Below are positions 1-64,000 of a DNA stretch of 64,000 nt, one piece after another. Under the pieces are notes generated by a model. It was not told where the DNA came from. It worked only from the letters and a program-made list of their open reading frames with translations, and ran no database searches. Where the stretch lies: the NCBI GenBank assembly GCA_030538255.1, contig JAUNUI010000014.1, positions 1-64,000 on the forward strand, in the 5' to 3' direction. Position numbers and translations under genes: made by a program. The stretch's first letter is position 1. The number at the start of each line of letters is the position of its first letter. The DNA is from Pelistega sp. GTDB lineage: Bacteria; Pseudomonadota; Gammaproteobacteria; Burkholderiales; Burkholderiaceae_B.

Positions 1-80
1 GTTCAAACATTCAGTCCAGTTCAAACATTCAGTCACACCCATGTATTCAGCCCAGCTCAGGCATTCAGTCACACGAATGT
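1..80. repeat. Degenerate short tandem repeats at window edge
   Basis: The 16-mer GTTCAAACATTCAGTC occurs at 1-16 and 19-34, and related words (ATTCAGTCACAC, TATTCAGCC) continue to about 80. It may be the end of a longer array outside the window. There is no coding sense here; the first gene starts at 217. Confidence 0.6.
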
Positions 81-216
81 CCCTTATCTTCAGCCAAAAC
101 CCCCAAACGCGATAAGCACCAGTAATTGTGCGAATCGGCTGAGACTGACAGCGCCTTAGAGCGCAGATTGCTACAATAAGCAAAGTTATATTCTAACAGA
201 GTTAAGCGAGGTCTTT

Positions 217-639
217 ATGCAGTGCACGGTTGAATGGAATGGTCCAGAGGGCATGCTTTTTGTCAGTAAAACAGGTAGTGGTCATGTGGTCGCCATGGAT
301 GGTGCACCCGATGGTGGTGGTAATAATCTAGCACCGCGCCCAATGGAGATGATTCTTAGCGGCACAGGTGCTTGTTCAGCCTACGATGTCGTCTTAATTC
401 TTAAGCGTGGTCGCCAAGATGTGCGTCGTTGCACGGTTGAAATTAACAGCGAACGCGCCGAGACAGAGCCTAAAGTCTTCACCAAGATTAATATGCACTT
501 TGTCGTCAGTGGCAAGAACTTGACTGAGCAAGTCGTTGAGCGTGCCGTCAATCTATCGCATGACAAATATTGCTCCGCAATCGCCATGCTCAATAAAACT
601 GCAGAGATTACGCACTCATTCGAGATTGTTGAAAGTTAA
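217..639 (+). CDS. OsmC-like peroxiredoxin-fold protein (YhfA type)
   Basis: A 140-residue protein of the OsmC/Ohr superfamily. The two cysteines expected of the family are present: Cys53 in the GTGACSAYD context and Cys119 in DKYCSA. The LAPRPMEMILSGTGAC stretch matches the YhfA subgroup better than true Ohr. OsmC/Ohr proteins reduce organic hydroperoxides through the cysteine pair in the cytoplasm, but the role of YhfA-type members is not settled. The length is normal for the family. The start follows a purine-rich AGCGAGGTC stretch. It faces thyA convergently and appears to be a single-gene unit. Confidence 0.9.
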   Translation: MQCTVEWNGPEGMLFVSKTGSGHVVAMDGAPDGGGNNLAPRPMEMILSGTGACSAYDVVLILKRGRQDVRRCTVEINSERAETEPKVFTKINMHFVVSGKNLTEQVVERAVNLSHDKYCSAIAMLNKTAEITHSFEIVES

Positions 640-665
640 TCGCTAGCTTATGCATTATTAGTCAC

Positions 666-714
666 AAATTGCGGCACTGAGCAATTAAACATAGACCACT
701 CAGTTCCGCAAATT
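666..714. terminator. Bidirectional stem between the OsmC-like gene and thyA
   Basis: An imperfect inverted repeat (arms 666-681 and 699-714, two mismatches, 17-nt loop) sits in the convergent gap. It has no long U run, so its termination strength is uncertain. Confidence 0.5.
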
Positions 715-760
715 CAAACTCAGAGTAGCAAGCTCTTCCGTCCATAAAAACGACACAAAC

Positions 761-1612
761 TTACACGGTGAACGGATAAGCAATCGTCTCATGATATTGA
801 TAACCTTCAATATCAAAGTCATCCATCGTCACCCAAGTTTCTAAGTCTTCCAAGGTTTTAATATCAGGATTAATCAGCAATTTTGGCGCAGGATAAGGCT
901 CGCGCTTAAGCTGCACATCTTTCATTAATTCTAGCTGGTCTTCATAAATATGTGCATTAACGATTTTATGGTAAGCATGGCCCGCTTTATGTCCAGTAAT
1001 CTGCGCCATAATCGCCAATAAGAAATAGACTTGCACCATATTAAAATTCAAGCCAAGCGGCACATCGCAGCTACGCTGCGTGCTATTCAAATACAGCGTA
1101 CCATCAAGCAATGAAAAGTGATGACTATACATACAAGGACGTAAGCACCCCATATGAAACACCCCTGGATGATAAAAGGTGAGAATCTCTCCTCTATCGT
1201 CTTTACCCGCCTTCAGATCGGTGTAGATCTTCTTGAGTAAATCTAGAGAGCCACCGTCAGGTTTAGGAAAGTTACGTGCTACTGCCCCATAAATAAAGCC
1301 GCAATCATCCTCACCCTTGCGATAAGGGTTAGCTAACCAGTCAAGATTCTCATTGGCATTAGCGTCCCAAGTTTTGGTGCCGATTTTGCGGAAATCTGCA
1401 GCATTATCATAGCCACGCAAATAACCAATCATCTCCGCAATCGCTGCCTTATAAAAGCTCTTACGCGTGGTCACTAGCGGAAACTCACCTGCGCCTACAT
1501 CATAGTCCAAGTCGGCATTAATCACCGTCAGACAACGCTTGCCTGTGCGCTGATTATCCACCCAGACACCTTCATCAACAATGCGCTGACACAATTGCAG
1601 ATACTGCTTCAT
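761..1612 (-). CDS. thyA: Thymidylate synthase
   Basis: Converts dUMP to dTMP with methylene-tetrahydrofolate and releases dihydrofolate, which the divergent folA product recycles. Visible landmarks are the N-terminal [11 protein letters not shown] and FPLVTTRKS (phosphate loop), the catalytic Cys160 in [26 protein letters not shown] (dUMP binding, Arg180) and the terminal YPFTV. At 283 residues it is longer than the 264-residue E. coli enzyme; the CLRPCM variant belongs to the longer form, known for example in Haemophilus. The start is preceded by AAGG. The thyA-folA pairing supports the call. Confidence 0.97.
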
Positions 1613-1703
1613 AGACCTTACCCCTTCAATTTCTTACGTGCCCATCACCAGAAAAACGCAGCCCTTGATGGCAAGCCCCGACGCGATGCACAGATTACGC
1701 TAT

Positions 1704-1709
1704 TATAAT
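1704..1709 (+). promoter_or_regulatory. Probable -10 box of folA
   Basis: A perfect TATAAT lies 29 bases before the folA start, in the 125-bp gap between divergent thyA and folA. I do not see a good -35 at the usual spacing. Confidence 0.45.
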
Positions 1710-1737
1710 CACTATCCTTATTGATAGTAGAAATTTT

Positions 1738-2232
1738 ATGAGCACCCTATCCCTTATTGTCGCCTATTCGGACAATCACGTTATTGGTATTAACAACGAC
1801 CTACCCTGGCGCCTCAAAGCTGACCTTGCCTACTTTAAGCAAACCACTTTAGGCAAACCCATTATTATGGGACGTAAGACTTGGGAGTCCTTAGGTCGCC
1901 CTCTGCCAGGACGCCGCAATATGGTGATTAGTCGTGATCCGCACTATAGCGCTGAAGGTGCGGAAATTTATCCCTCTCTCGAGGATGCGATTACGCATGC
2001 CTGTGAGAGCGAAGAAGAGATTTTTATTATTGGTGGCGCGCAGATTTATGCTCTGGCACTAGCCAGTGATAAAGCCACGCGTATTTATGCCACTGAAGTG
2101 CATACCACGATTGAAGGCGATGCCTTTTTCCCTGAGTTTGACAAACAAGTATGGCAAGAGATTTCGCGCCTACCACAAGCACCTGAGAATAACCTCACCT
2201 ATGATTTTGTGGTGTATGAGCGCCAAGCATAA
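1738..2232 (+). CDS. folA: Dihydrofolate reductase
   Basis: Reduces dihydrofolate to tetrahydrofolate with NADPH, in the cytoplasm; target of trimethoprim. The 164-residue protein has the full DHFR pattern: VAYSDNHVIGINNDLPWRL at the N terminus, the active-site acid Asp29, the NADPH-binding GRKTWESLGRPLPGRRN block and IIGGAQIYALAL. It is transcribed divergently from thyA, so the two enzymes of the thymidylate cycle are side by side. No resistance-type insertion is apparent. Confidence 0.97.
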   Translation: MSTLSLIVAYSDNHVIGINNDLPWRLKADLAYFKQTTLGKPIIMGRKTWESLGRPLPGRRNMVISRDPHYSAEGAEIYPSLEDAITHACESEEEIFIIGGAQIYALALASDKATRIYATEVHTTIEGDAFFPEFDKQVWQEISRLPQAPENNLTYDFVVYERQA

Positions 2233-2368
2233 ATAAACAGAGCATTGATTATTTACCCTGTTTAAGCGCTAATCGACTGCCCCTTCCACAGTAACTTAGA
2301 CCAGCATAACGCACAGCAACTTAGAGCCGCAAACCGTCTACTCGCTTAGCAAACAATAAAGCCAAACA

Positions 2369-2402
2369 ATAAGGCCAGACTCCCTAGGAAATCTGGCCTT
2401 AT
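2369..2402. terminator. Bidirectional terminator between folA and gcvP
   Basis: A perfect 11-bp stem (2369-2379 with 2392-2402) and 12-nt loop, with T-rich sequence on the folA side and A-rich (T-rich on the opposite strand) on the other. It lies between convergent genes. Confidence 0.8.
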
Positions 2403-2440
2403 GTTTATCTACAGCGCGAGTCTCGCATAACTTCTACGAC

Positions 2441-5317
2441 TTACTCTGCGTCTTGATACGCTTCGATTGGCAAACAATTACATACCAAGTTACGGTCTCC
2501 GTAAGCATTATCTACACGAGATACGGGTGCCCAGTATTTCGATGCAGGAATCACGCCTTTCGGATAAGCCGCTTCTTTACGTGAGTAATTATGATTCCAC
2601 TCATCAGCCAACAGTACTTCAGCCGTATGCGGTGCATTCGTTAGCACGTTATTAGCCGCATCGACTTCGCCTTTTTCCACTTGCTCAATCTCTTTACGAA
2701 TAGCAATCATGGCTTCAATAAAGCGATCGATTTCATACAAGCCTTCAGACTCTGTCGGCTCAACCATTAAAGTGCCCGCTACAGGGAAACTCATGGTTGG
2801 CGCATGGAAACCGTAATCAATTAAGCGCTTAGCCACATCATCCACGGTAATACCGGTGGCATCTTTAATTGGACGCAAGTCTAGGATACATTCGTGCGCA
2901 ACACGGTTGTTCTGACCTGAGTACAAGATTGGATAATGTGGTGCTAGACGAGTCGCAATATAGTTCGCATTTAAAAGAGCAACTTGAGTCGCCTTTTTCA
3001 GGCCCTCAGCACCCATCATAGCAATATACAAATAAGGAATAGGTAAAATGCTAGCTGAGCCAAATGGTGCCGCCGAAACAGGACCCACCATCTCTTCTGC
3101 ATCCAATTCACCTTGCTCATTCACAATGCCTGGCAAGTAAGGCGCTAAGTGTTCACGCACACCGATTGGACCCATACCTGGACCACCACCGCCGTGTGGA
3201 ATGCAGAATGTTTTGTGTAGATTGAAGTGCGATACGTCTGAACCAAAATGACCAGGCTTCGCTAAACCCACCATGGCGTTCATATTCGCGCCGTCAAGAT
3301 ATACCTGACCACCCGCCAAGTGAATCATGTCGCAGATCTCAACAATCTTCTCTTCAAACACACCGTGCGTTGATGGGTAGGTAATCATGAACGCGGCTAA
3401 TTTATCGCCAATTTTTTCAAGTTGACGCTGTAGGTCAACAATATCCACGTTGCCATTCTCGTCTGAGGCCACGATTTCAACTTTCATGCCCGCTAAAGCG
3501 GCTGATGCAGGGTTGGTACCGTGGGCTGAGGCTGGAATCAAGCACACATTACGTTGCTCTTCGCCATTGGCTTTATGATAAGCACGAATCGCTAATAAAC
3601 CCGCATATTCGCCTTGAGCACCCGAGTTCGGTTGAATACTAACCGCATCATAGCCAGAAATCTCGCATAAGGCTTCGCCAAAGCGCTCAAATAGCTCTTC
3701 ATAGCCAGTGGCTTGATCATCAGGGGCAAATGGGTGAATGTTCGCGAACTCAGGCCAAGTGATAGGAATCATCTCAGCAGTAGCGTTCAACTTCATGGTG
3801 CAAGAACCCAGTGGAATCATGGCGCGATCTAAGGCTAAGTCCTTGTCCGATAAAGCACGGATATAGCGCAACATATCGGTCTCAGAGCTCACACTAGAGA
3901 AGATTGGGTGCGTTAGAATCGCTGACTCACGGGCAAATTCCGCAGGCACAGCAATTTCTTCAGCATCGCTTAAGTCTTCTAAGTCAATGCTGTCTGTGCC
4001 AATGGCATCAGCCACTAAATCAATTAGGTCTTGCACATCGGCTAGCGTGACGGTTTCGTCAAGTGAAATACCGACACTGCTCTCACTGACATTACGTAAG
4101 TTAATGCCACGATCCAGAGCCACTTTCAGAATCTTCTGAGCATGCTCTGATTCAATCGTTAAGGTATCAAAGAAGGTCTCATTAATATCCTCAAGACCCA
4201 TCTGCACTAAGGCTTGACGCAACAGAGCTGTACTCGAGTACACACGCTCAGCGATGCTACGAATGCCCTTAGCACCGTGGAATACCGCATACATACTGGC
4301 CATTACAGCCAAAAGCACCTGTGCGGTACAAATATTCGAGGTGGCTTTCTCACGACGAATATGTTGTTCACGTGTCTGAAGTGCTAGACGTAAAGCCGTC
4401 TTACCTTGTGCATCCACCGATACACCGACTAAGCGACCTGGCATAGTACGCTTAAGTGCATCTTTAGTCGCCATAAAACCAGCGTGTGGACCACCAAAGC
4501 CAAAGGGCACACCAAAGCGTTGCGAGTTACCTACCGCGATATCTGCACCCCATTCACCTGGTGCTTTCAAGACGGCCAAGGCTAATAAATCAGTCGCCAC
4601 AGCCACCACTGCACCTTGTGCATGGGCTTGTTGGCATAGAGTCTCATAATTTGTCACAGAGCCAAGGCTATGTGGGTATTGCAGTAATACACCAAAGCAC
4701 TCTGGAAGACCCTCTTCCTCATCACCAATCACCACATCGAGATCGAGTGGCTCAGCGCGTGTACGCACGACTTCAATGGTTTGTGGGTGACAGTTCTTAG
4801 AAATGAAAAATACATTACTCTTAGACTTCGATGAGCGACGCGCTAGGGTCATGGCCTCAGCAGCAGCTGTGCCCTCATCGAGTAATGAAGAGTTCGCCAC
4901 GTCCAGACCAGTTAAATCCGTCAACATGGTTTGGAAGTTTAATAAGGCTTCTAAGCGACCTTGTGAAATCTCTGGCTGATAAGGCGTGTAAGCCGTATAC
5001 CAAGCAGGATTCTCAAGAATATTACGTAGAATCACGTTCGGCGTGAAAGTGCCATAGTAACCTTGACCAATATAGTTACGGAATAATTGGTTTTGGCTCG
5101 ACACTTCACGTAAATCCTCCAACACATCCGCTTCAGAACGTGGTGGGTCTAAATCTAAATCTTCTTGTAGCAAGATATTGGCTGGAACGACTTCTTTCAC
5201 TAATTCATCTAAAGAATTAAGACCAATCGCTTTGAGCATATGCGCTTGCTGCGCTTCATTAGGACCAATATGGCGGCCGACGAATTCTTCCGCTTTTTCA
5301 ATATGTGTGTGCAACAT
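2441..5317 (-). CDS. gcvP: Glycine dehydrogenase (decarboxylating), P-protein
   Basis: P-protein of the glycine cleavage complex: decarboxylates glycine on pyridoxal phosphate and passes the aminomethyl group to the lipoyl arm of GcvH. The 958 residues match the single-chain proteobacterial form (E. coli about 957). Recognisable are N-terminal [11 protein letters not shown], the N-half GFGGPHAG region, [13 protein letters not shown] starting the C-half, HGTNPASA, and the PLP-lysine motif [16 protein letters not shown] near residue 700. Last gene of the gcvT-gcvH-gcvP operon, 36 bp after gcvH, so it falls under the upstream glycine riboswitches. Confidence 0.98.
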
Positions 5318-5353
5318 GTTTTAAGGTTCCGAATAAAAAGATAATGTCAAAAA

Positions 5354-5725
5354 TTAAGCTTGCGCTTCGTAGTCTGCGGCGCTCAATAAGCCATCATAAT
5401 CACTTGGATTATTCGGTTTGATCTTGAAGATCCAGTTAGCGTAAGCATCTTCGTTAATTAGGGCTGGGTTGCTGTCTAACTCTTCGTTAAAAGCCACAAT
5501 CTCGCCATCAACTGGTGCGTAAATATCTGAAGCCGCTTTCACTGACTCAACCACAGCCGCTGTGTCACCAGCACTTAGGGTTGCGCCAACATCAACATCG
5601 CCAACATACACTAAATCGCCTAATTGATCTTGGGCGTTATGGGTAATGCCCACAACAAATACATCACCTTCTTTAAGAATCCACTCGTGAGAGGCTTGAT
5701 ACTTACGGTCTTGGGGTAAACTCAT
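5354..5725 (-). CDS. gcvH: Glycine cleavage system H protein
   Basis: Small lipoyl carrier shuttling the aminomethyl group between the P, T and L proteins. It is 123 residues long, with the lipoylation site Lys63 in VVESVKAASDIYAP and a normal ASHEWI N terminus. A clear AAGGAG Shine-Dalgarno lies 7 bases before ATG. It is the middle gene of the gcv operon. The 161-bp gap separating it from gcvT is filled with decayed copies of the gcvT 3' end. Confidence 0.97.
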   Translation of the reverse strand: MSLPQDRKYQASHEWILKEGDVFVVGITHNAQDQLGDLVYVGDVDVGATLSAGDTAAVVESVKAASDIYAPVDGEIVAFNEELDSNPALINEDAYANWIFKIKPNNPSDYDGLLSAADYEAQA

Positions 5726-5788
5726 TATTAACTCCTTGGTTTAAAAGCCACGTTGCACACGTGACATATATTGTAAATTCTTAAGCTA

Positions 5789-5918
5789 GTCTTATTCAAC
5801 TAAGGCTTGGCTAATCGCGAAAAGCCCGTCCTATTCCACTAAGACTTTGCTCATTGCCAAATAAAATCACAAAATAAAAGCCTGTCTTATTCAACTAAGG
5901 CCTTGCCATTACGGACAA
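5789..5918 (-). repeat. Three degenerate copies of the gcvT 3' end
   Basis: The last 30 or so bases of gcvT (5884-5918, coding FVRNGKALVE and stop) recur twice downstream on the same strand, at about 5789-5823 and 5828-5862. Read in the corresponding frame the copies give FAISQALVE-stop and LAMSKVLVE-stop. Offsets are about 39 and 56 bp. The copies have diverged but keep the tail peptide and the stop. Confidence 0.75.
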
Positions 5919-6981
5919 AAGGTAGGCTGGTCAATACCGCTGACAACCACTTACCACGCACCTCAACTTCAACCGCTTCACCCGCTTGCGCACCCTCAGG
6001 CATACGCACAAAGCCAACTGAGAAACCTAAAGTCGGTGACATGGTGCCACTGGTAATCTCGCCCTCACCGCTTGCGCCACGCACTTTCATATGCGCACGT
6101 AATACGCCACGGTCATTTAAACGAATACCTAAGAAGGTATTGCGCACGGGATTATTCGTTAAGGCTTCACGACCAATAAAATCACGATCGTCTTTCATGC
6201 TCAGTGTCCAAGCCAAACCTGCTTGATAGGGCTGGATTTCTTCATTCATATCTTGGCCATAGAGATTCATCCCCGCTTCAAGACGCAAGGTATCACGTGC
6301 GCCCAAGCCACATGCTTGAACGCCAGCGGCGGCTAAGTCTTGCCAGAGTTGCACAACTTGATCAGCGGGCACCACAATCTCCACACCATCTTCACCGGTA
6401 TAGCCGGTACGAGCAACCATTACATCGCCATCAAATACAGCTGAATTAAACGGCTTTAAACCTTCAGCGGCAGCCTGCCACTCAGGGCGAACTTGCCATA
6501 CGGTGGCACGGGCCTCAGGACCTTGTACCGCAATCATTGCCAAATCAAAGCGAGGGCTAATCAGAACATCATAATCAATCGCATGTTGTTTTAACCAGAT
6601 AAGGTCTTTCTCAGCGCAACCCGCGTTGAGTACGAGACGCCATTGGTCATCAGCAAAATAATAGACGATTAAGTCGTCAATCACACCGCCCTGTGGATTT
6701 AACATGCAGGTATAGAGAGCTTTACCAGGATTATTCAATAATTTCGCTACATCATTGGCCATCAATTTCTGCAGGAAAGCTAAGGCGTCAGCGCCAGAGA
6801 TATCCACATTCAGCATATGAGAGACATCAAACATGCCCGACTTAGCGCGTACGGCATGGTGCTCTTCAATTTGCGATCCATAAGAAATAGGCATTTCCCA
6901 GCCACCAAAGTCTACGAGTTTGGCTCCTGAGTCAAGATGAGTTTGATAAAGTGGGGTGTGCTTTAAAGATGCTGTCGACAT
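5887..6981 (-). CDS. gcvT: Glycine cleavage system aminomethyltransferase, T-protein
   Basis: Transfers the methylene group from the lipoyl arm of GcvH to tetrahydrofolate, releasing ammonia. The 364 residues are of normal length. Recognisable are LVDFGGWEMPISYGSQIEEHHAVR near the N terminus, GMFDVSHM, RTGYTGEDGVEI, the ARDTLRLEAGMNLYGQD folate-site block and a final QAGEAVEVEVRGK barrel. AAGG precedes the ATG. First gene of the operon, behind a leader of several hundred bases carrying glycine aptamers. Confidence 0.97.
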   Translation of the reverse strand: MSTASLKHTPLYQTHLDSGAKLVDFGGWEMPISYGSQIEEHHAVRAKSGMFDVSHMLNVDISGADALAFLQKLMANDVAKLLNNPGKALYTCMLNPQGGVIDDLIVYYFADDQWRLVLNAGCAEKDLIWLKQHAIDYDVLISPRFDLAMIAVQGPEARATVWQVRPEWQAAAEGLKPFNSAVFDGDVMVARTGYTGEDGVEIVVPADQVVQLWQDLAAAGVQACGLGARDTLRLEAGMNLYGQDMNEEIQPYQAGLAWTLSMKDDRDFIGREALTNNPVRNTFLGIRLNDRGVLRAHMKVRGASGEGEITSGTMSPTLGFSVGFVRMPEGAQAGEAVEVEVRGKWLSAVLTSLPFVRNGKALVE

Positions 6982-7144
6982 AGGGCAACCTTAACAGAGT
7001 GAATTAATTTAAAAAGCGCAGCCATTGATTAATTAAGCGTTGCTTTAAAGCCATCTAGCTATAAGCAAGCGCTCAAGCAATCCTACTAACGACCACTAAT
7101 GCGACCGTAAGCAGCATGACTTAGCTCACTGTTTTGTTTATCAC

Positions 7145-7260
7145 GCCCCTCTGTCCGTTTGCCTGAGAGTTTTAGATACCTTGAGGAACGTGTAAACGCA
7201 TCACTCAGGTAAGCACCTTCGGCGGCCGCCTTAGCGGCTCTCTCCAGAGTACCTATGCAC
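7145..7260 (-). ncRNA. Glycine riboswitch aptamer (gcvT-proximal)
   Basis: On the minus strand this leader contains CTCTGGAGAGAGCCGC, then GCCGCCGAAGGTGC, then CTCTCAGGCAAACGGACAG, the ordered conserved blocks of the glycine riboswitch (gcvT motif). A variable hairpin lies between the second and third blocks. It ends about 160 bp before gcvT and presumably switches the gcv operon on when glycine is abundant. Confidence 0.88.
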
Positions 7261-7461
7261 TTAATTTAGTTAAACATTCTTAGCACAGTCAGTATGACGA
7301 TTGGCCTCATTAATAAATTCATGAAACCATTACTAATGCAGCATCAAGTTTTACTTAAATCTGACAAAGTTCTCATTAAAAAAACCACGCCATTAAAAAC
7401 CTTAATAATGCTATATTTTATTAGCCATCATCAGCCAGACTCTGCTATGTCTCCTGTTTAT

Positions 7462-7560
7462 TATGAAGTGCTGAGTACAGTACTTTTACCTGAGCGATTC
7501 TTGGGTTTGCGCCTTCGGTGACAGGCCACAAACCTGTTCTCTCCTGCACTTTTCTAGGAA
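7462..7560 (-). ncRNA. Second glycine aptamer, gcvT-distal
   Basis: Minus strand shows GCAGGAGAGAACAGG, CACCGAAGGCGCAAAC and CGCTCAGGTAAAAGTAC in order, a complete second glycine aptamer with an ACAGG/CCTGT stem between the first two blocks. About 200 nt separate it from the gcvT-proximal aptamer, far more than the short linker of ordinary tandem glycine riboswitches. I see no convincing gene on either strand in the 7261-7461 linker. Confidence 0.75.
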
Positions 7561-7892
7561 GCTCTAGCATAACCGTAAAGCCGAAAAAAATCTAGTAAAT
7601 CCCCTTAAGCAGTAAAGATATCTATGGAATATCCCGCTCTTCTAAGTATTAACCATTAGTTTTTCAAAGCCTCTTTATTTGACTGGATTCTGCCAAGGCA
7701 TCGTCGATAAATTGCACGCATCTGGAACGATTTTGTTATTAATTTTTTCTATATATCGCAATTTGTCACATTTTTGCAATTAAACATCTGTTATTGTGTG
7801 GTTTGAGTGATTTACAGATTAGCTTAGACTACTGCACTCAATTCATTCTTAAACTATTATAGATTATATATTTATGTACAGGAGCAGTATTT
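7561..7892. other. Intergenic region between riboswitch leader and GrlR-like gene
   Basis: AT-rich and without a coding signal. It must hold the promoter of the gcv leader on the minus strand and that of the 7893 gene on the plus strand. An AGGAG Shine-Dalgarno precedes the latter; I cannot place the promoter boxes with confidence. Confidence 0.4.
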
Positions 7893-8231
7893 ATGGAGAA
7901 TGGTTTTTACGCAACTAAAATTGCCGATTCTGACGCTCGCGCAGGGATTACCGTTATTGAAGACTCTTGCATTCGTGGTGGTGATTCGCACTTTTTATAC
8001 TCAGGCACAATTTCACTAAGCGCTAATCAAGAAGTGGTGGCGAACATTAAGATTCACGCCTACGCAGACCAAGATGGCGAGCCTTTTGGCACGAAAGACG
8101 AAGCCTTTGACTTATCACTCATCGGCGAAAGCACCGACGTAGGTTTCAAGATGACAGGTTACTCACCAAGTGGTCGAGAGATTGTGATTAATGCTTTTAA
8201 ATTAGCCAATATCGACTTGAGCGATAACTAA
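7893..8231 (+). CDS. GrlR-like regulatory protein
   Basis: A 112-residue soluble protein starting MENGFYATKI. The pattern of a short N-terminal strand, then a CIRGGDSHFLYSG block resembling the NGGDxGFxYxG motif, then alternating beta strands ending in FKLANIDL, is that of the GrlR / T3SS negative-regulator-like family. In enteropathogenic E. coli GrlR sequesters GrlA, but most homologues occur without secretion genes and their role is unknown. No secretion gene or GrlA-like activator is in this window. AGGAG lies 8 bases before ATG. It has its own terminator and looks monocistronic. The family call is from sequence pattern only. Confidence 0.7.
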   Translation: MENGFYATKIADSDARAGITVIEDSCIRGGDSHFLYSGTISLSANQEVVANIKIHAYADQDGEPFGTKDEAFDLSLIGESTDVGFKMTGYSPSGREIVINAFKLANIDLSDN

Positions 8232-8280
8232 GAAAGCACGAGCCATAGGCTCTTTACACAGAATTTGATACCGATTAATA

Positions 8281-8317
8281 ACGCCCCTTGGTCTAAGAAG
8301 CTGAAACCAAGGGGCGT
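8281..8317. terminator. Strong bidirectional terminator
   Basis: A perfect 12-bp stem (8281-8292 with 8306-8317) followed by a T-rich stretch, between convergent genes. Confidence 0.88.
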
Positions 8318-8323
8318 ACTATT

Positions 8324-9682
8324 TTATTCAATCGACCGTCCACAAGCGACACCACTGGCCCAGGCCCATTGGAAATTATAGCCACCTAACCAGCCTGTCA
8401 CATCCAAGACTTCACCAATAAAATACAAGCCCGGCACCTGTTTTGCTTGCATAGTTTTCTGATTTATTTGTGCCGTATCCACCCCACCCTTCATGGCTTC
8501 GGCTTTCTTAAAGCCTGCCGTACCACTGGGCACAATCGTCCATTCATGAATTTGCTGGGCCAAAGCACGAATCTGCTTATCGGGCATATCAGCTAAGCGC
8601 AAATCAAGACTGAGCCCTTCTTGCTCCATCCAAGACTGCGCCAAACGCTTCGGCCATAGACTAGAGAGAACGCTTAAGAGCTTTTGCTTATTACCCGGTT
8701 TAGCCTCAAGCAAAGCTTTCGCCAAGTCTTCCTGCGGCGCCAAATTTAAGCGAATCGGGGCTGTGCCATCCCAATACGAAGATATTTGCAGAATCCCTGG
8801 CCCTGAAAGACCTCGATGAGTAAATAAGACATCCTCTAAGAACTCAGTCTTCTGCTTACCTTGCCCACAACTCACAATCACCTCCAAAGAGACGCCTGAT
8901 AAGTCTGCAAAGCGCTTCCAGGACTGTGCATCGAACACGAGTGGTACCAAGGCAGGTCTCGGTTCAATAACTTTCAAACCAAACTGACGTGCCACTTTCA
9001 GGCCATAATCACTCGCCCCTAATTGTGGAATCGCCATACCACCCGTAGCGATGACAAGATTCTTCGCCTGATACACACCACTACTGGTATGGATGATAAA
9101 AGGCGCTGTGGCTGCGCTTGAGGTGGAATTTTTCGCTAAGGCCGCTGCATCTGAACTTGCTGCATCTGAACTTGCTGAAGCTGAGGCCACTGAGTCTGAG
9201 TCTGTTGAGTCTGAGGCCGTCATTGATTGCGCATTAGTGCGAGCACCCACCTCCCGTAAGGGAAGCTGATGCTCAATCTTCTCCACCTGGCAAGCCATGC
9301 GCCAGCTAACATGCGCATCATCACATTCTTGCTTGAGCATCTGGATAATCTGCTCACTTGACTCATCACAGAATAATTGTCCGCGATGCTTCTCATGATA
9401 AGCAATTCGATGCTTACGCACCAGAGCCAGAAAGTCTTGCGGCGTATACGCACTTAAGGCAGAGCGGCAAAAGGCAGGATTGGCCGACATAAAATTCTGC
9501 CAGCTCGCACCAATATTGGTGAAGTTGCAACGACCACCGCCAGAGATACGAATCTTCTCCGCAAGTTTCTTGGCATGATCAATCAATAAGACGCGCTTAC
9601 CGCGTGCGCCAGCCACGGCAGCACACATCATGCCTGCCGCGCCAGCACCAATGATCACTACGTCATAGCTCGCTTTTGCCAT
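8324..9682 (-). CDS. NAD(P)/FAD-dependent oxidoreductase, HI0933/YhiN (BaiN) family
   Basis: A cytoplasmic flavoprotein of unsettled physiological role. FAD binding is shown by the N-terminal IIGAGAAGMMCA dinucleotide fold, KIRISGGGRCNFTN and LVIATGGMAIPQLGASDYG; the C terminus GLYFIGEVLDVTGWLGGYNFQWAWASG is diagnostic of the HI0933 family. At 452 residues it is about 50 longer than usual because of a Ser/Ala/Asp-rich low-complexity stretch at residues 145-193, which looks like an expansion of short DNA repeats. It starts right at the edge of the repeated block downstream of the decarboxylase gene. Confidence 0.9.
   Translation of the reverse strand: MAKASYDVVIIGAGAAGMMCAAVAGARGKRVLLIDHAKKLAEKIRISGGGRCNFTNIGASWQNFMSANPAFCRSALSAYTPQDFLALVRKHRIAYHEKHRGQLFCDESSEQIIQMLKQECDDAHVSWRMACQVEKIEHQLPLREVGARTNAQSMTASDSTDSDSVASASASSDAASSDAAALAKNSTSSAATAPFIIHTSSGVYQAKNLVIATGGMAIPQLGASDYGLKVARQFGLKVIEPRPALVPLVFDAQSWKRFADLSGVSLEVIVSCGQGKQKTEFLEDVLFTHRGLSGPGILQISSYWDGTAPIRLNLAPQEDLAKALLEAKPGNKQKLLSVLSSLWPKRLAQSWMEQEGLSLDLRLADMPDKQIRALAQQIHEWTIVPSGTAGFKKAEAMKGGVDTAQINQKTMQAKQVPGLYFIGEVLDVTGWLGGYNFQWAWASGVACGRSIE
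9104..9250 (-). repeat. In-frame low-complexity insertion in the YhiN-like gene
   Basis: This segment encodes about 49 residues rich in Ser, Ala and Asp. It contains a tandem 15-bp unit (AGTTCAGATGCAGCA on the coding strand) and GACTCA hexamers. It is absent from the usual family length and interrupts the region between the FAD motifs. Confidence 0.7.
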
Positions 9683-9836
9683 TAAAAAGCCTTAAACAAT
9701 CTTAATACCATTGAGGCAGAGTCATTCTCTGCCCCAATGAATTTCATTAAACCTTAAATACTCTTAATACCACTAAGGCAGAATGCGCATCTGCCTCAAT
9801 GGTCTTACCATTAAACCTTAAATACCCTTGACACAG
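9680..9836 (-). repeat. Three about 64-bp copies of decarboxylase tail plus hairpin
   Basis: The decarboxylase 3' end (C copy, from about 9809) recurs at about 9745 and 9680, with periods of 64 and 65 bp. The tail peptides read VKGI-stop, IKSI-stop and IKIV-stop. Each interval carries a hairpin built on GGCAGA/TCTGCC (within 9713-9736 and 9776-9797), so a tail-plus-terminator unit appears tandemly duplicated. The last copy touches the start codon of the downstream flavoprotein gene. Confidence 0.75.
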
Positions 9837-12079
9837 TCAACATAGAAGTAGTCTTCACCAGCATCATTCACTTCATGACTTAAACCATGGATAAAGGTCT
9901 CAAAGCCCGGGAATTTACGGTTAAAGTCACGTGCAAAGCGTAGGTAATCGACGATGCGCTTATTAAAGCGCTCGCCAGGAATTAAGAGCGGGATGCCTGG
10001 AGGATAAGGCGTTAATAACACACCCGTGACACGATTTTCCAAGTCATCAATCTTCACACGCTCAACATCACGATGCGCCATGCGATTGAAGGCATCGCTT
10101 GGCTTCATCGCTGGCACCATATCACTGGTATACACCTCAGTGGTTAAGCGTGCCACATCATGCTCACTATAGGCTTCGTGCACCATCTGACATAGATCAC
10201 GTAGCCCTAAGTGCTCGTACTGACGGAAGTTCTTACAGAAATCAGGCATCGCACGCCACATTGGCTGATTGCGGTCATAATCATCTTTAAACTGCTGTAA
10301 GGCAGTGAGTAAGGTATTCCAACGACCCTTGGTAATACCGATAGTAAACATAATAAAGAAGGAATATAGACCCGTCTTCTCAACCACAATTCCATGCTCC
10401 GCCAGATACTTACTCACTAGGGAAGCAGGAATCCCAGACTCGCCGAATTGACCTTGTACATCTAGTCCAGGGGTAATAATGGTGGCTTTAATCGGATCGA
10501 GCATATTAAAGCCTTCAGCCAGATTACCAAAACCATGCCACTCTTCGTCTGACTCTAAAATCCAATCCGATTGTTCACCAATACCCTCAGGCACTAAACG
10601 ATTCGGACCCCAGACCTTAAACCACCAATCATCGCGGCCGTATTCTGAGGCGACTTTACGCATCGCACGACGAAAATCAAGAGCTTCGCTAATACTCTCT
10701 TCAACTAAAGCCGTACCACCTGGAGGCTCCATCATGGCAGCCGCCACGTCACACGAGGCAATAATGGCATATTGTGGCGAAGTTGAGGTATGCATTAAGA
10801 AAGCTTCATTAAAGATATTGCGATCTAATTTACGCGATTCAGACTCTTGCACAATAATCTGTGAGGCTTGTGAAATACCTGCCAATAATTTATGCGTTGA
10901 GTGTGTTGCAAACACCATCGCTTCAGGGTGACGTGGACGATTTTCACCAATCGCATGCATATCTTCATAAAACTCATGGAATGAAGCATGCGGCAACCAA
11001 GCCTCATCAAAGTGCAAGGTATCAACTAAATTACCGAGCTTCTCTTTAATCATTTCCACGTTATAGGTGACACCATCATAAGTACTCTGGGTCAAGGTCA
11101 TGATACGTGGTTTCTTATTCTCTAACTCACGGGCAAACGGGTGCGCCTCAATCTTCTTACGAATATTCTCGGGCTCAAACTCGGATAAAGGAATCGGCCC
11201 AATAATCCCTAAGTGGTTACGCGTCGGGCGCAAGAACACAGGAATCGCACCAATCATGGTAATCGCATGCAAGATCGACTTGTGGCAGTTACGGTCAACC
11301 AAGACCACATCACCCGCGGCAACATTACCGTGCCAGACAATTTTGTTTGAAGTTGACGTACCGTTAGTGACGAAATAGCAGTGATCAGCATGGAAAATAC
11401 GCGCCGCATTACGCTCAGACTCAGCCACAGGACCGGTATGATCTAATAATTGACCAAGCTCTTCAACCGCATTACAGACGTCAGCACGTAACATATTCTC
11501 ACCAAAGAACTGGTGAAACATTTGCCCCACAGGACTCTTTAAAAAGGCCACGCCACCTGAGTGACCTGGGCAGTGCCATGAATAAGAACCGTCCATCGCG
11601 TACTTCACTAATTCGCGGAAAAAAGGCGGCGGCAAACTTTCTTGATAACTGCGTGCTTCGCGAATAATATGGCGCGCCACAAACTCAGGCGTATCTTCAA
11701 ACATATGAATAAAGCCATGCAGTTCACGCAAAATATCATTCGGAATATGTTGTGAAGTACGGGTTTCACCATACAGATAAATAGGAATATCTGCATTACG
11801 AAAGCGTAACTCACCAATAAACTGACGTAAATTTTTAATCGCCGATGCCACATCCTCAGGTGAGTCCACATCAAACTCTTCATCATCAATCGATAGGATG
11901 AACGCACTCGCACGACTTTGCTGCTGCGCAAATGAACTTAAATCGCCATAACTGGTTACTGCTAGAACCTCAACACCTTCGGCCTCAATCGCCTTAGCTA
12001 GAGCACGTACACCGAAACCTGACACGCTATCCGCGTGGTAATCTTCGTCGATAATAACAATGGGAAAACGAAACTTCAT
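9818..12079 (-). CDS. Orn/Lys/Arg decarboxylase family, group I PLP enzyme
   Basis: A PLP-dependent decarboxylase of the AdiA/CadA/SpeC fold, 753 residues, closest in length to biodegradative arginine decarboxylase (about 755). It has an N-terminal receiver-like wing domain (IVIIDEDYHADSVSGFG), then the PLP core with GTSTSNKIV, HFDEAWLPHASFH and the PLP-lysine motif HSTHKLLAGISQAS, then a C-terminal domain. The enzyme makes agmatine, cadaverine or putrescine with CO2, used in polyamine supply or acid resistance. Substrate cannot be decided from motifs. No adjacent antiporter gene (AdiC/CadB/PotE type) is present, which argues against a classic acid-resistance operon. Confidence 0.9.
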   Translation of the reverse strand: MKFRFPIVIIDEDYHADSVSGFGVRALAKAIEAEGVEVLAVTSYGDLSSFAQQQSRASAFILSIDDEEFDVDSPEDVASAIKNLRQFIGELRFRNADIPIYLYGETRTSQHIPNDILRELHGFIHMFEDTPEFVARHIIREARSYQESLPPPFFRELVKYAMDGSYSWHCPGHSGGVAFLKSPVGQMFHQFFGENMLRADVCNAVEELGQLLDHTGPVAESERNAARIFHADHCYFVTNGTSTSNKIVWHGNVAAGDVVLVDRNCHKSILHAITMIGAIPVFLRPTRNHLGIIGPIPLSEFEPENIRKKIEAHPFARELENKKPRIMTLTQSTYDGVTYNVEMIKEKLGNLVDTLHFDEAWLPHASFHEFYEDMHAIGENRPRHPEAMVFATHSTHKLLAGISQASQIIVQESESRKLDRNIFNEAFLMHTSTSPQYAIIASCDVAAAMMEPPGGTALVEESISEALDFRRAMRKVASEYGRDDWWFKVWGPNRLVPEGIGEQSDWILESDEEWHGFGNLAEGFNMLDPIKATIITPGLDVQGQFGESGIPASLVSKYLAEHGIVVEKTGLYSFFIMFTIGITKGRWNTLLTALQQFKDDYDRNQPMWRAMPDFCKNFRQYEHLGLRDLCQMVHEAYSEHDVARLTTEVYTSDMVPAMKPSDAFNRMAHRDVERVKIDDLENRVTGVLLTPYPPGIPLLIPGERFNKRIVDYLRFARDFNRKFPGFETFIHGLSHEVNDAGEDYFYVDCVKGI

Positions 12080-12109
12080 GCAAGACTCCTCATCACGGCG
12101 TTCAATGGA

Positions 12110-12136
12110 TTAATGCCCTTATCGTTAGGGCATTAA
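12110..12136 (-). promoter_or_regulatory. Hairpin in the decarboxylase 5' leader
   Basis: A perfect 10-bp stem (12110-12119 with 12127-12136) lies 31 bp upstream of the decarboxylase start. On the plus strand it is followed by an A-rich run, so it could also terminate antisense transcription. Confidence 0.5.
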
Positions 12137-12235
12137 TTCAAGTTTCATTAAAAAAAAGACGGGGGAATAACAATACAAACCGCACAAACTGTTCTAAGCA
12201 CCTAAGCCACACTCACCCTATTTAAAGCGAGCAGT

Positions 12236-12337
12236 CCTTGCGCATATCCACGGCTTGCGATTAAGGCAAACTGAGCGCATACGTGAGACCGATTTAGGTA
12301 GCCTTGCGTATATCCACAGTTTGCGACTAAGGCAAAC
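12236..12337. repeat. Direct repeat of a 36-bp unit
   Basis: Two copies of a 36-bp sequence (12236-12271 and 12302-12337) differ at four positions and are spaced 66 bp apart. They begin CCTTGCG and end TAAGGCAAAC. They lie in the 336-bp gap between dcd and the decarboxylase gene, which otherwise holds only the leader hairpin at 12110. Confidence 0.75.
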
Positions 12338-12415
12338 ATATGCTGTACACAGGGAGCAAGCAACCCTTAAGACAGCGCCTTAGTTAGCGTAAAGAGCTTA
12401 GTGAGCAAAGATAAA

Positions 12416-12979
12416 TTATGTGCGCGGTAATGTGACACCTTGTTGACCTTGGTATTTACCACCACGGTCCTTATACGAGGTTTCACACTCTTCATCACTT
12501 TCTAAAAACAAGAATTGGGCACATCCCTCACCGGCGTAAATCTTCGCAGGGAGTGGTGTGGTATTCGAAAACTCTAAGGTCACATGACCTTCCCACTCAG
12601 GCTCGAGCGGCGTCACATTCACAATAATGCCACAACGCGCATAGGTACTCTTACCCAAGCAAATCGTTAACACATTACGTGGAATACGGAAATACTCGAC
12701 CGTGCGCGCTAAAGCGAAGGAATTCGGTGGAATGATACACACATCCCCTTCAAAATCCACGAATGATTTTTCATCGAAATTCTTCGGATCAACAATGGTT
12801 GAATTGATATTGGTGAAAATCTTAAATTCACGAGCGCAACGAACGTCGTAACCATAACTACTGGTGCCATAACTTACAATTTTTTCATCATTACGATAAC
12901 GTACTTGACCTAGCTCAAAAGGCTCAATCATGCCCTTAATCGCCTGCTCACGAATCCAACGGTCGTTTTTTATACTCAT
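12416..12979 (-). CDS. dcd: dCTP deaminase
   Basis: Deaminates dCTP to dUTP, feeding dUMP to thymidylate synthase. It is 187 residues (E. coli 193), with the family signature: [12 protein letters not shown]-like loop ([13 protein letters not shown]), [19 protein letters not shown] carrying the catalytic Glu of LEFSN, and the C-terminal lid [12 protein letters not shown]. Functionally it connects with thyA in this window, though it is 11 kb away. The dcd-apbC-metG proximity is typical of Burkholderiales. Confidence 0.96.
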
Positions 12980-13098
12980 GAAGTATGCTCAATAAGAAAA
13001 ATTAGAATAAAGAATTGCGCTTATTTTACCCTGTATCATGCGACTAAAAAAAGATATTGCCATGCAATCCTTAAAGAAGCCTAAATCCTAGACTAAAT

Positions 13099-13148
13099 GA
13101 CACCGCTCTGGCGCAAGGACTCCCCTGCGACCAAGACGACACCGCTCT
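13099..13148. repeat. Short direct repeat between tamB and dcd
   Basis: The word GACACCGCTCT occurs at 13099-13109 and 13138-13148, with a further GACGACACC at about 13154. Nothing else is seen in the 190-bp gap between the end of tamB and dcd. Confidence 0.5.
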
Positions 13149-13167
13149 AGCTCGACGACACCCTACC

Positions 13168-16100
13168 TTAATCCGCAAAGAAGCGTCGATAGACAAACTC
13201 CAAGCCATTCACTGTGCCAAGTTTCAAGTCCATGGTCAAGTGGCGCATTAAGGAATAACTACCGCGCACCACAGTACCCGTGCCCGTTAAGGCTTGCTCG
13301 ACACTTAAGCGCCACGAGTCACCGAATTTCTTACTCGCGTAGAAGAATTGATCGGATTCCCCATAGCCACGGTAAGCCGTGCTATCCGCCACGGTTCTAT
13401 CAGGCAGAATATTATCACTATCACCCACCCCACCAGAGCTCACACCAATATCATCAATGCCTAACTTTCTATAGAAGGGCTCTTCCCCCCCAATTAAGGA
13501 GCTACCCACCGAGAATAGCAAGGCCAAGTCAGCGCCACTGCTATCAGGTCCGCGTCCCATAATTAACCACGAGAGTTTCTCAACTTCACTCACATCAGGA
13601 TAAGAAACCAAGGTGATTTTCGGATTCTTCGCCGTTCCAATGACACGCAAGCCCGCTTCGACCTCAGTACCTGTACGAATCGCTTCAATATTCAAGGTCG
13701 GATTTGTAATATTACCTGAGAAAGCAATTTGACCGCGACGAATCTGTAAGCGCTGTCCATAGGCCTCAATCGCACCACCACGCGTACGGAACTCACCCTC
13801 AGCCGTGAGGCGCCCTTGTTCTTGCAAGAGATTAATCGAGCCGACTAAACCCGAGTTCAAGCCCATCCCAACTAAGTAAAAGCGCGGCCCTAAATCAACC
13901 GTCAGATTCATCGCAAGGTCGGTCGTGCTTGGCGGTGGCGCTTGATACTCAGTCTGACCTGGTTTGAGTACGATCACATCACTGTCAACCGTCGGCACTG
14001 TGTCCAAAATATCAATACTGGCCCAACCCGCATCCGCGGTGACCTTCCCCGTCAGCGACACTTTCGGCAAGGCCGCATCTAAGTCAATCGCACCGCTCAG
14101 CATAACGAAGCGGTCAGAGCGTTGGATGATCGGATAGTGATCGAGAACCGCACGCATATCACCGACTGAGCGAGCAATATCCCACTTGCCGGTTAAGTTT
14201 AAACTACCATTCTGAGCGGGAGGATTCTCTTCAATCCATTGACGCGTACGCCACTCGCTTGGCACCACCCGAATCACTGAAGGGAAATGCAAGGAGTCAA
14301 TCGTCACACTGGTATTATGGAAGGAACCCCGCAGCGTCCCATTGAGTAAGCGGATACCATTCTCCACCTCAACAATACGCAAATTACGACCGTTAATCTG
14401 GCCTTGCGAATCCCATTGACCATTGGCGCGTGATTGCAAACTCACATCAAAATCAAGCGCCCCACCGAGGCTCAGTAAATCATTGGTGAAGACCGACGCC
14501 CAGGCAATATCTTGAATACTACCCTTGGCTTGCAGGCTAGTACCACCACGCAAATTCGGTGTTAAGCCCTTAAAGTCGCTACGTAAAGTAAGCGCCACAT
14601 TACCCTTATCCCGAGTCTGTATTTGCAAATCACCATTCAAGACACTGCTACCAGGACCTGCTTGTTGAAACTTCAACTGAGTTGCCAATTGACTTAAGCC
14701 GAGGGCGAACGGTGTCTCGGTGGGCACCAGAATATCACCACTCACTCGGCGTACATTCACATCACCGAGCAGAGCACCGTTATAGGCCAAGTCCCAGTTG
14801 AGGTCAAAAATCAAATCGTTGACCTTAGCTAAATTAGGATTACGCACAATCACACCACCACGCTGTGTTGTTGTGGAACTAGCAGGTAACAAATCACCAA
14901 ACATCTTATTCAGATCATTAATCACGGCAGGAGAAACAACAAAGCGACTAATCGCCCCCTTACTGCTCCACAAACCATCCTTACCTGTTGAGCCCAGTTG
15001 TTGCACTTTCACCGTGTGATTACCTGGTAGACGCACCGTGAATGTCGACGCGCCCAAGTTCCACTCAGGCTGATTCTGACTACCAACGGGGACAAAGTGG
15101 ACTCCCGCCACTTGATCTTGGCTCACACTAAAGCCTTGATAAGAGGCATTAAGCTTACTGATGGCGCCACTCCAGCCCTGTTTATTAACCGCCAACTTAT
15201 GCCAAGCACCTTGCGCCTTAATTTCAGCATGGATGGGCTGCGCACCTTTGGCATTAAAGCTGCCTGTTTGCACATAATCAGCAACGACATCAATCTCATG
15301 GTTATTAATGGCGCCTTTAAGTTTGCCCTTAAGCATGGCACCACCCTCTAAGCCCGGATAAAGATCCGCTAAGCGCGGCAGGCGAATATCCATATTCAGC
15401 TCATCACCCGTCTTACCGAAAGCACCCGCACTCTTAATCGTATTACTGCCTATTTGTAAATCGATATCGGCTTTTTCAATCAGATAGATATGCGGATCAA
15501 AGCCTGCTGGCGGTGCCACCTGCAGATTATCAATTACTCGAGTTAAATTAACATCAGCACGCCCTGAAAGCTTCTGCTTATTCCAAATGCTATCCGGGGC
15601 AAAGTCAGCCTGCAAATTCGCTGACAGCAGGCCATGTAAGTCGGAGAGTACGGCAGTCCCCTTCACCTTGCCATTCAATAAGGCCGGCGGCACAGCACCA
15701 AAACTTAATTTATCAAGAGCCAAGTGCTTAGCGTCCAAATCAACATCAATGGTTTGAATCTCGCCATCAACACCCGAGCGTACAATCTTGGCAAAGCCCT
15801 TAACCCCTGTCTTATCAGGCAAGACCATATCAATCTCACCATCTTGCAAGACAAGTGGACTGTCTAGATCAAGCCAAAGTGTGGAGTTTAGGTGTGAGTT
15901 CTGCCCTTGCGCTTGCACTAAGAGGTCAAAGCCAGATTGTTCCTGTCGAGGCGTAGCTTGTAAACTGAGACGATCAAAGTCAAAAGGCACTGGCGTCTTA
16001 ATTGGCCATACCCCACTGCCATCGGTACGTTCAAGTAAGACATCAGCCGCCACCGATTTGCGTGTATCTACATCCCACTGCCCCTTGAACACCATCTCTT

Positions 16101-19100
16101 GTTTAGCATCACGTAGACTCGCAGGACTCGCGGCCAAATTAGCGCCTGTGCTTAAGGTATCGATCAAGGCCATCAGGCGATCAACAATCGGCTGACTTAA
16201 ACTTAAGTCACTAAACACACCCTTAGATTGAATTTGTTTGCCCTGACCTTCACTTGCCTCATGCGTAATCTGTGCAGTACGGCCATTGGGCATCCTTAAT
16301 TGCAGACGAGCCGGTCCTACTTGCCAAATGGCAGGCAAGCGAGTTGCACTCGTCGTTAAGGGCACGATCGCTGCAGCATTCTCCGCGCTACTCGGCTGAA
16401 CCGCAGCATCAGAGGAGGTCGGCGTGCTAGCGCTTGGCAGCAAATCTTGTTCTGCCGTGTATGCCAATTTCACAGCATCTTGCAGATTTAAAGCAATATC
16501 GACAAACTGTGCTTGTAGCGTCTGCAACTCATAGGTCCAAGCATCAAGACGCTGTTCAGCTGAACCGCCCGAGGCTTTTAACTCAAGATGAAGTACATTA
16601 TCTTTCTGCTTAAGATTCGGCGTAAATTGCACTTGCGCATCAAGGGCATGGGCAAATAAGCGACCTTGCAACTTCGCATCTAGCAATGCACCACCGTGTA
16701 AACTCGGCACAATTTGCGCCAAAGCAGGCATATTCGCTTGCAGTTGTAGGCGATCAGAATCTGCGCCAAGCGCACCTTGAGCCACTAGCGACTGTTCTCC
16801 TAGGCGCAGATTAATATCCACATCTTTTAGTTTAATCTTTTCATAGTAAGCACTTAAATGATTCGGCAAGGCTTGCGGGTGTTGATTTGCCTTATGTTCT
16901 TCAATCAGTTTTTGATTAGCAATTGCCGCCTCTTGAGAGCTAACGACGCCAGAAGGCTGCCCCTCTGAGCTTATCGAAGAACTCAGTGTATCACTCAGTA
17001 ATTGCGCCCAAGCCTGATGATAAGCAGGCCAATATTCTTGTAGATCAATATGCGCTTGCAGATGACCGTCAAGAGCTTGCTTAAGCCACTGACTGCCTGG
17101 CAAAACATCACCAACAAGCATGACTTCGCGCAAGTGTTCTTGGCTGTCAACCACACCATCAAGCACTAATTTTGTGCTCAAATTTGTATTCTTAACGGCA
17201 CCTAATGATAAGGCGTATAGATCAAGCTTATCTGCTTCAAGCGTGACACGTACAGCGTGCCAAACTGTGGATTTGTCCGGATTCGCACCAGTTCCCGCTT
17301 GAGTTTGAGCCTGAGCCTGCTCTGGTGCTAGCGTATCTGCTTGAGTCTGAGTCTGAGCTGGAGTTTGAGTTTGCCCTAGCATTTCAGCTGAAGCTAGCAT
17401 TTCAGCTGAAGCTAGCGTCTGCACTGCTGACTGGCGCTGAACCTGTGCATTATTATCCATTCTTGCCCGGCTTATCGCCTCTAATGCAGTTGCATCTTGC
17501 AGCACGAGAGTGTTACCTTGAATACGCAAACTGGAGTCATCGCTAAATCGAATATCGGCATGCCCATCTTGCAGCAGAAAGGATGTGCTCGCATCCATAT
17601 TCAAGTCCACATCAACACTGGACTTATCCCCATCGCCTTGCGCCTTCAATCGATATAATTGGCTTTGCTCTGTTTGCTCTAGCAACACAGTCAATTGCTT
17701 AACATCTAAAGGAATATCAGGATTAATCGGTAGGAAGCGCTGGCCTTGGCGTTGTAACTCAAGTTGTAATTTAAGTGCTGGGCTTTGGGCAAGATTCCAC
17801 TTAATGTCATACAACACATCATCGTACTTAGTTTTGCTCGCACGGCTTTGCTCATCCAGCGGTAAATTCAAAAGCTGCATTAATTTCTGTGAGACAGCCA
17901 ACTGCTTAACTTCGCCAATCGAACTTAAGACCGCCCCACTTTGAGAGGAACCTTGGTGCTTTATGCTAGCGACCTTATCACCTGGTACTTTTAAGCGAAA
18001 CTCAGCTTCTCCCACTTGCCACTGAACCGCATTATCCAATAACACCTCCGCCGCCATTTTCCCAGCAGAATCGAGGGCAAAATCGAGGTGTTTGACCTGC
18101 AGCTGATCCAAGCTGCCACGCCAAAAAGGAATCTGCAAGAGATCTTTAGCGGTGCCACTACCCTGAATATCGAAAGCAATCGGCGCTTGACCCAGCTCTT
18201 GACTATCCGCCACTTGATAAAAACCATTTAAGTTCAGACTGTGCTCACGCACGCTACCCTGCAAATCACCCTTAACTTGGGCGGCATAACCAATCTTCGG
18301 CCACACATGCTCAAGCTTAGGAAGCTCGGCATCTACACGCAAGTTATCGCCTGTTTGACCAAACTCACCCTGAGTCTGGATATGATTATCACCAACACGC
18401 AGATTGATATTCGCGCGCTCAAAAATCACATCTTCTAAAACAAAGCCCTGGTTTGGCTGTTCTTGTATGCCATCCGTAGTAGGCGCTTGCACGGCTTGTG
18501 GCGTAAACACTTGGCGCAAATCCATGGCAAGATCCACATCACCACTCAAGGTCTGCGCATTCCACACACTGCCGGAACCAAGCTCTAGACGCATCTCAGC
18601 ACGCTTGAATTGACTCAAACCCGTGGCTTCAGTACTTAAGTGCAAGCGTCCGCCAACTAAGCTACTCGTCATAATATTGCTAAGATCTAAGCGCTCAGCC
18701 TGCACATCGGCGACGAGTTTCTGCAGACCATCCGTGTCATGCTCGCTAGTGACTTGGGCATTCAGCTGAGTACTATTCGGTACGCTAAATTGCAAGTCGA
18801 GATTCTCAAGCAATAAAGGGGCAAAAATATTCATAAGGCCATCGGCCTTCAGCACAACCTCCTGCCCACTGCCCGCCATCTCAAGTTTGAGTGCTTTCAG
18901 TGAACCGGTTAAACTTAAACTCAGATCAAGATTGCATGCCAAGTCGGTTTGAATCTTATTTTCTGCTTGTACTTGCGGCGGGTTCAAGCATAAGGGAGAG
19001 CTAATAATCTTGCCTTGATTACTTGAATATAAGTGGATAAATAAGGGCCAATCAGGATTACCTAATTGCTCAAGTCGCACTTCACCTTTAATCAAACTAT

Positions 19101-19665
19101 CAAATACGGGGTGATCAATATACACCCCATCAAGAATCAGATTCGCACTCTCACGGGTCCACTTAATCCCACTCAAGGCCAATTCACCCAGTTGTACTGG
19201 TAAGGTACTGCCATCAGCCTGGACAAAAGAGAAGCGGTCAAGACGAATCTTATCAATCAACACTTCCACAGGCAGTTCAGGCAATTGGAATGGACTGCTG
19301 CTCGTGGTTTCTGCTTCTACCTGTTGCTGCAAGAGTTCAACCCGCAGCTCTTCAACCGCGAATAAACTAACATGCGCACGCGAGCGCCAGAGATCACGCC
19401 AGCGCACGGCAATCTCAATATTATCGGCCTCAATTCGCATCGCTTCATTTTCAAGCTTAAAGTGATCAATCTTTAAGCCCTGCATAATGGAGCCGCGAAT
19501 CACGCCCATCTCAGCACCCAGTGCGGGCATGGCGCGATTCAAGATAAAGCTTGAACCACTATTAGTAAAGAACACCCAGGCAAAAGCCAGCAATACCAAA
19601 AGCAGGAACCATAATAGAATTCCCCAGACACTTTTGAAGGAACGAAGTAAGCGATTCTTAATCAT
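13168..19665 (-). CDS. tamB: TamB-like translocation and assembly protein, enlarged by internal triplication
   Basis: Inner-membrane-anchored periplasmic beta-taco protein that works with outer-membrane TamA in envelope biogenesis (outer-membrane protein insertion, phospholipid transport). It has an N-terminal membrane anchor (residues about 14-34), long beta-repeat domains and a C-terminal DUF490/TamB domain (GRGPDSSGADLALLFSVG; FVYRRFFAD at the end). At 2165 residues it is far longer than E. coli TamB (1259). Three paralogous blocks of about 490 residues start near residues 320, 810 and 1311; each has SxWNxQxLSG, DIxLxxGxxxI and WxxGxxxxxxxxPxxxxxxI-type motifs in the same order. A Gln/Thr/Ala low-complexity linker lies at 735-797. 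It follows tamA with a 1-bp gap. Confidence 0.92.
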   Translation of the reverse strand: MIKNRLLRSFKSVWGILLWFLLLVLLAFAWVFFTNSGSSFILNRAMPALGAEMGVIRGSIMQGLKIDHFKLENEAMRIEADNIEIAVRWRDLWRSRAHVSLFAVEELRVELLQQQVEAETTSSSPFQLPELPVEVLIDKIRLDRFSFVQADGSTLPVQLGELALSGIKWTRESANLILDGVYIDHPVFDSLIKGEVRLEQLGNPDWPLFIHLYSSNQGKIISSPLCLNPPQVQAENKIQTDLACNLDLSLSLTGSLKALKLEMAGSGQEVVLKADGLMNIFAPLLLENLDLQFSVPNSTQLNAQVTSEHDTDGLQKLVADVQAERLDLSNIMTSSLVGGRLHLSTEATGLSQFKRAEMRLELGSGSVWNAQTLSGDVDLAMDLRQVFTPQAVQAPTTDGIQEQPNQGFVLEDVIFERANINLRVGDNHIQTQGEFGQTGDNLRVDAELPKLEHVWPKIGYAAQVKGDLQGSVREHSLNLNGFYQVADSQELGQAPIAFDIQGSGTAKDLLQIPFWRGSLDQLQVKHLDFALDSAGKMAAEVLLDNAVQWQVGEAEFRLKVPGDKVASIKHQGSSQSGAVLSSIGEVKQLAVSQKLMQLLNLPLDEQSRASKTKYDDVLYDIKWNLAQSPALKLQLELQRQGQRFLPINPDIPLDVKQLTVLLEQTEQSQLYRLKAQGDGDKSSVDVDLNMDASTSFLLQDGHADIRFSDDSSLRIQGNTLVLQDATALEAISRARMDNNAQVQRQSAVQTLASAEMLASAEMLGQTQTPAQTQTQADTLAPEQAQAQTQAGTGANPDKSTVWHAVRVTLEADKLDLYALSLGAVKNTNLSTKLVLDGVVDSQEHLREVMLVGDVLPGSQWLKQALDGHLQAHIDLQEYWPAYHQAWAQLLSDTLSSSISSEGQPSGVVSSQEAAIANQKLIEEHKANQHPQALPNHLSAYYEKIKLKDVDINLRLGEQSLVAQGALGADSDRLQLQANMPALAQIVPSLHGGALLDAKLQGRLFAHALDAQVQFTPNLKQKDNVLHLELKASGGSAEQRLDAWTYELQTLQAQFVDIALNLQDAVKLAYTAEQDLLPSASTPTSSDAAVQPSSAENAAAIVPLTTSATRLPAIWQVGPARLQLRMPNGRTAQITHEASEGQGKQIQSKGVFSDLSLSQPIVDRLMALIDTLSTGANLAASPASLRDAKQEMVFKGQWDVDTRKSVAADVLLERTDGSGVWPIKTPVPFDFDRLSLQATPRQEQSGFDLLVQAQGQNSHLNSTLWLDLDSPLVLQDGEIDMVLPDKTGVKGFAKIVRSGVDGEIQTIDVDLDAKHLALDKLSFGAVPPALLNGKVKGTAVLSDLHGLLSANLQADFAPDSIWNKQKLSGRADVNLTRVIDNLQVAPPAGFDPHIYLIEKADIDLQIGSNTIKSAGAFGKTGDELNMDIRLPRLADLYPGLEGGAMLKGKLKGAINNHEIDVVADYVQTGSFNAKGAQPIHAEIKAQGAWHKLAVNKQGWSGAISKLNASYQGFSVSQDQVAGVHFVPVGSQNQPEWNLGASTFTVRLPGNHTVKVQQLGSTGKDGLWSSKGAISRFVVSPAVINDLNKMFGDLLPASSTTTQRGGVIVRNPNLAKVNDLIFDLNWDLAYNGALLGDVNVRRVSGDILVPTETPFALGLSQLATQLKFQQAGPGSSVLNGDLQIQTRDKGNVALTLRSDFKGLTPNLRGGTSLQAKGSIQDIAWASVFTNDLLSLGGALDFDVSLQSRANGQWDSQGQINGRNLRIVEVENGIRLLNGTLRGSFHNTSVTIDSLHFPSVIRVVPSEWRTRQWIEENPPAQNGSLNLTGKWDIARSVGDMRAVLDHYPIIQRSDRFVMLSGAIDLDAALPKVSLTGKVTADAGWASIDILDTVPTVDSDVIVLKPGQTEYQAPPPSTTDLAMNLTVDLGPRFYLVGMGLNSGLVGSINLLQEQGRLTAEGEFRTRGGAIEAYGQRLQIRRGQIAFSGNITNPTLNIEAIRTGTEVEAGLRVIGTAKNPKITLVSYPDVSEVEKLSWLIMGRGPDSSGADLALLFSVGSSLIGGEEPFYRKLGIDDIGVSSGGVGDSDNILPDRTVADSTAYRGYGESDQFFYASKKFGDSWRLSVEQALTGTGTVVRGSYSLMRHLTMDLKLGTVNGLEFVYRRFFAD
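17277..17463 (-). repeat. In-frame low-complexity segment in tamB
   Basis: Encodes residues 735-797, rich in Gln, Thr and Ala, including an AEMLAS 18-bp tandem duplication and CAGACT hexamers (QTQTQ). It lies in the second of the three large repeats and has no counterpart in the other two. Confidence 0.65.
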
Positions 19666-19666
19666 C

Positions 19667-21478
19667 TTAGAAGGCGATTCCTAAAGAGAAATGCAGTCGT
19701 AGTTTCTTATCCCGTTGGCCATAGGCCAAGTCAATATTAATAGGACCGGCAGGTGTCTTAATCAAGGCACCGACACCATAACCCGCATGCAACTTCATAT
19801 CACGGAATGAAGGCGCTGCATCACCCACATCAACAAACACGCCCATACCAAAAATATCATCGAAGTAGTGCATATACTCGACGCTAGCGACGGCCAAAGC
19901 ACGGGTACCAATCACCGTATCGCCAATTTTATTCCCTATACCATAATATTTATAGCCGCGAATCGTCCGCGCACCACCGGTACGATAACCAAAGTCATCG
20001 GGGAAAATGGTATCGTCGGCAGCCCAAACCTTACCGACCTCCGCACGCACCGTAACGACATCACGTCGCCCCATCGGGAACCAAACTTGACCTCGTGCTG
20101 AAGCGCGCGCAAAGTTAGTGTTTTGTTTGAGGTTGCGCCCTATACCCACACCCACTTGCACCAAATTACCGCTGCGAGGGTCATATTTACTGTCTACATC
20201 TCGGCGCAATATATCATAGGAGGCGACTACAGCAGGTAGCTTAAATTCCGGATTGACGGGGTCATCCTTACGCTTGACACTATCATAGGTCGCCAATATA
20301 GAGAAGTTTCTTTCCCACTCTACGCGGCTATTGGGATCAAGCTTAAATTCATGCTTACGACGCCAACCCAAGCCTAGACTCGTGACTTTCTCATTGCTGA
20401 TATCAGTGCGCCTAGCCATCAAACCGAGACTATCGACGGAACCATCTTCATTCGGTGGTAGGTAGAAGTCGGTATACAGACGTTGATTGTCCTTATCCAC
20501 ACCCGCACCAGCCTCGAAAATAATTGGCAAACCAAAAATCACTCTTTGCTCATACATGCCTTCTAGGCGCCCACCGACTACATCGTCAATACCAAAAGAG
20601 CCCGTCACGACACGCGCAGGCCCTTCGGTCACGCGTACGGTCACAGGGAGCTCAGCGGTCTCTTGCTGGTAAATTTCTTCGCCTGGTGGTGTTTTTAAAT
20701 TGACGAAAGCACCACGGAAGAAATTAGTCGATTGCAGCTGTTGTTGCCACTCATCGAGCATCTTTTGCTCAAAACGTGTGCCGGGTGCATACTGCACATA
20801 GCGGTTCACCAAGCTAGCGGGCACCCGACGCAAACCAATCACTTCAATATGGCCTAACGTCACACTCGGACCGCTATCGATTAAAGTCGTCGTGGCCACA
20901 CTCGAGGTTTCTGGGTTCACCACCGCTTGAGAATGTGCTAATCGTGCGAGAAAAAAGTCTTGCGCTTGTACTTGGTCCAAAAGGCGGGTCTTGGACGAGC
21001 TCCACCGTGCATTAATAAAGTCTTCGCCTACAGGCAAGCCCCAGGACTGACGTAATCCCTCCACACGCTCGCTGTATTCAGGCGCTAAAATTCGTCCCTT
21101 AAACAGGGTATCAACATGGGTAACTTTAGAGATTTCACCTGGTTCGATTGAGATGTCCCAAGTGTCGCCTCCAATATCCTCACCCACTTCAAGGGTGACA
21201 ACTGGGTCAAAATAACCCTTGGTGGCTAAGGCAGAAACAACCGCATCGTGGCCCTTGCGACGAATACGCGCAGCCTCACCGCCGTCTTGGTCATCGGCCT
21301 GGCGTACGATAGCCCCGACGCCTTTTTGTACTACTTCTAAGACATCGGGAGGCAAGCCGCTAGGGTCAATGACCACCTCGGGCTTGGTATTCTTGGCTGC
21401 TTCTGTACTGTCTTGAGCCCACAGCGATGCGGGCATTAAGCATAAGAGTGTTAATACATAGCGACCAATTCTTGACAT
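19667..21478 (-). CDS. tamA: Outer-membrane translocation and assembly module TamA
   Basis: Omp85/BamA-superfamily outer-membrane barrel partner of TamB. The 603-residue precursor begins with a signal peptide (MSRIGRYVLTLLCLMPASLWA). POTRA domains follow (HVDTLFKGRILAPEY; GHIEVIGLRRVPASLVNRYV), then the 16-strand barrel with the Omp85 motif GGARTIRGYKYYGIG and the terminal strand LRLHFSLGIAF ending in Phe. Length is close to E. coli TamA (577). It overlaps functionally with tamB one base downstream and begins 27 bp after apbC, so apbC-tamA-tamB is probably one transcript. Confidence 0.95.
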   Translation of the reverse strand: MSRIGRYVLTLLCLMPASLWAQDSTEAAKNTKPEVVIDPSGLPPDVLEVVQKGVGAIVRQADDQDGGEAARIRRKGHDAVVSALATKGYFDPVVTLEVGEDIGGDTWDISIEPGEISKVTHVDTLFKGRILAPEYSERVEGLRQSWGLPVGEDFINARWSSSKTRLLDQVQAQDFFLARLAHSQAVVNPETSSVATTTLIDSGPSVTLGHIEVIGLRRVPASLVNRYVQYAPGTRFEQKMLDEWQQQLQSTNFFRGAFVNLKTPPGEEIYQQETAELPVTVRVTEGPARVVTGSFGIDDVVGGRLEGMYEQRVIFGLPIIFEAGAGVDKDNQRLYTDFYLPPNEDGSVDSLGLMARRTDISNEKVTSLGLGWRRKHEFKLDPNSRVEWERNFSILATYDSVKRKDDPVNPEFKLPAVVASYDILRRDVDSKYDPRSGNLVQVGVGIGRNLKQNTNFARASARGQVWFPMGRRDVVTVRAEVGKVWAADDTIFPDDFGYRTGGARTIRGYKYYGIGNKIGDTVIGTRALAVASVEYMHYFDDIFGMGVFVDVGDAAPSFRDMKLHAGYGVGALIKTPAGPINIDLAYGQRDKKLRLHFSLGIAF

Positions 21479-21505
21479 GGAAAACTAATACGTTGAGTTA
21501 ACATA

Positions 21506-22597
21506 TTAGTGTTTTACCACAATTGGAGGGAATTTATGAGCCATATCTAGGGGTTGATTAGAAACATTAATCGCCACCTTACGAGCGATTAGGCGATAAC
21601 GCTGGCTCGCATCTGCTTGTGGATCCGCGGAAACAATCGGCTTACCTGCATCGGAGAACTCACGGACCTGCATAGCAAGAGGCAAACCACCTAAATACGG
21701 GAGTTTCAAGGTCTTGGCCATATTTTCCCCGCCATGCTCACCAAAGATATGCTCCTCATGACCGCACTTCGAGCAGACATGCACACTCATATTTTCAACA
21801 ATACCCAGGATTGGCACATTCACCTTATTGAACATATCCACGCCCTTGCGCACATCAAGTAAAGCTAAGTCTTGTGGGGTTGTCACAATCACTGAACCCG
21901 CAACAGGAATCTTCTGCGCCATAGAGAGGGCAATATCCCCTGTACCTGGGGGCATATCAACGATTAAGTAATCGAGCTCAGGCCAGGCGGTAAGGCTCAA
22001 TAATTGATTTAAGGCTTGCACCACCATAGGACCACGCCAAATAGCGGCTTGATCATCATTCAGTAAAAAGCCAAACGAGTTCACATAAACACCATGCGCT
22101 TTCGGCGGAATCATATGTTTATTCTCGTCAAGCTCCGGTTTACCACGTAGGCCTAATAAGAGTGGCTGGCTTGGACCATAGATATCGGCATCTAAGATAC
22201 CCACATTCGCCCCTGATTGCGCTAAGGCGATGGCGAGGTTCACCGATGTCGTACTTTTACCCACACCGCCCTTACCTGATGCGACGGCAATAATATTTTT
22301 AATTGTTTCAATGGGTTTTAGGCCATCTTGAACCTTATGTTTCTCGACACCATTTACCCAATTCAACTGTACGGATGTAATACCCTGAGGCGCTAAGAGT
22401 TGTTCGATTTGTTGTTGAATAGCGCCTTGGTCCGCAGCACTACAGAAATAACCAGGCTTAAAGCGAATTGTTGCCTTAGAACCATTGAGCGCAATATCGT
22501 TGGCTTTAATTTTATGACCGATGGGCTCGCCGATAATCGGGTCTTTAAGGCCGCTTAATACATTAAGTAAGTCGTTAGCTGAAACATTTACTGACAT
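21506..22597 (-). CDS. apbC: Iron-sulfur cluster carrier protein, Mrp/ApbC family
   Basis: A P-loop ATPase that binds and transfers Fe-S clusters in the cytoplasm. The 363 residues comprise an N-terminal MIP18/DUF59 domain (DVLNVLSGLKDPIIG start), the deviant Walker A GKGGVGKSTTSVNLA at about residue 110, DADIYGPSQP, VDMPPGTGD and the cluster-binding CSKC pair. Normal length. First gene of the minus-strand run leading into tamA. The divergent gene at 22694 shares its 96-bp upstream region. Confidence 0.95.
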   Translation of the reverse strand: MSVNVSANDLLNVLSGLKDPIIGEPIGHKIKANDIALNGSKATIRFKPGYFCSAADQGAIQQQIEQLLAPQGITSVQLNWVNGVEKHKVQDGLKPIETIKNIIAVASGKGGVGKSTTSVNLAIALAQSGANVGILDADIYGPSQPLLLGLRGKPELDENKHMIPPKAHGVYVNSFGFLLNDDQAAIWRGPMVVQALNQLLSLTAWPELDYLIVDMPPGTGDIALSMAQKIPVAGSVIVTTPQDLALLDVRKGVDMFNKVNVPILGIVENMSVHVCSKCGHEEHIFGEHGGENMAKTLKLPYLGGLPLAMQVREFSDAGKPIVSADPQADASQRYRLIARKVAINVSNQPLDMAHKFPPIVVKH

Positions 22598-22693
22598 AAT
22601 ACATCCAAATCTAGTAGTAGAATAGAATTAATCATAACGTGTTTATGCGAAAATAGTTCGTAAACACCTTTAACTTCTCGGAGTATATCGCTC

Positions 22694-22984
22694 ATGCAAG
22701 ATTTTTTAGGCAATTTATTTAGAGGGATTTTATTTATCACTCTGACCATCGCCGGCCTAGTCTTAACCTTCTTCTTTATTGCTTTTGCCGTGGTGGTATT
22801 AGGCGTGTTGTATATCGTCTCCCTAGTGCGCGGCAAGAAATTCTCTGCCTCAGATTATTGGCAGCAGACCCGTCAACGGGCCCAGCAAACCCAATCTCAG
22901 TTTAATGGCCGCTTTAAGCAACCCAGCTACAGCCGTCGCAAACCAGAGGATGTAACGGACGTGGAGATTCGTGAAATTAAATAG
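22694..22984 (+). CDS. Small two-helix membrane protein, unknown function
   Basis: A 96-residue protein with a hydrophobic N-terminal half (about residues 8-45, enough for one long or two short membrane helices, FFFIAFAVVVLGVLYIVSLV) followed by a basic, Gln-rich cytoplasmic tail. I do not recognise a family. A CGGAG Shine-Dalgarno lies 13 bases upstream. It is divergent from apbC and followed by hairpins before metG. The ORF looks real from its amphipathic design and clean context, but nothing points to a job. Confidence 0.7.
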   Translation: MQDFLGNLFRGILFITLTIAGLVLTFFFIAFAVVVLGVLYIVSLVRGKKFSASDYWQQTRQRAQQTQSQFNGRFKQPSYSRRKPEDVTDVEIREIK

Positions 22985-23140
22985 TCTGTGTTTGGAGCAA
23001 ATTCATTAAGGTGTACTTCTTATATCCTTGCTCGACTTATAAATCCGATCAGTACAGACGCAAAAACACGAGGCGATAGCACGCCATAAAATTCCTTTGG
23101 CCCGTCTCTTATTTCAGCTCTGAATCAGTGAAGTTCTCCT

Positions 23141-23208
23141 AAGGCGCTCCTCAACAAGTCAAGGGCGCCTTTACTTTTACGCTCGTTGCCGCCAAAAAGC
23201 GGCGCCCT
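23141..23208 (+). terminator. Overlapping, mutually exclusive hairpins before metG
   Basis: AAGGCGC (23141-23147) pairs with GCGCCTT (23165-23171), but the overlapping AGGGCGCC (23162-23169) can instead pair with GGCGCCCT (23201-23208), which also competes with the GCCGC/GCGGC stem at 23188-23202; a T run follows. It ends the 22694 transcript at least. The remaining bases of the 309-bp gap show nothing else. Confidence 0.65.
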
Positions 23209-23293
23209 TTTATATCTGTTTCCCCCAAAACGCCGAAAAATCCTTGTATATCGTCTAAAATCATTCTTTTGCTTCTAGAAAAATTCGATAAAC

Positions 23294-25366
23294 ATGACTC
23301 GTACTATTTTTGTTACCACAGCACTGCCGTACGCTAACGGCTCCTTCCATATTGGTCACATCATGGAATATATCCAAGCGGATATTTGGGTGCGAGCCAT
23401 GCGAATGTCGGGCCATACGGTACACTTTGTTTGTGCCGATGATGCACACGGTGCGCCGATTATGCTCAAAGCTGAGAAAGACGGCATTACGCCTGAAGAG
23501 TTAGTCGCACGCATTGCTAATGAGCGCCCTACCTACCTTAACGGCTTTCATATCAAGTTTGACCATTGGCATAGCACGCATAGCCCAGAGAATACGGAAA
23601 TTTCTGGCATTATTTATAAAGCGTTAAAAGACAATGGCTTAATTAGTCAGCGTACGATTGAACAATTCTACGACCCTGTGAAGGGCATGTTCCTGCCTGA
23701 CCGCTATATTAAGGGTGAGTGCCCAACCTGTCACGCTAAGGATCAGTATGGCGATGCCTGTGAAGTTTGTAGCTCGGTATATCAACCGACTGAATTGATT
23801 AATCCTTACTCAACCTTGAGTAATGCCACACCAGTCTTGAAGACCTCCGAACACTTCTTCTTTAATCTCTCAGACCCACGCTGCGTCGAGTTCCTCCATG
23901 AATGGACTCACGGCACGAATCGTCAAGGCAATAAGCGCTTACAGTCTGAAGTCTTAGCCAAAACCCGCGAGTGGCTTGGTGATGATGCGGAGAACAGCAA
24001 ACTCAATGACTGGGATATCTCGCGTGATGCGCCTTATTTTGGCATTGAAATCCCTGATGCACCAGGCAAGTATTTCTATGTGTGGTTGGATGCGCCGGTT
24101 GGCTATCTTGCCTCTTTAAAAGCCTATTGCGACCTGAATGGCCTAGACTTTGATGCCATTCTTGACCCGAATGGCGACACTGAGCAGATTCACTTTATCG
24201 GTAAAGATATTATTTATTTCCACGCCCTCTTCTGGCCAGCGATGTTAAAGTTCTCAGGTCGTAAAGTACCTGATCAGTTGAATGCTCATGGCTTTATTAC
24301 CGTCAGTGGTGAGAAGATGTCGAAGAGCCGTGGCACAGGTATTTCACCCTTGCGCTACTTAGATCTGGATATGAATGCCGAATGGATGCGCTACTATATC
24401 GCCGCCAAGTTGAACTCTAAGGTTGAGGACGTGGACTTCAATCCTGATGACTTTATCGCTCGTGTGAATGCTGACCTCATTGGTAAATACATTAATATTG
24501 CCAGCCGTGCCGCTAACTTTATTAGCAAACACTTTGATGGTCAATTAGCGTATCACGGTGGCGAGAACGAGATTCGCGCTGAAATCGAGCCCTTGGTAAA
24601 AGCGGTGAGTGCCGACTTTGAAGCCCGCGAATATGGACGCGCCATCCGCACCATGATGACGTATGCCGACACCATTAACCAAGCCTTCGACCAAGCACAG
24701 CCTTGGGTCTTAGCCAAGGGTATTAGCAGTGCCGATGATGAGCAGAAAGCGCAATTACAAGCGATTTGCTCGCGTGCGATTGCTGGCTTTAAAGCACTCT
24801 CGGTCTTATTAAGCCCAGTACTTCCTGTACTAAGCCAACGTGTTGCGCAAGAACTCTTTAGTTTAGATCGCAACTTTGTCTGGTCTGATGCGGTCGAATT
24901 ACCAAGCACTATTGCCCCATTTAAACATTTAATGCAACGTGTTGATATCGCCCAAGTTGATGCCTTACTTGAACCCCCTGTTGAAGTTGCACCGACACCA
25001 AAACCAGGCGGTGAAGAAATCGCCGAAACCATTAAGATTGACGATTTCGCCAAGATTGACCTACGTATTGCCAAGATTGTGAATTGCGAACATGTCGAAG
25101 GGTCTGACAAATTGTTACGTCTGACGCTAGATGTTGGCGAAGGCAAGCACCGCAATGTCTTCTCGGGTATTAAATCGGCCTATCAACCTGAGGATTTAAT
25201 TGGCAAACTTACTGTGATGGTGGCTAACTTAGCACCACGCAAAATGAAGTTCGGCATCTCTGAAGGTATGGTCTTAGCCGGTAGCGATGCCGACGAAAAG
25301 AACAATCCTGGAATTTACATTTTGGAACCATGGGAAGGTGCCCAAGTTGGCATGCGTGTGCGATAA
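23294..25366 (+). CDS. metG: Methionyl-tRNA synthetase
   Basis: Charges tRNA-Met and initiator tRNA. The 690-residue protein is the long bacterial form: class I HIGH motif ([11 protein letters not shown], residues about 17-27), zinc knuckle ([17 protein letters not shown]), KMSKS motif ([10 protein letters not shown], about 343), anticodon-binding helices, and a C-terminal tRNA-binding/dimerisation domain ([24 protein letters not shown] onwards). Length agrees with E. coli (677). It appears to head a plus-strand group with the methyltransferases and aminopeptidase. Confidence 0.98.
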
Positions 25367-25401
25367 TAAGTTCTATTAGCCATTCTCCTTAAGGACTTTG
25401 A

Positions 25402-26007
25402 ATGGAATTATCGCCTTGGCAGTTTGCCAAATCTATTAATAAGAAAATTCATCTGTCAGCACCAGCCATGTTCATTCATGAGCTGGTGAAAAACCCTGGC
25501 TGTATAGGCGCTATCTGTCCTAGTTCACAGAAACTCGCTCGCTGCATGGTATCAAGAATTGATACCACACAAGAGGGTCTCATCGTAGAGCTCGGCGCAG
25601 GCACAGGGGTGATGACCCAAGCCTTATTGGACCATGGTGTCAAACCAGAGAACTTGCTTGTGATTGAGTTTGCTGACAACTTTTATTTACACTTAAAAGA
25701 GCGCTTTCCGCAACTTAGCATCATCCATGGTGATGCCGCACAACTGCGTGACTTATTACCCGCTGATGTCCAGATCAATACGATTGTCTCGAGCTTACCC
25801 TTAATCTCTTTGCCACCACCAGTGCGCCAAGCGATTGTGAGTCAATGGCAGAGTCTCTTGTGCGAAACTGGTCAAGTGGTGCAGTTCACCTATAATTTAA
25901 AGTCCACCTATTGGCAGAAAGATATTCACACTACGCACTATGAAGAAGAATTCGTCTGGGCGAATATCCCACCCGCCAAGGTGATGCGTTTTCGTTTTCA
26001 TTCCTAA
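25402..26007 (+). CDS. Class I SAM methyltransferase, phospholipid N-methyltransferase-like
   Basis: A 201-residue SAM-dependent methyltransferase. The glycine-rich motif [18 protein letters not shown] and motif II acidic region VIEFADNFY are clear, and [11 protein letters not shown] stands where motif IV lies. The opening [22 protein letters not shown] is typical of the PmtA/rRNA-dimethylase-like group that methylates phosphatidylethanolamine, though function in this lineage is untested. It sits 35 bp after metG and 14 bp before trmB, suggesting co-transcription. Confidence 0.8.
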
Positions 26008-26021
26008 TTTTTTATTGTTTT

Positions 26022-27903
<1,882 letters not shown>

Positions 27904-27926
27904 ACAAAGCATTGCGGAAATATACT

Positions 27927-27976
27927 AAGGGCGGCTTACATATAGCTGCCCTTTGCTCGGATATGGCCGCCCTTTT
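27927..27976 (+). terminator. Terminator after pip
   Basis: AAGGGCGGC (27927-27935) pairs with GCCGCCCTT (27966-27974), followed by TT; an inner GCTGCCCTTT (27945-27954) could pair with the same left arm as an alternative. The rest of the gap to 28138 is AT-rich leader. Confidence 0.75.
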
Positions 27977-28138
27977 CTCGAAAAAACCTAAAAACACCCA
28001 TCCAAACTTAGGTTTTCAGCTTAAACCATTTACATTTTGCATTAAACTAACATTTGTTTACTAAAGCCTACTTGGTATTGTAAGAATTTTGTAGAATAAT
28101 AGAGCGTAAGTTCTTTTCATTTCACACAAGGAGTTGTA

Positions 28139-28576
28139 ATGGGAATTTTTAATTTTGTAAAAGAAGCTGGTGCTAAATTATTCGGTGGCTCTGAAGCCAA
28201 AGCCGCGTCTGCCGAAGAACTCAAACAAGAACTCGAGAAGCATAATCTGAATGCTGAAGGTCTAGATATTTCAGTTGACGGCGATAAAGTGACCGTTGCT
28301 GGTAAAGCACAATCAACAGAAATTGCTGAGAAAATTACCATTGCTTTAGGTAACACACTAGGTATTTCACAAGTTGAAAGCAAAGTGGAAGCCATCAGCG
28401 CAGGTATGGAATCTCGTATGTATACCGTAGTTAAGGGCGACACACTTTCTAAAATTTCTAAAGAGATGTATGGCGACCCTAACAAGTATCAAAAAATCTT
28501 TGAAGCCAACAAACCAATGTTGACTCACCCAGATAAGATTTACCCAGGTCAAGTACTACGTATTCCTGAGCTATAA
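28139..28576 (+). CDS. BON and LysM domain protein (Kbp/YgaU type)
   Basis: A 145-residue protein with an N-terminal GIFNFVKEAGAKLFG helix, a BON domain (residues about 25-85) and a C-terminal LysM domain (MYTVVKGDTLSKISKEMYG at about 96-114, ending in GQVLRIPEL). This is the arrangement of E. coli Kbp/YgaU, a cytoplasmic potassium-binding protein of stationary phase and osmotic response. There is no signal peptide, which fits Kbp rather than a peptidoglycan binder. AAGGAG precedes the ATG. Single gene with its own terminator. Confidence 0.9.
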   Translation: MGIFNFVKEAGAKLFGGSEAKAASAEELKQELEKHNLNAEGLDISVDGDKVTVAGKAQSTEIAEKITIALGNTLGISQVESKVEAISAGMESRMYTVVKGDTLSKISKEMYGDPNKYQKIFEANKPMLTHPDKIYPGQVLRIPEL

Positions 28577-28658
28577 TTTTTATCTTACAGGTTCGATTAA
28601 GGGCTTAATTGCTTAGCTACACCTTGTTTAATGCAGGAAGTGCTTAAGCCACAAATTC

Positions 28659-28689
28659 TTAAACAGCGATTTGATTAAACAGCGATTTG
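28659..28689. repeat. Tandem 16-bp repeat
   Basis: TTAAACAGCGATTTG occurs twice in direct succession (28659-28673 and 28675-28689), between the LysM gene and the ffh terminator. Confidence 0.7.
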
Positions 28690-28710
28690 CCACTTGATCA
28701 CCTAAGACGC

Positions 28711-28742
28711 AAAAAGGACTTTTCCGTGGAAAAGTCCTTTTT
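28711..28742. terminator. Strong bidirectional terminator between the LysM gene and ffh
   Basis: A perfect 15-bp stem (28711-28725 with 28728-28742) with a two-base loop, A run on one side and T run on the other. Confidence 0.93.
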
Positions 28743-28757
28743 TATGGTGATACTAAA

Positions 28758-30188
28758 TTAACGCTTCTTACCAAAGCCGCCGAAAGCGCCTAGGCCTGAG
28801 CCCATCCCCTTCAAGGCATTCATGCCGCGCATCATCTTGCCCATGCCGCCTTTTTTGAATTGCTTCATCATGCCTTGCATCTGCTCAAACTGCTTGAGTA
28901 AGCGATTCACTTCTTGTACGGGCACACCCGCACCTGCAGCAATACGGCGCTTACGTGAAGCCTTAAGCAAGTCGGGCTTGCTACGCTCTTCAGGGGTCAT
29001 GGAGTTTAGGATGCCTTCGGTACGACGCATCTGCTTCTCAGCTTGACCGCTTTGCATCTGGCTCGCCGCTTGGGCAAATTGCGCGGGTAACTTCTCAAGT
29101 AGTGACCCCATATCGCCCATCTTCTTCACTTGCTGCAGCTGGTCACGGAAATCGTTTAAATCAAAGCCTGTGCCACTCTTGATTTTCTTGGCCATCTTCT
29201 CGGCTTCAGCAATATCAATATTGCTTTGCACCTTCTCAACCAAGGAAACAATATCACCCATGCCCAGGACGCGCTGCGCCATTCGCTCAGGGTGGAAGGG
29301 CTCTAGGCCATCTAACTTCTCAGAGACACCGATAAACTTCAGCGGCTTGCCTGTAATGTGGCGCACCGATAAAGCCGCACCACCACGCGCATCACCATCC
29401 AGCTTAGTCAATACCACACCGGTTAATGGCAGCGCCTCAGAGAAGGCCTTGGCTACGTTCACAGCATCCTGACCTTGCATAGCATCGACCACGAATAAGG
29501 TCTCCACAGGATTGAGTAGCTTATGCAATTGACTAATCTCTTGCATCATCGCTTCATCAATACCTAAGCGACCGGCCGTATCGACAATCAGGACATCATA
29601 GTAATGACGCTTAGCATGGTCTAAAGCGGCTTTAGCAATGTCTTGTGGCTTTTGGCTACTATCGGAAGCGAAGAAATCCACGCCAACTTGCGTAGCCACG
29701 GTCTTCAACTGTTCAATCGCGGCGGGGCGGTAGACGTCAGCACTCACGACTAAGACTTTCTTCGCGGCGCCTTTTTTCCCATTCTGGTGATAATTGCCAG
29801 AATGCAATAGCTTGGCAAGTTTACCCGTGGTTGTGGTCTTACCCGCACCCTGCAAACCAGCCATCAGAATAATCGCGGGCGGTTGACTGGCTAGGGATAG
29901 TTCCGTGGCATGTTCACCCAAGTCGGCGCCCATCAGGGCCGTGAGTTCTTTATGCACCACACCCACTAAGGCCTGACCAGGACTTAAGCTACCGGCGACC
30001 TCTTCACCAAGGGCTTTCTCCTTGACCTTAGCAATAAATTCGCGCACGACGGGCAAAGAAACGTCGGCCTCTAATAAGGCCATACGCACTTCGCGCAACA
30101 TCTCCTGCGTATTCGATTCAGTTAATCGCGCCTCGCCACGCATGGTTTTCATGACGCGGGACAAACGATTCGTTAAGTTATCAAACAT
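28758..30188 (-). CDS. ffh: Signal recognition particle protein Ffh
   Basis: The SRP54 GTPase that binds 4.5S RNA and signal sequences and docks ribosomes to FtsY. It is 476 residues long: N domain (MFDNLTNRLSRVMKTMRG), G domain with Walker A MAGLQGAGKTTTTGKLA, DTAGRLGID and TKLDGDARGGAAL, then the Met-rich M domain with RRTEGILNSMTPEE and the SGTGxxVQEVNRLLKQF RNA-binding helix (here AAGAGVPVQEVNRLLKQFEQM). It ends in a Gly/Met-rich tail. Divergent from the CcsA-like gene. Confidence 0.98.
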   Translation of the reverse strand: MFDNLTNRLSRVMKTMRGEARLTESNTQEMLREVRMALLEADVSLPVVREFIAKVKEKALGEEVAGSLSPGQALVGVVHKELTALMGADLGEHATELSLASQPPAIILMAGLQGAGKTTTTGKLAKLLHSGNYHQNGKKGAAKKVLVVSADVYRPAAIEQLKTVATQVGVDFFASDSSQKPQDIAKAALDHAKRHYYDVLIVDTAGRLGIDEAMMQEISQLHKLLNPVETLFVVDAMQGQDAVNVAKAFSEALPLTGVVLTKLDGDARGGAALSVRHITGKPLKFIGVSEKLDGLEPFHPERMAQRVLGMGDIVSLVEKVQSNIDIAEAEKMAKKIKSGTGFDLNDFRDQLQQVKKMGDMGSLLEKLPAQFAQAASQMQSGQAEKQMRRTEGILNSMTPEERSKPDLLKASRKRRIAAGAGVPVQEVNRLLKQFEQMQGMMKQFKKGGMGKMMRGMNALKGMGSGLGAFGGFGKKR

Positions 30189-30406
30189 ATCTGCTTCACT
30201 TTTTGTAGAAGGCCTTCAATGCTATACTACGATATGGTATGGCGTTCAGTTAGCGCTTTAGTTCTAAACCTCAAGGAAGAACTTCAATGAAGAATTTCAA
30301 CGAGGCTTTAAGCGTAGTCTTTTCGTTAAGCTCAGTACTTTAGATTAGCACTTGCGCTCAGAACATCGATACCGATTCATAGACACATTTTTGGCGTATT
30401 CGATTC

Positions 30407-31255
30407 ATGTCATCCGATATTGTATTGCACTATCTCACAGCGTTGGGTTATCTAGGCTTAGGCACCGTAATTTGGTGGGCCTTATATAAACACGTGGAGA
30501 TTAATAAGTACAAGCCTTGGTACTCCGTCAGCCTATTATTCCTCATCATCATCCATGGTGTAGCGATTCATATGACTATGCTGCATGAGAGTCATATTAC
30601 GATCAATTGGTCGCTAGGGCTGTCATTTACCATCTGGATTGGCTTGATGATTTATTGGCTAGAGAGCAATTTCATCAAGGCCTATGGTTTCTTGCTCGCC
30701 CTCTTACCAATCGCCTCCTTAGTCAGCTTTCTGGCGGCCATCTTCCCGCCCGATAGCGAGACCGCGGTGATGGTAATTAAGAACAATACCTTCTTGGTAC
30801 ACCTGATTATTTCCTTAATCTCGTACAGTATTATTGCGGTTGGCGCACTACAAGCCGTGATTATGACGGGTTTAGATCGCCACTTGCACCGCCCGCAAGA
30901 CTTTAGCAAGACACCGAGTATATGGAGCCGCGCCTTGGATGCACAACCCCCATTAATGGTGCAAGAACGCATTCTCTTTCGCTTAATTGGGATTGGTTTT
31001 GTGCTAATGACCCTAGCGATTATCACGGGCAGTGTGGTCTCAATGAACGCCACAGGTGCCATCTTACCACGCGACCATAAGACCTTCTTCACCCTAATCT
31101 CTTGGTTGATTTTCGGTGTCTTATTATTTGGTCGTATTATGTGGGGCTGGCGAGGACGTGTATCGCTGCGTTGGACTCTCGTTGGCTTTGGTCTCTTAAT
31201 GCTGGCCTACACAGGCACTCGTTTCATCTTTGAAGTATTACTCCATAGAGGCTAA
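30407..31255 (+). CDS. CcsA/YpjD-like integral membrane protein
   Basis: A 282-residue protein with about eight predicted transmembrane helices, in the family of cytochrome c assembly proteins (CcmC/CcsA) that includes E. coli YpjD. It lies divergently from ffh, which is its usual neighbour in proteobacteria. YpjD homologues lack a settled function; they do not carry the full haem-handling WWD motif and I see none here. The next gene starts 3 bp after its stop, giving a three-gene unit with the PP0621 protein and AmpD. Confidence 0.85.
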   Translation: MSSDIVLHYLTALGYLGLGTVIWWALYKHVEINKYKPWYSVSLLFLIIIHGVAIHMTMLHESHITINWSLGLSFTIWIGLMIYWLESNFIKAYGFLLALLPIASLVSFLAAIFPPDSETAVMVIKNNTFLVHLIISLISYSIIAVGALQAVIMTGLDRHLHRPQDFSKTPSIWSRALDAQPPLMVQERILFRLIGIGFVLMTLAIITGSVVSMNATGAILPRDHKTFFTLISWLIFGVLLFGRIMWGWRGRVSLRWTLVGFGLLMLAYTGTRFIFEVLLHRG

Positions 31256-31258
31256 TCA

Positions 31259-31579
31259 ATGAAGTATTTGTTTTGGCTAGTGCTGATTTTCGGCGCGCTT
31301 TTCTTCTATCGTAAAGCCGTGGCGAATGCACAAAGAGCCCGTATGCAAGAGCGCCATCCGAACGCAGCTCAGCAGACAGGCAATCAGGCTCAGGGTGCGC
31401 CAGAGCGTGGTAGGCGCTTTGGTCGTGCAGGCCGTAAAGCGCATCAAGAAGGCTTAAAGACCATTACCATGGTGCAATGTGAACATTGTCATACCCATGT
31501 ACCTGAGGATGAAGCGCTGATTCGTTATGGTCATGCCTGGTGCAATGAAGAGCATGAGCGCTTAGGACCTAGAGCGTGA
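31259..31579 (+). CDS. PP0621 family protein
   Basis: A 106-residue protein with one N-terminal membrane helix, a charged Arg/Gln-rich linker and a C-terminal MVQCEHCHTHVPEDEALIRYGHAWCNEEH block resembling a small zinc ribbon (Cys, Cys, His, Cys, His). This pattern is typical of the PP0621 family of beta- and gammaproteobacteria, of unknown function. It lies between the YpjD-like gene and ampD, its regular company, and its stop overlaps the GTG start of ampD. Confidence 0.85.
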   Translation: MKYLFWLVLIFGALFFYRKAVANAQRARMQERHPNAAQQTGNQAQGAPERGRRFGRAGRKAHQEGLKTITMVQCEHCHTHVPEDEALIRYGHAWCNEEHERLGPRA

Positions 31580-32319
31580 ATACACTGCGTATAGACCGAC
31601 ATGGTTGGTTGTATCAGGAGGTGGCTAGGCCTGCTGATATAGTTAAGTTAGCGACGACACAGAAGCCGGCTCAGGATTCAGCTGTGCTAGAAACTTATCA
31701 GCTTGCAAGAGTATCTCAATCCGAACAAGATTCAGCGGCAACGTTGAATAGCCATATAACGAGCGCAGCAGCAGGCTTAAGAGTTCGTCATTGCCCCTCA
31801 CCGAATCACGATGAGCGCGTCGACAAGGAAGCGCCGTATTTATTGGTGATTCATAATATTAGCCTGCCTCCCTATGTCTTTGGAGGGCCGTATATTGAGC
31901 AATTATTTACCAATTGCCTTGAAGTCGATCACCATCCTTTTTTTAAAGAAATTCAACATTTACGTGTCTCCGCTCACTTTCTAATTCGTCGTGATGGTGA
32001 GATTGTGCAGTTTGTCAGTGCGGATAAGCGCGCTTGGCATGCAGGTGCATCAAGCTTTGAAGGGCGCGAAGCCTGCAATAATTTCTCGATTGGGATTGAG
32101 ATGGAAGGCAGTGATTTCGCGCCGTATGAAGCCGCGCAGTATGCTGCCTTAGCGCAGTTAAGCGCCTTGCTCCGTGAACATTACACCTTGCGTGCGGTAC
32201 GTGGGCACGAACATATCGCCCCTGTGCGTAAGACGGATCCAGGACCCTATTTTGATTGGACGCGTTATCGCCGTGAGGCGGGATGGACTTGGCGGGAGTT
32301 GCCGGGGTTGGGGCAATAA
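31576..32319 (+). CDS. ampD: 1,6-anhydro-N-acetylmuramyl-L-alanine amidase AmpD
   Basis: A cytoplasmic zinc amidase of peptidoglycan recycling that removes the stem peptide from anhydromuropeptides and so tempers AmpC induction. GTG start overlaps the preceding stop. Zinc ligands are His in LLVIHNISLPP, His in RGHEHIAPVRKTDPGPYFDW and the Asp in KTDPG. It is 247 residues, against about 183 in E. coli: residues about 18-67, between GWLYQEVA and RVRHCPSPN, are a low-complexity insertion splitting the normal N-terminal strand. Otherwise the catalytic core is complete. Confidence 0.93.
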   Translation: MNTLRIDRHGWLYQEVARPADIVKLATTQKPAQDSAVLETYQLARVSQSEQDSAATLNSHITSAAAGLRVRHCPSPNHDERVDKEAPYLLVIHNISLPPYVFGGPYIEQLFTNCLEVDHHPFFKEIQHLRVSAHFLIRRDGEIVQFVSADKRAWHAGASSFEGREACNNFSIGIEMEGSDFAPYEAAQYAALAQLSALLREHYTLRAVRGHEHIAPVRKTDPGPYFDWTRYRREAGWTWRELPGLGQ

Positions 32320-32361
32320 ATTTATACTGTCCACAGTCCATGGACCATGAACAAGTATTGG

Positions 32362-32403
32362 AAAAAGGCGACTTACGAATTTCACTCTGTAAGTCGTCTT
32401 TTT
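32362..32403. terminator. Bidirectional terminator between ampD and htpG
   Basis: A 15-bp stem with one G-T wobble (32362-32376 with 32389-32403) followed by a T run on the plus strand and by A/T-rich sequence on the other, between convergent genes. Confidence 0.88.
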
Positions 32404-32437
32404 TCTTATAGCACTTTTAGGTTTGTCAGCTAAGGTA

Positions 32438-34339
32438 TCAACCCTGCAACATCAAGCGGTTGAGCTTTTTCACAAAACCTGCAGGATCTTCAATCTGCGC
32501 GCCTTCAACCAACATCGCTTGGTCTAAGAGCACACTCGCCCAATCTTCGTAATCCGCGCCCGTAGTTTGACTGATTTTCTCAATCAATGGGTGCTCAGGA
32601 TTAATCTCTAGAATCGGCTTGATGTCTGGTGTTTCTTGACCTGAGGCTTTCAACATACGTAGGATATGTGGGCTCAAATCATTCTTGCCAACCACCACAC
32701 AAGCTGGCGAGTCAACTAAGCGAAGCGTCACACGTACATCCTTCACGCGGTCTTTCAAGGTGCTTTGTAAGCGTAGGACCAGTGGTTTGAATTTCTCAAC
32801 CACTTCTTCCTGGTGCTTCTTCTCTTCTTCATCAGCCAATTGCTCTAAGTCTAAACCACCCTTAGAAACAGAGACCAGTGACTTACCATCGAACTCACGG
32901 AAGAATGACAACATCCATTCGTCCACGCGATCAGAAAGCAATAAGACTTCGATCCCTTTCTTGCGGAAGATTTCTAAATGCGGGCTGCTCTTCGCGTTCG
33001 CAAAGCTTTCGGCGACCACGTAGTAAATCTTGTCCTGCCCTTCTTTCATGCGAGCGATATAGTCTTCTAGCTTAACCGTCTGTACCGCTTGATCGTCTTG
33101 TGTAGAAGAGAAGCGGAGCAATTTCGCAATACGCTCCTGGTTAGCCTGGTCTTCGCCCATGCCTTCTTTCAGCACTTGACCGAACTCTAACCAGAACGCG
33201 GCGTAGTCTTCAGGACGATTCTCAGCAATATCTTCTAGCATAGCGAGTACACGCTTAGCGGAGCCTTCACGGATCACTTTTACATCACGACTTTCTTGCA
33301 GAATTTCACGTGATACGTTAAGCGGTAAATCTGCAGAGTCAATCACACCGCGGACAAAGCGCAAGTATGAAGGCAACAATTGCTCGGCATCATCCATAAT
33401 AAATACGCGCTTCACGTAGAGCTTCACGCCACGGCGTGCATCACGATCCCATAAGTCAAAAGGCGCATGCTTAGGAATATACAGCAGCTGCGTGTACTCG
33501 CTGCGGCCTTCGACACGGTTATGTGTCCAGGCTAATGGATCTTCAAAATCATGGCTGATGTGCTTATAGAACTCTTCATACTGCTCATCGCTGATATCCG
33601 ATTTTGCGCGCGTCCATAAGGCATTCGCTTGGTTAATGGTTTCCCATTCGTCTTGCTTCACACTCTGACCTGATTCAGCATCGAAGTCTTCCTTCTGCAT
33701 CTGCACAGGCAAAGAGATATGGTCGGAGTAACGACGCAGCACTTCACGTAACTTCCAGACATTCAGGAATTCAGTACCTTCGTCATTCAGCTCGAGCGTA
33801 ATTGTCGTGCCGCGGTTGGCTTTTTCAACCGTTTCTAAGGTGTATTCACCTTGACCATCCGAAATCCAACGCACCGCTTGATCAGCCGCCGCATCAGCAC
33901 GGCGTGTCTCCACGGTCACGTTCTTGGCCACGATAAAAGCCGAATAGAAACCTACACCGAATTGACCAATTAATTGCGCATCCTTCTGCTGGTCGCCTGT
34001 GAGAGACGCAAAAAATTCCTTCGTACCTGAGCGAGCAATCGTGCCTAGGTTCGACACCACTTCGTCTTGACTCATACCAATACCATTATCATCAATGGTG
34101 ATGGTTTTCGCCTCTAAGTCATAACTGATGCGAATACGTAAGTCCGTATCCTCAGCCATTAAATCAGGCTGCTTAAGTGCCTCAAAGCGTAGCTTATCGC
34201 AAGCATCAGAGGCATTAGAGACTAATTCGCGTAAGAAAATTTCTTTATTCGAATAGAGCGAGTGAATCATAAGGTTAAGCAATTGCTTAACTTCAGCTTG
34301 GAAACCCATACGTTGGGCAGATGAATTCGTCGTCGTCAT
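32438..34339 (-). CDS. htpG: Hsp90 family chaperone HtpG
   Basis: A dimeric ATP-dependent chaperone. The 633-residue protein has the GHKL ATPase motifs [38 protein letters not shown] and RGTTITLEL, a middle domain ([20 protein letters not shown]) and a C-terminal dimerisation domain. The length is normal. It stands alone between terminators; a possible heat-shock promoter is seen upstream. Confidence 0.98.
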
Positions 34340-34378
34340 AGTATAAAAGTTAAGAAAAATTAAGTAACTTTTTCAAGC

Positions 34379-34403
34379 TGAGGGTGATTTTGCGAATTTC
34401 AAG
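34379..34403 (-). promoter_or_regulatory. Candidate sigma-32 promoter of htpG
   Basis: On the minus strand CTTGAAAT (34396-34403) matches the heat-shock -35, and ACCCTCAG near 34379 is a partial match to the CCCCAT-type -10, 13 bases further on. It lies 40 bp before htpG. The -10 match is weak. No other feature is seen in 34404-34540. Confidence 0.4.
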
Positions 34404-34540
34404 ATGGGGGTGGGGAATTGTTGTTATTTGCTTAAGTGATTGATTGACTTTATTTATAGTTTGTCTATGCTTAAAAGAGCGCGAGCTTATTTGAAGCCCC
34501 TAGATCAACAAATCAACAAAAGCCATAAGGAACTCACTGA

Positions 34541-35131
34541 ATGCGTTCACAATTGCAAAATCTACTTATTCTAACGATTGCTGGTTTCTTCTTAGCGAGC
34601 GGCGTTGTGGTGTTCTTTGCACCCCATCAGATTGTGACTGGTGGCCCTCCTGGTATTGGCATTATGTTGGAGTACCTGCTGCATATCCCTGTTGGTCTGA
34701 CTGTCTTTATTATTAACTTTAGCTTAATGTTGCTAGGTGCCAAGCGCTATGGTCGGGGCTATTTCTTTCGAACCGTCTATGCGATTGTCGTCTCCTCAGC
34801 CTTAATTGAGATCTTACGCTACCTATTTCCAGACCCAACGATTAGTAGCAACCTTCTACTCAATGTGGTGATTGGTAGTATTACACTAGGCCTAGGCATT
34901 GCCTTGTGCTTTAAGGGTAATGCGGCAAGTGGTGGCATGGCAACCGCGGCACAACTACTGTCAGAACGCACAGGCCTTAAAATTGGCCGAGTTATTCAGA
35001 TTATGGATGGTACTATTGTGCTGCTCTCCGCTATCGTCTTCAGAAATATTGAGTCCGCACTGTGGGCGGGATTGGGGGTGATTATTACAGGCTTTGTGAT
35101 TAATTGGTTTATGCGTAGGCAGGGGCAGTAG
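34541..35131 (+). CDS. YitT family membrane protein
   Basis: A 196-residue protein with five or six hydrophobic helices. It shows the YitT/DUF161 pattern: FAPHQIVTGGPPGIGIMLEYL in the first repeat and GNAASGGMATAAQLLSERTGLKIGRV in the second. It lacks the C-terminal DUF2179 domain of the Bacillus-type proteins, so it is the short form. Function is unproven. Start chosen for the AAGGAAC Shine-Dalgarno. It marks the left border of the accessory zone. Confidence 0.85.
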   Translation: MRSQLQNLLILTIAGFFLASGVVVFFAPHQIVTGGPPGIGIMLEYLLHIPVGLTVFIINFSLMLLGAKRYGRGYFFRTVYAIVVSSALIEILRYLFPDPTISSNLLLNVVIGSITLGLGIALCFKGNAASGGMATAAQLLSERTGLKIGRVIQIMDGTIVLLSAIVFRNIESALWAGLGVIITGFVINWFMRRQGQ

Positions 35132-35173
35132 ATGGGATGCCGCTTAACACCTTGTGTCGCGAACAATACCGTT

Positions 35174-35968
35174 TTATCGGGAATTTAGATACTCAGCTAC
35201 CCTATCCTTCAGCCATAAAATACATGCCTCCACAAGCTCTGGTTTACTCGATAGACGATCCTCAATAAGTCCCAGATAAGCTTGCCTTGCTTCCTCCAGC
35301 ACATGGCCATACTCGGCAGGCGAACGCTGCATAGCCCATTGCGCCGCAGCGTCTTTGGCAATAATATCCCCAGTCACAGCGCTATACCATATCCGCGCCA
35401 AGGTCAGAAGTATATTTCGTTCCTCTCCCGCCCAGTCATCAGCTTGATTCCACATGGGTAGCGTATCGGCCAATACCTGATAGAAATCCGCTTGTGGCAC
35501 AGGCTCTATCAGACTTGTCGCAGGCGGTCCCATTAGTGCCAGACTCTTTTTCCTTACTTTCTTCAGCAACACCGCCACATCAGGATCAAGCATAGCCGCT
35601 TCAAACTCACCCGCCTGAATTTCCTCACGTTGCCACTCGCCAAACTGCAACTCTCGCCTAGCAGGATAATGCCACGGCACAATATCATCATGAACCAACA
35701 CCGTTATTTCCAATGCACGCAGCTGCTCATCCTCACCAGGAGGTGCAGAAATAGCCAATAAATCTTGGAAAAAGGCTGGGCGAGCAAAGGCAGACGGCAG
35801 CTCGGATATCAGCACCAAAAGATCAATATCACTATGCGCTTGTAACCCACCATCCACCGCCGAGCCATACAAATACACCCCTAGCAAACTGCCTTTGAGG
35901 TGTTGTTGTATGAGACCAAGCGCTTGAGATACTTGAGACTTAATTGAGTTGGGGATTGATTGGGGCAT
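35174..35968 (-). CDS. Aminoglycoside nucleotidyltransferase-like protein (AadA/ANT(3'') fold)
   Basis: A 264-residue protein of the AadA family: nucleotidyltransferase core GVYLYGSAVDGGLQAHSDIDLLV (residues about 30-52, two catalytic Asp) and the C-terminal helical block ILLTLARIWYSAVTGDIIAKDAAAQWA that parallels AadA. Family enzymes adenylate streptomycin and spectinomycin; activity here is not established, because chromosomal homologues can be silent or differ in substrate. I see no integron attC site or integrase. It lies beside toxin-antitoxin genes in the accessory zone. Confidence 0.85.
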   Translation of the reverse strand: MPQSIPNSIKSQVSQALGLIQQHLKGSLLGVYLYGSAVDGGLQAHSDIDLLVLISELPSAFARPAFFQDLLAISAPPGEDEQLRALEITVLVHDDIVPWHYPARRELQFGEWQREEIQAGEFEAAMLDPDVAVLLKKVRKKSLALMGPPATSLIEPVPQADFYQVLADTLPMWNQADDWAGEERNILLTLARIWYSAVTGDIIAKDAAAQWAMQRSPAEYGHVLEEARQAYLGLIEDRLSSKPELVEACILWLKDRVAEYLNSR

Positions 35969-36053
35969 CTACATGACCTGATGAAACTAAGGAAGCAAAC
36001 AATTTCAGTAGCAAGCTTAATAATCCGTAAAAAGCCACTGTAACTATGCCACC

Positions 36054-36338
36054 TTACATGGCTTGTGGAACAAACTTAAAATGTAAAGCTCTAGATACTT
36101 TAAATACTGTTTCCCATTGCGGCTTGCTTTTCCCGTTGATAACTTTATATAAGCTTTCACGGTTTAATCCAGACTCTTTTGCAATTTCACTAACACCGTG
36201 TTTTTTAACAAGTAAGCCAAGTGCTTCTACAAAGGTATTAGGGTCATCATCTGATAAGCACTCTTCTAAAAAGAGTTGAATATCCTCTTGTGTTTCCATA
36301 TAGTCAAACGGATTAAAATCTTTTACCTTTCCGCTCAT
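36054..36338 (-). CDS. Addiction module antidote, HigA-like HTH protein
   Basis: A 94-residue protein with an N-terminal DNA-binding fold GVSEIAKESGLNRESLYKVI and a C-terminal KFVPQ tail, matching the antidote family of two-gene modules paired with a RelE-fold killer protein. It starts one base after the toxin stop, with a GGAGG Shine-Dalgarno overlapping the toxin end. The toxin-first order is usual for this class. It should neutralise the toxin and repress the operon. Confidence 0.88.
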   Translation of the reverse strand: MSGKVKDFNPFDYMETQEDIQLFLEECLSDDDPNTFVEALGLLVKKHGVSEIAKESGLNRESLYKVINGKSKPQWETVFKVSRALHFKFVPQAM

Positions 36339-36339
36339 T

Positions 36340-36639
36340 TTACTCCTCCAGAGTTTTTAAAATCACTTTGGCCTGATCGATATCTTTACTTTGCGTGCCT
36401 TTATGGCCAGCGCAAAGTAAAATAATTATTGTTTGCTGTTGTATTGTGTAATACACTCGATAGCCTTTACCTATAAAGACACGCATTTCATAAAGGCTTT
36501 CGGACAGCTGTTTTGAGTCTCCAAAATTACCATTAATAAAACGGACAATGCGTATATTGATTGCTTTGACTGCTTGTTTATCCTTGTTGCTGGATAGCCA
36601 TTTGTCAAAAACATCAGTTCTTTGAATATGATATTTCAC
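36340..36639 (-). CDS. RelE/HigB-type addiction module killer protein
   Basis: A 99-residue RelE-superfamily toxin (probable ribosome-dependent mRNA interferase). Features include DVFDKWLSSNKDKQAVKAINIRI, GKGYRVYYTIQQQTIIILLCAGHKGTQSKDI; the GHKGTQxKDI ending is typical of the killer protein family partnered with the antidote gene just downstream. It starts with GTG (minus strand 36637-36639). It looks intact, unlike the remnants on its right. Confidence 0.9.
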   Translation of the reverse strand: MKYHIQRTDVFDKWLSSNKDKQAVKAINIRIVRFINGNFGDSKQLSESLYEMRVFIGKGYRVYYTIQQQTIIILLCAGHKGTQSKDIDQAKVILKTLEE

Positions 36640-36709
36640 TAAGTTAATTGTAGCCCATAGGCTACTTTATGGTCAATTATAGCGTTGGCAATGTGCTTAT
36701 TATTTTTAC

Positions 36710-36853
36710 ATTACCGTAAACAACAGTAAAGACGTAAATCTACGTACTTCTCAGCTGATATAAGAGCAGTTACTTGCAGAAGCTAAAGAATACAACAAAA
36801 AGCACACTGAAACGTATACCCATGAGCAAGTCAAGAAAGAGTTGGGTTTGTAA
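36710..36853 (+). pseudogene. Decayed RelB-like antitoxin gene
   Basis: Reading in one frame from an ATT where an ATG would be expected gives ITVNNSKDVNLRTSQLI, an in-frame TAA at 36761-36763, then EQLLAEAKEYNKKHTETYTH and EQVKKELGL-stop. This looks like a ribbon-helix-helix antitoxin with a lost start and one nonsense codon (AAA to TAA would restore a Lys). Its stop overlaps the ATG of the following toxin remnant, as in living relBE operons. Confidence 0.7.
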
Positions 36854-37113
36854 TGTTTCAGGTTACTTATACGGCTGAAGCCTTAAAATCTTAAGCTAAG
36901 CTAGATAAAACACAAGCAAGACTCATTATTAACTGGATTGAGAAAAATCTTATTAACTGCTCTGATCCGCGATTTACAGGAAAAAGCATTAAGGGAGACT
37001 TAGCGGACTGGAGGTACAGTGTTGGCAACTATCGTATCCTATGCCATATTTTTGAAGAAACGATTACGATAGAAGTCATCAATATTGGCCATCGAAAAGA
37101 TATCTATAAATAA
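36853..37113 (+). pseudogene. RelE/ParE-type toxin gene with a nonsense codon
   Basis: The frame MFQVTYTAEALKS, TAA (36892-36894), AKLDKTQARLIINWIEKNL, then DLADWRYSVGNYRILCHIF and TIEVINIGHRKDIYK-stop is a complete 86-codon RelE-fold toxin apart from the single stop at codon 14. LADWRYSVGNYRILC and VINIGHRKDIY are the family's conserved core. Loss of toxin and antitoxin together is consistent with harmless decay. Confidence 0.8.
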
Positions 37114-37174
37114 AGTTTCAAGGCATCTATCAAAAAAATGGCCGTCAATATATGACGACCATCTCTTCGGTATG

Positions 37175-37259
37175 TGGTGCCCGGGGCCGGAATCGAACCG
37201 GCACGCCTTGCGGCGGGGGATTTTGAGTCCCCTGCGTCTACCAATTTCACCACCCGGGC
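37175..37259 (-). tRNA. tRNA-Leu (anticodon CAA)
   Basis: The minus strand begins GCCCGGGTGGTGAAATTGG and has a TAGACGCAGGGGACTCAAAA anticodon arm (loop CTCAAAA, anticodon CAA), a long variable arm CCGCCGCAAGGCG, GGTTCGATTCC in the T arm and a CCGGGC acceptor with encoded CCA. The long variable arm and the acceptor pairing mark it as a class II leucine tRNA. The 3' end lies at the low-coordinate end. Confidence 0.97.
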
Positions 37260-37468
37260 TTATAGGAGACACACACGTTAATGTGTGGGATTTGCATTTA
37301 ATTTTGCAAAGAAGATAATTATAGCGACTTCTTTTTTGTTTGTCATTATTTTGCAAGAAAAAAGCGATAAAATTTTTAGCTTAGCCATTTTTAAGTAGCT
37401 TTTTCGTCAACTTCATCTCTATGGCCGCTAACATCAGCCACTCACACTTATCATTGCTCACCAGATCT

Positions 37469-38431
37469 TTACTCTTTTTTCCCATCACTCTTATACAAGC
37501 GATCTAAGAAATCCGCATATTCAGAGCAAATCTGAATCTCACTCTTCTGCGGATCGTAGAAGGCGTTCTCCTCCTCACATCGCATCACCACCACTGACAA
37601 AGGCTCAGGCAAGGAGAAGTGTTCATTCAAGGCGTTCACCTCATCTTCTAGCATCTGCGCGACAAACGAAGCCGTCTGCGATTGATTTTTCAACTCGCCT
37701 TTTTGTTTAAATGTAAATTTATTTTTTAGCGATTTATCAGTGAGTTTATCCAAGACTTCACCCCATGAACGGTCAAGCAGCTCTCGCTCTTCAATGCAGA
37801 GCTCTGCACGGTCTTCAGGTAGACCAACCGCCTCTAAGACATGGGCACGCTTATCTGGGTCACCGCCAAAGTATAGGCAGGCAATACTAAAGTGACGTTG
37901 TTGATCGGTCGAATGCTCATCCCACCAGGGGGATTGTTCTAGGGCAGTTTCACCTGCCAACCAGAATAAAGAACTCGCGTAGGAATTAATCAAGTCGGCC
38001 TCGTCTTCATCCCAGAGTTCGTCCGATAAGAGAATCGCCAATTGATCGGCCGCATCCTCTTCCTTGCCAAGTACGGGCAAGTCTAATTGATGAATCAGGG
38101 CATGCGCCATCTCATGGTAGAAAATCCATAACACATTAGCTTTAATAAAGTCTTCTCGCTCTTGTGCGGAGATAGGCTTAGCGGCCTTATTTGAAGAGTG
38201 AGTTTGTTTGAGCACCTCAGTTTTACTTGCTGGCGTATGCGTGTGCTGCAGCGGCTCAGCTTGATTATGCGTTACAGAACTGCTTGGTGTGTTGGTTTGA
38301 TTCAGCGGCTCGACTTTATTTGCTGCTTCGACTTTATTCGAAGCTTCAGATTTATTAGGGATATCAGACCACGCTGACAGAGGAAAAATTAAACTGGCAA
38401 TTAATAATGCTTTACTTAATAAGGAATACAT
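37469..38431 (-). CDS. DUF4344-type putative metallopeptidase, secreted
   Basis: A 320-residue precursor with a signal peptide (LLSKALLIASLIFPLSAWS). A low-complexity linker follows (residues about 24-88, repeats of NKxE and HTHTP words), then a domain with the zinc-protease motif HEMAH (WIFYHEMAHALIHQ) and downstream KEEDAADQLA. The latter HExxH...EExAD pattern matches DUF4344 putative metallopeptidases of unknown substrate. It is probably periplasmic. It lies between the tRNA-Leu and the orphan HigA gene. Confidence 0.8.
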   Translation of the reverse strand: MYSLLSKALLIASLIFPLSAWSDIPNKSEASNKVEAANKVEPLNQTNTPSSSVTHNQAEPLQHTHTPASKTEVLKQTHSSNKAAKPISAQEREDFIKANVLWIFYHEMAHALIHQLDLPVLGKEEDAADQLAILLSDELWDEDEADLINSYASSLFWLAGETALEQSPWWDEHSTDQQRHFSIACLYFGGDPDKRAHVLEAVGLPEDRAELCIEERELLDRSWGEVLDKLTDKSLKNKFTFKQKGELKNQSQTASFVAQMLEDEVNALNEHFSLPEPLSVVVMRCEEENAFYDPQKSEIQICSEYADFLDRLYKSDGKKE

Positions 38432-38472
38432 ACTTGTCTTATTTTATTTGAAGAACAGGCATTATTGTAAAG

Positions 38473-38757
38473 CTAAGAACCTAAAGCTTGCCCAATTGGC
38501 ACCACAAAACTGTGATTTTTTTGTTCAGCTTGCCAGAGGTCATGCTCCATCTGCATCGCTGCCCAGAGTTGGCTGCTGGTATTAAACAGAATCGATAATC
38601 GAACAGCCATATCTGCCGATATAGCGGCCTTAGCATTCAAAATACGCGAAAGTGCCGCGCGCGTAACGCCTAAGCGCTCAGCGGCTTCAGTAACGCTCAT
38701 ATCGCCCATATATTCGCGTACTAATAGGCCAGGGTGAGGCGGATTATGCATTCTCAT
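38473..38757 (-). CDS. higA: HigA-family antitoxin, XRE HTH, orphaned
   Basis: A 94-residue protein with the HigA signature NPPHPGLLVREYM and the helix-turn-helix SVTEAAERLGVTRAALSRILN. HigA antitoxins normally follow a HigB toxin gene; here only the last 16 codons of HigB remain upstream (38767-38817). A TAGGAG Shine-Dalgarno overlaps that remnant's stop. It may now act as a stray regulator or anti-addiction factor. Start could be the first or third Met (38757 or 38751). Confidence 0.88.
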   Translation of the reverse strand: MRMHNPPHPGLLVREYMGDMSVTEAAERLGVTRAALSRILNAKAAISADMAVRLSILFNTSSQLWAAMQMEHDLWQAEQKNHSFVVPIGQALGS

Positions 38758-38766
38758 GATTTGCTC

Positions 38767-38817
38767 CTAATGATAATCTTGATAATTTACAAGCTCAAAG
38801 TCTTCGCCATCAAACAC
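38767..38817 (-). pseudogene. C-terminal sliver of a HigB toxin gene
   Basis: Directly upstream of higA the minus strand reads VFDGEDFELVNYQDYH-stop, matching the C terminus of HigB toxins (which end in DYxDYH). A stop codon precedes the VF in frame and no more of the toxin can be read upstream, so the toxin has been lost and its antitoxin kept. Confidence 0.75.
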
Positions 38818-38856
38818 TCAATAATTAGATTAATTTTTTTTAGTTCAGCTAACATT

Positions 38857-39450
38857 TTAGATAGCATTCTCAATAGCATTTGCAATCTTTTTGTACCACT
38901 CTGGCAAGCGTTTACTTCTGTAGCTTACTTGGCGAGACTTAATGGTAACAATTGACCGATGTTTCTTCCCACTATTATCAAATATAAACAATCTATCGGC
39001 TAAGGGCGCGATCTTGACGAAGTTATTCATTGACTGACCGTAACGTCTTAAAATTGCCTCAACTGGAACATCGTGACCGCCTACATTGACTCTTGTTTTA
39101 ACCCTAGCAAGCGACTGTAGGGAACCAGACAAACCAACATATATCAGGTTAATTTTATAGCCAAGTTCTTTTGTTTTTTTAATAAGCGTTATTTCAGAAT
39201 TGCCCGATAATGTCGTTTCAAATACAAATGTTTTTCGATTTTCAACTAGACTAGATCTTAAGGTTAACGCTTGTCTTGCCGCCTGAATTTGCAAGGCATT
39301 GTCTGTGAGATGAGGATTCTCTGACTGAATAGCAATTTTCATATTATCTGGATTGACATAGTCAATTTCTTTATCGAAAAAACGTCTATATAAGGTCGTC
39401 TTTCCAGCCCCATTGGTCCCACAGAAGACCCATAATTGAGGCTGTGTCAT
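38857..39450 (-). CDS. Zeta toxin family P-loop kinase
   Basis: A 197-residue P-loop protein with Walker A GTNGAGKTTLYRRFF (residues about 11-25), YVNPDN, FVFETTLSG and RVKTRVNVGGHDVPVEAILRRY, the hallmarks of zeta-like kinases; family members phosphorylate UDP-N-acetylglucosamine in the epsilon-zeta toxin system. The ATG overlaps the stop of the 81-residue upstream gene (TAATG), which argues for a two-gene toxin-antitoxin unit, although that partner is not a recognisable epsilon. Confidence 0.85.
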   Translation of the reverse strand: MTQPQLWVFCGTNGAGKTTLYRRFFDKEIDYVNPDNMKIAIQSENPHLTDNALQIQAARQALTLRSSLVENRKTFVFETTLSGNSEITLIKKTKELGYKINLIYVGLSGSLQSLARVKTRVNVGGHDVPVEAILRRYGQSMNNFVKIAPLADRLFIFDNSGKKHRSIVTIKSRQVSYRSKRLPEWYKKIANAIENAI

Positions 39451-39695
39451 TATGCAGTTAACACCTTAATAATAATTTCTTCGCCAGTTGCTTGCATCTC
39501 AATAAGTTCTTTTCGGCCACTAGGATACTCTTTAATTAGCAAATCAGCTGGCGTATCTTCTTCAATATAGTAAATTGATGCACCTTGAGCAAGACATTCA
39601 TCCGCCTCAGCCGTATCAAACTCATGAGTCATCAGAAACTCAGCAAAGTCATCTAAGCGCTGCTCAATTGTTTTTAGTGAGCTTTGGTTTCTCAT
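39450..39695 (-). CDS. Putative antitoxin of the zeta-like kinase, unknown family
   Basis: Starting at ATG 39695 behind a GGAGAATC Shine-Dalgarno, this 81-residue acidic protein reads MRNQSSLKTIEQRLDDFAEF onward with a ECLAQGASIYYIEEDTPADL stretch and a terminal EEIIIKVLTA. I recognise no domain. The one-base stop-start overlap with the zeta-like gene and toxin-second order suggest an antitoxin role by context only. An upstream in-frame start (39737) lacks a ribosome-binding site. Confidence 0.65.
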   Translation of the reverse strand: MRNQSSLKTIEQRLDDFAEFLMTHEFDTAEADECLAQGASIYYIEEDTPADLLIKEYPSGRKELIEMQATGEEIIIKVLTA

Positions 39696-39848
39696 AGTGA
39701 TTCTCCAATACATCCCTAAGAATAGGGACTTAAGCATTTATAACACAATTATATTTAATCATCTAGACCTATGTATCATCTCCATAAGCTCAACTGGCTA
39801 GAAATATCACAACGGAGAAATACCGTATATTCACCACACCACAATGTG

Positions 39849-39904
39849 TGGTGCCCGGGGCCGGAATCGAACTAGCACGCCTTGCGGCAGGGGAATTTTG
39901 AATC
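39849..39904 (-). pseudogene. Decayed 3' half of tRNA-Leu(CAA)
   Basis: A direct copy, about 90% identical, of the 3' half of the tRNA at 37175: acceptor TGGTGCCCGGGG, T arm GGAATCGAAC with one change pair, variable-arm CGCCTTGCGGC and anticodon-stem remains up to about 39904, where similarity stops. It is in the same orientation, 2.67 kb upstream of the intact tRNA. It encodes no complete tRNA. Confidence 0.85.
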
Positions 39905-39934
39905 TTTCGCCCTCAGCCAAAGCACTTACTCCAA

Positions 39935-40621
39935 CTACCCTCGCGCCAACAACATCTCCACCAACTCAGGCACGCCTTCGCTAGCGCGCTTGGCTATCAC
40001 GTCGGTCAACAAACCTGGTGGTGCTTCAGGGGGATTCGGGTCCACAAGATATATCTCGGTGCGTGGTCGCGCATATTCTAATAAAGAAGCCGCTGGATAG
40101 ACCTTCAAGGAGGTCCCCACCACAATCACAATTTCAGCCAAATCCATTAAACGCGTTGCCCGCATAAACTCAGGCACAGGCTCACCAAACCAGACTATAT
40201 TCGGTCGCATTAAATTCAAGCGCATATCTAATTGACGTATACTCTGATCGCCCTCAATCTGCTCAATATAATCCGCATCCGCCGAGCTACGCAATTGGTC
40301 TAGGCGCCCATGCAAGTGCAGAATCTTGCGGCTACCTGCTCGCTCATGCAATAAGTCCACATTCTGCGTGATGATTTCCACATCGTACCTAGACTCAAGC
40401 TGCTGCAAGCTGTGATGCGCTGCATTCGGCTGAGCAGCCATCGCTTGGCGCCGACGCATATTATAAAAATCAATCACCTGCTGCGGGTCCTTGGCAAAGG
40501 CCTCAGGCGTGCACACGTCTTCAATCCGATAACCCGCCCACAAACCATCCGCATCACGGAATGTCTGTAACCCACTATCTGCGCTAATCCCCGCTCCACT
40601 GAGCACAACAATTCTTTTCAT
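39935..40621 (-). CDS. SIR2-family NAD-dependent deacylase lacking zinc cysteines
   Basis: A sirtuin of 228 residues from ATG 40621 (an upstream TTG at 40642 would add seven). NAD-binding GAGISADSGLQTFRDADGLW, ITQNVD and catalytic His in LHLHG are intact. The usual four zinc Cys of bacterial sirtuins are absent (only one Cys, early on). This zinc-less subgroup occurs in several proteobacteria. NAD-dependent deacylation of lysines is expected but unproven. Stands alone. Confidence 0.85.
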   Translation of the reverse strand: MKRIVVLSGAGISADSGLQTFRDADGLWAGYRIEDVCTPEAFAKDPQQVIDFYNMRRRQAMAAQPNAAHHSLQQLESRYDVEIITQNVDLLHERAGSRKILHLHGRLDQLRSSADADYIEQIEGDQSIRQLDMRLNLMRPNIVWFGEPVPEFMRATRLMDLAEIVIVVGTSLKVYPAASLLEYARPRTEIYLVDPNPPEAPPGLLTDVIAKRASEGVPELVEMLLARG

Positions 40622-40642
40622 CGCCAGCATATCGTTAAACAA

Positions 40643-41346
40643 TAAACATTGCCCTCATTTTACCTGAGTATTACGCCCAAACTAATAAATTCGACTATAC
40701 AAGCACTTCCCCTATGCAAGAAATAGATCTTGAAAAAGGCCAAGCCATTGTGCGACAAGCTTGTTGCTACCCCAAAAGCCCGTATTGCTTTAAGAATGTC
40801 CGAACTCTTCAACAAAAGTCCTTGCAAAATAAGCCGAGCCTGAATACTTACTCAAATTTGTCGCACTCACCTAAATCTTGAGTACAAAATCACGATTCGC
40901 CCCAATAAATTAAATTTAACAATATTAAATATCACATTTATACCGGAACCCACCCATTCAAACTCCAATACCCATTCAATAAACATGATCTTTAACAAGG
41001 CAAATACTGTCGCACTCTTCTCCTTCTCCCACCTTCAATTAAGCATAGCCAAATTCAATAAACTTATGATAATCCATAGCTATATCACTATCATTAAACC
41101 TTAACAAGACTAATTCCTATTCTTTATACCACCCCATAAATTACCCAATTTACGCGTATTCAATTACAGAAGATTACAGTTCGTAGGCAAACAGTGACAA
41201 CTTGTTTTAAATCAATAAATTTAACTTTTTAAATGATAAATTAAATCATACTTAATATGAATCATCGCTAATACCCCAGCATTCCAAATAAGCGAGCTCT
41301 ATCTATTATTACTTTTACATAACGATTGCATAACGAGCAAAATAAA
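40643..41346. other. AT-rich 700-bp intergenic region
   Basis: No credible gene. A plus-strand ORF of about 55 codons at 40714 has no ribosome-binding site and no recognisable product. The right part contains the Fur-like palindrome at 41233 and AT-rich sequence suitable for the promoter of the 41347 gene. Confidence 0.5.
41233..41249. promoter_or_regulatory. Possible Fur-like operator
   Basis: ATGATAAATTAAATCAT is a near-palindrome (ATGAT...ATCAT) resembling a loose Fur box, about 98 bp before a gene whose product fits iron-related redox work; a second AT-rich word (TATGATAATCC) lies near 41067. The match to the consensus is poor. Confidence 0.3.
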
Positions 41347-43551
41347 ATGAAAAAATTTCTCCTGACCTTTCACCGCTATGCGGGCTTAGTTCTAACGCCC
41401 TTTTTCCTGATCCTCTTAATCACAGGCATGATCTTATCCTTCAAGCCTATACTGTCTCCAAGCACAAGCTCTAAAGCAATTGGCTCGCAGCAAGCACAAG
41501 CGCTCAGCGCCGTAGTGCAACAAGCGGAAGCAGTATCAGGCCAGATTCAAACCATTGCCCTTGATGCGAATGGTCAGGATGTCTGGATTAAAACCAAGGA
41601 CAATGCACTTGAACAGCGTTATAACATTGCTGAAGGCCGCTTTATTGAAGAAGCGGGCATGAGTTCAACGGTTTACAATACCGCCAAATCTTTACATAAA
41701 AACTTACTTCTAGATGCTGCCGACTTTGTTGAGTTTGTCACCTATATCTTTATTGCTATTCTCCTTGTCGCCCCTTTCTTAATGCAAGTGCGCTGGCAAA
41801 AGCGCCTGATGAGCATCCATAATGCCTTGGGTTTCTGGGCCATCCCTCTGTGGTTACTGGTACCTATCACAGGTTTGCTGATGAGTATGAAAATCGGTGC
41901 GCCTGAATTTGGTAAGCTCAACCTCAACAACCAAGCCACGCCAGCCGTCCAAGTCATGCAAGTCTTAGAGCGTGAGAATCAATTACAGAATTTTGTCTCT
42001 CTAGAAACCGTACGTGGTCGCTCAGTCTTGATTAACTTAGCCACTGACACAGGCGTGAAGCCATTCCAAATTCCTGCCGCCACGCAGACGCTTGAACAAC
42101 TCAATATCTCCACCTACTGGCCTAAACTTTTACATGAAGGCACATGGGCTGGTGCGCTATCGGGTTGGTTGAACTTTATTATTGCTGCGGGTTTGAGCTT
42201 TTTCACGATCTCGGGTGCGTATAGCTGGATACGTCGTTGGAAGAATGATCGTGCCGCACGTGCTGCTGCCACACCGCTTACCGGTGGTAAGGATGCTGTC
42301 TTAGTGAGCTATGCTTCGCAAACGGGCACCGCGCAAGGCTTAGCGAAAGCCACTCAAGAATACCTTGTAGAGCAAGGGGTTAATGCCCAACTTAGCCCGA
42401 TGTCCGTGCTGAGCCCAGCCGATTTAAGCCAATTTGCACAGGCGCTTTTACTCTGTTCTACCACAGGCGAAGGTGACTTGCCTGATGGGGCCAAGCGTCT
42501 GGTGAATGCATTAAAGCAGACGAGCAATAGCGGCATCCATTACAGTGTTTTTGCCTTGGGTGATAAGCGCTATCAACATTATTGTGCGGGCGGTCAAGAA
42601 CTCGCTCACGCATTGACACAAAGTGGTGGTAAAGCGAGCATAGAGATTGTTTGTAGTGACGCCGACCCGGGTCCTGCTTGGCAAGCATGGATCAGCCAAG
42701 TCAATCACTTACTCGGTTTGCAAGCAACAGCGGCACCGAAGATGGTGAGTAATGACACCGTGGTAAATGCCACCTTACGTAGTCGTGTCCGCTTGGACGA
42801 CCCTGAGTTAGCACCCCTTGAAGTGCAAATGTTGAACTTCGAACTACCAAAGGATGCTCAATTCCGTGGCGGTGATCTGCTCTTAGTCACCCCTCCTGGC
42901 GAATCCACCGCACGCCCCTATTCGATTGGTAGCGATGCGATTGAAGGCAATCTGGTGCGCTTAACCGTGAGTGAAAATCGCTTTGTCGATGAGCAAGGAC
43001 AAACTCGTCATGGAGTCGCTTCAAACTATCTTCTGAAAGAGCTGAATGTCGGCGATAGCATACAAGTGACTTGGCGTCGCCACCCTGACTTTAACTTGAT
43101 TGAAGGTGATAAGCGCCCGATTATTATGGCCGCTACTGGCTGTGGTGTCGCCCCACTGCTAGGTTTCTTACCACAGCTACGCCGTCATCCACGCTTTGCC
43201 TGGTTGTTCTTTGGTAACTCACATAGCGAAGGCAATAACTTCTATAAAGAAGAATGGGATCAAGCGCTGGCCGCAGGCACGGTGAGCCGCATTAGCCGCG
43301 TCTTTGATAATGAAAACCGTGGCTATATTCAAGATCTGATGCAGCAAGATGGTCAAGAAATCTATCGCTTACTGGACCAAGAGAATGCCATGATTTACCT
43401 CTGTGGTCGCACCCGCACTGTGGGTCAAGGCGTTGAATCTGCTCTCTTAAGTATTGCCCAAGAAGTCGGTGGCAAGACACGCGAACAGGCGGCGGCATGG
43501 CTGGATGAATTGCGCCGCCAAGAGCGTATTCGTAGTGACTTGTTTGGTTAA
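41347..43551 (+). CDS. PepSY membrane - flavodoxin - FNR fusion reductase
   Basis: A 734-residue protein with three parts: an N-terminal PepSY transmembrane region of four helices (starting MKKFLLTFHRYAGLVLTPFFL), a flavodoxin domain (VLVSYASQTGTAQGLAKATQEYL, about residue 320) and a cytochrome-P450-reductase-like FAD/NADPH module with RPYSIGS and AATGCGVAPLLGFL, ending in YLCGRTRTVG. Such fusions are annotated as sulfite reductase flavoprotein-like and some act as ferric or quinone reductases. Substrate cannot be told from sequence. ATG 41347 is preferred to the in-frame TTG at 41326. Confidence 0.88.
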   Translation: MKKFLLTFHRYAGLVLTPFFLILLITGMILSFKPILSPSTSSKAIGSQQAQALSAVVQQAEAVSGQIQTIALDANGQDVWIKTKDNALEQRYNIAEGRFIEEAGMSSTVYNTAKSLHKNLLLDAADFVEFVTYIFIAILLVAPFLMQVRWQKRLMSIHNALGFWAIPLWLLVPITGLLMSMKIGAPEFGKLNLNNQATPAVQVMQVLERENQLQNFVSLETVRGRSVLINLATDTGVKPFQIPAATQTLEQLNISTYWPKLLHEGTWAGALSGWLNFIIAAGLSFFTISGAYSWIRRWKNDRAARAAATPLTGGKDAVLVSYASQTGTAQGLAKATQEYLVEQGVNAQLSPMSVLSPADLSQFAQALLLCSTTGEGDLPDGAKRLVNALKQTSNSGIHYSVFALGDKRYQHYCAGGQELAHALTQSGGKASIEIVCSDADPGPAWQAWISQVNHLLGLQATAAPKMVSNDTVVNATLRSRVRLDDPELAPLEVQMLNFELPKDAQFRGGDLLLVTPPGESTARPYSIGSDAIEGNLVRLTVSENRFVDEQGQTRHGVASNYLLKELNVGDSIQVTWRRHPDFNLIEGDKRPIIMAATGCGVAPLLGFLPQLRRHPRFAWLFFGNSHSEGNNFYKEEWDQALAAGTVSRISRVFDNENRGYIQDLMQQDGQEIYRLLDQENAMIYLCGRTRTVGQGVESALLSIAQEVGGKTREQAAAWLDELRRQERIRSDLFG

Positions 43552-43801
43552 TGACTGATTAGCTTAGGTGTTTTTAACAACGGCAATTGAAAATTGACCG
43601 GGGGGAGATGGGGATGGGGACATTTTCACTCCACCACTAACAATTTATTAACGCAGTCAATTATTTGCCTCGACACTTATTGCGGATTCGCCTTTAACCA
43701 ATAATATATCTTTCCTCTTGAACGCCATGACAACAAGAATTTCTTTGTTGAAATGGCGCTTTTTTTGTACACTTGAATTGATGCCTTATTGTGAGCACAC
43801 T

Positions 43802-44608
43802 ATGAAACACACCATGTATATTGTTGATGCCTTTACCGACACGCTATTTAAGGGCAATCCTGCTGCCGTGATAGTTCTGGAAGAATGGCTATCTGAATCC
43901 CTCATGCAAGCCATTGCACAGGAGAACAACCTATCTGAAACCGCCTATCTGGTTGCAGACGAACAAGGTCGATATCATATCCGCTGGTTCTCACCCATTA
44001 GCGAGATTGATTTCTGTGGTCATGCTAGCTTAGCCAGTGCCTACGTCTTACTGAATGAATATAAGCAATCTGCACCACTTCGTATGTATGCAAAAGCCGT
44101 TGGCGAATTCTCCATGGAGCAGCTCGAGAATGGGCGTATTGAGATGAACTTCCCCGCGCGTCGCGCTGAACCCATCTCAGAAATACCTGCCCAACTCATA
44201 GCAGGACTTTCAATTGCCCCCAAAGAAATCTGGCGAAACCAGCAAGCCTATATGGTGGTGTACGACAATGAAGACGACGTACGTAAAGTCGTCACAGATG
44301 ATGCACAATTAAAACAACTCCACCCCTACGATGTGGTTGTCACCGCAGCAGGCAGCGAAACTGATTGCGTATCACGATACTTCTGGCCTGCCAATGGTGG
44401 CACCGAAGACCCTGTGACGGGGTCCATTCATGCTTGCCTATTTCCCTACTGGGGTCAGCGCTTAGGTAAAACTGAACTGATTGCCTTGCAAGCCTCATCT
44501 CGTACTGGCATGTTGTATGGTCGATTAGAGGGTGATAGAGTGTATATCTCTGGGGATTGTGTGTTGTATGCGGTGGGGGAGATTAGTTTACAACTTCATA
44601 AAGTTTAA
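43802..44608 (+). CDS. PhzF family isomerase/epimerase-like protein
   Basis: The ATG at 43802 gives the normal PhzF N terminus MKHTMYIVDAFTDTLFKGNPAAV, and 268 residues total. The catalytic Glu of NNLSETAYLV, the DFCGHASLASAYVLL motif and the second DPVTGSIHACLFPYW are present. Family members isomerise phenazine or similar precursors; here there are no phenazine genes, so the metabolic role is unknown. A longer upstream frame from 43718 lacks support. Confidence 0.85.
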   Translation: MKHTMYIVDAFTDTLFKGNPAAVIVLEEWLSESLMQAIAQENNLSETAYLVADEQGRYHIRWFSPISEIDFCGHASLASAYVLLNEYKQSAPLRMYAKAVGEFSMEQLENGRIEMNFPARRAEPISEIPAQLIAGLSIAPKEIWRNQQAYMVVYDNEDDVRKVVTDDAQLKQLHPYDVVVTAAGSETDCVSRYFWPANGGTEDPVTGSIHACLFPYWGQRLGKTELIALQASSRTGMLYGRLEGDRVYISGDCVLYAVGEISLQLHKV

Positions 44609-44701
44609 ATTATTCTAAACGTCATAACTTATAGCAAAACATCCCGAATTTATTTATAATTTAGACTTAAATAAATTAACTTAATTCAGTTTTAGGTGAT
44701 T

Positions 44702-44899
44702 ATGAAAAACTACTATGAAGGTAAAAGTTCAACAGGAGCCGTTGATTTCATCATCACATGGGATGCCACAGAAAAAGAATATCTTGTTGATTTCTTTGAT
44801 TCTAAAAACTCAGATAATGAAACTGCCTACATAGAAACATTAAGCTATACTACATTTCATCAGGCACTTGCATCTGCAAATAGTTATAGTCAATTTTAA
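44702..44899 (+). CDS. Small hypothetical protein
   Basis: A 65-residue protein from ATG 44702 behind AGGTG: MKNYYEGKSSTGAVDFIITW followed by DATEKEYLVDFFDSKNSDNE and a C-terminal TTFHQALASANSYSQF. I recognise no family. It looks like a small beta-rich domain and sits at the left edge of the defence island. It is convergent with the DpnA-like methylase. Confidence 0.6.
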   Translation: MKNYYEGKSSTGAVDFIITWDATEKEYLVDFFDSKNSDNETAYIETLSYTTFHQALASANSYSQF

Positions 44900-44909
44900 A
44901 AGCAACTCT

Positions 44910-45764
44910 TTACCGCTCAAAAACACTTAACTTTCTTTTACTCAATTCAAAAAATTGCGTATCAATTTCACTACCACAAAATTTACGCTGAAGATTAAGC
45001 GCTGCAACTCCAGTTGAGGCACTCCCCATAAAAGGATCAAATATTAGGTCGCCCTCATTACTTGCCGCCAAGATACACCTTTCTATTAAAGCCAAGGGTT
45101 TTTGCGTGGGATGTTTGCCAAATAGCTTTTCAATAGCTTTAGGAGGAGCGATAGTCCAAACACATTTCATTTGCTCACCACCATTTAACCCACACATCTG
45201 CTGATAATTAAACGTATGTTTAGCGCTTTTACTCTTTTTGGCCCAAAGCAAAGTCTCAAATGAATGCGTGAAATAACGACAAGATAAATTGGGAGGAGGA
45301 TCTGGCTTCTCCCATGTAATATTATTTAAGATGTAATAGCCAAGTTTTTGAAGCGTATACCCCACCATATAAATATTATGCTGTGAGCCACAGACCCATA
45401 TAGTTCCGTTGGGCTTGAGGAGACTGTAACTCAATTTCAACCAACGCTCATAGAATTCTAGATCTGCGTGAAAGCCTTCCGATTTATCCCACTCACCTTT
45501 GTTAACAGAGGCAATCTTGCCACTTTTACAAGTAATCCCATTATTCGATAAAAAATATGGTGGGTCAGCAAAAATCATATCAAAACAACCGTTGGGATGC
45601 TTTTCTAGGATCATCTCCATAAGAGAAAAAGAATCTGCGTTATAAATCATGAAGTTATTCGACAAATACTTTTTTAAAACCTGCATTCTTTTTTGCTTCC
45701 ATTTAGGCAAATAAGTAGTTGGCACTTTGTTAAAATTACTATCACCATTAATTTGTAAATGCAT
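44910..45764 (-). CDS. DpnA-like (M2) adenine DNA methyltransferase of a GATC-type system
   Basis: A SAM-dependent N6-adenine methyltransferase, about 284 residues (ATG 45764; GTG 45770 possible). Catalytic motif IV DPPYFLSNNGITCKSGK and SAM motif I FDPFMGSASTG occur in the order catalytic-then-SAM, as in the beta class. SVNKGEWDKSEGFHADLEFYERW and NITWEKPDPPPNLSCRYFTHSFE closely resemble DpnA/MboIC of DpnII-type systems, which methylate GATC, including single-stranded DNA. It diverges from the DpnM-like gene. Confidence 0.85.
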   Translation of the reverse strand: MHLQINGDSNFNKVPTTYLPKWKQKRMQVLKKYLSNNFMIYNADSFSLMEMILEKHPNGCFDMIFADPPYFLSNNGITCKSGKIASVNKGEWDKSEGFHADLEFYERWLKLSYSLLKPNGTIWVCGSQHNIYMVGYTLQKLGYYILNNITWEKPDPPPNLSCRYFTHSFETLLWAKKSKSAKHTFNYQQMCGLNGGEQMKCVWTIAPPKAIEKLFGKHPTQKPLALIERCILAASNEGDLIFDPFMGSASTGVAALNLQRKFCGSEIDTQFFELSKRKLSVFER

Positions 45765-45996
45765 CAACACTTTGCTGCGTTATTTCTTCCCAAAGGCTAT
45801 ACTCACAGATACTAATTTATGGCTATAGTCTATAGTTTAGTCTTCGCCACCTACTTATCACCTTGCTCACTTAAAAGTTATCATGTGAAATCCCTACCCA
45901 AAACAATTATATCAGCGGGATATTAGCAACAATTTCATTTGTGACAAAAAAAGCCAGGTATTAAATCTATATTTTAAAAATTGTGTCATCCTTAAA

Positions 45997-46836
45997 ATGA
46001 GTAGAAAAAACAATCTAGTCACTCCTGTCCTTAAATGGGTTGGAGGCAAACGCCAATTACTAGCAGAATTAACTCCTTTGCTTCCCAAAAGCATTACCAA
46101 ATACTGCGAACCGTTTGTCGGAGGTGGAGCTCTTCTTTTCAATTTACAACCAAGAACAGCATATATTAATGACATTAATGAAGAGTTGATTCGTGTCTAT
46201 AGAATAATTAAAGATGATGTTGAATCCCTCATTGCACAGCTAAAAGAGCACAAAAATGATGCTGATTATTTCTATCAGGTAAGAGATTGGGATAGAGACA
46301 AAGAAAAATATTTATCGCTTTCGGAAGTAGAGAAAGCTGCGCGTATTATTTATTTGAATAAAACTTGTTATAACGGCCTTTTTAGGGTAAATAGTGCTGG
46401 AGAGTTTAATACTCCTTTTGGACATTATCGGAATCCTAATATTGTCAATGAACCAACACTTCGTGCTGTAAGTCTGTATTTTCAAAGCACCAATATTCAA
46501 TTAAGCTCATTAGATTATGCAGAGGTACTTCAAGGTCTTCCAAAAGGAACTTTTGTCTATCTTGACCCACCATACGATCCTATTTCTGATACATCTAGTT
46601 TCACAGGTTATTCAAAAGGTGGTTTTTCTCGTGAAAATCAAATTCGTCTGCGCGAATGCTGTGATGAACTAGACAAAAGAGGCTTAAAGTTTATGCTTTC
46701 GAATTCTGCGACTGATTTTATTAAAGAGCAGTATGATTCGTATAACATAAAAACTGTACAAGCCAAAAGGATTGTCAACTCAGATGCAACGAAACGCGGT
46801 GAAGTTAATGAGGTTGTAATAAGAAACTATGAGTGA
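45997..46836 (+). CDS. Dam/DpnM-family DNA adenine methyltransferase
   Basis: A D12-class N6-adenine methyltransferase of 279 residues. N-terminal TPVLKWVGGKRQLLAEL and FVGGGALLF form the SAM pocket; DPPYDP (GTFVYLDPPYDPIS) is the catalytic motif; NKTCYNGLFRVNSAGEFNTPFG is the recognition-proximal block. Dam and DpnM recognise GATC, EcoRV methylase GATATC. The pairing with a DpnA-like methylase favours GATC. Its end overlaps the next gene by 8 bp. Confidence 0.88.
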   Translation: MSRKNNLVTPVLKWVGGKRQLLAELTPLLPKSITKYCEPFVGGGALLFNLQPRTAYINDINEELIRVYRIIKDDVESLIAQLKEHKNDADYFYQVRDWDRDKEKYLSLSEVEKAARIIYLNKTCYNGLFRVNSAGEFNTPFGHYRNPNIVNEPTLRAVSLYFQSTNIQLSSLDYAEVLQGLPKGTFVYLDPPYDPISDTSSFTGYSKGGFSRENQIRLRECCDELDKRGLKFMLSNSATDFIKEQYDSYNIKTVQAKRIVNSDATKRGEVNEVVIRNYE

Positions 46837-48124
46837 GAAAAAAAGTTTAAACCAAATAGCTTGGGAAGAAATCTTTAAAACGCATGACGTACTAAACAAA
46901 ATAAGTACCGATGGCGAGTTTATAATTAACGCCAGCGAAATCAAACGATTTAGAGAGCCTAGATTAATGAGCAAATTTGACAATGAAATCAATTTGCCCA
47001 AAATTTTCAAAGATCACAAGCTCGCAATCTTGCCAATATCCAGAAGTAGTTACATAATTTCACACTTCGAGGCATACCATAAATTTGAAGCTCCTGATGA
47101 TAGTAATATTGCTACGATCAACTTTCCGATTCCAGATCATATACAAAGTTTAGATTTCGCAAACATCACAAGTGAAGCAATTGCTTTAAATTGTGCTTTA
47201 GCTGCTGGCATAATTACAGATTTCGTTGGTGACATGCCCTTAATACCGACAGTTTCTGGACGCATGAGTTCAAAATCTTTTGACTTCAACATTAATAACA
47301 CATACAAAAATACACCTCACTCAGTGAGTGTCAATAATTCACAAATTGAAATTGATGCAGCCTATGAATGCCCCCACTGTTTAGCAATTTTTGAAGCTAA
47401 ACGTGATATATCAACAGACCTTTTAATCAGGCAACTGTACTACCCCTACAGACTTTGGAAAAACACAATTAGCAAACCTGTTAAACCATTTTTTCTAACA
47501 TATTCAAATGGCATTTTTCGTTTATATGAGTTTGCTTTTGAGGATATCAATAACTACAACTCACTAATTTTAATAAAACAGAAAAAATACTCTGTTGAAA
47601 ATACAATTATTGAACTCAATGACATTGAAGATGTGTTAAGACGAACTGCTCTTGTAAAGGAACAAAGCATACCGTTTCCTCAAGCTAATAGTTTTGAGCG
47701 TGTTATTAACCTCTGTGAGTTGTTAAATGATAAAGAGTTAAATCATGACGATATAACCGTAGAATATGCATTTGATTCTCGCCAAACAGATTACTATACA
47801 AATGCCGCAAAATATTTAGGCCTACTCGAAAGAGTTAATGATACACCAGAAACACCATACAATCTTACTGACTTAGGCAAAAGAATTCTTAGCTTAAGCT
47901 ATAAACAACGTCAATTAGCTTTTTGCTCTCAAATTCTATCCCACAAGGCATTTAATGAAGTCCTAAAGCTCCATTTAGAAATAAGTAGGATGCCTTCAAC
48001 GGCAATGATAGTCAAAATTATGAAGAAAGCTAATTTACATAATATACACAGCGATAACACTTATGAAAGAAGATCCTCAACCATCAAGAGTTGGGTAAAC
48101 TGGATCCTCAGTTTAATTTCTTAA
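46829..48124 (+). CDS. Probable type II restriction endonuclease
   Basis: A 431-residue protein overlapping the methylase gene by 8 bp, so co-translated. IEIDAAYECPHCLAIFEAKRDIS (residues about 170-195) fits a PD-(D/E)xK nuclease core (Asp174-like acid and EAK). The C-terminal 150 residues look like a winged-helix domain (YTNAAKYLGLLERVND; YNLTDLGKRILSLS). This layout is seen in restriction enzymes accompanying Dam-type methylases. It is much longer than DpnII or MboI endonuclease (about 280). Specificity is inferred only from the neighbours. Confidence 0.7.
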   Translation: MSEKKSLNQIAWEEIFKTHDVLNKISTDGEFIINASEIKRFREPRLMSKFDNEINLPKIFKDHKLAILPISRSSYIISHFEAYHKFEAPDDSNIATINFPIPDHIQSLDFANITSEAIALNCALAAGIITDFVGDMPLIPTVSGRMSSKSFDFNINNTYKNTPHSVSVNNSQIEIDAAYECPHCLAIFEAKRDISTDLLIRQLYYPYRLWKNTISKPVKPFFLTYSNGIFRLYEFAFEDINNYNSLILIKQKKYSVENTIIELNDIEDVLRRTALVKEQSIPFPQANSFERVINLCELLNDKELNHDDITVEYAFDSRQTDYYTNAAKYLGLLERVNDTPETPYNLTDLGKRILSLSYKQRQLAFCSQILSHKAFNEVLKLHLEISRMPSTAMIVKIMKKANLHNIHSDNTYERRSSTIKSWVNWILSLIS

Positions 48125-48255
48125 AAAAATTACGGAAATTCATAAGCATATACTTATTGATACGCCATAACTGGAAAATCACATAAAGTTATCTATTTTC
48201 ACTCTATTAGTAATACATATTTTTGAATCTCCATCTAAACATTAGCTAACTCGCT

Positions 48256-48468
48256 CTATAAACCCTCTTCTTTTTCATGCGATACAAAAAAATCAGATAA
48301 GCGAATCCCAAATGCTTGGCAGATTTTCATAAGCATCTTTACTGTTGGATCGCACTCATTACGCTCAAGCCGCCCATAATATTTTTCATTGATGTCCGCC
48401 TTTTCTGCCAATAAACTCTGAGTCAAACCATTTTTTTCTCTATAAAACTTAAGTGTGTTTCCAAGCAT
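48256..48468 (-). CDS. XRE-family transcriptional regulator
   Basis: A 70-residue single-domain repressor: NTLKFYREKNGLTQSLLAEK then a helix pair ending GRLERNECDPTVKMLMKI. Size and layout resemble controller (C) proteins of restriction-modification systems and small phage repressors. It begins 9 bp from a perfect 16-bp palindrome and faces away from the AIPR-like gene, so it probably represses its own promoter and that gene's. Confidence 0.85.
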   Translation of the reverse strand: MLGNTLKFYREKNGLTQSLLAEKADINEKYYGRLERNECDPTVKMLMKICQAFGIRLSDFFVSHEKEEGL

Positions 48469-48476
48469 GGTTGATT

Positions 48477-48492
48477 ACCGCATATATGCGGT
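48477..48492. promoter_or_regulatory. 16-bp palindromic operator
   Basis: ACCGCATATATGCGGT is a perfect palindrome in the 89-bp gap between the divergent XRE regulator and the AIPR-like gene, 9 bp from the XRE start. It is the likely operator of the regulator. Confidence 0.75.
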
Positions 48493-48557
48493 TTTAAAAA
48501 AAACAATGATACCTCATAATAACATCACATTAACCATTAAACCAAGAGGTGGTAATT

Positions 48558-49727
48558 ATGAAATTCGAATTTCCAATTAATACTTTTCGTATGCTCCCTA
48601 ATCCTTACGGAGAATATACCGAAAGAAACTCAAATCCTGTTGTCTATGAGTGCTATGTAGAAGTACAAGATATACCTGACAACTTCCCCATGGAAACCAA
48701 TCCTAGGGAGCAAAATTTAAAAACAAACGTAGCCAAAAATATCGAGGAAAGCCTCAAGTCATATGAAGAAAATTTTCATATAAAAAACAGAGGCATTATC
48801 CTTTCTGCTGCTAGCTTCGCCTTTAACTCCAAAACGAGTCACGCAACAATCTTTATGACTGACACCGAAGTTCATGGTAATGTCGATGGCGGTCACACAT
48901 ACAAAATTATTCTAGCTAATCGCAATGAACTTCAAGATAAACAATATGTACGCTTGGAGGTAATTATTGGAGCAGAAGACTTTTTTCAAGATCTAGCTAA
49001 AGCAAGAAACACATCAGTTCAAGTCAAAGACACTTCCATAGCTGAGCTTGAAAAAAAATTTGAATTTATAAAAGATGCTATTGGACCCTTAGCAAACGAA
49101 ATTGCATTTAAAGAAAATGATATAGACAAAAGGATTAGTATCGATAACATTATCTCCATTTTAAGTACATTTAATTTAAATACTTACTCAGACGCAGACA
49201 AACAGCCCATTAGTGCTTATAGCCAGAAAAGTTTTTGCGTTAAGCAGTTTTTGGCATATGATGAAAATGATATTCATAATCCTTTTCACAAAATGGTCCC
49301 CATCATTCCTTCGATTCTAAAGTTACATGATTATATTGAAAAGAAGTTACCCGAAAAATACAAAGAAGTTGAGCCAGGGGGGAAATATGGCCTAATTAAA
49401 GGCATTCAATCCAAAAAAGAAAACAGCAAAGTAAAATTTCAGACTGATATTTACGGCGATGATATTGAATACAAAAGTCCGAGATCTTTTGTTTTGCCAA
49501 TTCTTGCTTCTTTCAGGGCATTAATCAGAGAAAATGAAGAAGGTTACTATGAATGGATCGACAGTCCATTTAAGCTCTTTGATAAAGTTGGCGGACAAAT
49601 GGCAAAAAACACTAAAGAGCGATCAAAATCTTTAGGATATAATGTTAACGCTTTAGGTAAAGATGCAGGACATTGGCGAGACCTATTTCAAATAGTGCTT
49701 ATCGAAAAGCTAATGAAAAACGCATAA
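48558..49727 (+). CDS. AIPR-like (abortive infection phage resistance) protein
   Basis: ATG 48558 with a GAGGTGG Shine-Dalgarno gives 389 residues. FHIKNRGIILSAASFAF and EVHGNVDGGHTYKIIL correspond to the conserved NxGI and NGxQT-type motifs of AIPR proteins, whose mode of action is still unclear in general. Family members occur beside restriction-modification genes and in phage-exclusion loci. No membrane helix. It is expressed from the regulated divergent promoter and faces the long inverted repeat at its 3' end. Confidence 0.7.
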   Translation: MKFEFPINTFRMLPNPYGEYTERNSNPVVYECYVEVQDIPDNFPMETNPREQNLKTNVAKNIEESLKSYEENFHIKNRGIILSAASFAFNSKTSHATIFMTDTEVHGNVDGGHTYKIILANRNELQDKQYVRLEVIIGAEDFFQDLAKARNTSVQVKDTSIAELEKKFEFIKDAIGPLANEIAFKENDIDKRISIDNIISILSTFNLNTYSDADKQPISAYSQKSFCVKQFLAYDENDIHNPFHKMVPIIPSILKLHDYIEKKLPEKYKEVEPGGKYGLIKGIQSKKENSKVKFQTDIYGDDIEYKSPRSFVLPILASFRALIRENEEGYYEWIDSPFKLFDKVGGQMAKNTKERSKSLGYNVNALGKDAGHWRDLFQIVLIEKLMKNA

Positions 49728-49760
49728 CAAAATTTGACCTAAGATATATACTGTCTAAAG

Positions 49761-49836
49761 TGTAGAAGTTCAAATCTAACCTGACAGACACCACTAACCA
49801 AACGGGGAACTGTCAGATGAGATTTAAACTTCTACA
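49761..49836. repeat. 27-bp imperfect inverted repeat, convergent gap
   Basis: Arms 49761-49787 and 49810-49836 match in 24 of 27 positions around a 22-base loop. It lies between the AIPR-like gene and the convergent 466-residue gene. It may act as a bidirectional terminator although no T run is evident, or it may be a small hairpin element. Confidence 0.8.
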
Positions 49837-49936
49837 ATTCAATAAACTCATGTATTTTACACAGTCAAGTCCTAGATGCATTTTAAAAGCAATCGTGAAA
49901 AAAGCTTATGGCAATTAGTCTTTAGACATATTGACA

Positions 49937-51337
49937 TTAATCCACCAAATTTCTTAATATTCCAAAATCTTTCTGGATATCATTATTATCTTTAAATGAA
50001 CGTAAAGTAGAGTTTAAATAACTGTTGGCTAACTTTTCTATTCCCTTCACTTCACTGAGTTTAGTTGTTAAATACCCAAGGGGCAAAGTAACTGGATAAC
50101 CACTTAACTTTATGTGATAACACACCACCGCAAATTTATTTTTTAAAAAAAGAATTTCAGTATTGCCGTCTAAAAAACCTTCGCAAAAACCAAATAATAT
50201 ATCATCCTGAATATCTTTGAATTGATATCTCCATCCATCTATTTCATGCTTAGTTCTTTTTTTAGATAAAGGTAAATAAAGACGAAGTTTATAACCTTTT
50301 GATTGCTGCTCTACCAGGCTTTGAACTTTATCATGGATTTTTTTTTGTTTACCCCAATAAATATCATTGGGCACGAGCCAGAGTAACTTCCGGTCGGGAT
50401 TCACTGCATTTTTGTCTAAGTCATTTAAAATCGTATTAATTTTTTCAAATACATCCTCTTGATGATATATTTGACCTAAAAAACACATACCACTTTGTTG
50501 CTCTCGTTTATGTTTCTCGTTTAAAAACTCTAGAAAATCTAACTTTCCTCCAAATAATATCTTCCTTAAGAAATTACATCCCAATGCTTCCATACTTTTG
50601 CTAAGTTCGTGTAAATTATCGGCGCTCCTAAATTGTGCAAGTAGCTCAGTAACCGCTTTCTGAATATTATCTTGAAAAAGCAAATTCACTATATCATGCC
50701 GTTCTTTCGATTCCCCTGTTGCGGGGAATAATTCAAATTTTTGAGTAAAACGAAAATAAACAGGGGACCCTTTAGTTTCAATAACATCAATCTTATATAA
50801 AGCAGTATCCTTTGCATCTAATTGAATAATATCATCTTCACATAATTGTCGAAATCGGGATTGAAACACTTTTCGAGCAGTTTCATTGCACTCAGATTGA
50901 ACGCGTGATTCAACTGGAACTTTAATCGCGTGCTGACTCTCTGAATCACAATCCTTTTTTAGCAAAAAATTGTTATCTAACAACTCCATACGATACTCAC
51001 CGCCGTATTCATTTAATGAAGGAATTTTCGGTGAATCATCGTTACTACCGTGAAACAATTTCATCCCCTCAGATGAAATCTCGACCGTTCCATCGTCCGT
51101 CCATAATATCCATTTGTTTCGTGCTAAGTCCTCTAATGAAACTTCAGTCTCATAATGATTAAAACCAAAATAGTGTGCAATCTGTTCTGGTTTACAAGGA
51201 GTCAAATATAATAATCGCAATAAATACTCACGAACAAACGCCACATTTTTGTCGCTCATGCAAGAAAAAACAATACGAAAACGCGGAGCTAAAATAACGA
51301 AATCTATTTGATTATAGGGAGTTTCATACACATTCAT
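49937..51337 (-). CDS. Partner of the NERD-kinase-helicase; possible degenerate PLD-fold effector
   Basis: A 466-residue protein of no clear family. Its ATG overlaps the upstream gene's stop (TAATG), so the two are translated together. Residues about 40-95 (PEQIAHYFGFNHYETEVSLEDLARNKWI) look like a winged helix. Residues 315-425 alternate strands and helices (RKLLWLVPND; KGYKLRLYLPL; TEILFLKNKFAVVCYHIKL) in the manner of a phospholipase D half with an HxK (His408, Lys410), but the expected Asp and GSxN are not found. A PLD-like effector is therefore only a hypothesis. Base composition is AT-rich like the fusion gene. Confidence 0.6.
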   Translation of the reverse strand: MNVYETPYNQIDFVILAPRFRIVFSCMSDKNVAFVREYLLRLLYLTPCKPEQIAHYFGFNHYETEVSLEDLARNKWILWTDDGTVEISSEGMKLFHGSNDDSPKIPSLNEYGGEYRMELLDNNFLLKKDCDSESQHAIKVPVESRVQSECNETARKVFQSRFRQLCEDDIIQLDAKDTALYKIDVIETKGSPVYFRFTQKFELFPATGESKERHDIVNLLFQDNIQKAVTELLAQFRSADNLHELSKSMEALGCNFLRKILFGGKLDFLEFLNEKHKREQQSGMCFLGQIYHQEDVFEKINTILNDLDKNAVNPDRKLLWLVPNDIYWGKQKKIHDKVQSLVEQQSKGYKLRLYLPLSKKRTKHEIDGWRYQFKDIQDDILFGFCEGFLDGNTEILFLKNKFAVVCYHIKLSGYPVTLPLGYLTTKLSEVKGIEKLANSYLNSTLRSFKDNNDIQKDFGILRNLVD

Positions 51338-54300
51338 TAATTCATTCCTTTTTGGCGCATTGTCTTCAATGCATACTTATGATCACCTAAACGCTGTTGA
51401 ATAAATTTCAACACCCTACCTAAGGGCATTTTGCTATTTTGAGGTTGCTCCCAGACTGTTGCCGCACCAACAATAATTAATTTATCCATTGCACGCGACA
51501 AAGCCACATTGATACGGTTTGGCAGATATAAAAAACCTGTGCTGAACTCTTTATCATGACGAGATAACGACAGAATAATTATTCTATTTTCTTTGCCCTG
51601 ATAGCTATCCACACTGTCAATTTTTACCAAACGACGAAATGCATCATCCCATGTTTTTTCATTAAATTTTTTTCGGATCAATTTTTTCTGTTCTGCATAC
51701 ATACAAATTACACCAATGGCTGGTGTATTAGATTGCAGGCAGCGTTGCACCATTTCACTAGTCATAATGGTTTCATCATTTGCCAAATCTTGCAATAGCT
51801 CCAGAATAACATCAGCTTCAGCCCGATTAAAAAAGCTATTTTTATTCTGTATATGATAAGAATTAGATAATTTTGTCGTATCCAACCATGTCACACTACT
51901 TTTAAAATTATCAGGTAGTCCTGAATATATATCAGGAACATCACTCTCTGTTTTGCCATTCTCCAATACACCGTCATAAAAACATGTTGAAATCAAACTA
52001 CCAATAGCAGGAGCCATGCGATACTGTACTTTTAGTGTTGCACAGGTCTGTTTTCCATATTCTGATTGAAAAACTCTTTCAAAATCACTGCCTAATGCCT
52101 GATCTAATTCATCTCCTCGTTTAGAAATACCTAAGCGACGAGCCAAGGCATTTTTATGCTCCGTTGAATATAATGGCGGTAATTGTTTTTGATCCCCTAC
52201 CAACAAAATACGCTTACCTGATTGCATTGCAATAGCTAATTCGCTGGAGATAGATCGAGCGGCTTCATCAACAATTACCCAGTCATAGATATTATCTGCA
52301 ATACCAATATGCTTTTGCCCGATACCCACGCAAGTTCCCACTACTAGCTGGCGAGAACGAGCCAGAAACTCATCGTAATTTGTACGGTTATTAGACAAAG
52401 CCTCCAACATATCCCTCGTTAAATCAATTAGCTTTCCTGCCTGTAAACTTTCAGCTGGTTGGATATTATACTTATGGTCAAGTTTAGCAACTAGCTTTAG
52501 TGAAATTTGACCAACCTCTAATACCTCAACATTAGTTAAGCCTAATTGCTCTGCTCGATTCCTAATAACCTTCTCTATCGACTTGACTAAACGTTTTTCG
52601 TCTTCATCGATTTGCGAACCAATGGGAGGGCTTTTTACCAACTTTAAATATCGTCGAATCTGAACACCAATATCAAATTGCATTTTTGCTCGTTCACGCA
52701 AATACTCTTCAGGCAATCCCATTGCTCTGCCTAATTGGCAAATATTTATAATTTTATTCACTGCTAGCTGTTGACGCTTTTGCCCAACCAAATTTTGTGA
52801 GAAAACGTCCTCTAACTCTTCCGAGTCTGCTATTTCACGGTTACTAAATCGTACAATTTGTAAATTAGTACCTAAACGCATACTATGCTTACGAACTCTT
52901 TCTGCTGCGGTATTCACAGCCTCGTGAGATTGACTAACAAGTAAAATACTATTTACATTTTGTTGGTCAAACAAATAATGTACAAAAGCAGCAATAAACT
53001 CAGTTTTCCCTGTTCCAGGAGGGCCTTGCAGTAAAGAAAGAGGGCCATTTGATATTAAAACTTGAAAAGCCTGACGTTGCGCTTCATTCAAGCTTATAGT
53101 TTCACCGTGCAAGCCAATCCTATCATAACGTGCAAATTGCTCATCGCTCACAAAAATCCCATAATTATTAGGAGCCTGAGTACAATCTTCATCAAAGTAT
53201 TGAACTAAGTTTTTAATTACACTTTCATTATCTAAAATACGTTGTAGCGCACTTTTTCTCCGTTGATAAGAAGCTTTATTTTGTATACTTTGCAAATAAA
53301 TAGGTGTATCAAATTCAATTTTCTCACTAGAATAATTCAGTTTTCTAGATTTTAAATGTAATTCATTTAAACAACTTTTAATCAGATCTACAGTGCCATA
53401 TTTGAAAGTTTTTTCATTCTTATCGTCAAAACCAAGCGCCTCAACAATTTCATCTCTATTAAATTGGTCTAGTGGGTCAATATCACCATCATAAGGAATA
53501 TAAATCTCACCTGTTTCCAGCTTTTGTAGTCCAGCACTTGCGGTAATTGCAGGTAAAGCTTCTGTTTCTGTATTCAAAATAGCTTCCCACAAATCTTTAG
53601 TTTTAGGACGTTGCAACATAATTTCTACTTCATCAGAAATTAGTACCGCCCCAACCCCAAACCCAGTATTGGATTCAATTTTACCAAGCGTTTTTGGTTC
53701 TGGATGCTTAAAAATATGTTCACGGATGAACCCATTAATTGCTTGTTTAAACAATTTGTTTTCGGATAGCTTTTCATTTAATTTATCAAAGCCACTTGCA
53801 AAATGATATGAAACTTTCAGACTTATAGCTAAACTTAGTTCACTATTATCCTTGTCAAGCTTAGTAATATAATCGCGTTCAATTGGAGTTTGCGCATAGG
53901 TAAATTTGTTCTCACGTACTGAATACAATACTTTTAAGATACCGCCCAAACCAATAAAACTCACTAAAACATTGTCTGATGTACCTCTTTCAAACTTAAC
54001 AAATAACTCATCATTTTCAGGATAAATCTCTATTGGATTAAATGTATTTCTTCCACCAATCAAAACCTCAATTGAAGGTATTATCTGCTTAGGATTCAAA
54101 GCCTCTTTAAAACGATCTAGAGAAATAAAATTGCTTTGTAAATCTTGATTTTCAAGCTGTATTACATCACTAATATCGCTGAACTTCTCTGACGGCATAT
54201 TCCAAGTGATATTTAAGAGCTCACACGCCATTTTCATTACGGCAAAATTATCACACTGCATCTCTGTCGCATTATCAAAAGCAGGAGCGTATTCAGTATT

Positions 54301-56328
54301 AAATTGTTTTTTCCCATTTATTGAAAAATCAAAAATATCCAAGAGATACAATCTAAATTCATCGTTATACATTGTAACTAGAATATTATCTGGCTTTAAA
54401 TCACCATGTGTAAATCCCAATCCATGCAAATGCTCAATATTGTGTAACAGCATATTAATAAGAGCAATCTTTTTTTCATCGGTTAAACCATCTAATTCTG
54501 CAACTTGTGACCAAGTGTAGCCATTCTCAATAAAATCACTTACTATAAACAAACTGCTCGATTTTCGAGCGATACCAAAACTACGAATTTTAGGCAAATA
54601 ATCTGGTGATAATTGCGCTAATTTTGCGATGCTTCCCAGCCAATTAAAGACAATGCGCGCCTCATGCCTATCTTTATGTGGATCTGCCCTAAGCCATGCT
54701 TTAACTAAGGCACCATTAGAGAGGTAAACTTCTTTTTCAGCTGTTTCTTTAATAAATCCATCATCTTCGCGATAAGCACGTGAATGACTTATATCGTGAT
54801 AGAATGGTTCCAATTTAGAAAATTCAAATGAAAAATCTAATGTTTGCTCAGGCTTTTTCTGGTTAAATCTCTCCAAAAATTCCTGTGCATTTTGAAAAGG
54901 TTTATCTGATAGTGCTGTACGTAATATATTTACATACCACTCTGTATTTACTTCTAAATTGCTTTGCATTTTTTGCAAACTATCTGGCGACACTCTCTCT
55001 GCATGAATAATATGCCATATTAAAACTGCTAACGTACGGACATCTGACTGGTATACTGTTAAATTTACTCTATCTGACAGTGGAAAATTAATTTTTGCTA
55101 AATCCCCTGATACTGCCAAAATATCACGAACATCACCAACAGTTTGTTCTGATGAAAGATAAGCGGTAGCAAATCCTGACAGCATAATTTTATCGTCTAC
55201 CGACAACCAAATGCTATGTTCTCCTAAATCACGATGAGCAATGTTAATTTGGTGCAGTTGCACAAACTTATCCAGTAATAATTTAACCAAATCAAATCGG
55301 CGTTCAATGTTCAAATTCTGAACACTGTGCCCGCCAACAAATTGATTAAAGCGTTTTTGTTGAGGGAACAACTCAAAGATGTCAATATGCTCAGCTGTTA
55401 CTTCTCCTTTTTGTGGTGTATTTTTATACTTTAAACATGTATGATACAACTCTGCATTATGTAATTTTATGTATTGTAAAATATCGTACTCTCGACTGAT
55501 TAGCCGAAAACGCCCATCAGGTGTTTGCACTTCAGGTCGTTGAATTTTAGTGAAATCCCAACGACGTAGCAAGGCAACATCTCGATGTTTCTTATATTCT
55601 GATTGAGCAAAATACTCACGATAAATATTGTTAGGATGCTCAAAGATAGGGGCATCTTCTGCGTAATAACCACCTATACTGATTGATTTAGGCTTAACTG
55701 TGTCAATACCGAAAATTTTCTTATCAAATATTTCAAAATCTTGATTTAATGACTTACTATTTGGGTGCGGACGAAAACGTTGATTAAATCTATGCTCTTC
55801 TTTTAATTCTAAAAAATCGGATAAATTTAATACATACAGTTTTTCATTTTCATCTAACTCACTAAAATCTGCATTGCCCGTCATGACAACCAAAAAATGA
55901 ACCTGAGGGCGATAATTTTTATTAGTAAATTCCTGTTTAAATTTATCTAGTTTCTTTTCCAGTAAGTATTGTTTACTCCTTGTAATGGATACTGGCGAGC
56001 GACCTCTGTCCTGACCATTTAAACTCCACCTATCCTTAGATGATTTAATTATTCCTCCATTCCAATGCTTTAGCTCCACAATCAAAACATTACAATGGGT
56101 GATAATTACTAAGTCAAATTCGCCATCCTTGCGTTCTCGCACATCAGATAAGCGAAAACCAGAATATCCTCTCCATGGAAAGATAGATTTTAAAGACTTT
56201 AATGCACTTAATCCATCTCCTTTTACTATTTTTTGTTCTGAATTAGAACTTGAAAATGCCTGTTTGATTTTTTCAATGGCATCTAACTCATGCAATGTTA
56301 ATCCACCACCCCAGTCAATAACTTCCAT
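51337..56328 (-). CDS. NERD nuclease - pseudokinase - kinase - SF1 helicase fusion
   Basis: A 1663-residue multidomain protein. Residues 8-190: NERD nuclease-like domain with Asp72 and Glu85-Leu-Lys87. Residues about 250-490: kinase-like domain with HRDLGEHS (365-372) and SGF in place of DFG, so probably inactive. Residues about 525-700: second kinase with Lys543, HGDLKPDN (641-648) and LLDIFDF. Residues 1060-1640: Upf1/COG1112-type SF1 helicase with Walker A GPPGTGKTE (1102-1110), VDEA (1353), GDQKQLPP (1378), QYRM, DSYQGKENR and RINVALSRA. Related parts occur in PglW (NERD plus kinase) and Mokosh (kinase plus helicase). Likely anti-phage; mechanism unknown. Confidence 0.88.
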   Translation of the reverse strand: MEVIDWGGGLTLHELDAIEKIKQAFSSSNSEQKIVKGDGLSALKSLKSIFPWRGYSGFRLSDVRERKDGEFDLVIITHCNVLIVELKHWNGGIIKSSKDRWSLNGQDRGRSPVSITRSKQYLLEKKLDKFKQEFTNKNYRPQVHFLVVMTGNADFSELDENEKLYVLNLSDFLELKEEHRFNQRFRPHPNSKSLNQDFEIFDKKIFGIDTVKPKSISIGGYYAEDAPIFEHPNNIYREYFAQSEYKKHRDVALLRRWDFTKIQRPEVQTPDGRFRLISREYDILQYIKLHNAELYHTCLKYKNTPQKGEVTAEHIDIFELFPQQKRFNQFVGGHSVQNLNIERRFDLVKLLLDKFVQLHQINIAHRDLGEHSIWLSVDDKIMLSGFATAYLSSEQTVGDVRDILAVSGDLAKINFPLSDRVNLTVYQSDVRTLAVLIWHIIHAERVSPDSLQKMQSNLEVNTEWYVNILRTALSDKPFQNAQEFLERFNQKKPEQTLDFSFEFSKLEPFYHDISHSRAYREDDGFIKETAEKEVYLSNGALVKAWLRADPHKDRHEARIVFNWLGSIAKLAQLSPDYLPKIRSFGIARKSSSLFIVSDFIENGYTWSQVAELDGLTDEKKIALINMLLHNIEHLHGLGFTHGDLKPDNILVTMYNDEFRLYLLDIFDFSINGKKQFNTEYAPAFDNATEMQCDNFAVMKMACELLNITWNMPSEKFSDISDVIQLENQDLQSNFISLDRFKEALNPKQIIPSIEVLIGGRNTFNPIEIYPENDELFVKFERGTSDNVLVSFIGLGGILKVLYSVRENKFTYAQTPIERDYITKLDKDNSELSLAISLKVSYHFASGFDKLNEKLSENKLFKQAINGFIREHIFKHPEPKTLGKIESNTGFGVGAVLISDEVEIMLQRPKTKDLWEAILNTETEALPAITASAGLQKLETGEIYIPYDGDIDPLDQFNRDEIVEALGFDDKNEKTFKYGTVDLIKSCLNELHLKSRKLNYSSEKIEFDTPIYLQSIQNKASYQRRKSALQRILDNESVIKNLVQYFDEDCTQAPNNYGIFVSDEQFARYDRIGLHGETISLNEAQRQAFQVLISNGPLSLLQGPPGTGKTEFIAAFVHYLFDQQNVNSILLVSQSHEAVNTAAERVRKHSMRLGTNLQIVRFSNREIADSEELEDVFSQNLVGQKRQQLAVNKIINICQLGRAMGLPEEYLRERAKMQFDIGVQIRRYLKLVKSPPIGSQIDEDEKRLVKSIEKVIRNRAEQLGLTNVEVLEVGQISLKLVAKLDHKYNIQPAESLQAGKLIDLTRDMLEALSNNRTNYDEFLARSRQLVVGTCVGIGQKHIGIADNIYDWVIVDEAARSISSELAIAMQSGKRILLVGDQKQLPPLYSTEHKNALARRLGISKRGDELDQALGSDFERVFQSEYGKQTCATLKVQYRMAPAIGSLISTCFYDGVLENGKTESDVPDIYSGLPDNFKSSVTWLDTTKLSNSYHIQNKNSFFNRAEADVILELLQDLANDETIMTSEMVQRCLQSNTPAIGVICMYAEQKKLIRKKFNEKTWDDAFRRLVKIDSVDSYQGKENRIIILSLSRHDKEFSTGFLYLPNRINVALSRAMDKLIIVGAATVWEQPQNSKMPLGRVLKFIQQRLGDHKYALKTMRQKGMN

Positions 56329-56958
56329 AGCAAATTTGTTTTCCTTTTAGTAAGATTCTCAATAATTAACCGTAATATTTATACGACACATTTCCTTTGT
56401 CAATCAAATTTTGTGACTATTCAAAATACAGAACTACCTAACACTAAAAGCCCAAATTATTCCCATTTCTACACCATAATTTGATTACACAAACCTAGTT
56501 CAATTCCGCTGTAAAACTCATTATTTCCTATCTACTAAAATATAATTAAACTCTCACATTTCCCTATTAAGACTAAGAATTTAATATTAAGAGCTTTTCA
56601 TTTTACAATTTGCCAATTCCTCCTTATTACCCCTCAGAATATACAAAAATAATTAAATTGAAAGCAATGTTCTGTAAACACCAGTTCTGAGTGTAAACTC
56701 TTTGCGCCTCATTATATCTTTTACTTACAAAATTACATCAAATTGTCAGCTTACAACTTTTTCACCACACCCGCCAACCCCCACCCCACCTCAATCCACC
56801 GCCAATTCCCCTGCATTTCCCACCCAAAACCACAAATTTGTAAAATTCAGCCAATTGTCAGATTTTTGTCTAATTGTCACAGACATGTAATATTCATTTC
56901 TTACACTTCAGTTTTCACCCCCTCTTATTACTATTAGTTTTGTTTGGAGCGAACTATT
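56329..56958. other. AT-rich intergenic region between defence island and phn operon
   Basis: No gene is recognisable in either strand. The sequence is strongly AT-rich to about 56700, then C-rich, then carries the Pho-box-like TTGTCA words upstream of phnD. It marks the right border of the defence island. Confidence 0.6.
56855..56880 (+). promoter_or_regulatory. Pho-box-like array upstream of phnD
   Basis: TTGTC occurs at 56855, 56866 and 56874; the first two are 11 bp apart as in the PhoB box (CTGTCAT direct repeats). A further TTGTCAG is at 56743. It lies about 80 bp before the phnD start, well placed for phosphate-starvation control. Confidence 0.55.
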
Positions 56959-57909
56959 ATGTGGAAACTTAAACATACAGCGTTAGCAGCATTAATCGCT
57001 TTTATCCCATTAACAGCAACGGCGATGGATGCTCGCTACAAAGATGCCGACGGTGACTTAGTAGCTGATGCGCCAACTGATCCTAAAGACTGGATTGATC
57101 CGTCAGTGCTTGTGTTCTCTTACACACCTGTTGAAGATCCAGCGGTATATGGCAAAGTTTGGGAAGAGTTCATCGACCACCTAGCGAAAGAAACTGGTAA
57201 GAAAGTTCAGTTCTTCCCTGTTCAAAGCAACGCCGCTCAAATCGAAGCAATGCGTGCGGGTCGTCTACACGTGGCGGGTTTCAACACTGGCTCTAACCCA
57301 CTAGCGGTTAATTGTGCGGGTTTCGTACCGTTCACCATGATGGCTTCGAAAGATGACCGTTACGGTTACGAGATGGAAATCATCACCTTCCCAGGTAGCG
57401 GTATTGAGAAAATCGAAGACATCAAGGGTAAAAAATTAGCTTTCACATCGGAAACTTCTAACTCAGGTTATAAAGCACCTTCAGCTCTTCTAAAGCAAGA
57501 GTTCAAGATGGAAGCGGGCAAGGATTACGAGCCAGTGTTCAGCGGTAAGCACGACAACTCAATCTTAGGCGTGGCCAATAAAGATTACCCAGCTGCAGCG
57601 ATTGCTAACTCGGTAAAAGGCCGTATGGAAGCGCGTGGTGTTGTAAAGCCTGAGCAAACTAAAATCATCTACAAATCACAATCGTTCCCAACCACAGGTT
57701 ATGGTTATGTGTATAACTTGAAGCCTGAATTAGCGGAAAAAGTGAAAGCAGCTTTCTTCAACTTCAACTGGGAAGGTTCTGGTTTAGCAACTGAATTCAA
57801 CAAGGCTGAGCCGCCACAAGAGAAGTTCATGCCGATCACTTACAAAGAGTACTGGCAAGTTGTGCGTGACATCGACACGGCAATGAACGTTAGCTACGAT
57901 TGTAAATAA
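56959..57909 (+). CDS. phnD: Phosphonate/phosphite/phosphate ABC transporter, substrate-binding protein
   Basis: Periplasmic solute-binding protein of 316 residues. ATG 56959 follows GGAG and opens a signal peptide ([22 protein letters not shown]). PhnD-type motifs: [58 protein letters not shown] and a [10 protein letters not shown] hinge region. The N-terminal dipeptide after the cleavage site is [10 protein letters not shown]. Ligand could be phosphonate, phosphite or phosphate ester. First gene of a five-gene run. Confidence 0.93.
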
Positions 57910-57922
57910 GGTCACGTATCGC

Positions 57923-58747
57923 ATGTTAGAAATTCGTCACCTCGAAAAGCGTTACAGCACGGGTGATCTTGCTTTAAAAAATATCGACCTTAAGGTTCAA
58001 TCAGGTGAAGTTGTCGGCCTGATTGGGCCTTCGGGCGCTGGCAAATCATCGCTTATTCGCTGTATCAATCGTCTAATCATGCCTAGTGCGGGTGAGATCC
58101 TGCTTGAAGGGCGTGATTTAGTTAAGCTTTCAAATAATGAACTACGCCAAGCGCGTCGTCAAATCGGTATGATTTTCCAAGAGTACGCTTTAGTTGAGCG
58201 TCTTACTGTGATGGAGAACGTGCTCTCTGGTCGTCTTGGCTATATGGGTTTCTGGCCAAGCTGGTTCCGTCGCTTCCAAGGCGATGATATCGCCCAAGCC
58301 TATGAGCTCTTAGACCGTGTAGGTCTACGTGGTATGGAGAATAAGCGTGCCGATGCACTCTCTGGCGGTCAACGTCAACGTGTAGGTATTGCGCGTGCGC
58401 TCATCCAACGTCCTAAACTCCTCCTTGTTGATGAACCAACAGCGAGTCTTGACCCTAAGACTTCTCGCCAAATTATGCGCTTAATTCTTGAGCTGTGTAA
58501 TGAGCGCGGTTTAGCGGCAATTGTGAATATTCACGATGTCGTGCTAGCCACTGAGTACTTACCGCGTATCGTCGGTTTACGTGCGGGTAACTTGGTCTAT
58601 GACGGTCCTGCTAAAGCCATTGATGAGCATGTTCTGACACAAATCTATGGCGCTGAAGACTGGACCAGTATCACCAAAAATTTAGAGAATGTTCAAAAGG
58701 ATTTATCCTTAAAGGACGCGGATAGTGCTTCGCTTGAAGTCGCTTAG
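57923..58747 (+). CDS. phnC: Phosphonate-type ABC transporter, ATP-binding protein
   Basis: A 274-residue ABC ATPase with Walker [18 protein letters not shown], signature [15 protein letters not shown], Walker [13 protein letters not shown] and switch His (NIHDVVLA). The family is PhnC by its partners and by [19 protein letters not shown]. It begins 13 bp after phnD with AAGGTCACG as Shine-Dalgarno, and precedes two permease genes. Confidence 0.95.
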
Positions 58748-58774
58748 AATGCTTAAGGTAGATAAGGTTACATC

Positions 58775-59617
58775 ATGAATAATACCTCGATGCATACGCC
58801 TGAGGCAGCCACAACAACAGCGCAACAATGGCCAAGACAATGGAAGAAGCCGGCCTTCATCGAAAGCAGCAATATTCGTCGTCTTATCTGGGTCTTGACG
58901 ATTGTCTATCTGGTGCTCAGTATCGGCTCATTAGAGATTAACTGGGCCCGTATTAGTCAAGGCTTAGAACGTGGCTGGGCCTTCGTCCAGGGTTTCTTGC
59001 AGCCCGACTTCTTTAGTCGTAGTGATGATATTTGGATTGGCTTTAAAGAAAGCATTACCATGACCATAACCTCAACGGCGCTTGGGGTCTTGCTCTCCAT
59101 CCCAATCGCGGTCGGTGCGGCACGTAATCTGGCGCCGACCTGGATTTATTTGCTCTGCCGTGGCATTATTGCAATCTCTCGAACCTTAAACGAAATCATC
59201 GTGGCCATTTTCTTGGTGGCGATGTTCGGCTTTGGTCCTTTTGCTGGTTTCTTAACCCTCACCTTCGCCACCATTGGCTTTATGGCTAAGCTCTTGGCTG
59301 AGGACATGGAAGAGATTCAAGCCTCTCAATTAGAGGCGCTACGTGCAACCGGTGCGGGCTATCTGCAGATCCTCGACTTTGCGATTCTCTCGCAAGTCTT
59401 GCCACGTTTAATTGGCCTCTCCTTATATCGTTTAGATATTAACTTTCGTGAATCAGCGGTGATTGGTATTGTCGGCGCTGGCGGTATTGGTGCCACACTC
59501 AACACGGCCATGGATCGCTATGAGTTTGATTCAGCTGCAGCGATTATTCTGATTATTATTGCCATCGTCATGCTCACTGAATATCTCTCAGGTTGGTTAC
59601 GCCGGAAAATGTTATGA
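58775..59617 (+). CDS. phnE: Phosphonate-type ABC transporter permease, first PhnE
   Basis: A 280-residue inner-membrane permease with about six helices. The EAA-type loop reads MEEIQASQLEALRATGAGYLQ and the C-terminal motif FRESAVIGIVGAGGIGATL is typical of PhnE. A 40-residue soluble N-terminal stretch precedes the first helix. It overlaps the next gene by ATGA (59614-59617), so the two permeases are translationally coupled and presumably form a heterodimer. Confidence 0.93.
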   Translation: MNNTSMHTPEAATTTAQQWPRQWKKPAFIESSNIRRLIWVLTIVYLVLSIGSLEINWARISQGLERGWAFVQGFLQPDFFSRSDDIWIGFKESITMTITSTALGVLLSIPIAVGAARNLAPTWIYLLCRGIIAISRTLNEIIVAIFLVAMFGFGPFAGFLTLTFATIGFMAKLLAEDMEEIQASQLEALRATGAGYLQILDFAILSQVLPRLIGLSLYRLDINFRESAVIGIVGAGGIGATLNTAMDRYEFDSAAAIILIIIAIVMLTEYLSGWLRRKML

Positions 59618-60426
59618 CAACTGATACTCTTTATTCTCAATCTTGGTCCAAGCGCACGCCCAAGCAAGGTCTGATGACCTTCATGGGCTGGGTGCTACTG
59701 CTGGCTTTCATCAGCTGGGCTTTCCAAATCATGACCGAGGATACAATCTGGGAATTCGTCACTGACGCCCCGAATCGTGCTCTTGATATTGGTAGCCGTA
59801 TGGTACCGCCTGATTGGTTTTCTATTAACGACCTCTGGTGGGCACTTTGGGAAACCCTCAACATCGCCACCTTAGGTACAGCGCTTGGCACGGTGATGGC
59901 CGTTCCAGTGGCTTTTTTAGCTGCCCGTAACACCACACCAAGCACGCGCTTTTTACGTCCTCTGGCGCTGTTTATTATCGTTGCCTCACGCTCAATTAAC
60001 TCACTAATTTGGGCTCTGCTTCTTGTCTCAATCTTAGGTCCTGGCGTGCTTGCGGGGATTATCGCGATTGCCTTGCGTTCGATTGGTTTCATCGGTAAAC
60101 TCATGTATGAATCAATCGAAGAAATTGACCACAGCCAAGTCGAGGCAATTGAAGCAACAGGCGCGAGTAAATCGCAAATCATGGCCTGGGGAGTAGTACC
60201 ACAAGTCGCTCCTACGCTTGCAGGTGTTACCGTATTCCGCTGGGATATTAATATCCGCGAATCTACGGTACTCGGTTTGGTCGGTGCGGGGGGACTGGGT
60301 GTAAAGCTGGAATCCGCTTTAAACACCTTAGCATGGCCTAAAGTTACCATGCTACTTATTGTCATCCTTGCGACCGTTGTGGTTAGTGAATGGATCACTA
60401 TGAAAGTAAGGAAAAAGCTAATTTGA
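59614..60426 (+). CDS. phnE: Phosphonate-type ABC transporter permease, second PhnE
   Basis: A 270-residue permease starting at the ATGA overlap with the first. It shows the same domain with EAA loop EEIDHSQVEAIEATGASKSQIM and RESTVLGLVGAGGLGVKLE. An earlier in-frame TTG at 59593 is less likely. Two non-identical PhnE subunits are common for PhnDCE-type importers. Confidence 0.93.
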   Translation: MTTDTLYSQSWSKRTPKQGLMTFMGWVLLLAFISWAFQIMTEDTIWEFVTDAPNRALDIGSRMVPPDWFSINDLWWALWETLNIATLGTALGTVMAVPVAFLAARNTTPSTRFLRPLALFIIVASRSINSLIWALLLVSILGPGVLAGIIAIALRSIGFIGKLMYESIEEIDHSQVEAIEATGASKSQIMAWGVVPQVAPTLAGVTVFRWDINIRESTVLGLVGAGGLGVKLESALNTLAWPKVTMLLIVILATVVVSEWITMKVRKKLI

Positions 60427-61328
60427 AGCCCATTGTTAATTCTGCTGAACTTCTCGCCATCTATGAAGGTCTACGCGACCTCTTCCCGGCCGCCAGTTTT
60501 CCGGTGCAATATCGTCGCCAGCGAGACTTGAGCGGTCTTGAGGAGCGTTATAAGGCATTCTTTTTAGATGCATTCGGTGTCTTGAATATCGGCGAAGCAG
60601 CCATTGAAGGTGCGGTGGAACGCATTCAAGCCTTACGCGCCAGTGGTCACCATGTCCGTGTGGTCAGTAATGCGGGCAGCACGCCGACTCAAGGCTTAGT
60701 GAATCGGTTTGCCCGTCTCGGCTTTGACTTTACGGCAGAAGAGATTTATTGTAGTCGCGATGCGCTGAACTACTACCTCAAGAAAGAGCCCGAGGGTTAT
60801 TGGGGCGCCATTACACCGATAGGAGCACCCACCGATGATTTACGCGGTGAGTTTGTCAATCTGGCTGAGCGTCCTGAAGCCATGGACGAAGTTGACGGCA
60901 TCGTCTTGCTCTCTACCATTGACTATGACTTCAGCTTAACTGAGCGCCTTATCGCCTCACTCAGCGCACGTCCTCGCATTGTCTTATTAGCCAACCCTGA
61001 CCTAGCAGCCCCCAGAGGAGACCACTTCTCGATCGAGCCAGGTTTTGTGGCGCAAGAATTAATTAAGGCCGTGAATATGCCCTTGCACGCTTTTGGCAAG
61101 CCATATAAGTCCATCTTCCAATTGGCCCTATCCAGCTTACCTGAGGACGTGTACCCTGATGAAGTACTGATGGTCGGTGACACCTTGCATACGGATATCT
61201 TAGGCGCTCGCTTTGCAGGTCTTGATACCGCCTTAGTGGTCGGTCAAGGCTTCAGCTCAACCCTGGATTGGGAACAAGCGATTCAGGATACGGGGATTGT
61301 GCCACATTACGTGATTGAGCATTTATAA
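60423..61328 (+). CDS. HAD superfamily class IIA hydrolase-like protein linked to phnDCE
   Basis: A 301-residue HAD protein (TTG 60423 overlapping the permease stop, with AAGGAA 9 bases upstream; an ATG at 60390 would add 11 residues). Motif I FFLDAFGVLNIG has the nucleophile Asp but Phe at the +2 place where phosphatases have Asp; VVSNAGS, GKPYKSIF and VGDTLHTDILGARFAGL are motifs II-IV. It probably acts on the phosphorus compound imported by phnDCE, but its reaction is unknown. No C-P lyase genes are in the window. Confidence 0.85.
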   Translation: MKPIVNSAELLAIYEGLRDLFPAASFPVQYRRQRDLSGLEERYKAFFLDAFGVLNIGEAAIEGAVERIQALRASGHHVRVVSNAGSTPTQGLVNRFARLGFDFTAEEIYCSRDALNYYLKKEPEGYWGAITPIGAPTDDLRGEFVNLAERPEAMDEVDGIVLLSTIDYDFSLTERLIASLSARPRIVLLANPDLAAPRGDHFSIEPGFVAQELIKAVNMPLHAFGKPYKSIFQLALSSLPEDVYPDEVLMVGDTLHTDILGARFAGLDTALVVGQGFSSTLDWEQAIQDTGIVPHYVIEHL

Positions 61329-61335
61329 ATAGGTG

Positions 61336-61362
61336 AATCGCTACTTTCTCCAAGTAGCGATT
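61336..61362 (+). terminator. Terminator of the phn-HAD operon
   Basis: A perfect 10-bp stem (61336-61345 with 61353-61362) runs into a run of T. The following gap to 61615 holds nothing else I can identify. Confidence 0.92.
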
Positions 61363-61615
61363 TTTTGTTCTGCTGCCCAAACAGCCTTTATGTATCTACG
61401 GCGCAAGCAACAATTTGGTATGCGACTCAGTTGCTTGACGCAGGCCTTAAGCGCCGACACCATTCTGGGCAAATTATGCCCCTCCTTCTAAGGACCTCTT
61501 TGCCTTAGACGAAGGACAAGTATGGTAAATAAAAAGCCTTTTTTCGCCAACACATACAGAAAATTGGTTATGATTAGCCTTTCTTGCAACTCCTGAACAT
61601 AACAAGGTATTTCCC

Positions 61616-61999
61616 ATGCTCCGTATGATGATGAACAGTAAGATTCACCGTGCCCAAGTGACCGAGGCGAATCTAAATTATATTGGCTCCATCACGATTG
61701 ACCAAGACATTATGGATGCGGTCGGTCTCTTGCCCAATGAAAAAGTCCATATCGTCAATAACAATAACGGCGCGCGCTTAGAGACCTATACCATTGCGGG
61801 CGAGCGTGGTAGTGGTGTTATCTGCTTGAACGGTGCTGCAGCGCGTCTCGTTCAGCCTAGCGATATCGTGATTATTATGTCCTATGTTTATGTGGATAAT
61901 GCTGAGGCCGCGACACATCAACCTAAGGTCGCCATCATGGGCCCTGGCAATAAGATTGCTCAGCTGCTACATGAAGAAACACCTGCTACTATTCTGTAA
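61616..61999 (+). CDS. panD: Aspartate 1-decarboxylase precursor
   Basis: A pyruvoyl enzyme making beta-alanine for pantothenate. The 127-residue precursor contains the self-cleavage Gly24-Ser25 in NYIGSITID, Lys9 and Tyr-containing [17 protein letters not shown], and IIMSYVYVD; it matches E. coli PanD (126) in length. Some in-frame Met choices exist ([15 protein letters not shown]); the first is used. No other pantothenate gene is nearby. Confidence 0.96.
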
Positions 62000-62160
62000 T
62001 AGTGAATTAAAACTGTTGTTTTAATCGCTACAAGGACTATCTAATCCAAAGAGTTCAAGCCAATTTACAAGTCTTAACATAATCGTAAATAGTTTAATGA
62101 TAAGCTTTTTATGTTTCCTTCCACGGAAGGGTTAAATTGTCTTTTTCTAAAGGATTAATC

Positions 62161-63888
62161 ATGAGTTTTGATTTAGGCCAATTAATTTCTGGACCATTAC
62201 GTGATGTGGTATTAGGTCAAGTCACAAAGAGCTTGGGCGTATCAAATGATAACGCAGGTAGTCTACTCAACAAGGGCTTAGGTATGGTACTTGGCGGTAT
62301 GGCCAAGAAATCAAGCAGCGCGGAAGGCGCAGGTGGCCTTTTTGATTTAATCAAATCTACCCCATTCGACATTAATCCATTAGATATTCTCACTGGTAAG
62401 ACGACAGCGAGTGCGAATCAATCGGGTGGTTTAATCGATCTTGGCAAGAGCTTAATTCCTGCTATCTTCGGTTCACAAACTTCATCGATTGAAGATTACT
62501 TAGGCAAGGGTACCGGCGTATCGGGTGCTGGCGCGAAATCGTTCTTAGGTATGTTATTGCCACTCGTATTGTCTTTCTTTAAAAATAAGATTGCTGGTGG
62601 CGGCATGAATGTGGCCGGCTTTAGCAAGCTATTAGGCGAGCAAACCCAGATGGTCTCTGGTTTCTTAGACCAAGATGCCCTATCGGCTTTAGGTGTACAG
62701 GGTACAAGCCAAGATTTATTAGGTGGTTTATCTAAAGTAACTAACCTTCTTGGTGGTGCTGGTGCTGCAGCCACAACAGCAGCAGCGGGTACAGCGGCAG
62801 CAGCAGCAGCCACAACTGCTCATGCGAAAACCAGTGTTCACGATGCAACTCACTCTGTTTCTGAAACAGCGAAGAGTTCTTCATTATGGAAATGGTTAAC
62901 GGCAGCGGCAGTTATCTTAGCCGCACTACTTGGTCTAAAAACCTGCTCAAGCGATGATAAGGCGGCAACAAGCACACCGGCAACGAACACTTCAAGCACG
63001 AGCGCACCGGTAACTTCAGCACCGACTGAGCCAACAACGCCTGCGGCACCTGAAGTTAAAGAAGTGGCTGGTCTAGGTACACTTGGCTGGTTGTTTAATC
63101 AGGACAATGTCACTGTTAACGGTGTGGTACAGAATGATGGTATTAAAACCAGCATCCTTGACGGCGTCAAGAAAATTGCAGGCAATCTACCGATTATTGA
63201 TCAACTGAAAGTTGATGCGAATGCGGCGAAATCTAGCTTCAGCGACTTCGGCGGTCTATTTGATATTTTCAGCAAATTCCCTGGCGTAAGCGGCAAGTTT
63301 GATGACACCTTACTTAAATTATCGGGTCTCGTAAACTCAGATACCGATAAAGTCAGCTTAGTAGACAGCTTGAAGTTCTTATTAGGCGGTGCTTTCACGG
63401 TGAATGCCGATGATGTGAGCGTGAAACCTGCTGAAGTTGTAGTTCCAGCTCCTGCCACTGAGCATGCACATGCCCATACACCAGCAACTGAGCCTGCTCC
63501 AAACGCTCAAGCTGCAGCTGAAGAAGAGGAAGCGGCACTGATCAGCGATATGACTTTAGCGAATATTGATTTAAATATTCAATTTGATTCTGGTGCAGCA
63601 ACGATTAAGCAGCGCTACAACAGAATGTTGAATACATTTGCCCACTACCTCATTGAAAACAATAAAGGTGGCGAGATTGTTGGTCATACCGATAACTCTG
63701 GTGATGCAGCAATGAACTTGCGCTTATCTGAAGACCGTGCGAATGCAGTACGTGACTACTTAATTGCCCAAGGTGTCAATCCTGACAGCCTAGTTGCGAT
63801 TGGCTATGGTCAAGAGCGTCCGCGTGCTGACAATGGCACCGAAGAAGGTCGTGCACAAAACCGTCGTATTGAGTTTAATGCTCGCTAA
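62161..63888 (+). CDS. DUF937 - OmpA-domain envelope protein
   Basis: From ATG 62161 (AAGGATT Shine-Dalgarno) a 575-residue protein. Residues 1-175 form a DUF937/YidB-like Gly-rich domain (LISGPLRDVVLGQVTKSLGV; LLPLVLSFFKN), followed by an Ala/Thr run, one membrane helix (LWKWLTAAAVILAALLGL, about 242-260), a Thr/Pro/Ala linker, a second repeat-like region and a C-terminal OmpA-like peptidoglycan-binding domain (IQFDSGAATIKQ; GHTDNSGDAAMNLRLSEDRA). It likely links the envelope to peptidoglycan. Has its own terminator. The DUF937 role is unknown. Confidence 0.9.
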   Translation: MSFDLGQLISGPLRDVVLGQVTKSLGVSNDNAGSLLNKGLGMVLGGMAKKSSSAEGAGGLFDLIKSTPFDINPLDILTGKTTASANQSGGLIDLGKSLIPAIFGSQTSSIEDYLGKGTGVSGAGAKSFLGMLLPLVLSFFKNKIAGGGMNVAGFSKLLGEQTQMVSGFLDQDALSALGVQGTSQDLLGGLSKVTNLLGGAGAAATTAAAGTAAAAAATTAHAKTSVHDATHSVSETAKSSSLWKWLTAAAVILAALLGLKTCSSDDKAATSTPATNTSSTSAPVTSAPTEPTTPAAPEVKEVAGLGTLGWLFNQDNVTVNGVVQNDGIKTSILDGVKKIAGNLPIIDQLKVDANAAKSSFSDFGGLFDIFSKFPGVSGKFDDTLLKLSGLVNSDTDKVSLVDSLKFLLGGAFTVNADDVSVKPAEVVVPAPATEHAHAHTPATEPAPNAQAAAEEEEAALISDMTLANIDLNIQFDSGAATIKQRYNRMLNTFAHYLIENNKGGEIVGHTDNSGDAAMNLRLSEDRANAVRDYLIAQGVNPDSLVAIGYGQERPRADNGTEEGRAQNRRIEFNAR

Positions 63889-63899
63889 GCATTGATAGC

Positions 63900-63923
63900 A
63901 TCCCCTGCATATTTGCGGGGGAT
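63900..63923 (+). terminator. Terminator after the OmpA-domain gene
   Basis: A 10-bp stem with one wobble (63900-63909 with 63914-63923), four-base loop and T-rich tail. Confidence 0.8.
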
Positions 63924-64000
63924 TCTTATACGACAACTAAGACCTTAAAGTAAAACCGCTATATAAATTGCCCCCAAATTTAGACTATATAGTCTTCATT

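Follow-up and report, generated by a model that had tools for sequence, protein, structure and literature searches.

The gene pair mkoA-mkoB in the window (the whole 64,000-nucleotide stretch of Pelistega sp. DNA analysed here) is, as regards its identity alone, almost certainly a Mokosh type I system in its long, NERD-bearing build, and the locus adds one more copy to those of a defence system that already has a name. This assignment follows from a full-length match of MkoA to the PADLOC profile PDLC03921 (1710.7 bits, residues 1-1657 aligned to profile positions 1-1600 of 1607), the longer of the two PADLOC MkoA models, together with a neighbouring gene that matches the MkoB profile PDLC03923 over its full length (274.2 bits, residues 6-461 to profile positions 8-451 of 454); relatives of the pair have the same gene order with overlapping genes. 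An initial annotation of this DNA had correctly led to Mokosh, as both PADLOC matches show, but its proposal of a divergent subtype or a separate anti-phage system is contradicted by the full-length match to a named MkoA model; a high-scoring full-length match to a named defence component is what it had itself said would speak against the proposal, and PDLC03921 provides one. A new fusion or a new system is ruled out by the same match. The partner that had been called non-obvious is indeed present but is identifiable as MkoB by PADLOC. The architecture is uniform among relatives: all 17 aligned MkoA proteins (window included, truncated L030 left out) match PDLC03921 and contain NERD, 16 of the 17 match Pfam Pkinase, and the 16 aligned MkoB proteins (window included) all match the same PADLOC MkoB model.

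Features of the Mokosh type I locus and its defence gene neighbours (positions are those of the window)
Feature	Residues	Position	Strand	Description or basis
mkoA		51337..56328	minus	1663 aa; NERD - pseudokinase - kinase - SF1 helicase
NERD nuclease-like domain	~1-200	55729..56328	minus	Pfam NERD match and conserved residues
First kinase fold, predicted pseudokinase	~215-500	54829..55686	minus	18-sequence alignment and profile-profile match
Second kinase fold, predicted active	~510-720	54169..54801	minus	K543, HGD641-643, N648, D664
Linker region	~721-1060	53149..54168	minus	no Pfam family
Upf1-like (COG1112-type) SF1 helicase	~1061-1650	51379..53148	minus	AAA_11/AAA_12, PDB relatives, motifs
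mkoB		49937..51337	minus	466 aa; one base in common with mkoA end
MkoB N-terminal winged-helix-like part	~4-174	50816..51328	minus	hhalign matches
MkoB C-terminal part	~175-466	49940..50815	minus	no family, no HKD motif
Neighbouring defence genes		44910..49727		N6_N4 methylase (-), D12 adenine methylase (+), type II restriction enzyme (+), AIPR protein (+)

The open reading frame proposed for mkoA is real and lies on the minus strand, which the initial annotation had left out; the plus strand of the same interval is full of stops. All four parts claimed for its product are present in one protein, and because key residues are constant across an alignment of 18 sequences (window included, L030 being truncated near its contig end), this domain set is not a product of chance. 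Pfam PF08378 (NERD) matches residues 43-149 at 45.4 bits (cut-off 22.1), and D72, E85, and K87 lie where they had been placed; E14 looks like a further member of the same putative PD-(D/E)xK set. E14, D72, and K87 are kept in 18/18 MkoA sequences, whereas position 85 is acidic in all 18 (E in 15, D in 3, window included). When residues 1-265 were searched against PDB sequences, a single match was returned (E 0.45), mostly outside the NERD core. NERD is already listed for Mokosh type I in a review table (PMC10952713), and this feature is present in the window MkoA. The Pfam score of the domain is modest, which counts against a mechanism with NERD as the nuclease.

The first kinase fold is covered by no Pfam kinase model in the window MkoA at E 0.01 but matches the second kinase in a profile-profile comparison (prob 95.7), and the degenerate motifs reported for it, HRDLGEHS (365-372) and SGF (384-386), were read correctly. 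The beta-3 lysine is replaced by R255 in 18/18 sequences and the DFG aspartate by serine (16 sequences) or threonine (2 sequences) at position 384; H365 and D367 are retained throughout the 18. The second kinase agrees with the intact Hanks-type kinase that had been described, with a Pfam Pkinase match at 581-669 and HGDLKPDN at 641-648. Its K543 and D664 occur in 18/18 sequences and D643 and N648 in 16/18, the catalytic aspartate being missing in L026 and L031, so that phosphotransfer may be dispensable for some MkoA proteins. The region that follows (residues ~721-1060) gave no Pfam-A match at E 0.01. The helicase is complete, as claimed, with AAA_11 and AAA_12 at 1080-1623, Walker A at 1102-1109, DEAA at 1354-1357, QYRM at 1435-1438, VDSYQGKE at 1573-1580, and R1612, the Walker A lysine being K1108 and not Lys1109 as first given. 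These motifs are constant in 17 of the 18 sequences, the exception being the truncated L030, and the closest solved structures are NAM7 and UPF1, followed by DNA2 and Sen1 (PDB).

Parts of this architecture occur in other systems. A NERD-plus-kinase arrangement had been noted for PglW, and the accessible text of PMC12839542 does describe NERD-pseudokinase-kinase proteins in PglW and DndF. According to the accessible parts of PMC12839542 and PMC10853773, PglW (BREX type 2/Pgl) and DndF variants have NERD, an inactive kinase, and an active kinase in the same order as MkoA, but PglW, as described there, carries wHTH modules and an inactive STAND ATPase after these domains in place of an SF1 helicase. 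Membership of BREX/Pgl was rejected, because PglW is matched only in part (86.3 bits, the best stretch being residues 39-380 of the 1663); alignments to PglW models span residues 39-380 and 49-380, reaching into the pseudokinase, and a second PglW scoring gave 77.1 against a cut-off of 990. PglX, PglZ, and BrxC were not among the matches listed for six island proteins (for two of the listings, the best 25 of 68 and the best 25 of 38), the remaining open reading frames of the window having been read by eye only. The MADS kinase MAD6 resembles the NERD-kinase part of MkoA (residues 58-488, 102.8 bits), but at a score far under the 460-bit equivalog cut-off, and its model of 612 positions is too short to include the helicase as well. 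MkoC of Mokosh type II, a single-gene arrangement, resembles the helicase region (108.4 bits, best stretch 1346-1638), but type II was rejected since there is no full-length MkoC match and the locus consists of two genes. A PLD-like domain is listed for Mokosh type II (PMC10952713).

Judged by their sequences, the proteins named MkoA and MkoB come in two builds, a split that may already be known to annotators since PADLOC keeps separate models for each. The short build (PDLC03920 and PDLC03922) shares with the window pair a kinase fold ahead of a COG1112-type helicase and a partner with a related winged-helix N terminus but, unlike the window pair, shows no NERD match in the two examples scanned with Pfam; the initial description of MkoA as kinase plus COG1112 helicase therefore holds for this shorter build and not for the longer one found here. 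Short-build MkoA has one kinase fold, with a catalytic or DFG aspartate in 0/10 examples, and its MkoB carries the HKD pattern in two copies in 8/10. The long build, on the other hand, combines an MkoA in which the NERD site, and usually also the second kinase, is intact with an MkoB lacking the HKD motif (0/16, window included), so that the recognisable nuclease sits in the other subunit, NERD in long MkoA as opposed to HKD/PLD in short MkoB. No Pfam family was found in the window MkoB, and Pfam PLD was absent from it and from 15 relatives searched at E 1. The PLD-like domain listed for Mokosh type I was thus not found in the window pair and, because short-build MkoB has PLD, seems to mark the short build and not the use of the name by PADLOC. 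We tentatively propose that Mokosh type I comprises two mechanistically different machines on one helicase and winged-helix core, one with an HKD/PLD nuclease in MkoB and a dead-kinase MkoA, the other with an MkoA whose NERD nuclease is controlled by a pseudokinase/kinase switch and with a non-catalytic MkoB adaptor. The builds predict different essential sites, HKD in MkoB for the short one and, in the MkoA of the long one, E85 and K87 of NERD and perhaps D643 of the kinase; what this bears on is whether findings made with one build can be applied to the other.

The N terminus of the window MkoB matches the short MkoB set (hhalign prob 85, E 6e-6) and the partners of L038 type (prob 95, E 2e-8), and by these profile comparisons its winged-helix-like fold is common to HKD/PLD-bearing partners elsewhere; wHTH Pfam matches in long MkoB are weak and restricted to a minority (5/16 members at best). 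In PDB sequence searches, the best E value was 0.39 for the MkoB profile and 1 for MkoB alone. Whole long MkoB aligns nearly end to end with two actinobacterial PLD partners (hhalign prob 94.8, E 5.5e-8), but residues 285-450 alone scored 12.0, 13.1, 16.5, and 9.4 against four PLD sets, and column shuffling (25 shuffles) gave control scores of up to 18.5 for the first set, 16.8 for the second, and 14.5 for the fourth, the third (16.5) having no shuffled control. In the three sets with controls this segment stays within the control range, so that only the common N terminus is supported; a decayed PLD domain in the C-terminal part, which had been suspected, is not supported, no significant PLD similarity having been found there. 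The C-terminal half of MkoB might hide an unrecognised enzyme, which counts against NERD as the nuclease.

Taken as a whole, the best explanation is likely a long-build Mokosh type I system that combines helicase/winged-helix engagement, a kinase switch, and NERD cutting, although the mechanism taken alone is no better than a tentative proposal. In this mechanism, the Upf1-like SF1 helicase of MkoA and the winged-helix MkoB would engage nucleic acid that appears when a phage infects; a switch would be formed by ATP hydrolysis together with the pseudokinase/kinase pair, the pseudokinase controlling the kinase; and the NERD domain, as nuclease and effector, would then cut nucleic acid. Which nucleic acid MkoAB may sense and cut is something that we infer. 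According to the accessible text of PMC11291487, Mokosh breaks down foreign viral transcripts, in which case RNA would be the target. It is possible, if rather unlikely, that the helicase unwinds phage transcripts and viral RNA is degraded, by analogy with RNA-silencing helicases, with NERD or MkoB as the RNase. This would agree with that statement and with RNA helicases, NAM7 and UPF1, being the best solved relatives, but the helicase matches also include DNA2 and SMUBP-2, so that RNA and DNA are not distinguished by the fold. Moreover, NERD in PglW/DndF is treated as restriction-endonuclease-type and DNA-targeting in the accessible parts of PMC12839542 and PMC10853773, and a 2026 review, in its accessible part, still places Mokosh, lumped in a row with other systems, under mechanism unknown (PMC12926258).

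A kinase effector is less probable still: the second kinase would phosphorylate host or phage proteins and stop growth, as proposed for PglW/DndF kinases, with NERD and helicase only sensing. The domain order common to MkoA, PglW, and some DndF proteins, as well as the invariant K543 and D664 and the nearly constant D643, would fit such a role, but the broken catalytic loop in 2/18 sequences and the loss of both aspartates in all 10 short-build examples indicate that phosphotransfer is no general need of MkoA.

It is very improbable that the pair is a separate anti-phage system only distantly like short-build Mokosh. The long and short MkoA helicases do form two distinct, well supported groups, whose sister-group status is not settled by three unrooted trees, and no similarity is shown between the MkoB C-terminal halves of the two builds. 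In a 67-row tree (3 of the 10 short rows, at most 45 other helicases), the long rows, the short rows, and five other rows, whose partners match the short-MkoB profile, lie on one side of a branch (97/96). A 52-row tree (3 short rows) splits the short rows and those five from the long and all other rows (100/99), leaving the long group in an open fork, and a 46-row tree with all 10 short rows sets these apart from long and other rows (100/99), the long group lying between the two. L027 and L030 were dropped from all three trees, a motif filter removed 7 short rows from the 67-row and 52-row trees, L047 was also removed from the 52-row tree, and other helicases were hand-thinned in the 52-row and 46-row trees, the latter being without L095, L107, L093, and four further long rows (L023, L029, L033, and L037). 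As a naming claim, however, a separate system is refuted by PADLOC, which has its own long-build MkoA/MkoB models under the name Mokosh, and the review entry for Mokosh type I includes NERD (PMC10952713).

The defence island suggested in the initial annotation holds: genes for type II restriction-modification (a cluster at 44910-48124) and for an AIPR protein (48549-49727) adjoin the pair. G+C content is 33-39% in 1-kb windows from 45 to 57 kb versus 46-50% from 57 to 62 kb, and mkoA-mkoB, located in this low-G+C stretch with other defence genes, was probably acquired horizontally. One further low-G+C window lies outside the island, at 36 kb (36%). The survey of homologue neighbourhoods that had been suggested found MkoB adjoining and overlapping MkoA in 8/8 annotated relatives picked by hand; six of these came from MkoA matches, and the other two came from MkoB matches and so have MkoB by selection. 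MkoA is likewise followed by MkoB in 8 of the 9 full or near-full genome-contig relatives, the ninth stopping at a contig end, and in 3/4 other family-survey matches, the fourth being a fragment. None of the 204 candidate stretches from a scan of viral contigs with the MkoA alignment was confirmed as a relative. MkoA was found in 5/250 family genomes at E 1e-60 (own included) and MkoB in 1/7 genus genomes, and the searched flanking proteins in 2/7 (one a 24% match) and 1/7 genus genomes, own included. A housekeeping helicase unrelated to defence, as might be argued from the 71 of 80 retained helicase-core loci that are other COG1112-type proteins and not long-build MkoA, has next to no probability and was rejected on this sporadic distribution and on the low-G+C island beside restriction-modification and AIPR genes, the many plasmid copies also speaking against it. 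Relatives are common: at least 80% of MkoA is covered in 145 of 196 matching plasmid records, and a related pair was matched in 332/5426 complete E. coli genomes. The closest plasmid copy found, from Moraxella osloensis, shares 64% identity with the window pair in MkoA and 58% in MkoB.

The Pelistega pair is assigned to Mokosh type I, in the form already modelled, because the PADLOC models match both genes and the aligned relatives match the same models. The MkoA model PDLC03921 covers residues 1-1657 (1710.7 bits) and the MkoB model PDLC03923 residues 6-461 of the partner (274.2 bits); with the window included, 17 of 17 aligned MkoA proteins match the MkoA model, 17/17 the NERD model and 16/17 Pkinase, and all 16 aligned partners match the MkoB model. 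In a scan of the proteins, no NCBIfam model was at or above its cut-off. The 1663-aa ORF described in the initial annotation exists and lies on the minus strand, its NERD, kinase and helicase parts are each borne out by Pfam, and the residues named are all present, with the Walker A lysine at K1108 rather than 1109. The observation was correct, and the locus is an ordinary copy within a defence family that already has a name. In the part of a review available to us (PMC10952713), a table enters NERD (PF08378) under Mokosh type I and a PLD-like domain under both type I and type II; this was the only paper in our literature search in which Mokosh and NERD were found together. None of the papers listed for Mokosh had that name in its title.

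Features of the mkoA/mkoB locus in the Pelistega window
Feature	Location	Strand	Description
mkoA ORF	51337-56328	minus	1663 aa
mkoB partner ORF	49937-51337	minus, same strand	one base in common with mkoA ORF
NERD	MkoA residues 43-149		Pfam, above cut-off
Pkinase	MkoA residues 581-669		Pfam, above cut-off
AAA_11/AAA_12	MkoA residues 1080-1623		Pfam, above cut-off
Type II restriction-modification cluster	44910-48124		N6_N4 methylase, D12 adenine methylase, restriction enzyme

Residue conservation was counted in an alignment of 18 long-build MkoA proteins, window included, in which the row of one relative, L030, is incomplete and stops near a contig end. NERD has an intact PD-(D/E)xK-like set: E14, D72 and K87 occur in 18/18, and position 85 is acidic throughout, with E in 15 proteins and D in the other 3. 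The first kinase is a predicted, conserved pseudokinase: all 18 proteins have R in place of the beta-3 Lys, 16 have S and 2 have T where the DFG Asp would be, and H365 and D367 are kept throughout. In the second kinase, K543 and D664 are present in 18/18 and D643 and N648 in 16/18, the latter two being absent from two Acinetobacter relatives, L026 and L031. At these loci (L026 2960-8008, L031 2683-7917), the second-kinase catalytic loop is degenerate, and the NERD and helicase motifs are intact. Helicase motifs are constant in all rows except L030. The succession of NERD, inactive kinase and active kinase is also that of PglW and some DndF, as described in the portions available of PMC12839542 and PMC10853773.

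The best-supported reading of long Mokosh is a helicase-triggered nuclease, in which the helicase and MkoB would form the sensing and loading part, the pseudokinase and kinase would act as the switch, and NERD would be the cutter. The parts and their conservation are shown; what sets the system off, in which order the steps follow and what is cut are inferred. Solved relatives of the helicase include both RNA enzymes (UPF1, Sen1) and a DNA enzyme (DNA2), and therefore either substrate would fit. This mechanism and the two-build reading below are both limited by the modest NERD score, by the broken second kinase of two relatives and by the claim, in the part available of one paper, that Mokosh degrades viral transcripts (PMC11291487). 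In the available part of a 2026 review, Mokosh shares a row with other systems and is listed as of unknown mechanism (PMC12926258).

The significance of the locus rests on the comparison of two builds. PADLOC also has a second, shorter pair of MkoA/MkoB models. Our short-build sample was a hand-picked, non-random set of 10 loci (L149-L158), 2 from genomes and 8 from plasmids. Short MkoA consists of one kinase fold and the helicase; no NERD was found in the two scanned with Pfam, in which Pkinase scored 32.1 (cut-off 31.7) and 16.7 bits. This single kinase fold looks catalytically dead in 10/10 hand-picked examples, as read from the alignment: the catalytic Asp and the DFG Asp are both absent from all ten, with HRS, HRN, HRA, HRK or HGR replacing HRD and S/T/G-GF replacing DFG. 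By profile, this fold is closer to the long build's second kinase (probability 98, E 3e-13) than to its first (probability 92, E 7e-7). Two HKD motifs are present in 8/10 short-build MkoB; L149 has a single one, and L155, with a short MkoB (356 aa) and an adjoining IS3 transposase, has none. The HKD pattern was found in 0/16 long-build MkoB, window included, nor was there a PLD family match at E 1. Since NERD lies in long MkoA and HKD/PLD in short MkoB, each build has one recognisable nuclease, located in different subunits. Long and short MkoB have an N-terminal part in common by profile (probability 85, E 6e-6), beyond which there is no demonstrable profile likeness; the N-terminal part of long MkoB also matches a third partner set (probability 95, E 2e-8). 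In two of three helicase trees, a 100/99 branch cuts the short build off from the long. The two-build reading and the mechanism are further limited by conflicting helicase trees, the hand-picked short sample and the failed test for a PLD domain in the long MkoB C-terminus. All these limits leave the identity of the pair untouched. No account of two MkoA/MkoB builds was found among the papers listed in our literature search, which covered papers other than Millman et al. 2022, reportedly the Mokosh discovery paper.

Helicase-PLD pairs extend beyond the Mokosh examples. At eight loci (L038, L040, L049, L062, L079, L093, L095, L107), from actinobacteria, Bacteroidota and archaea among others, the gene after that of another COG1112-type helicase encodes a partner with one or two HKD motifs and a match to the short-MkoB profile. 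Another locus of the same genus as the window (L126, 6429-12164) encodes a different 1104-aa COG1112 helicase, the helicase half of which matches MkoA models, clustered with a 472-aa protein whose wHTH match is weak and below the cut-off; it is possibly another uncharacterised locus of this kind.

Relatives of the pair are common on plasmids. In tblastn at E 1e-20, 196 records match MkoA, 145 of them over 80% or more of its length, and the best is from Moraxella osloensis (64%); for MkoB, 143 of 149 matching records reach that cover. Three phage records match MkoB, one being a Pseudomonas phage with both genes at the locus. With an E. coli plasmid pair as query (L027, its MkoA 44% identical to that of the window), 332 of 5426 complete E. 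coli genomes matched, 309 over at least 80%, and 335 of 337 matching places were chromosomal. Closer to the window, MkoA matches occur in 5/250 family genomes at E 1e-60, own included; of the other four, three have the full pair and one a 717-aa NERD-kinase-kinase fragment. This last ORF (L138, 7002-9155), near an IS66 transposase gene and with no MkoB match found, is probably a remnant. In the class, 17 of 369 genomes match the MkoB model, full length in the window's own alone and over short N-terminal stretches in the other 16; in the genus, MkoB occurs in 1/7, again its own.

The pair adjoins the restriction-modification cluster, the restriction enzyme of which carries DUF6996-DUF6997-DUF7226, and an AIPR protein gene. 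Counted in 1-kb windows, G+C is 33-39% between 45 and 57 kb and 46-50% between 57 and 62 kb. For the annotated relatives, picked by hand on seven plasmids and one phage, our reading of the annotation places genes of mobile elements, phages or defence in the flanks of 8/8. Farther off, a 197-aa Zeta-toxin-like ORF (38857-39450) lies next to a DUF4344 putative metallopeptidase gene (37469-38431), with a tRNA-Leu nearby (37175-37259).
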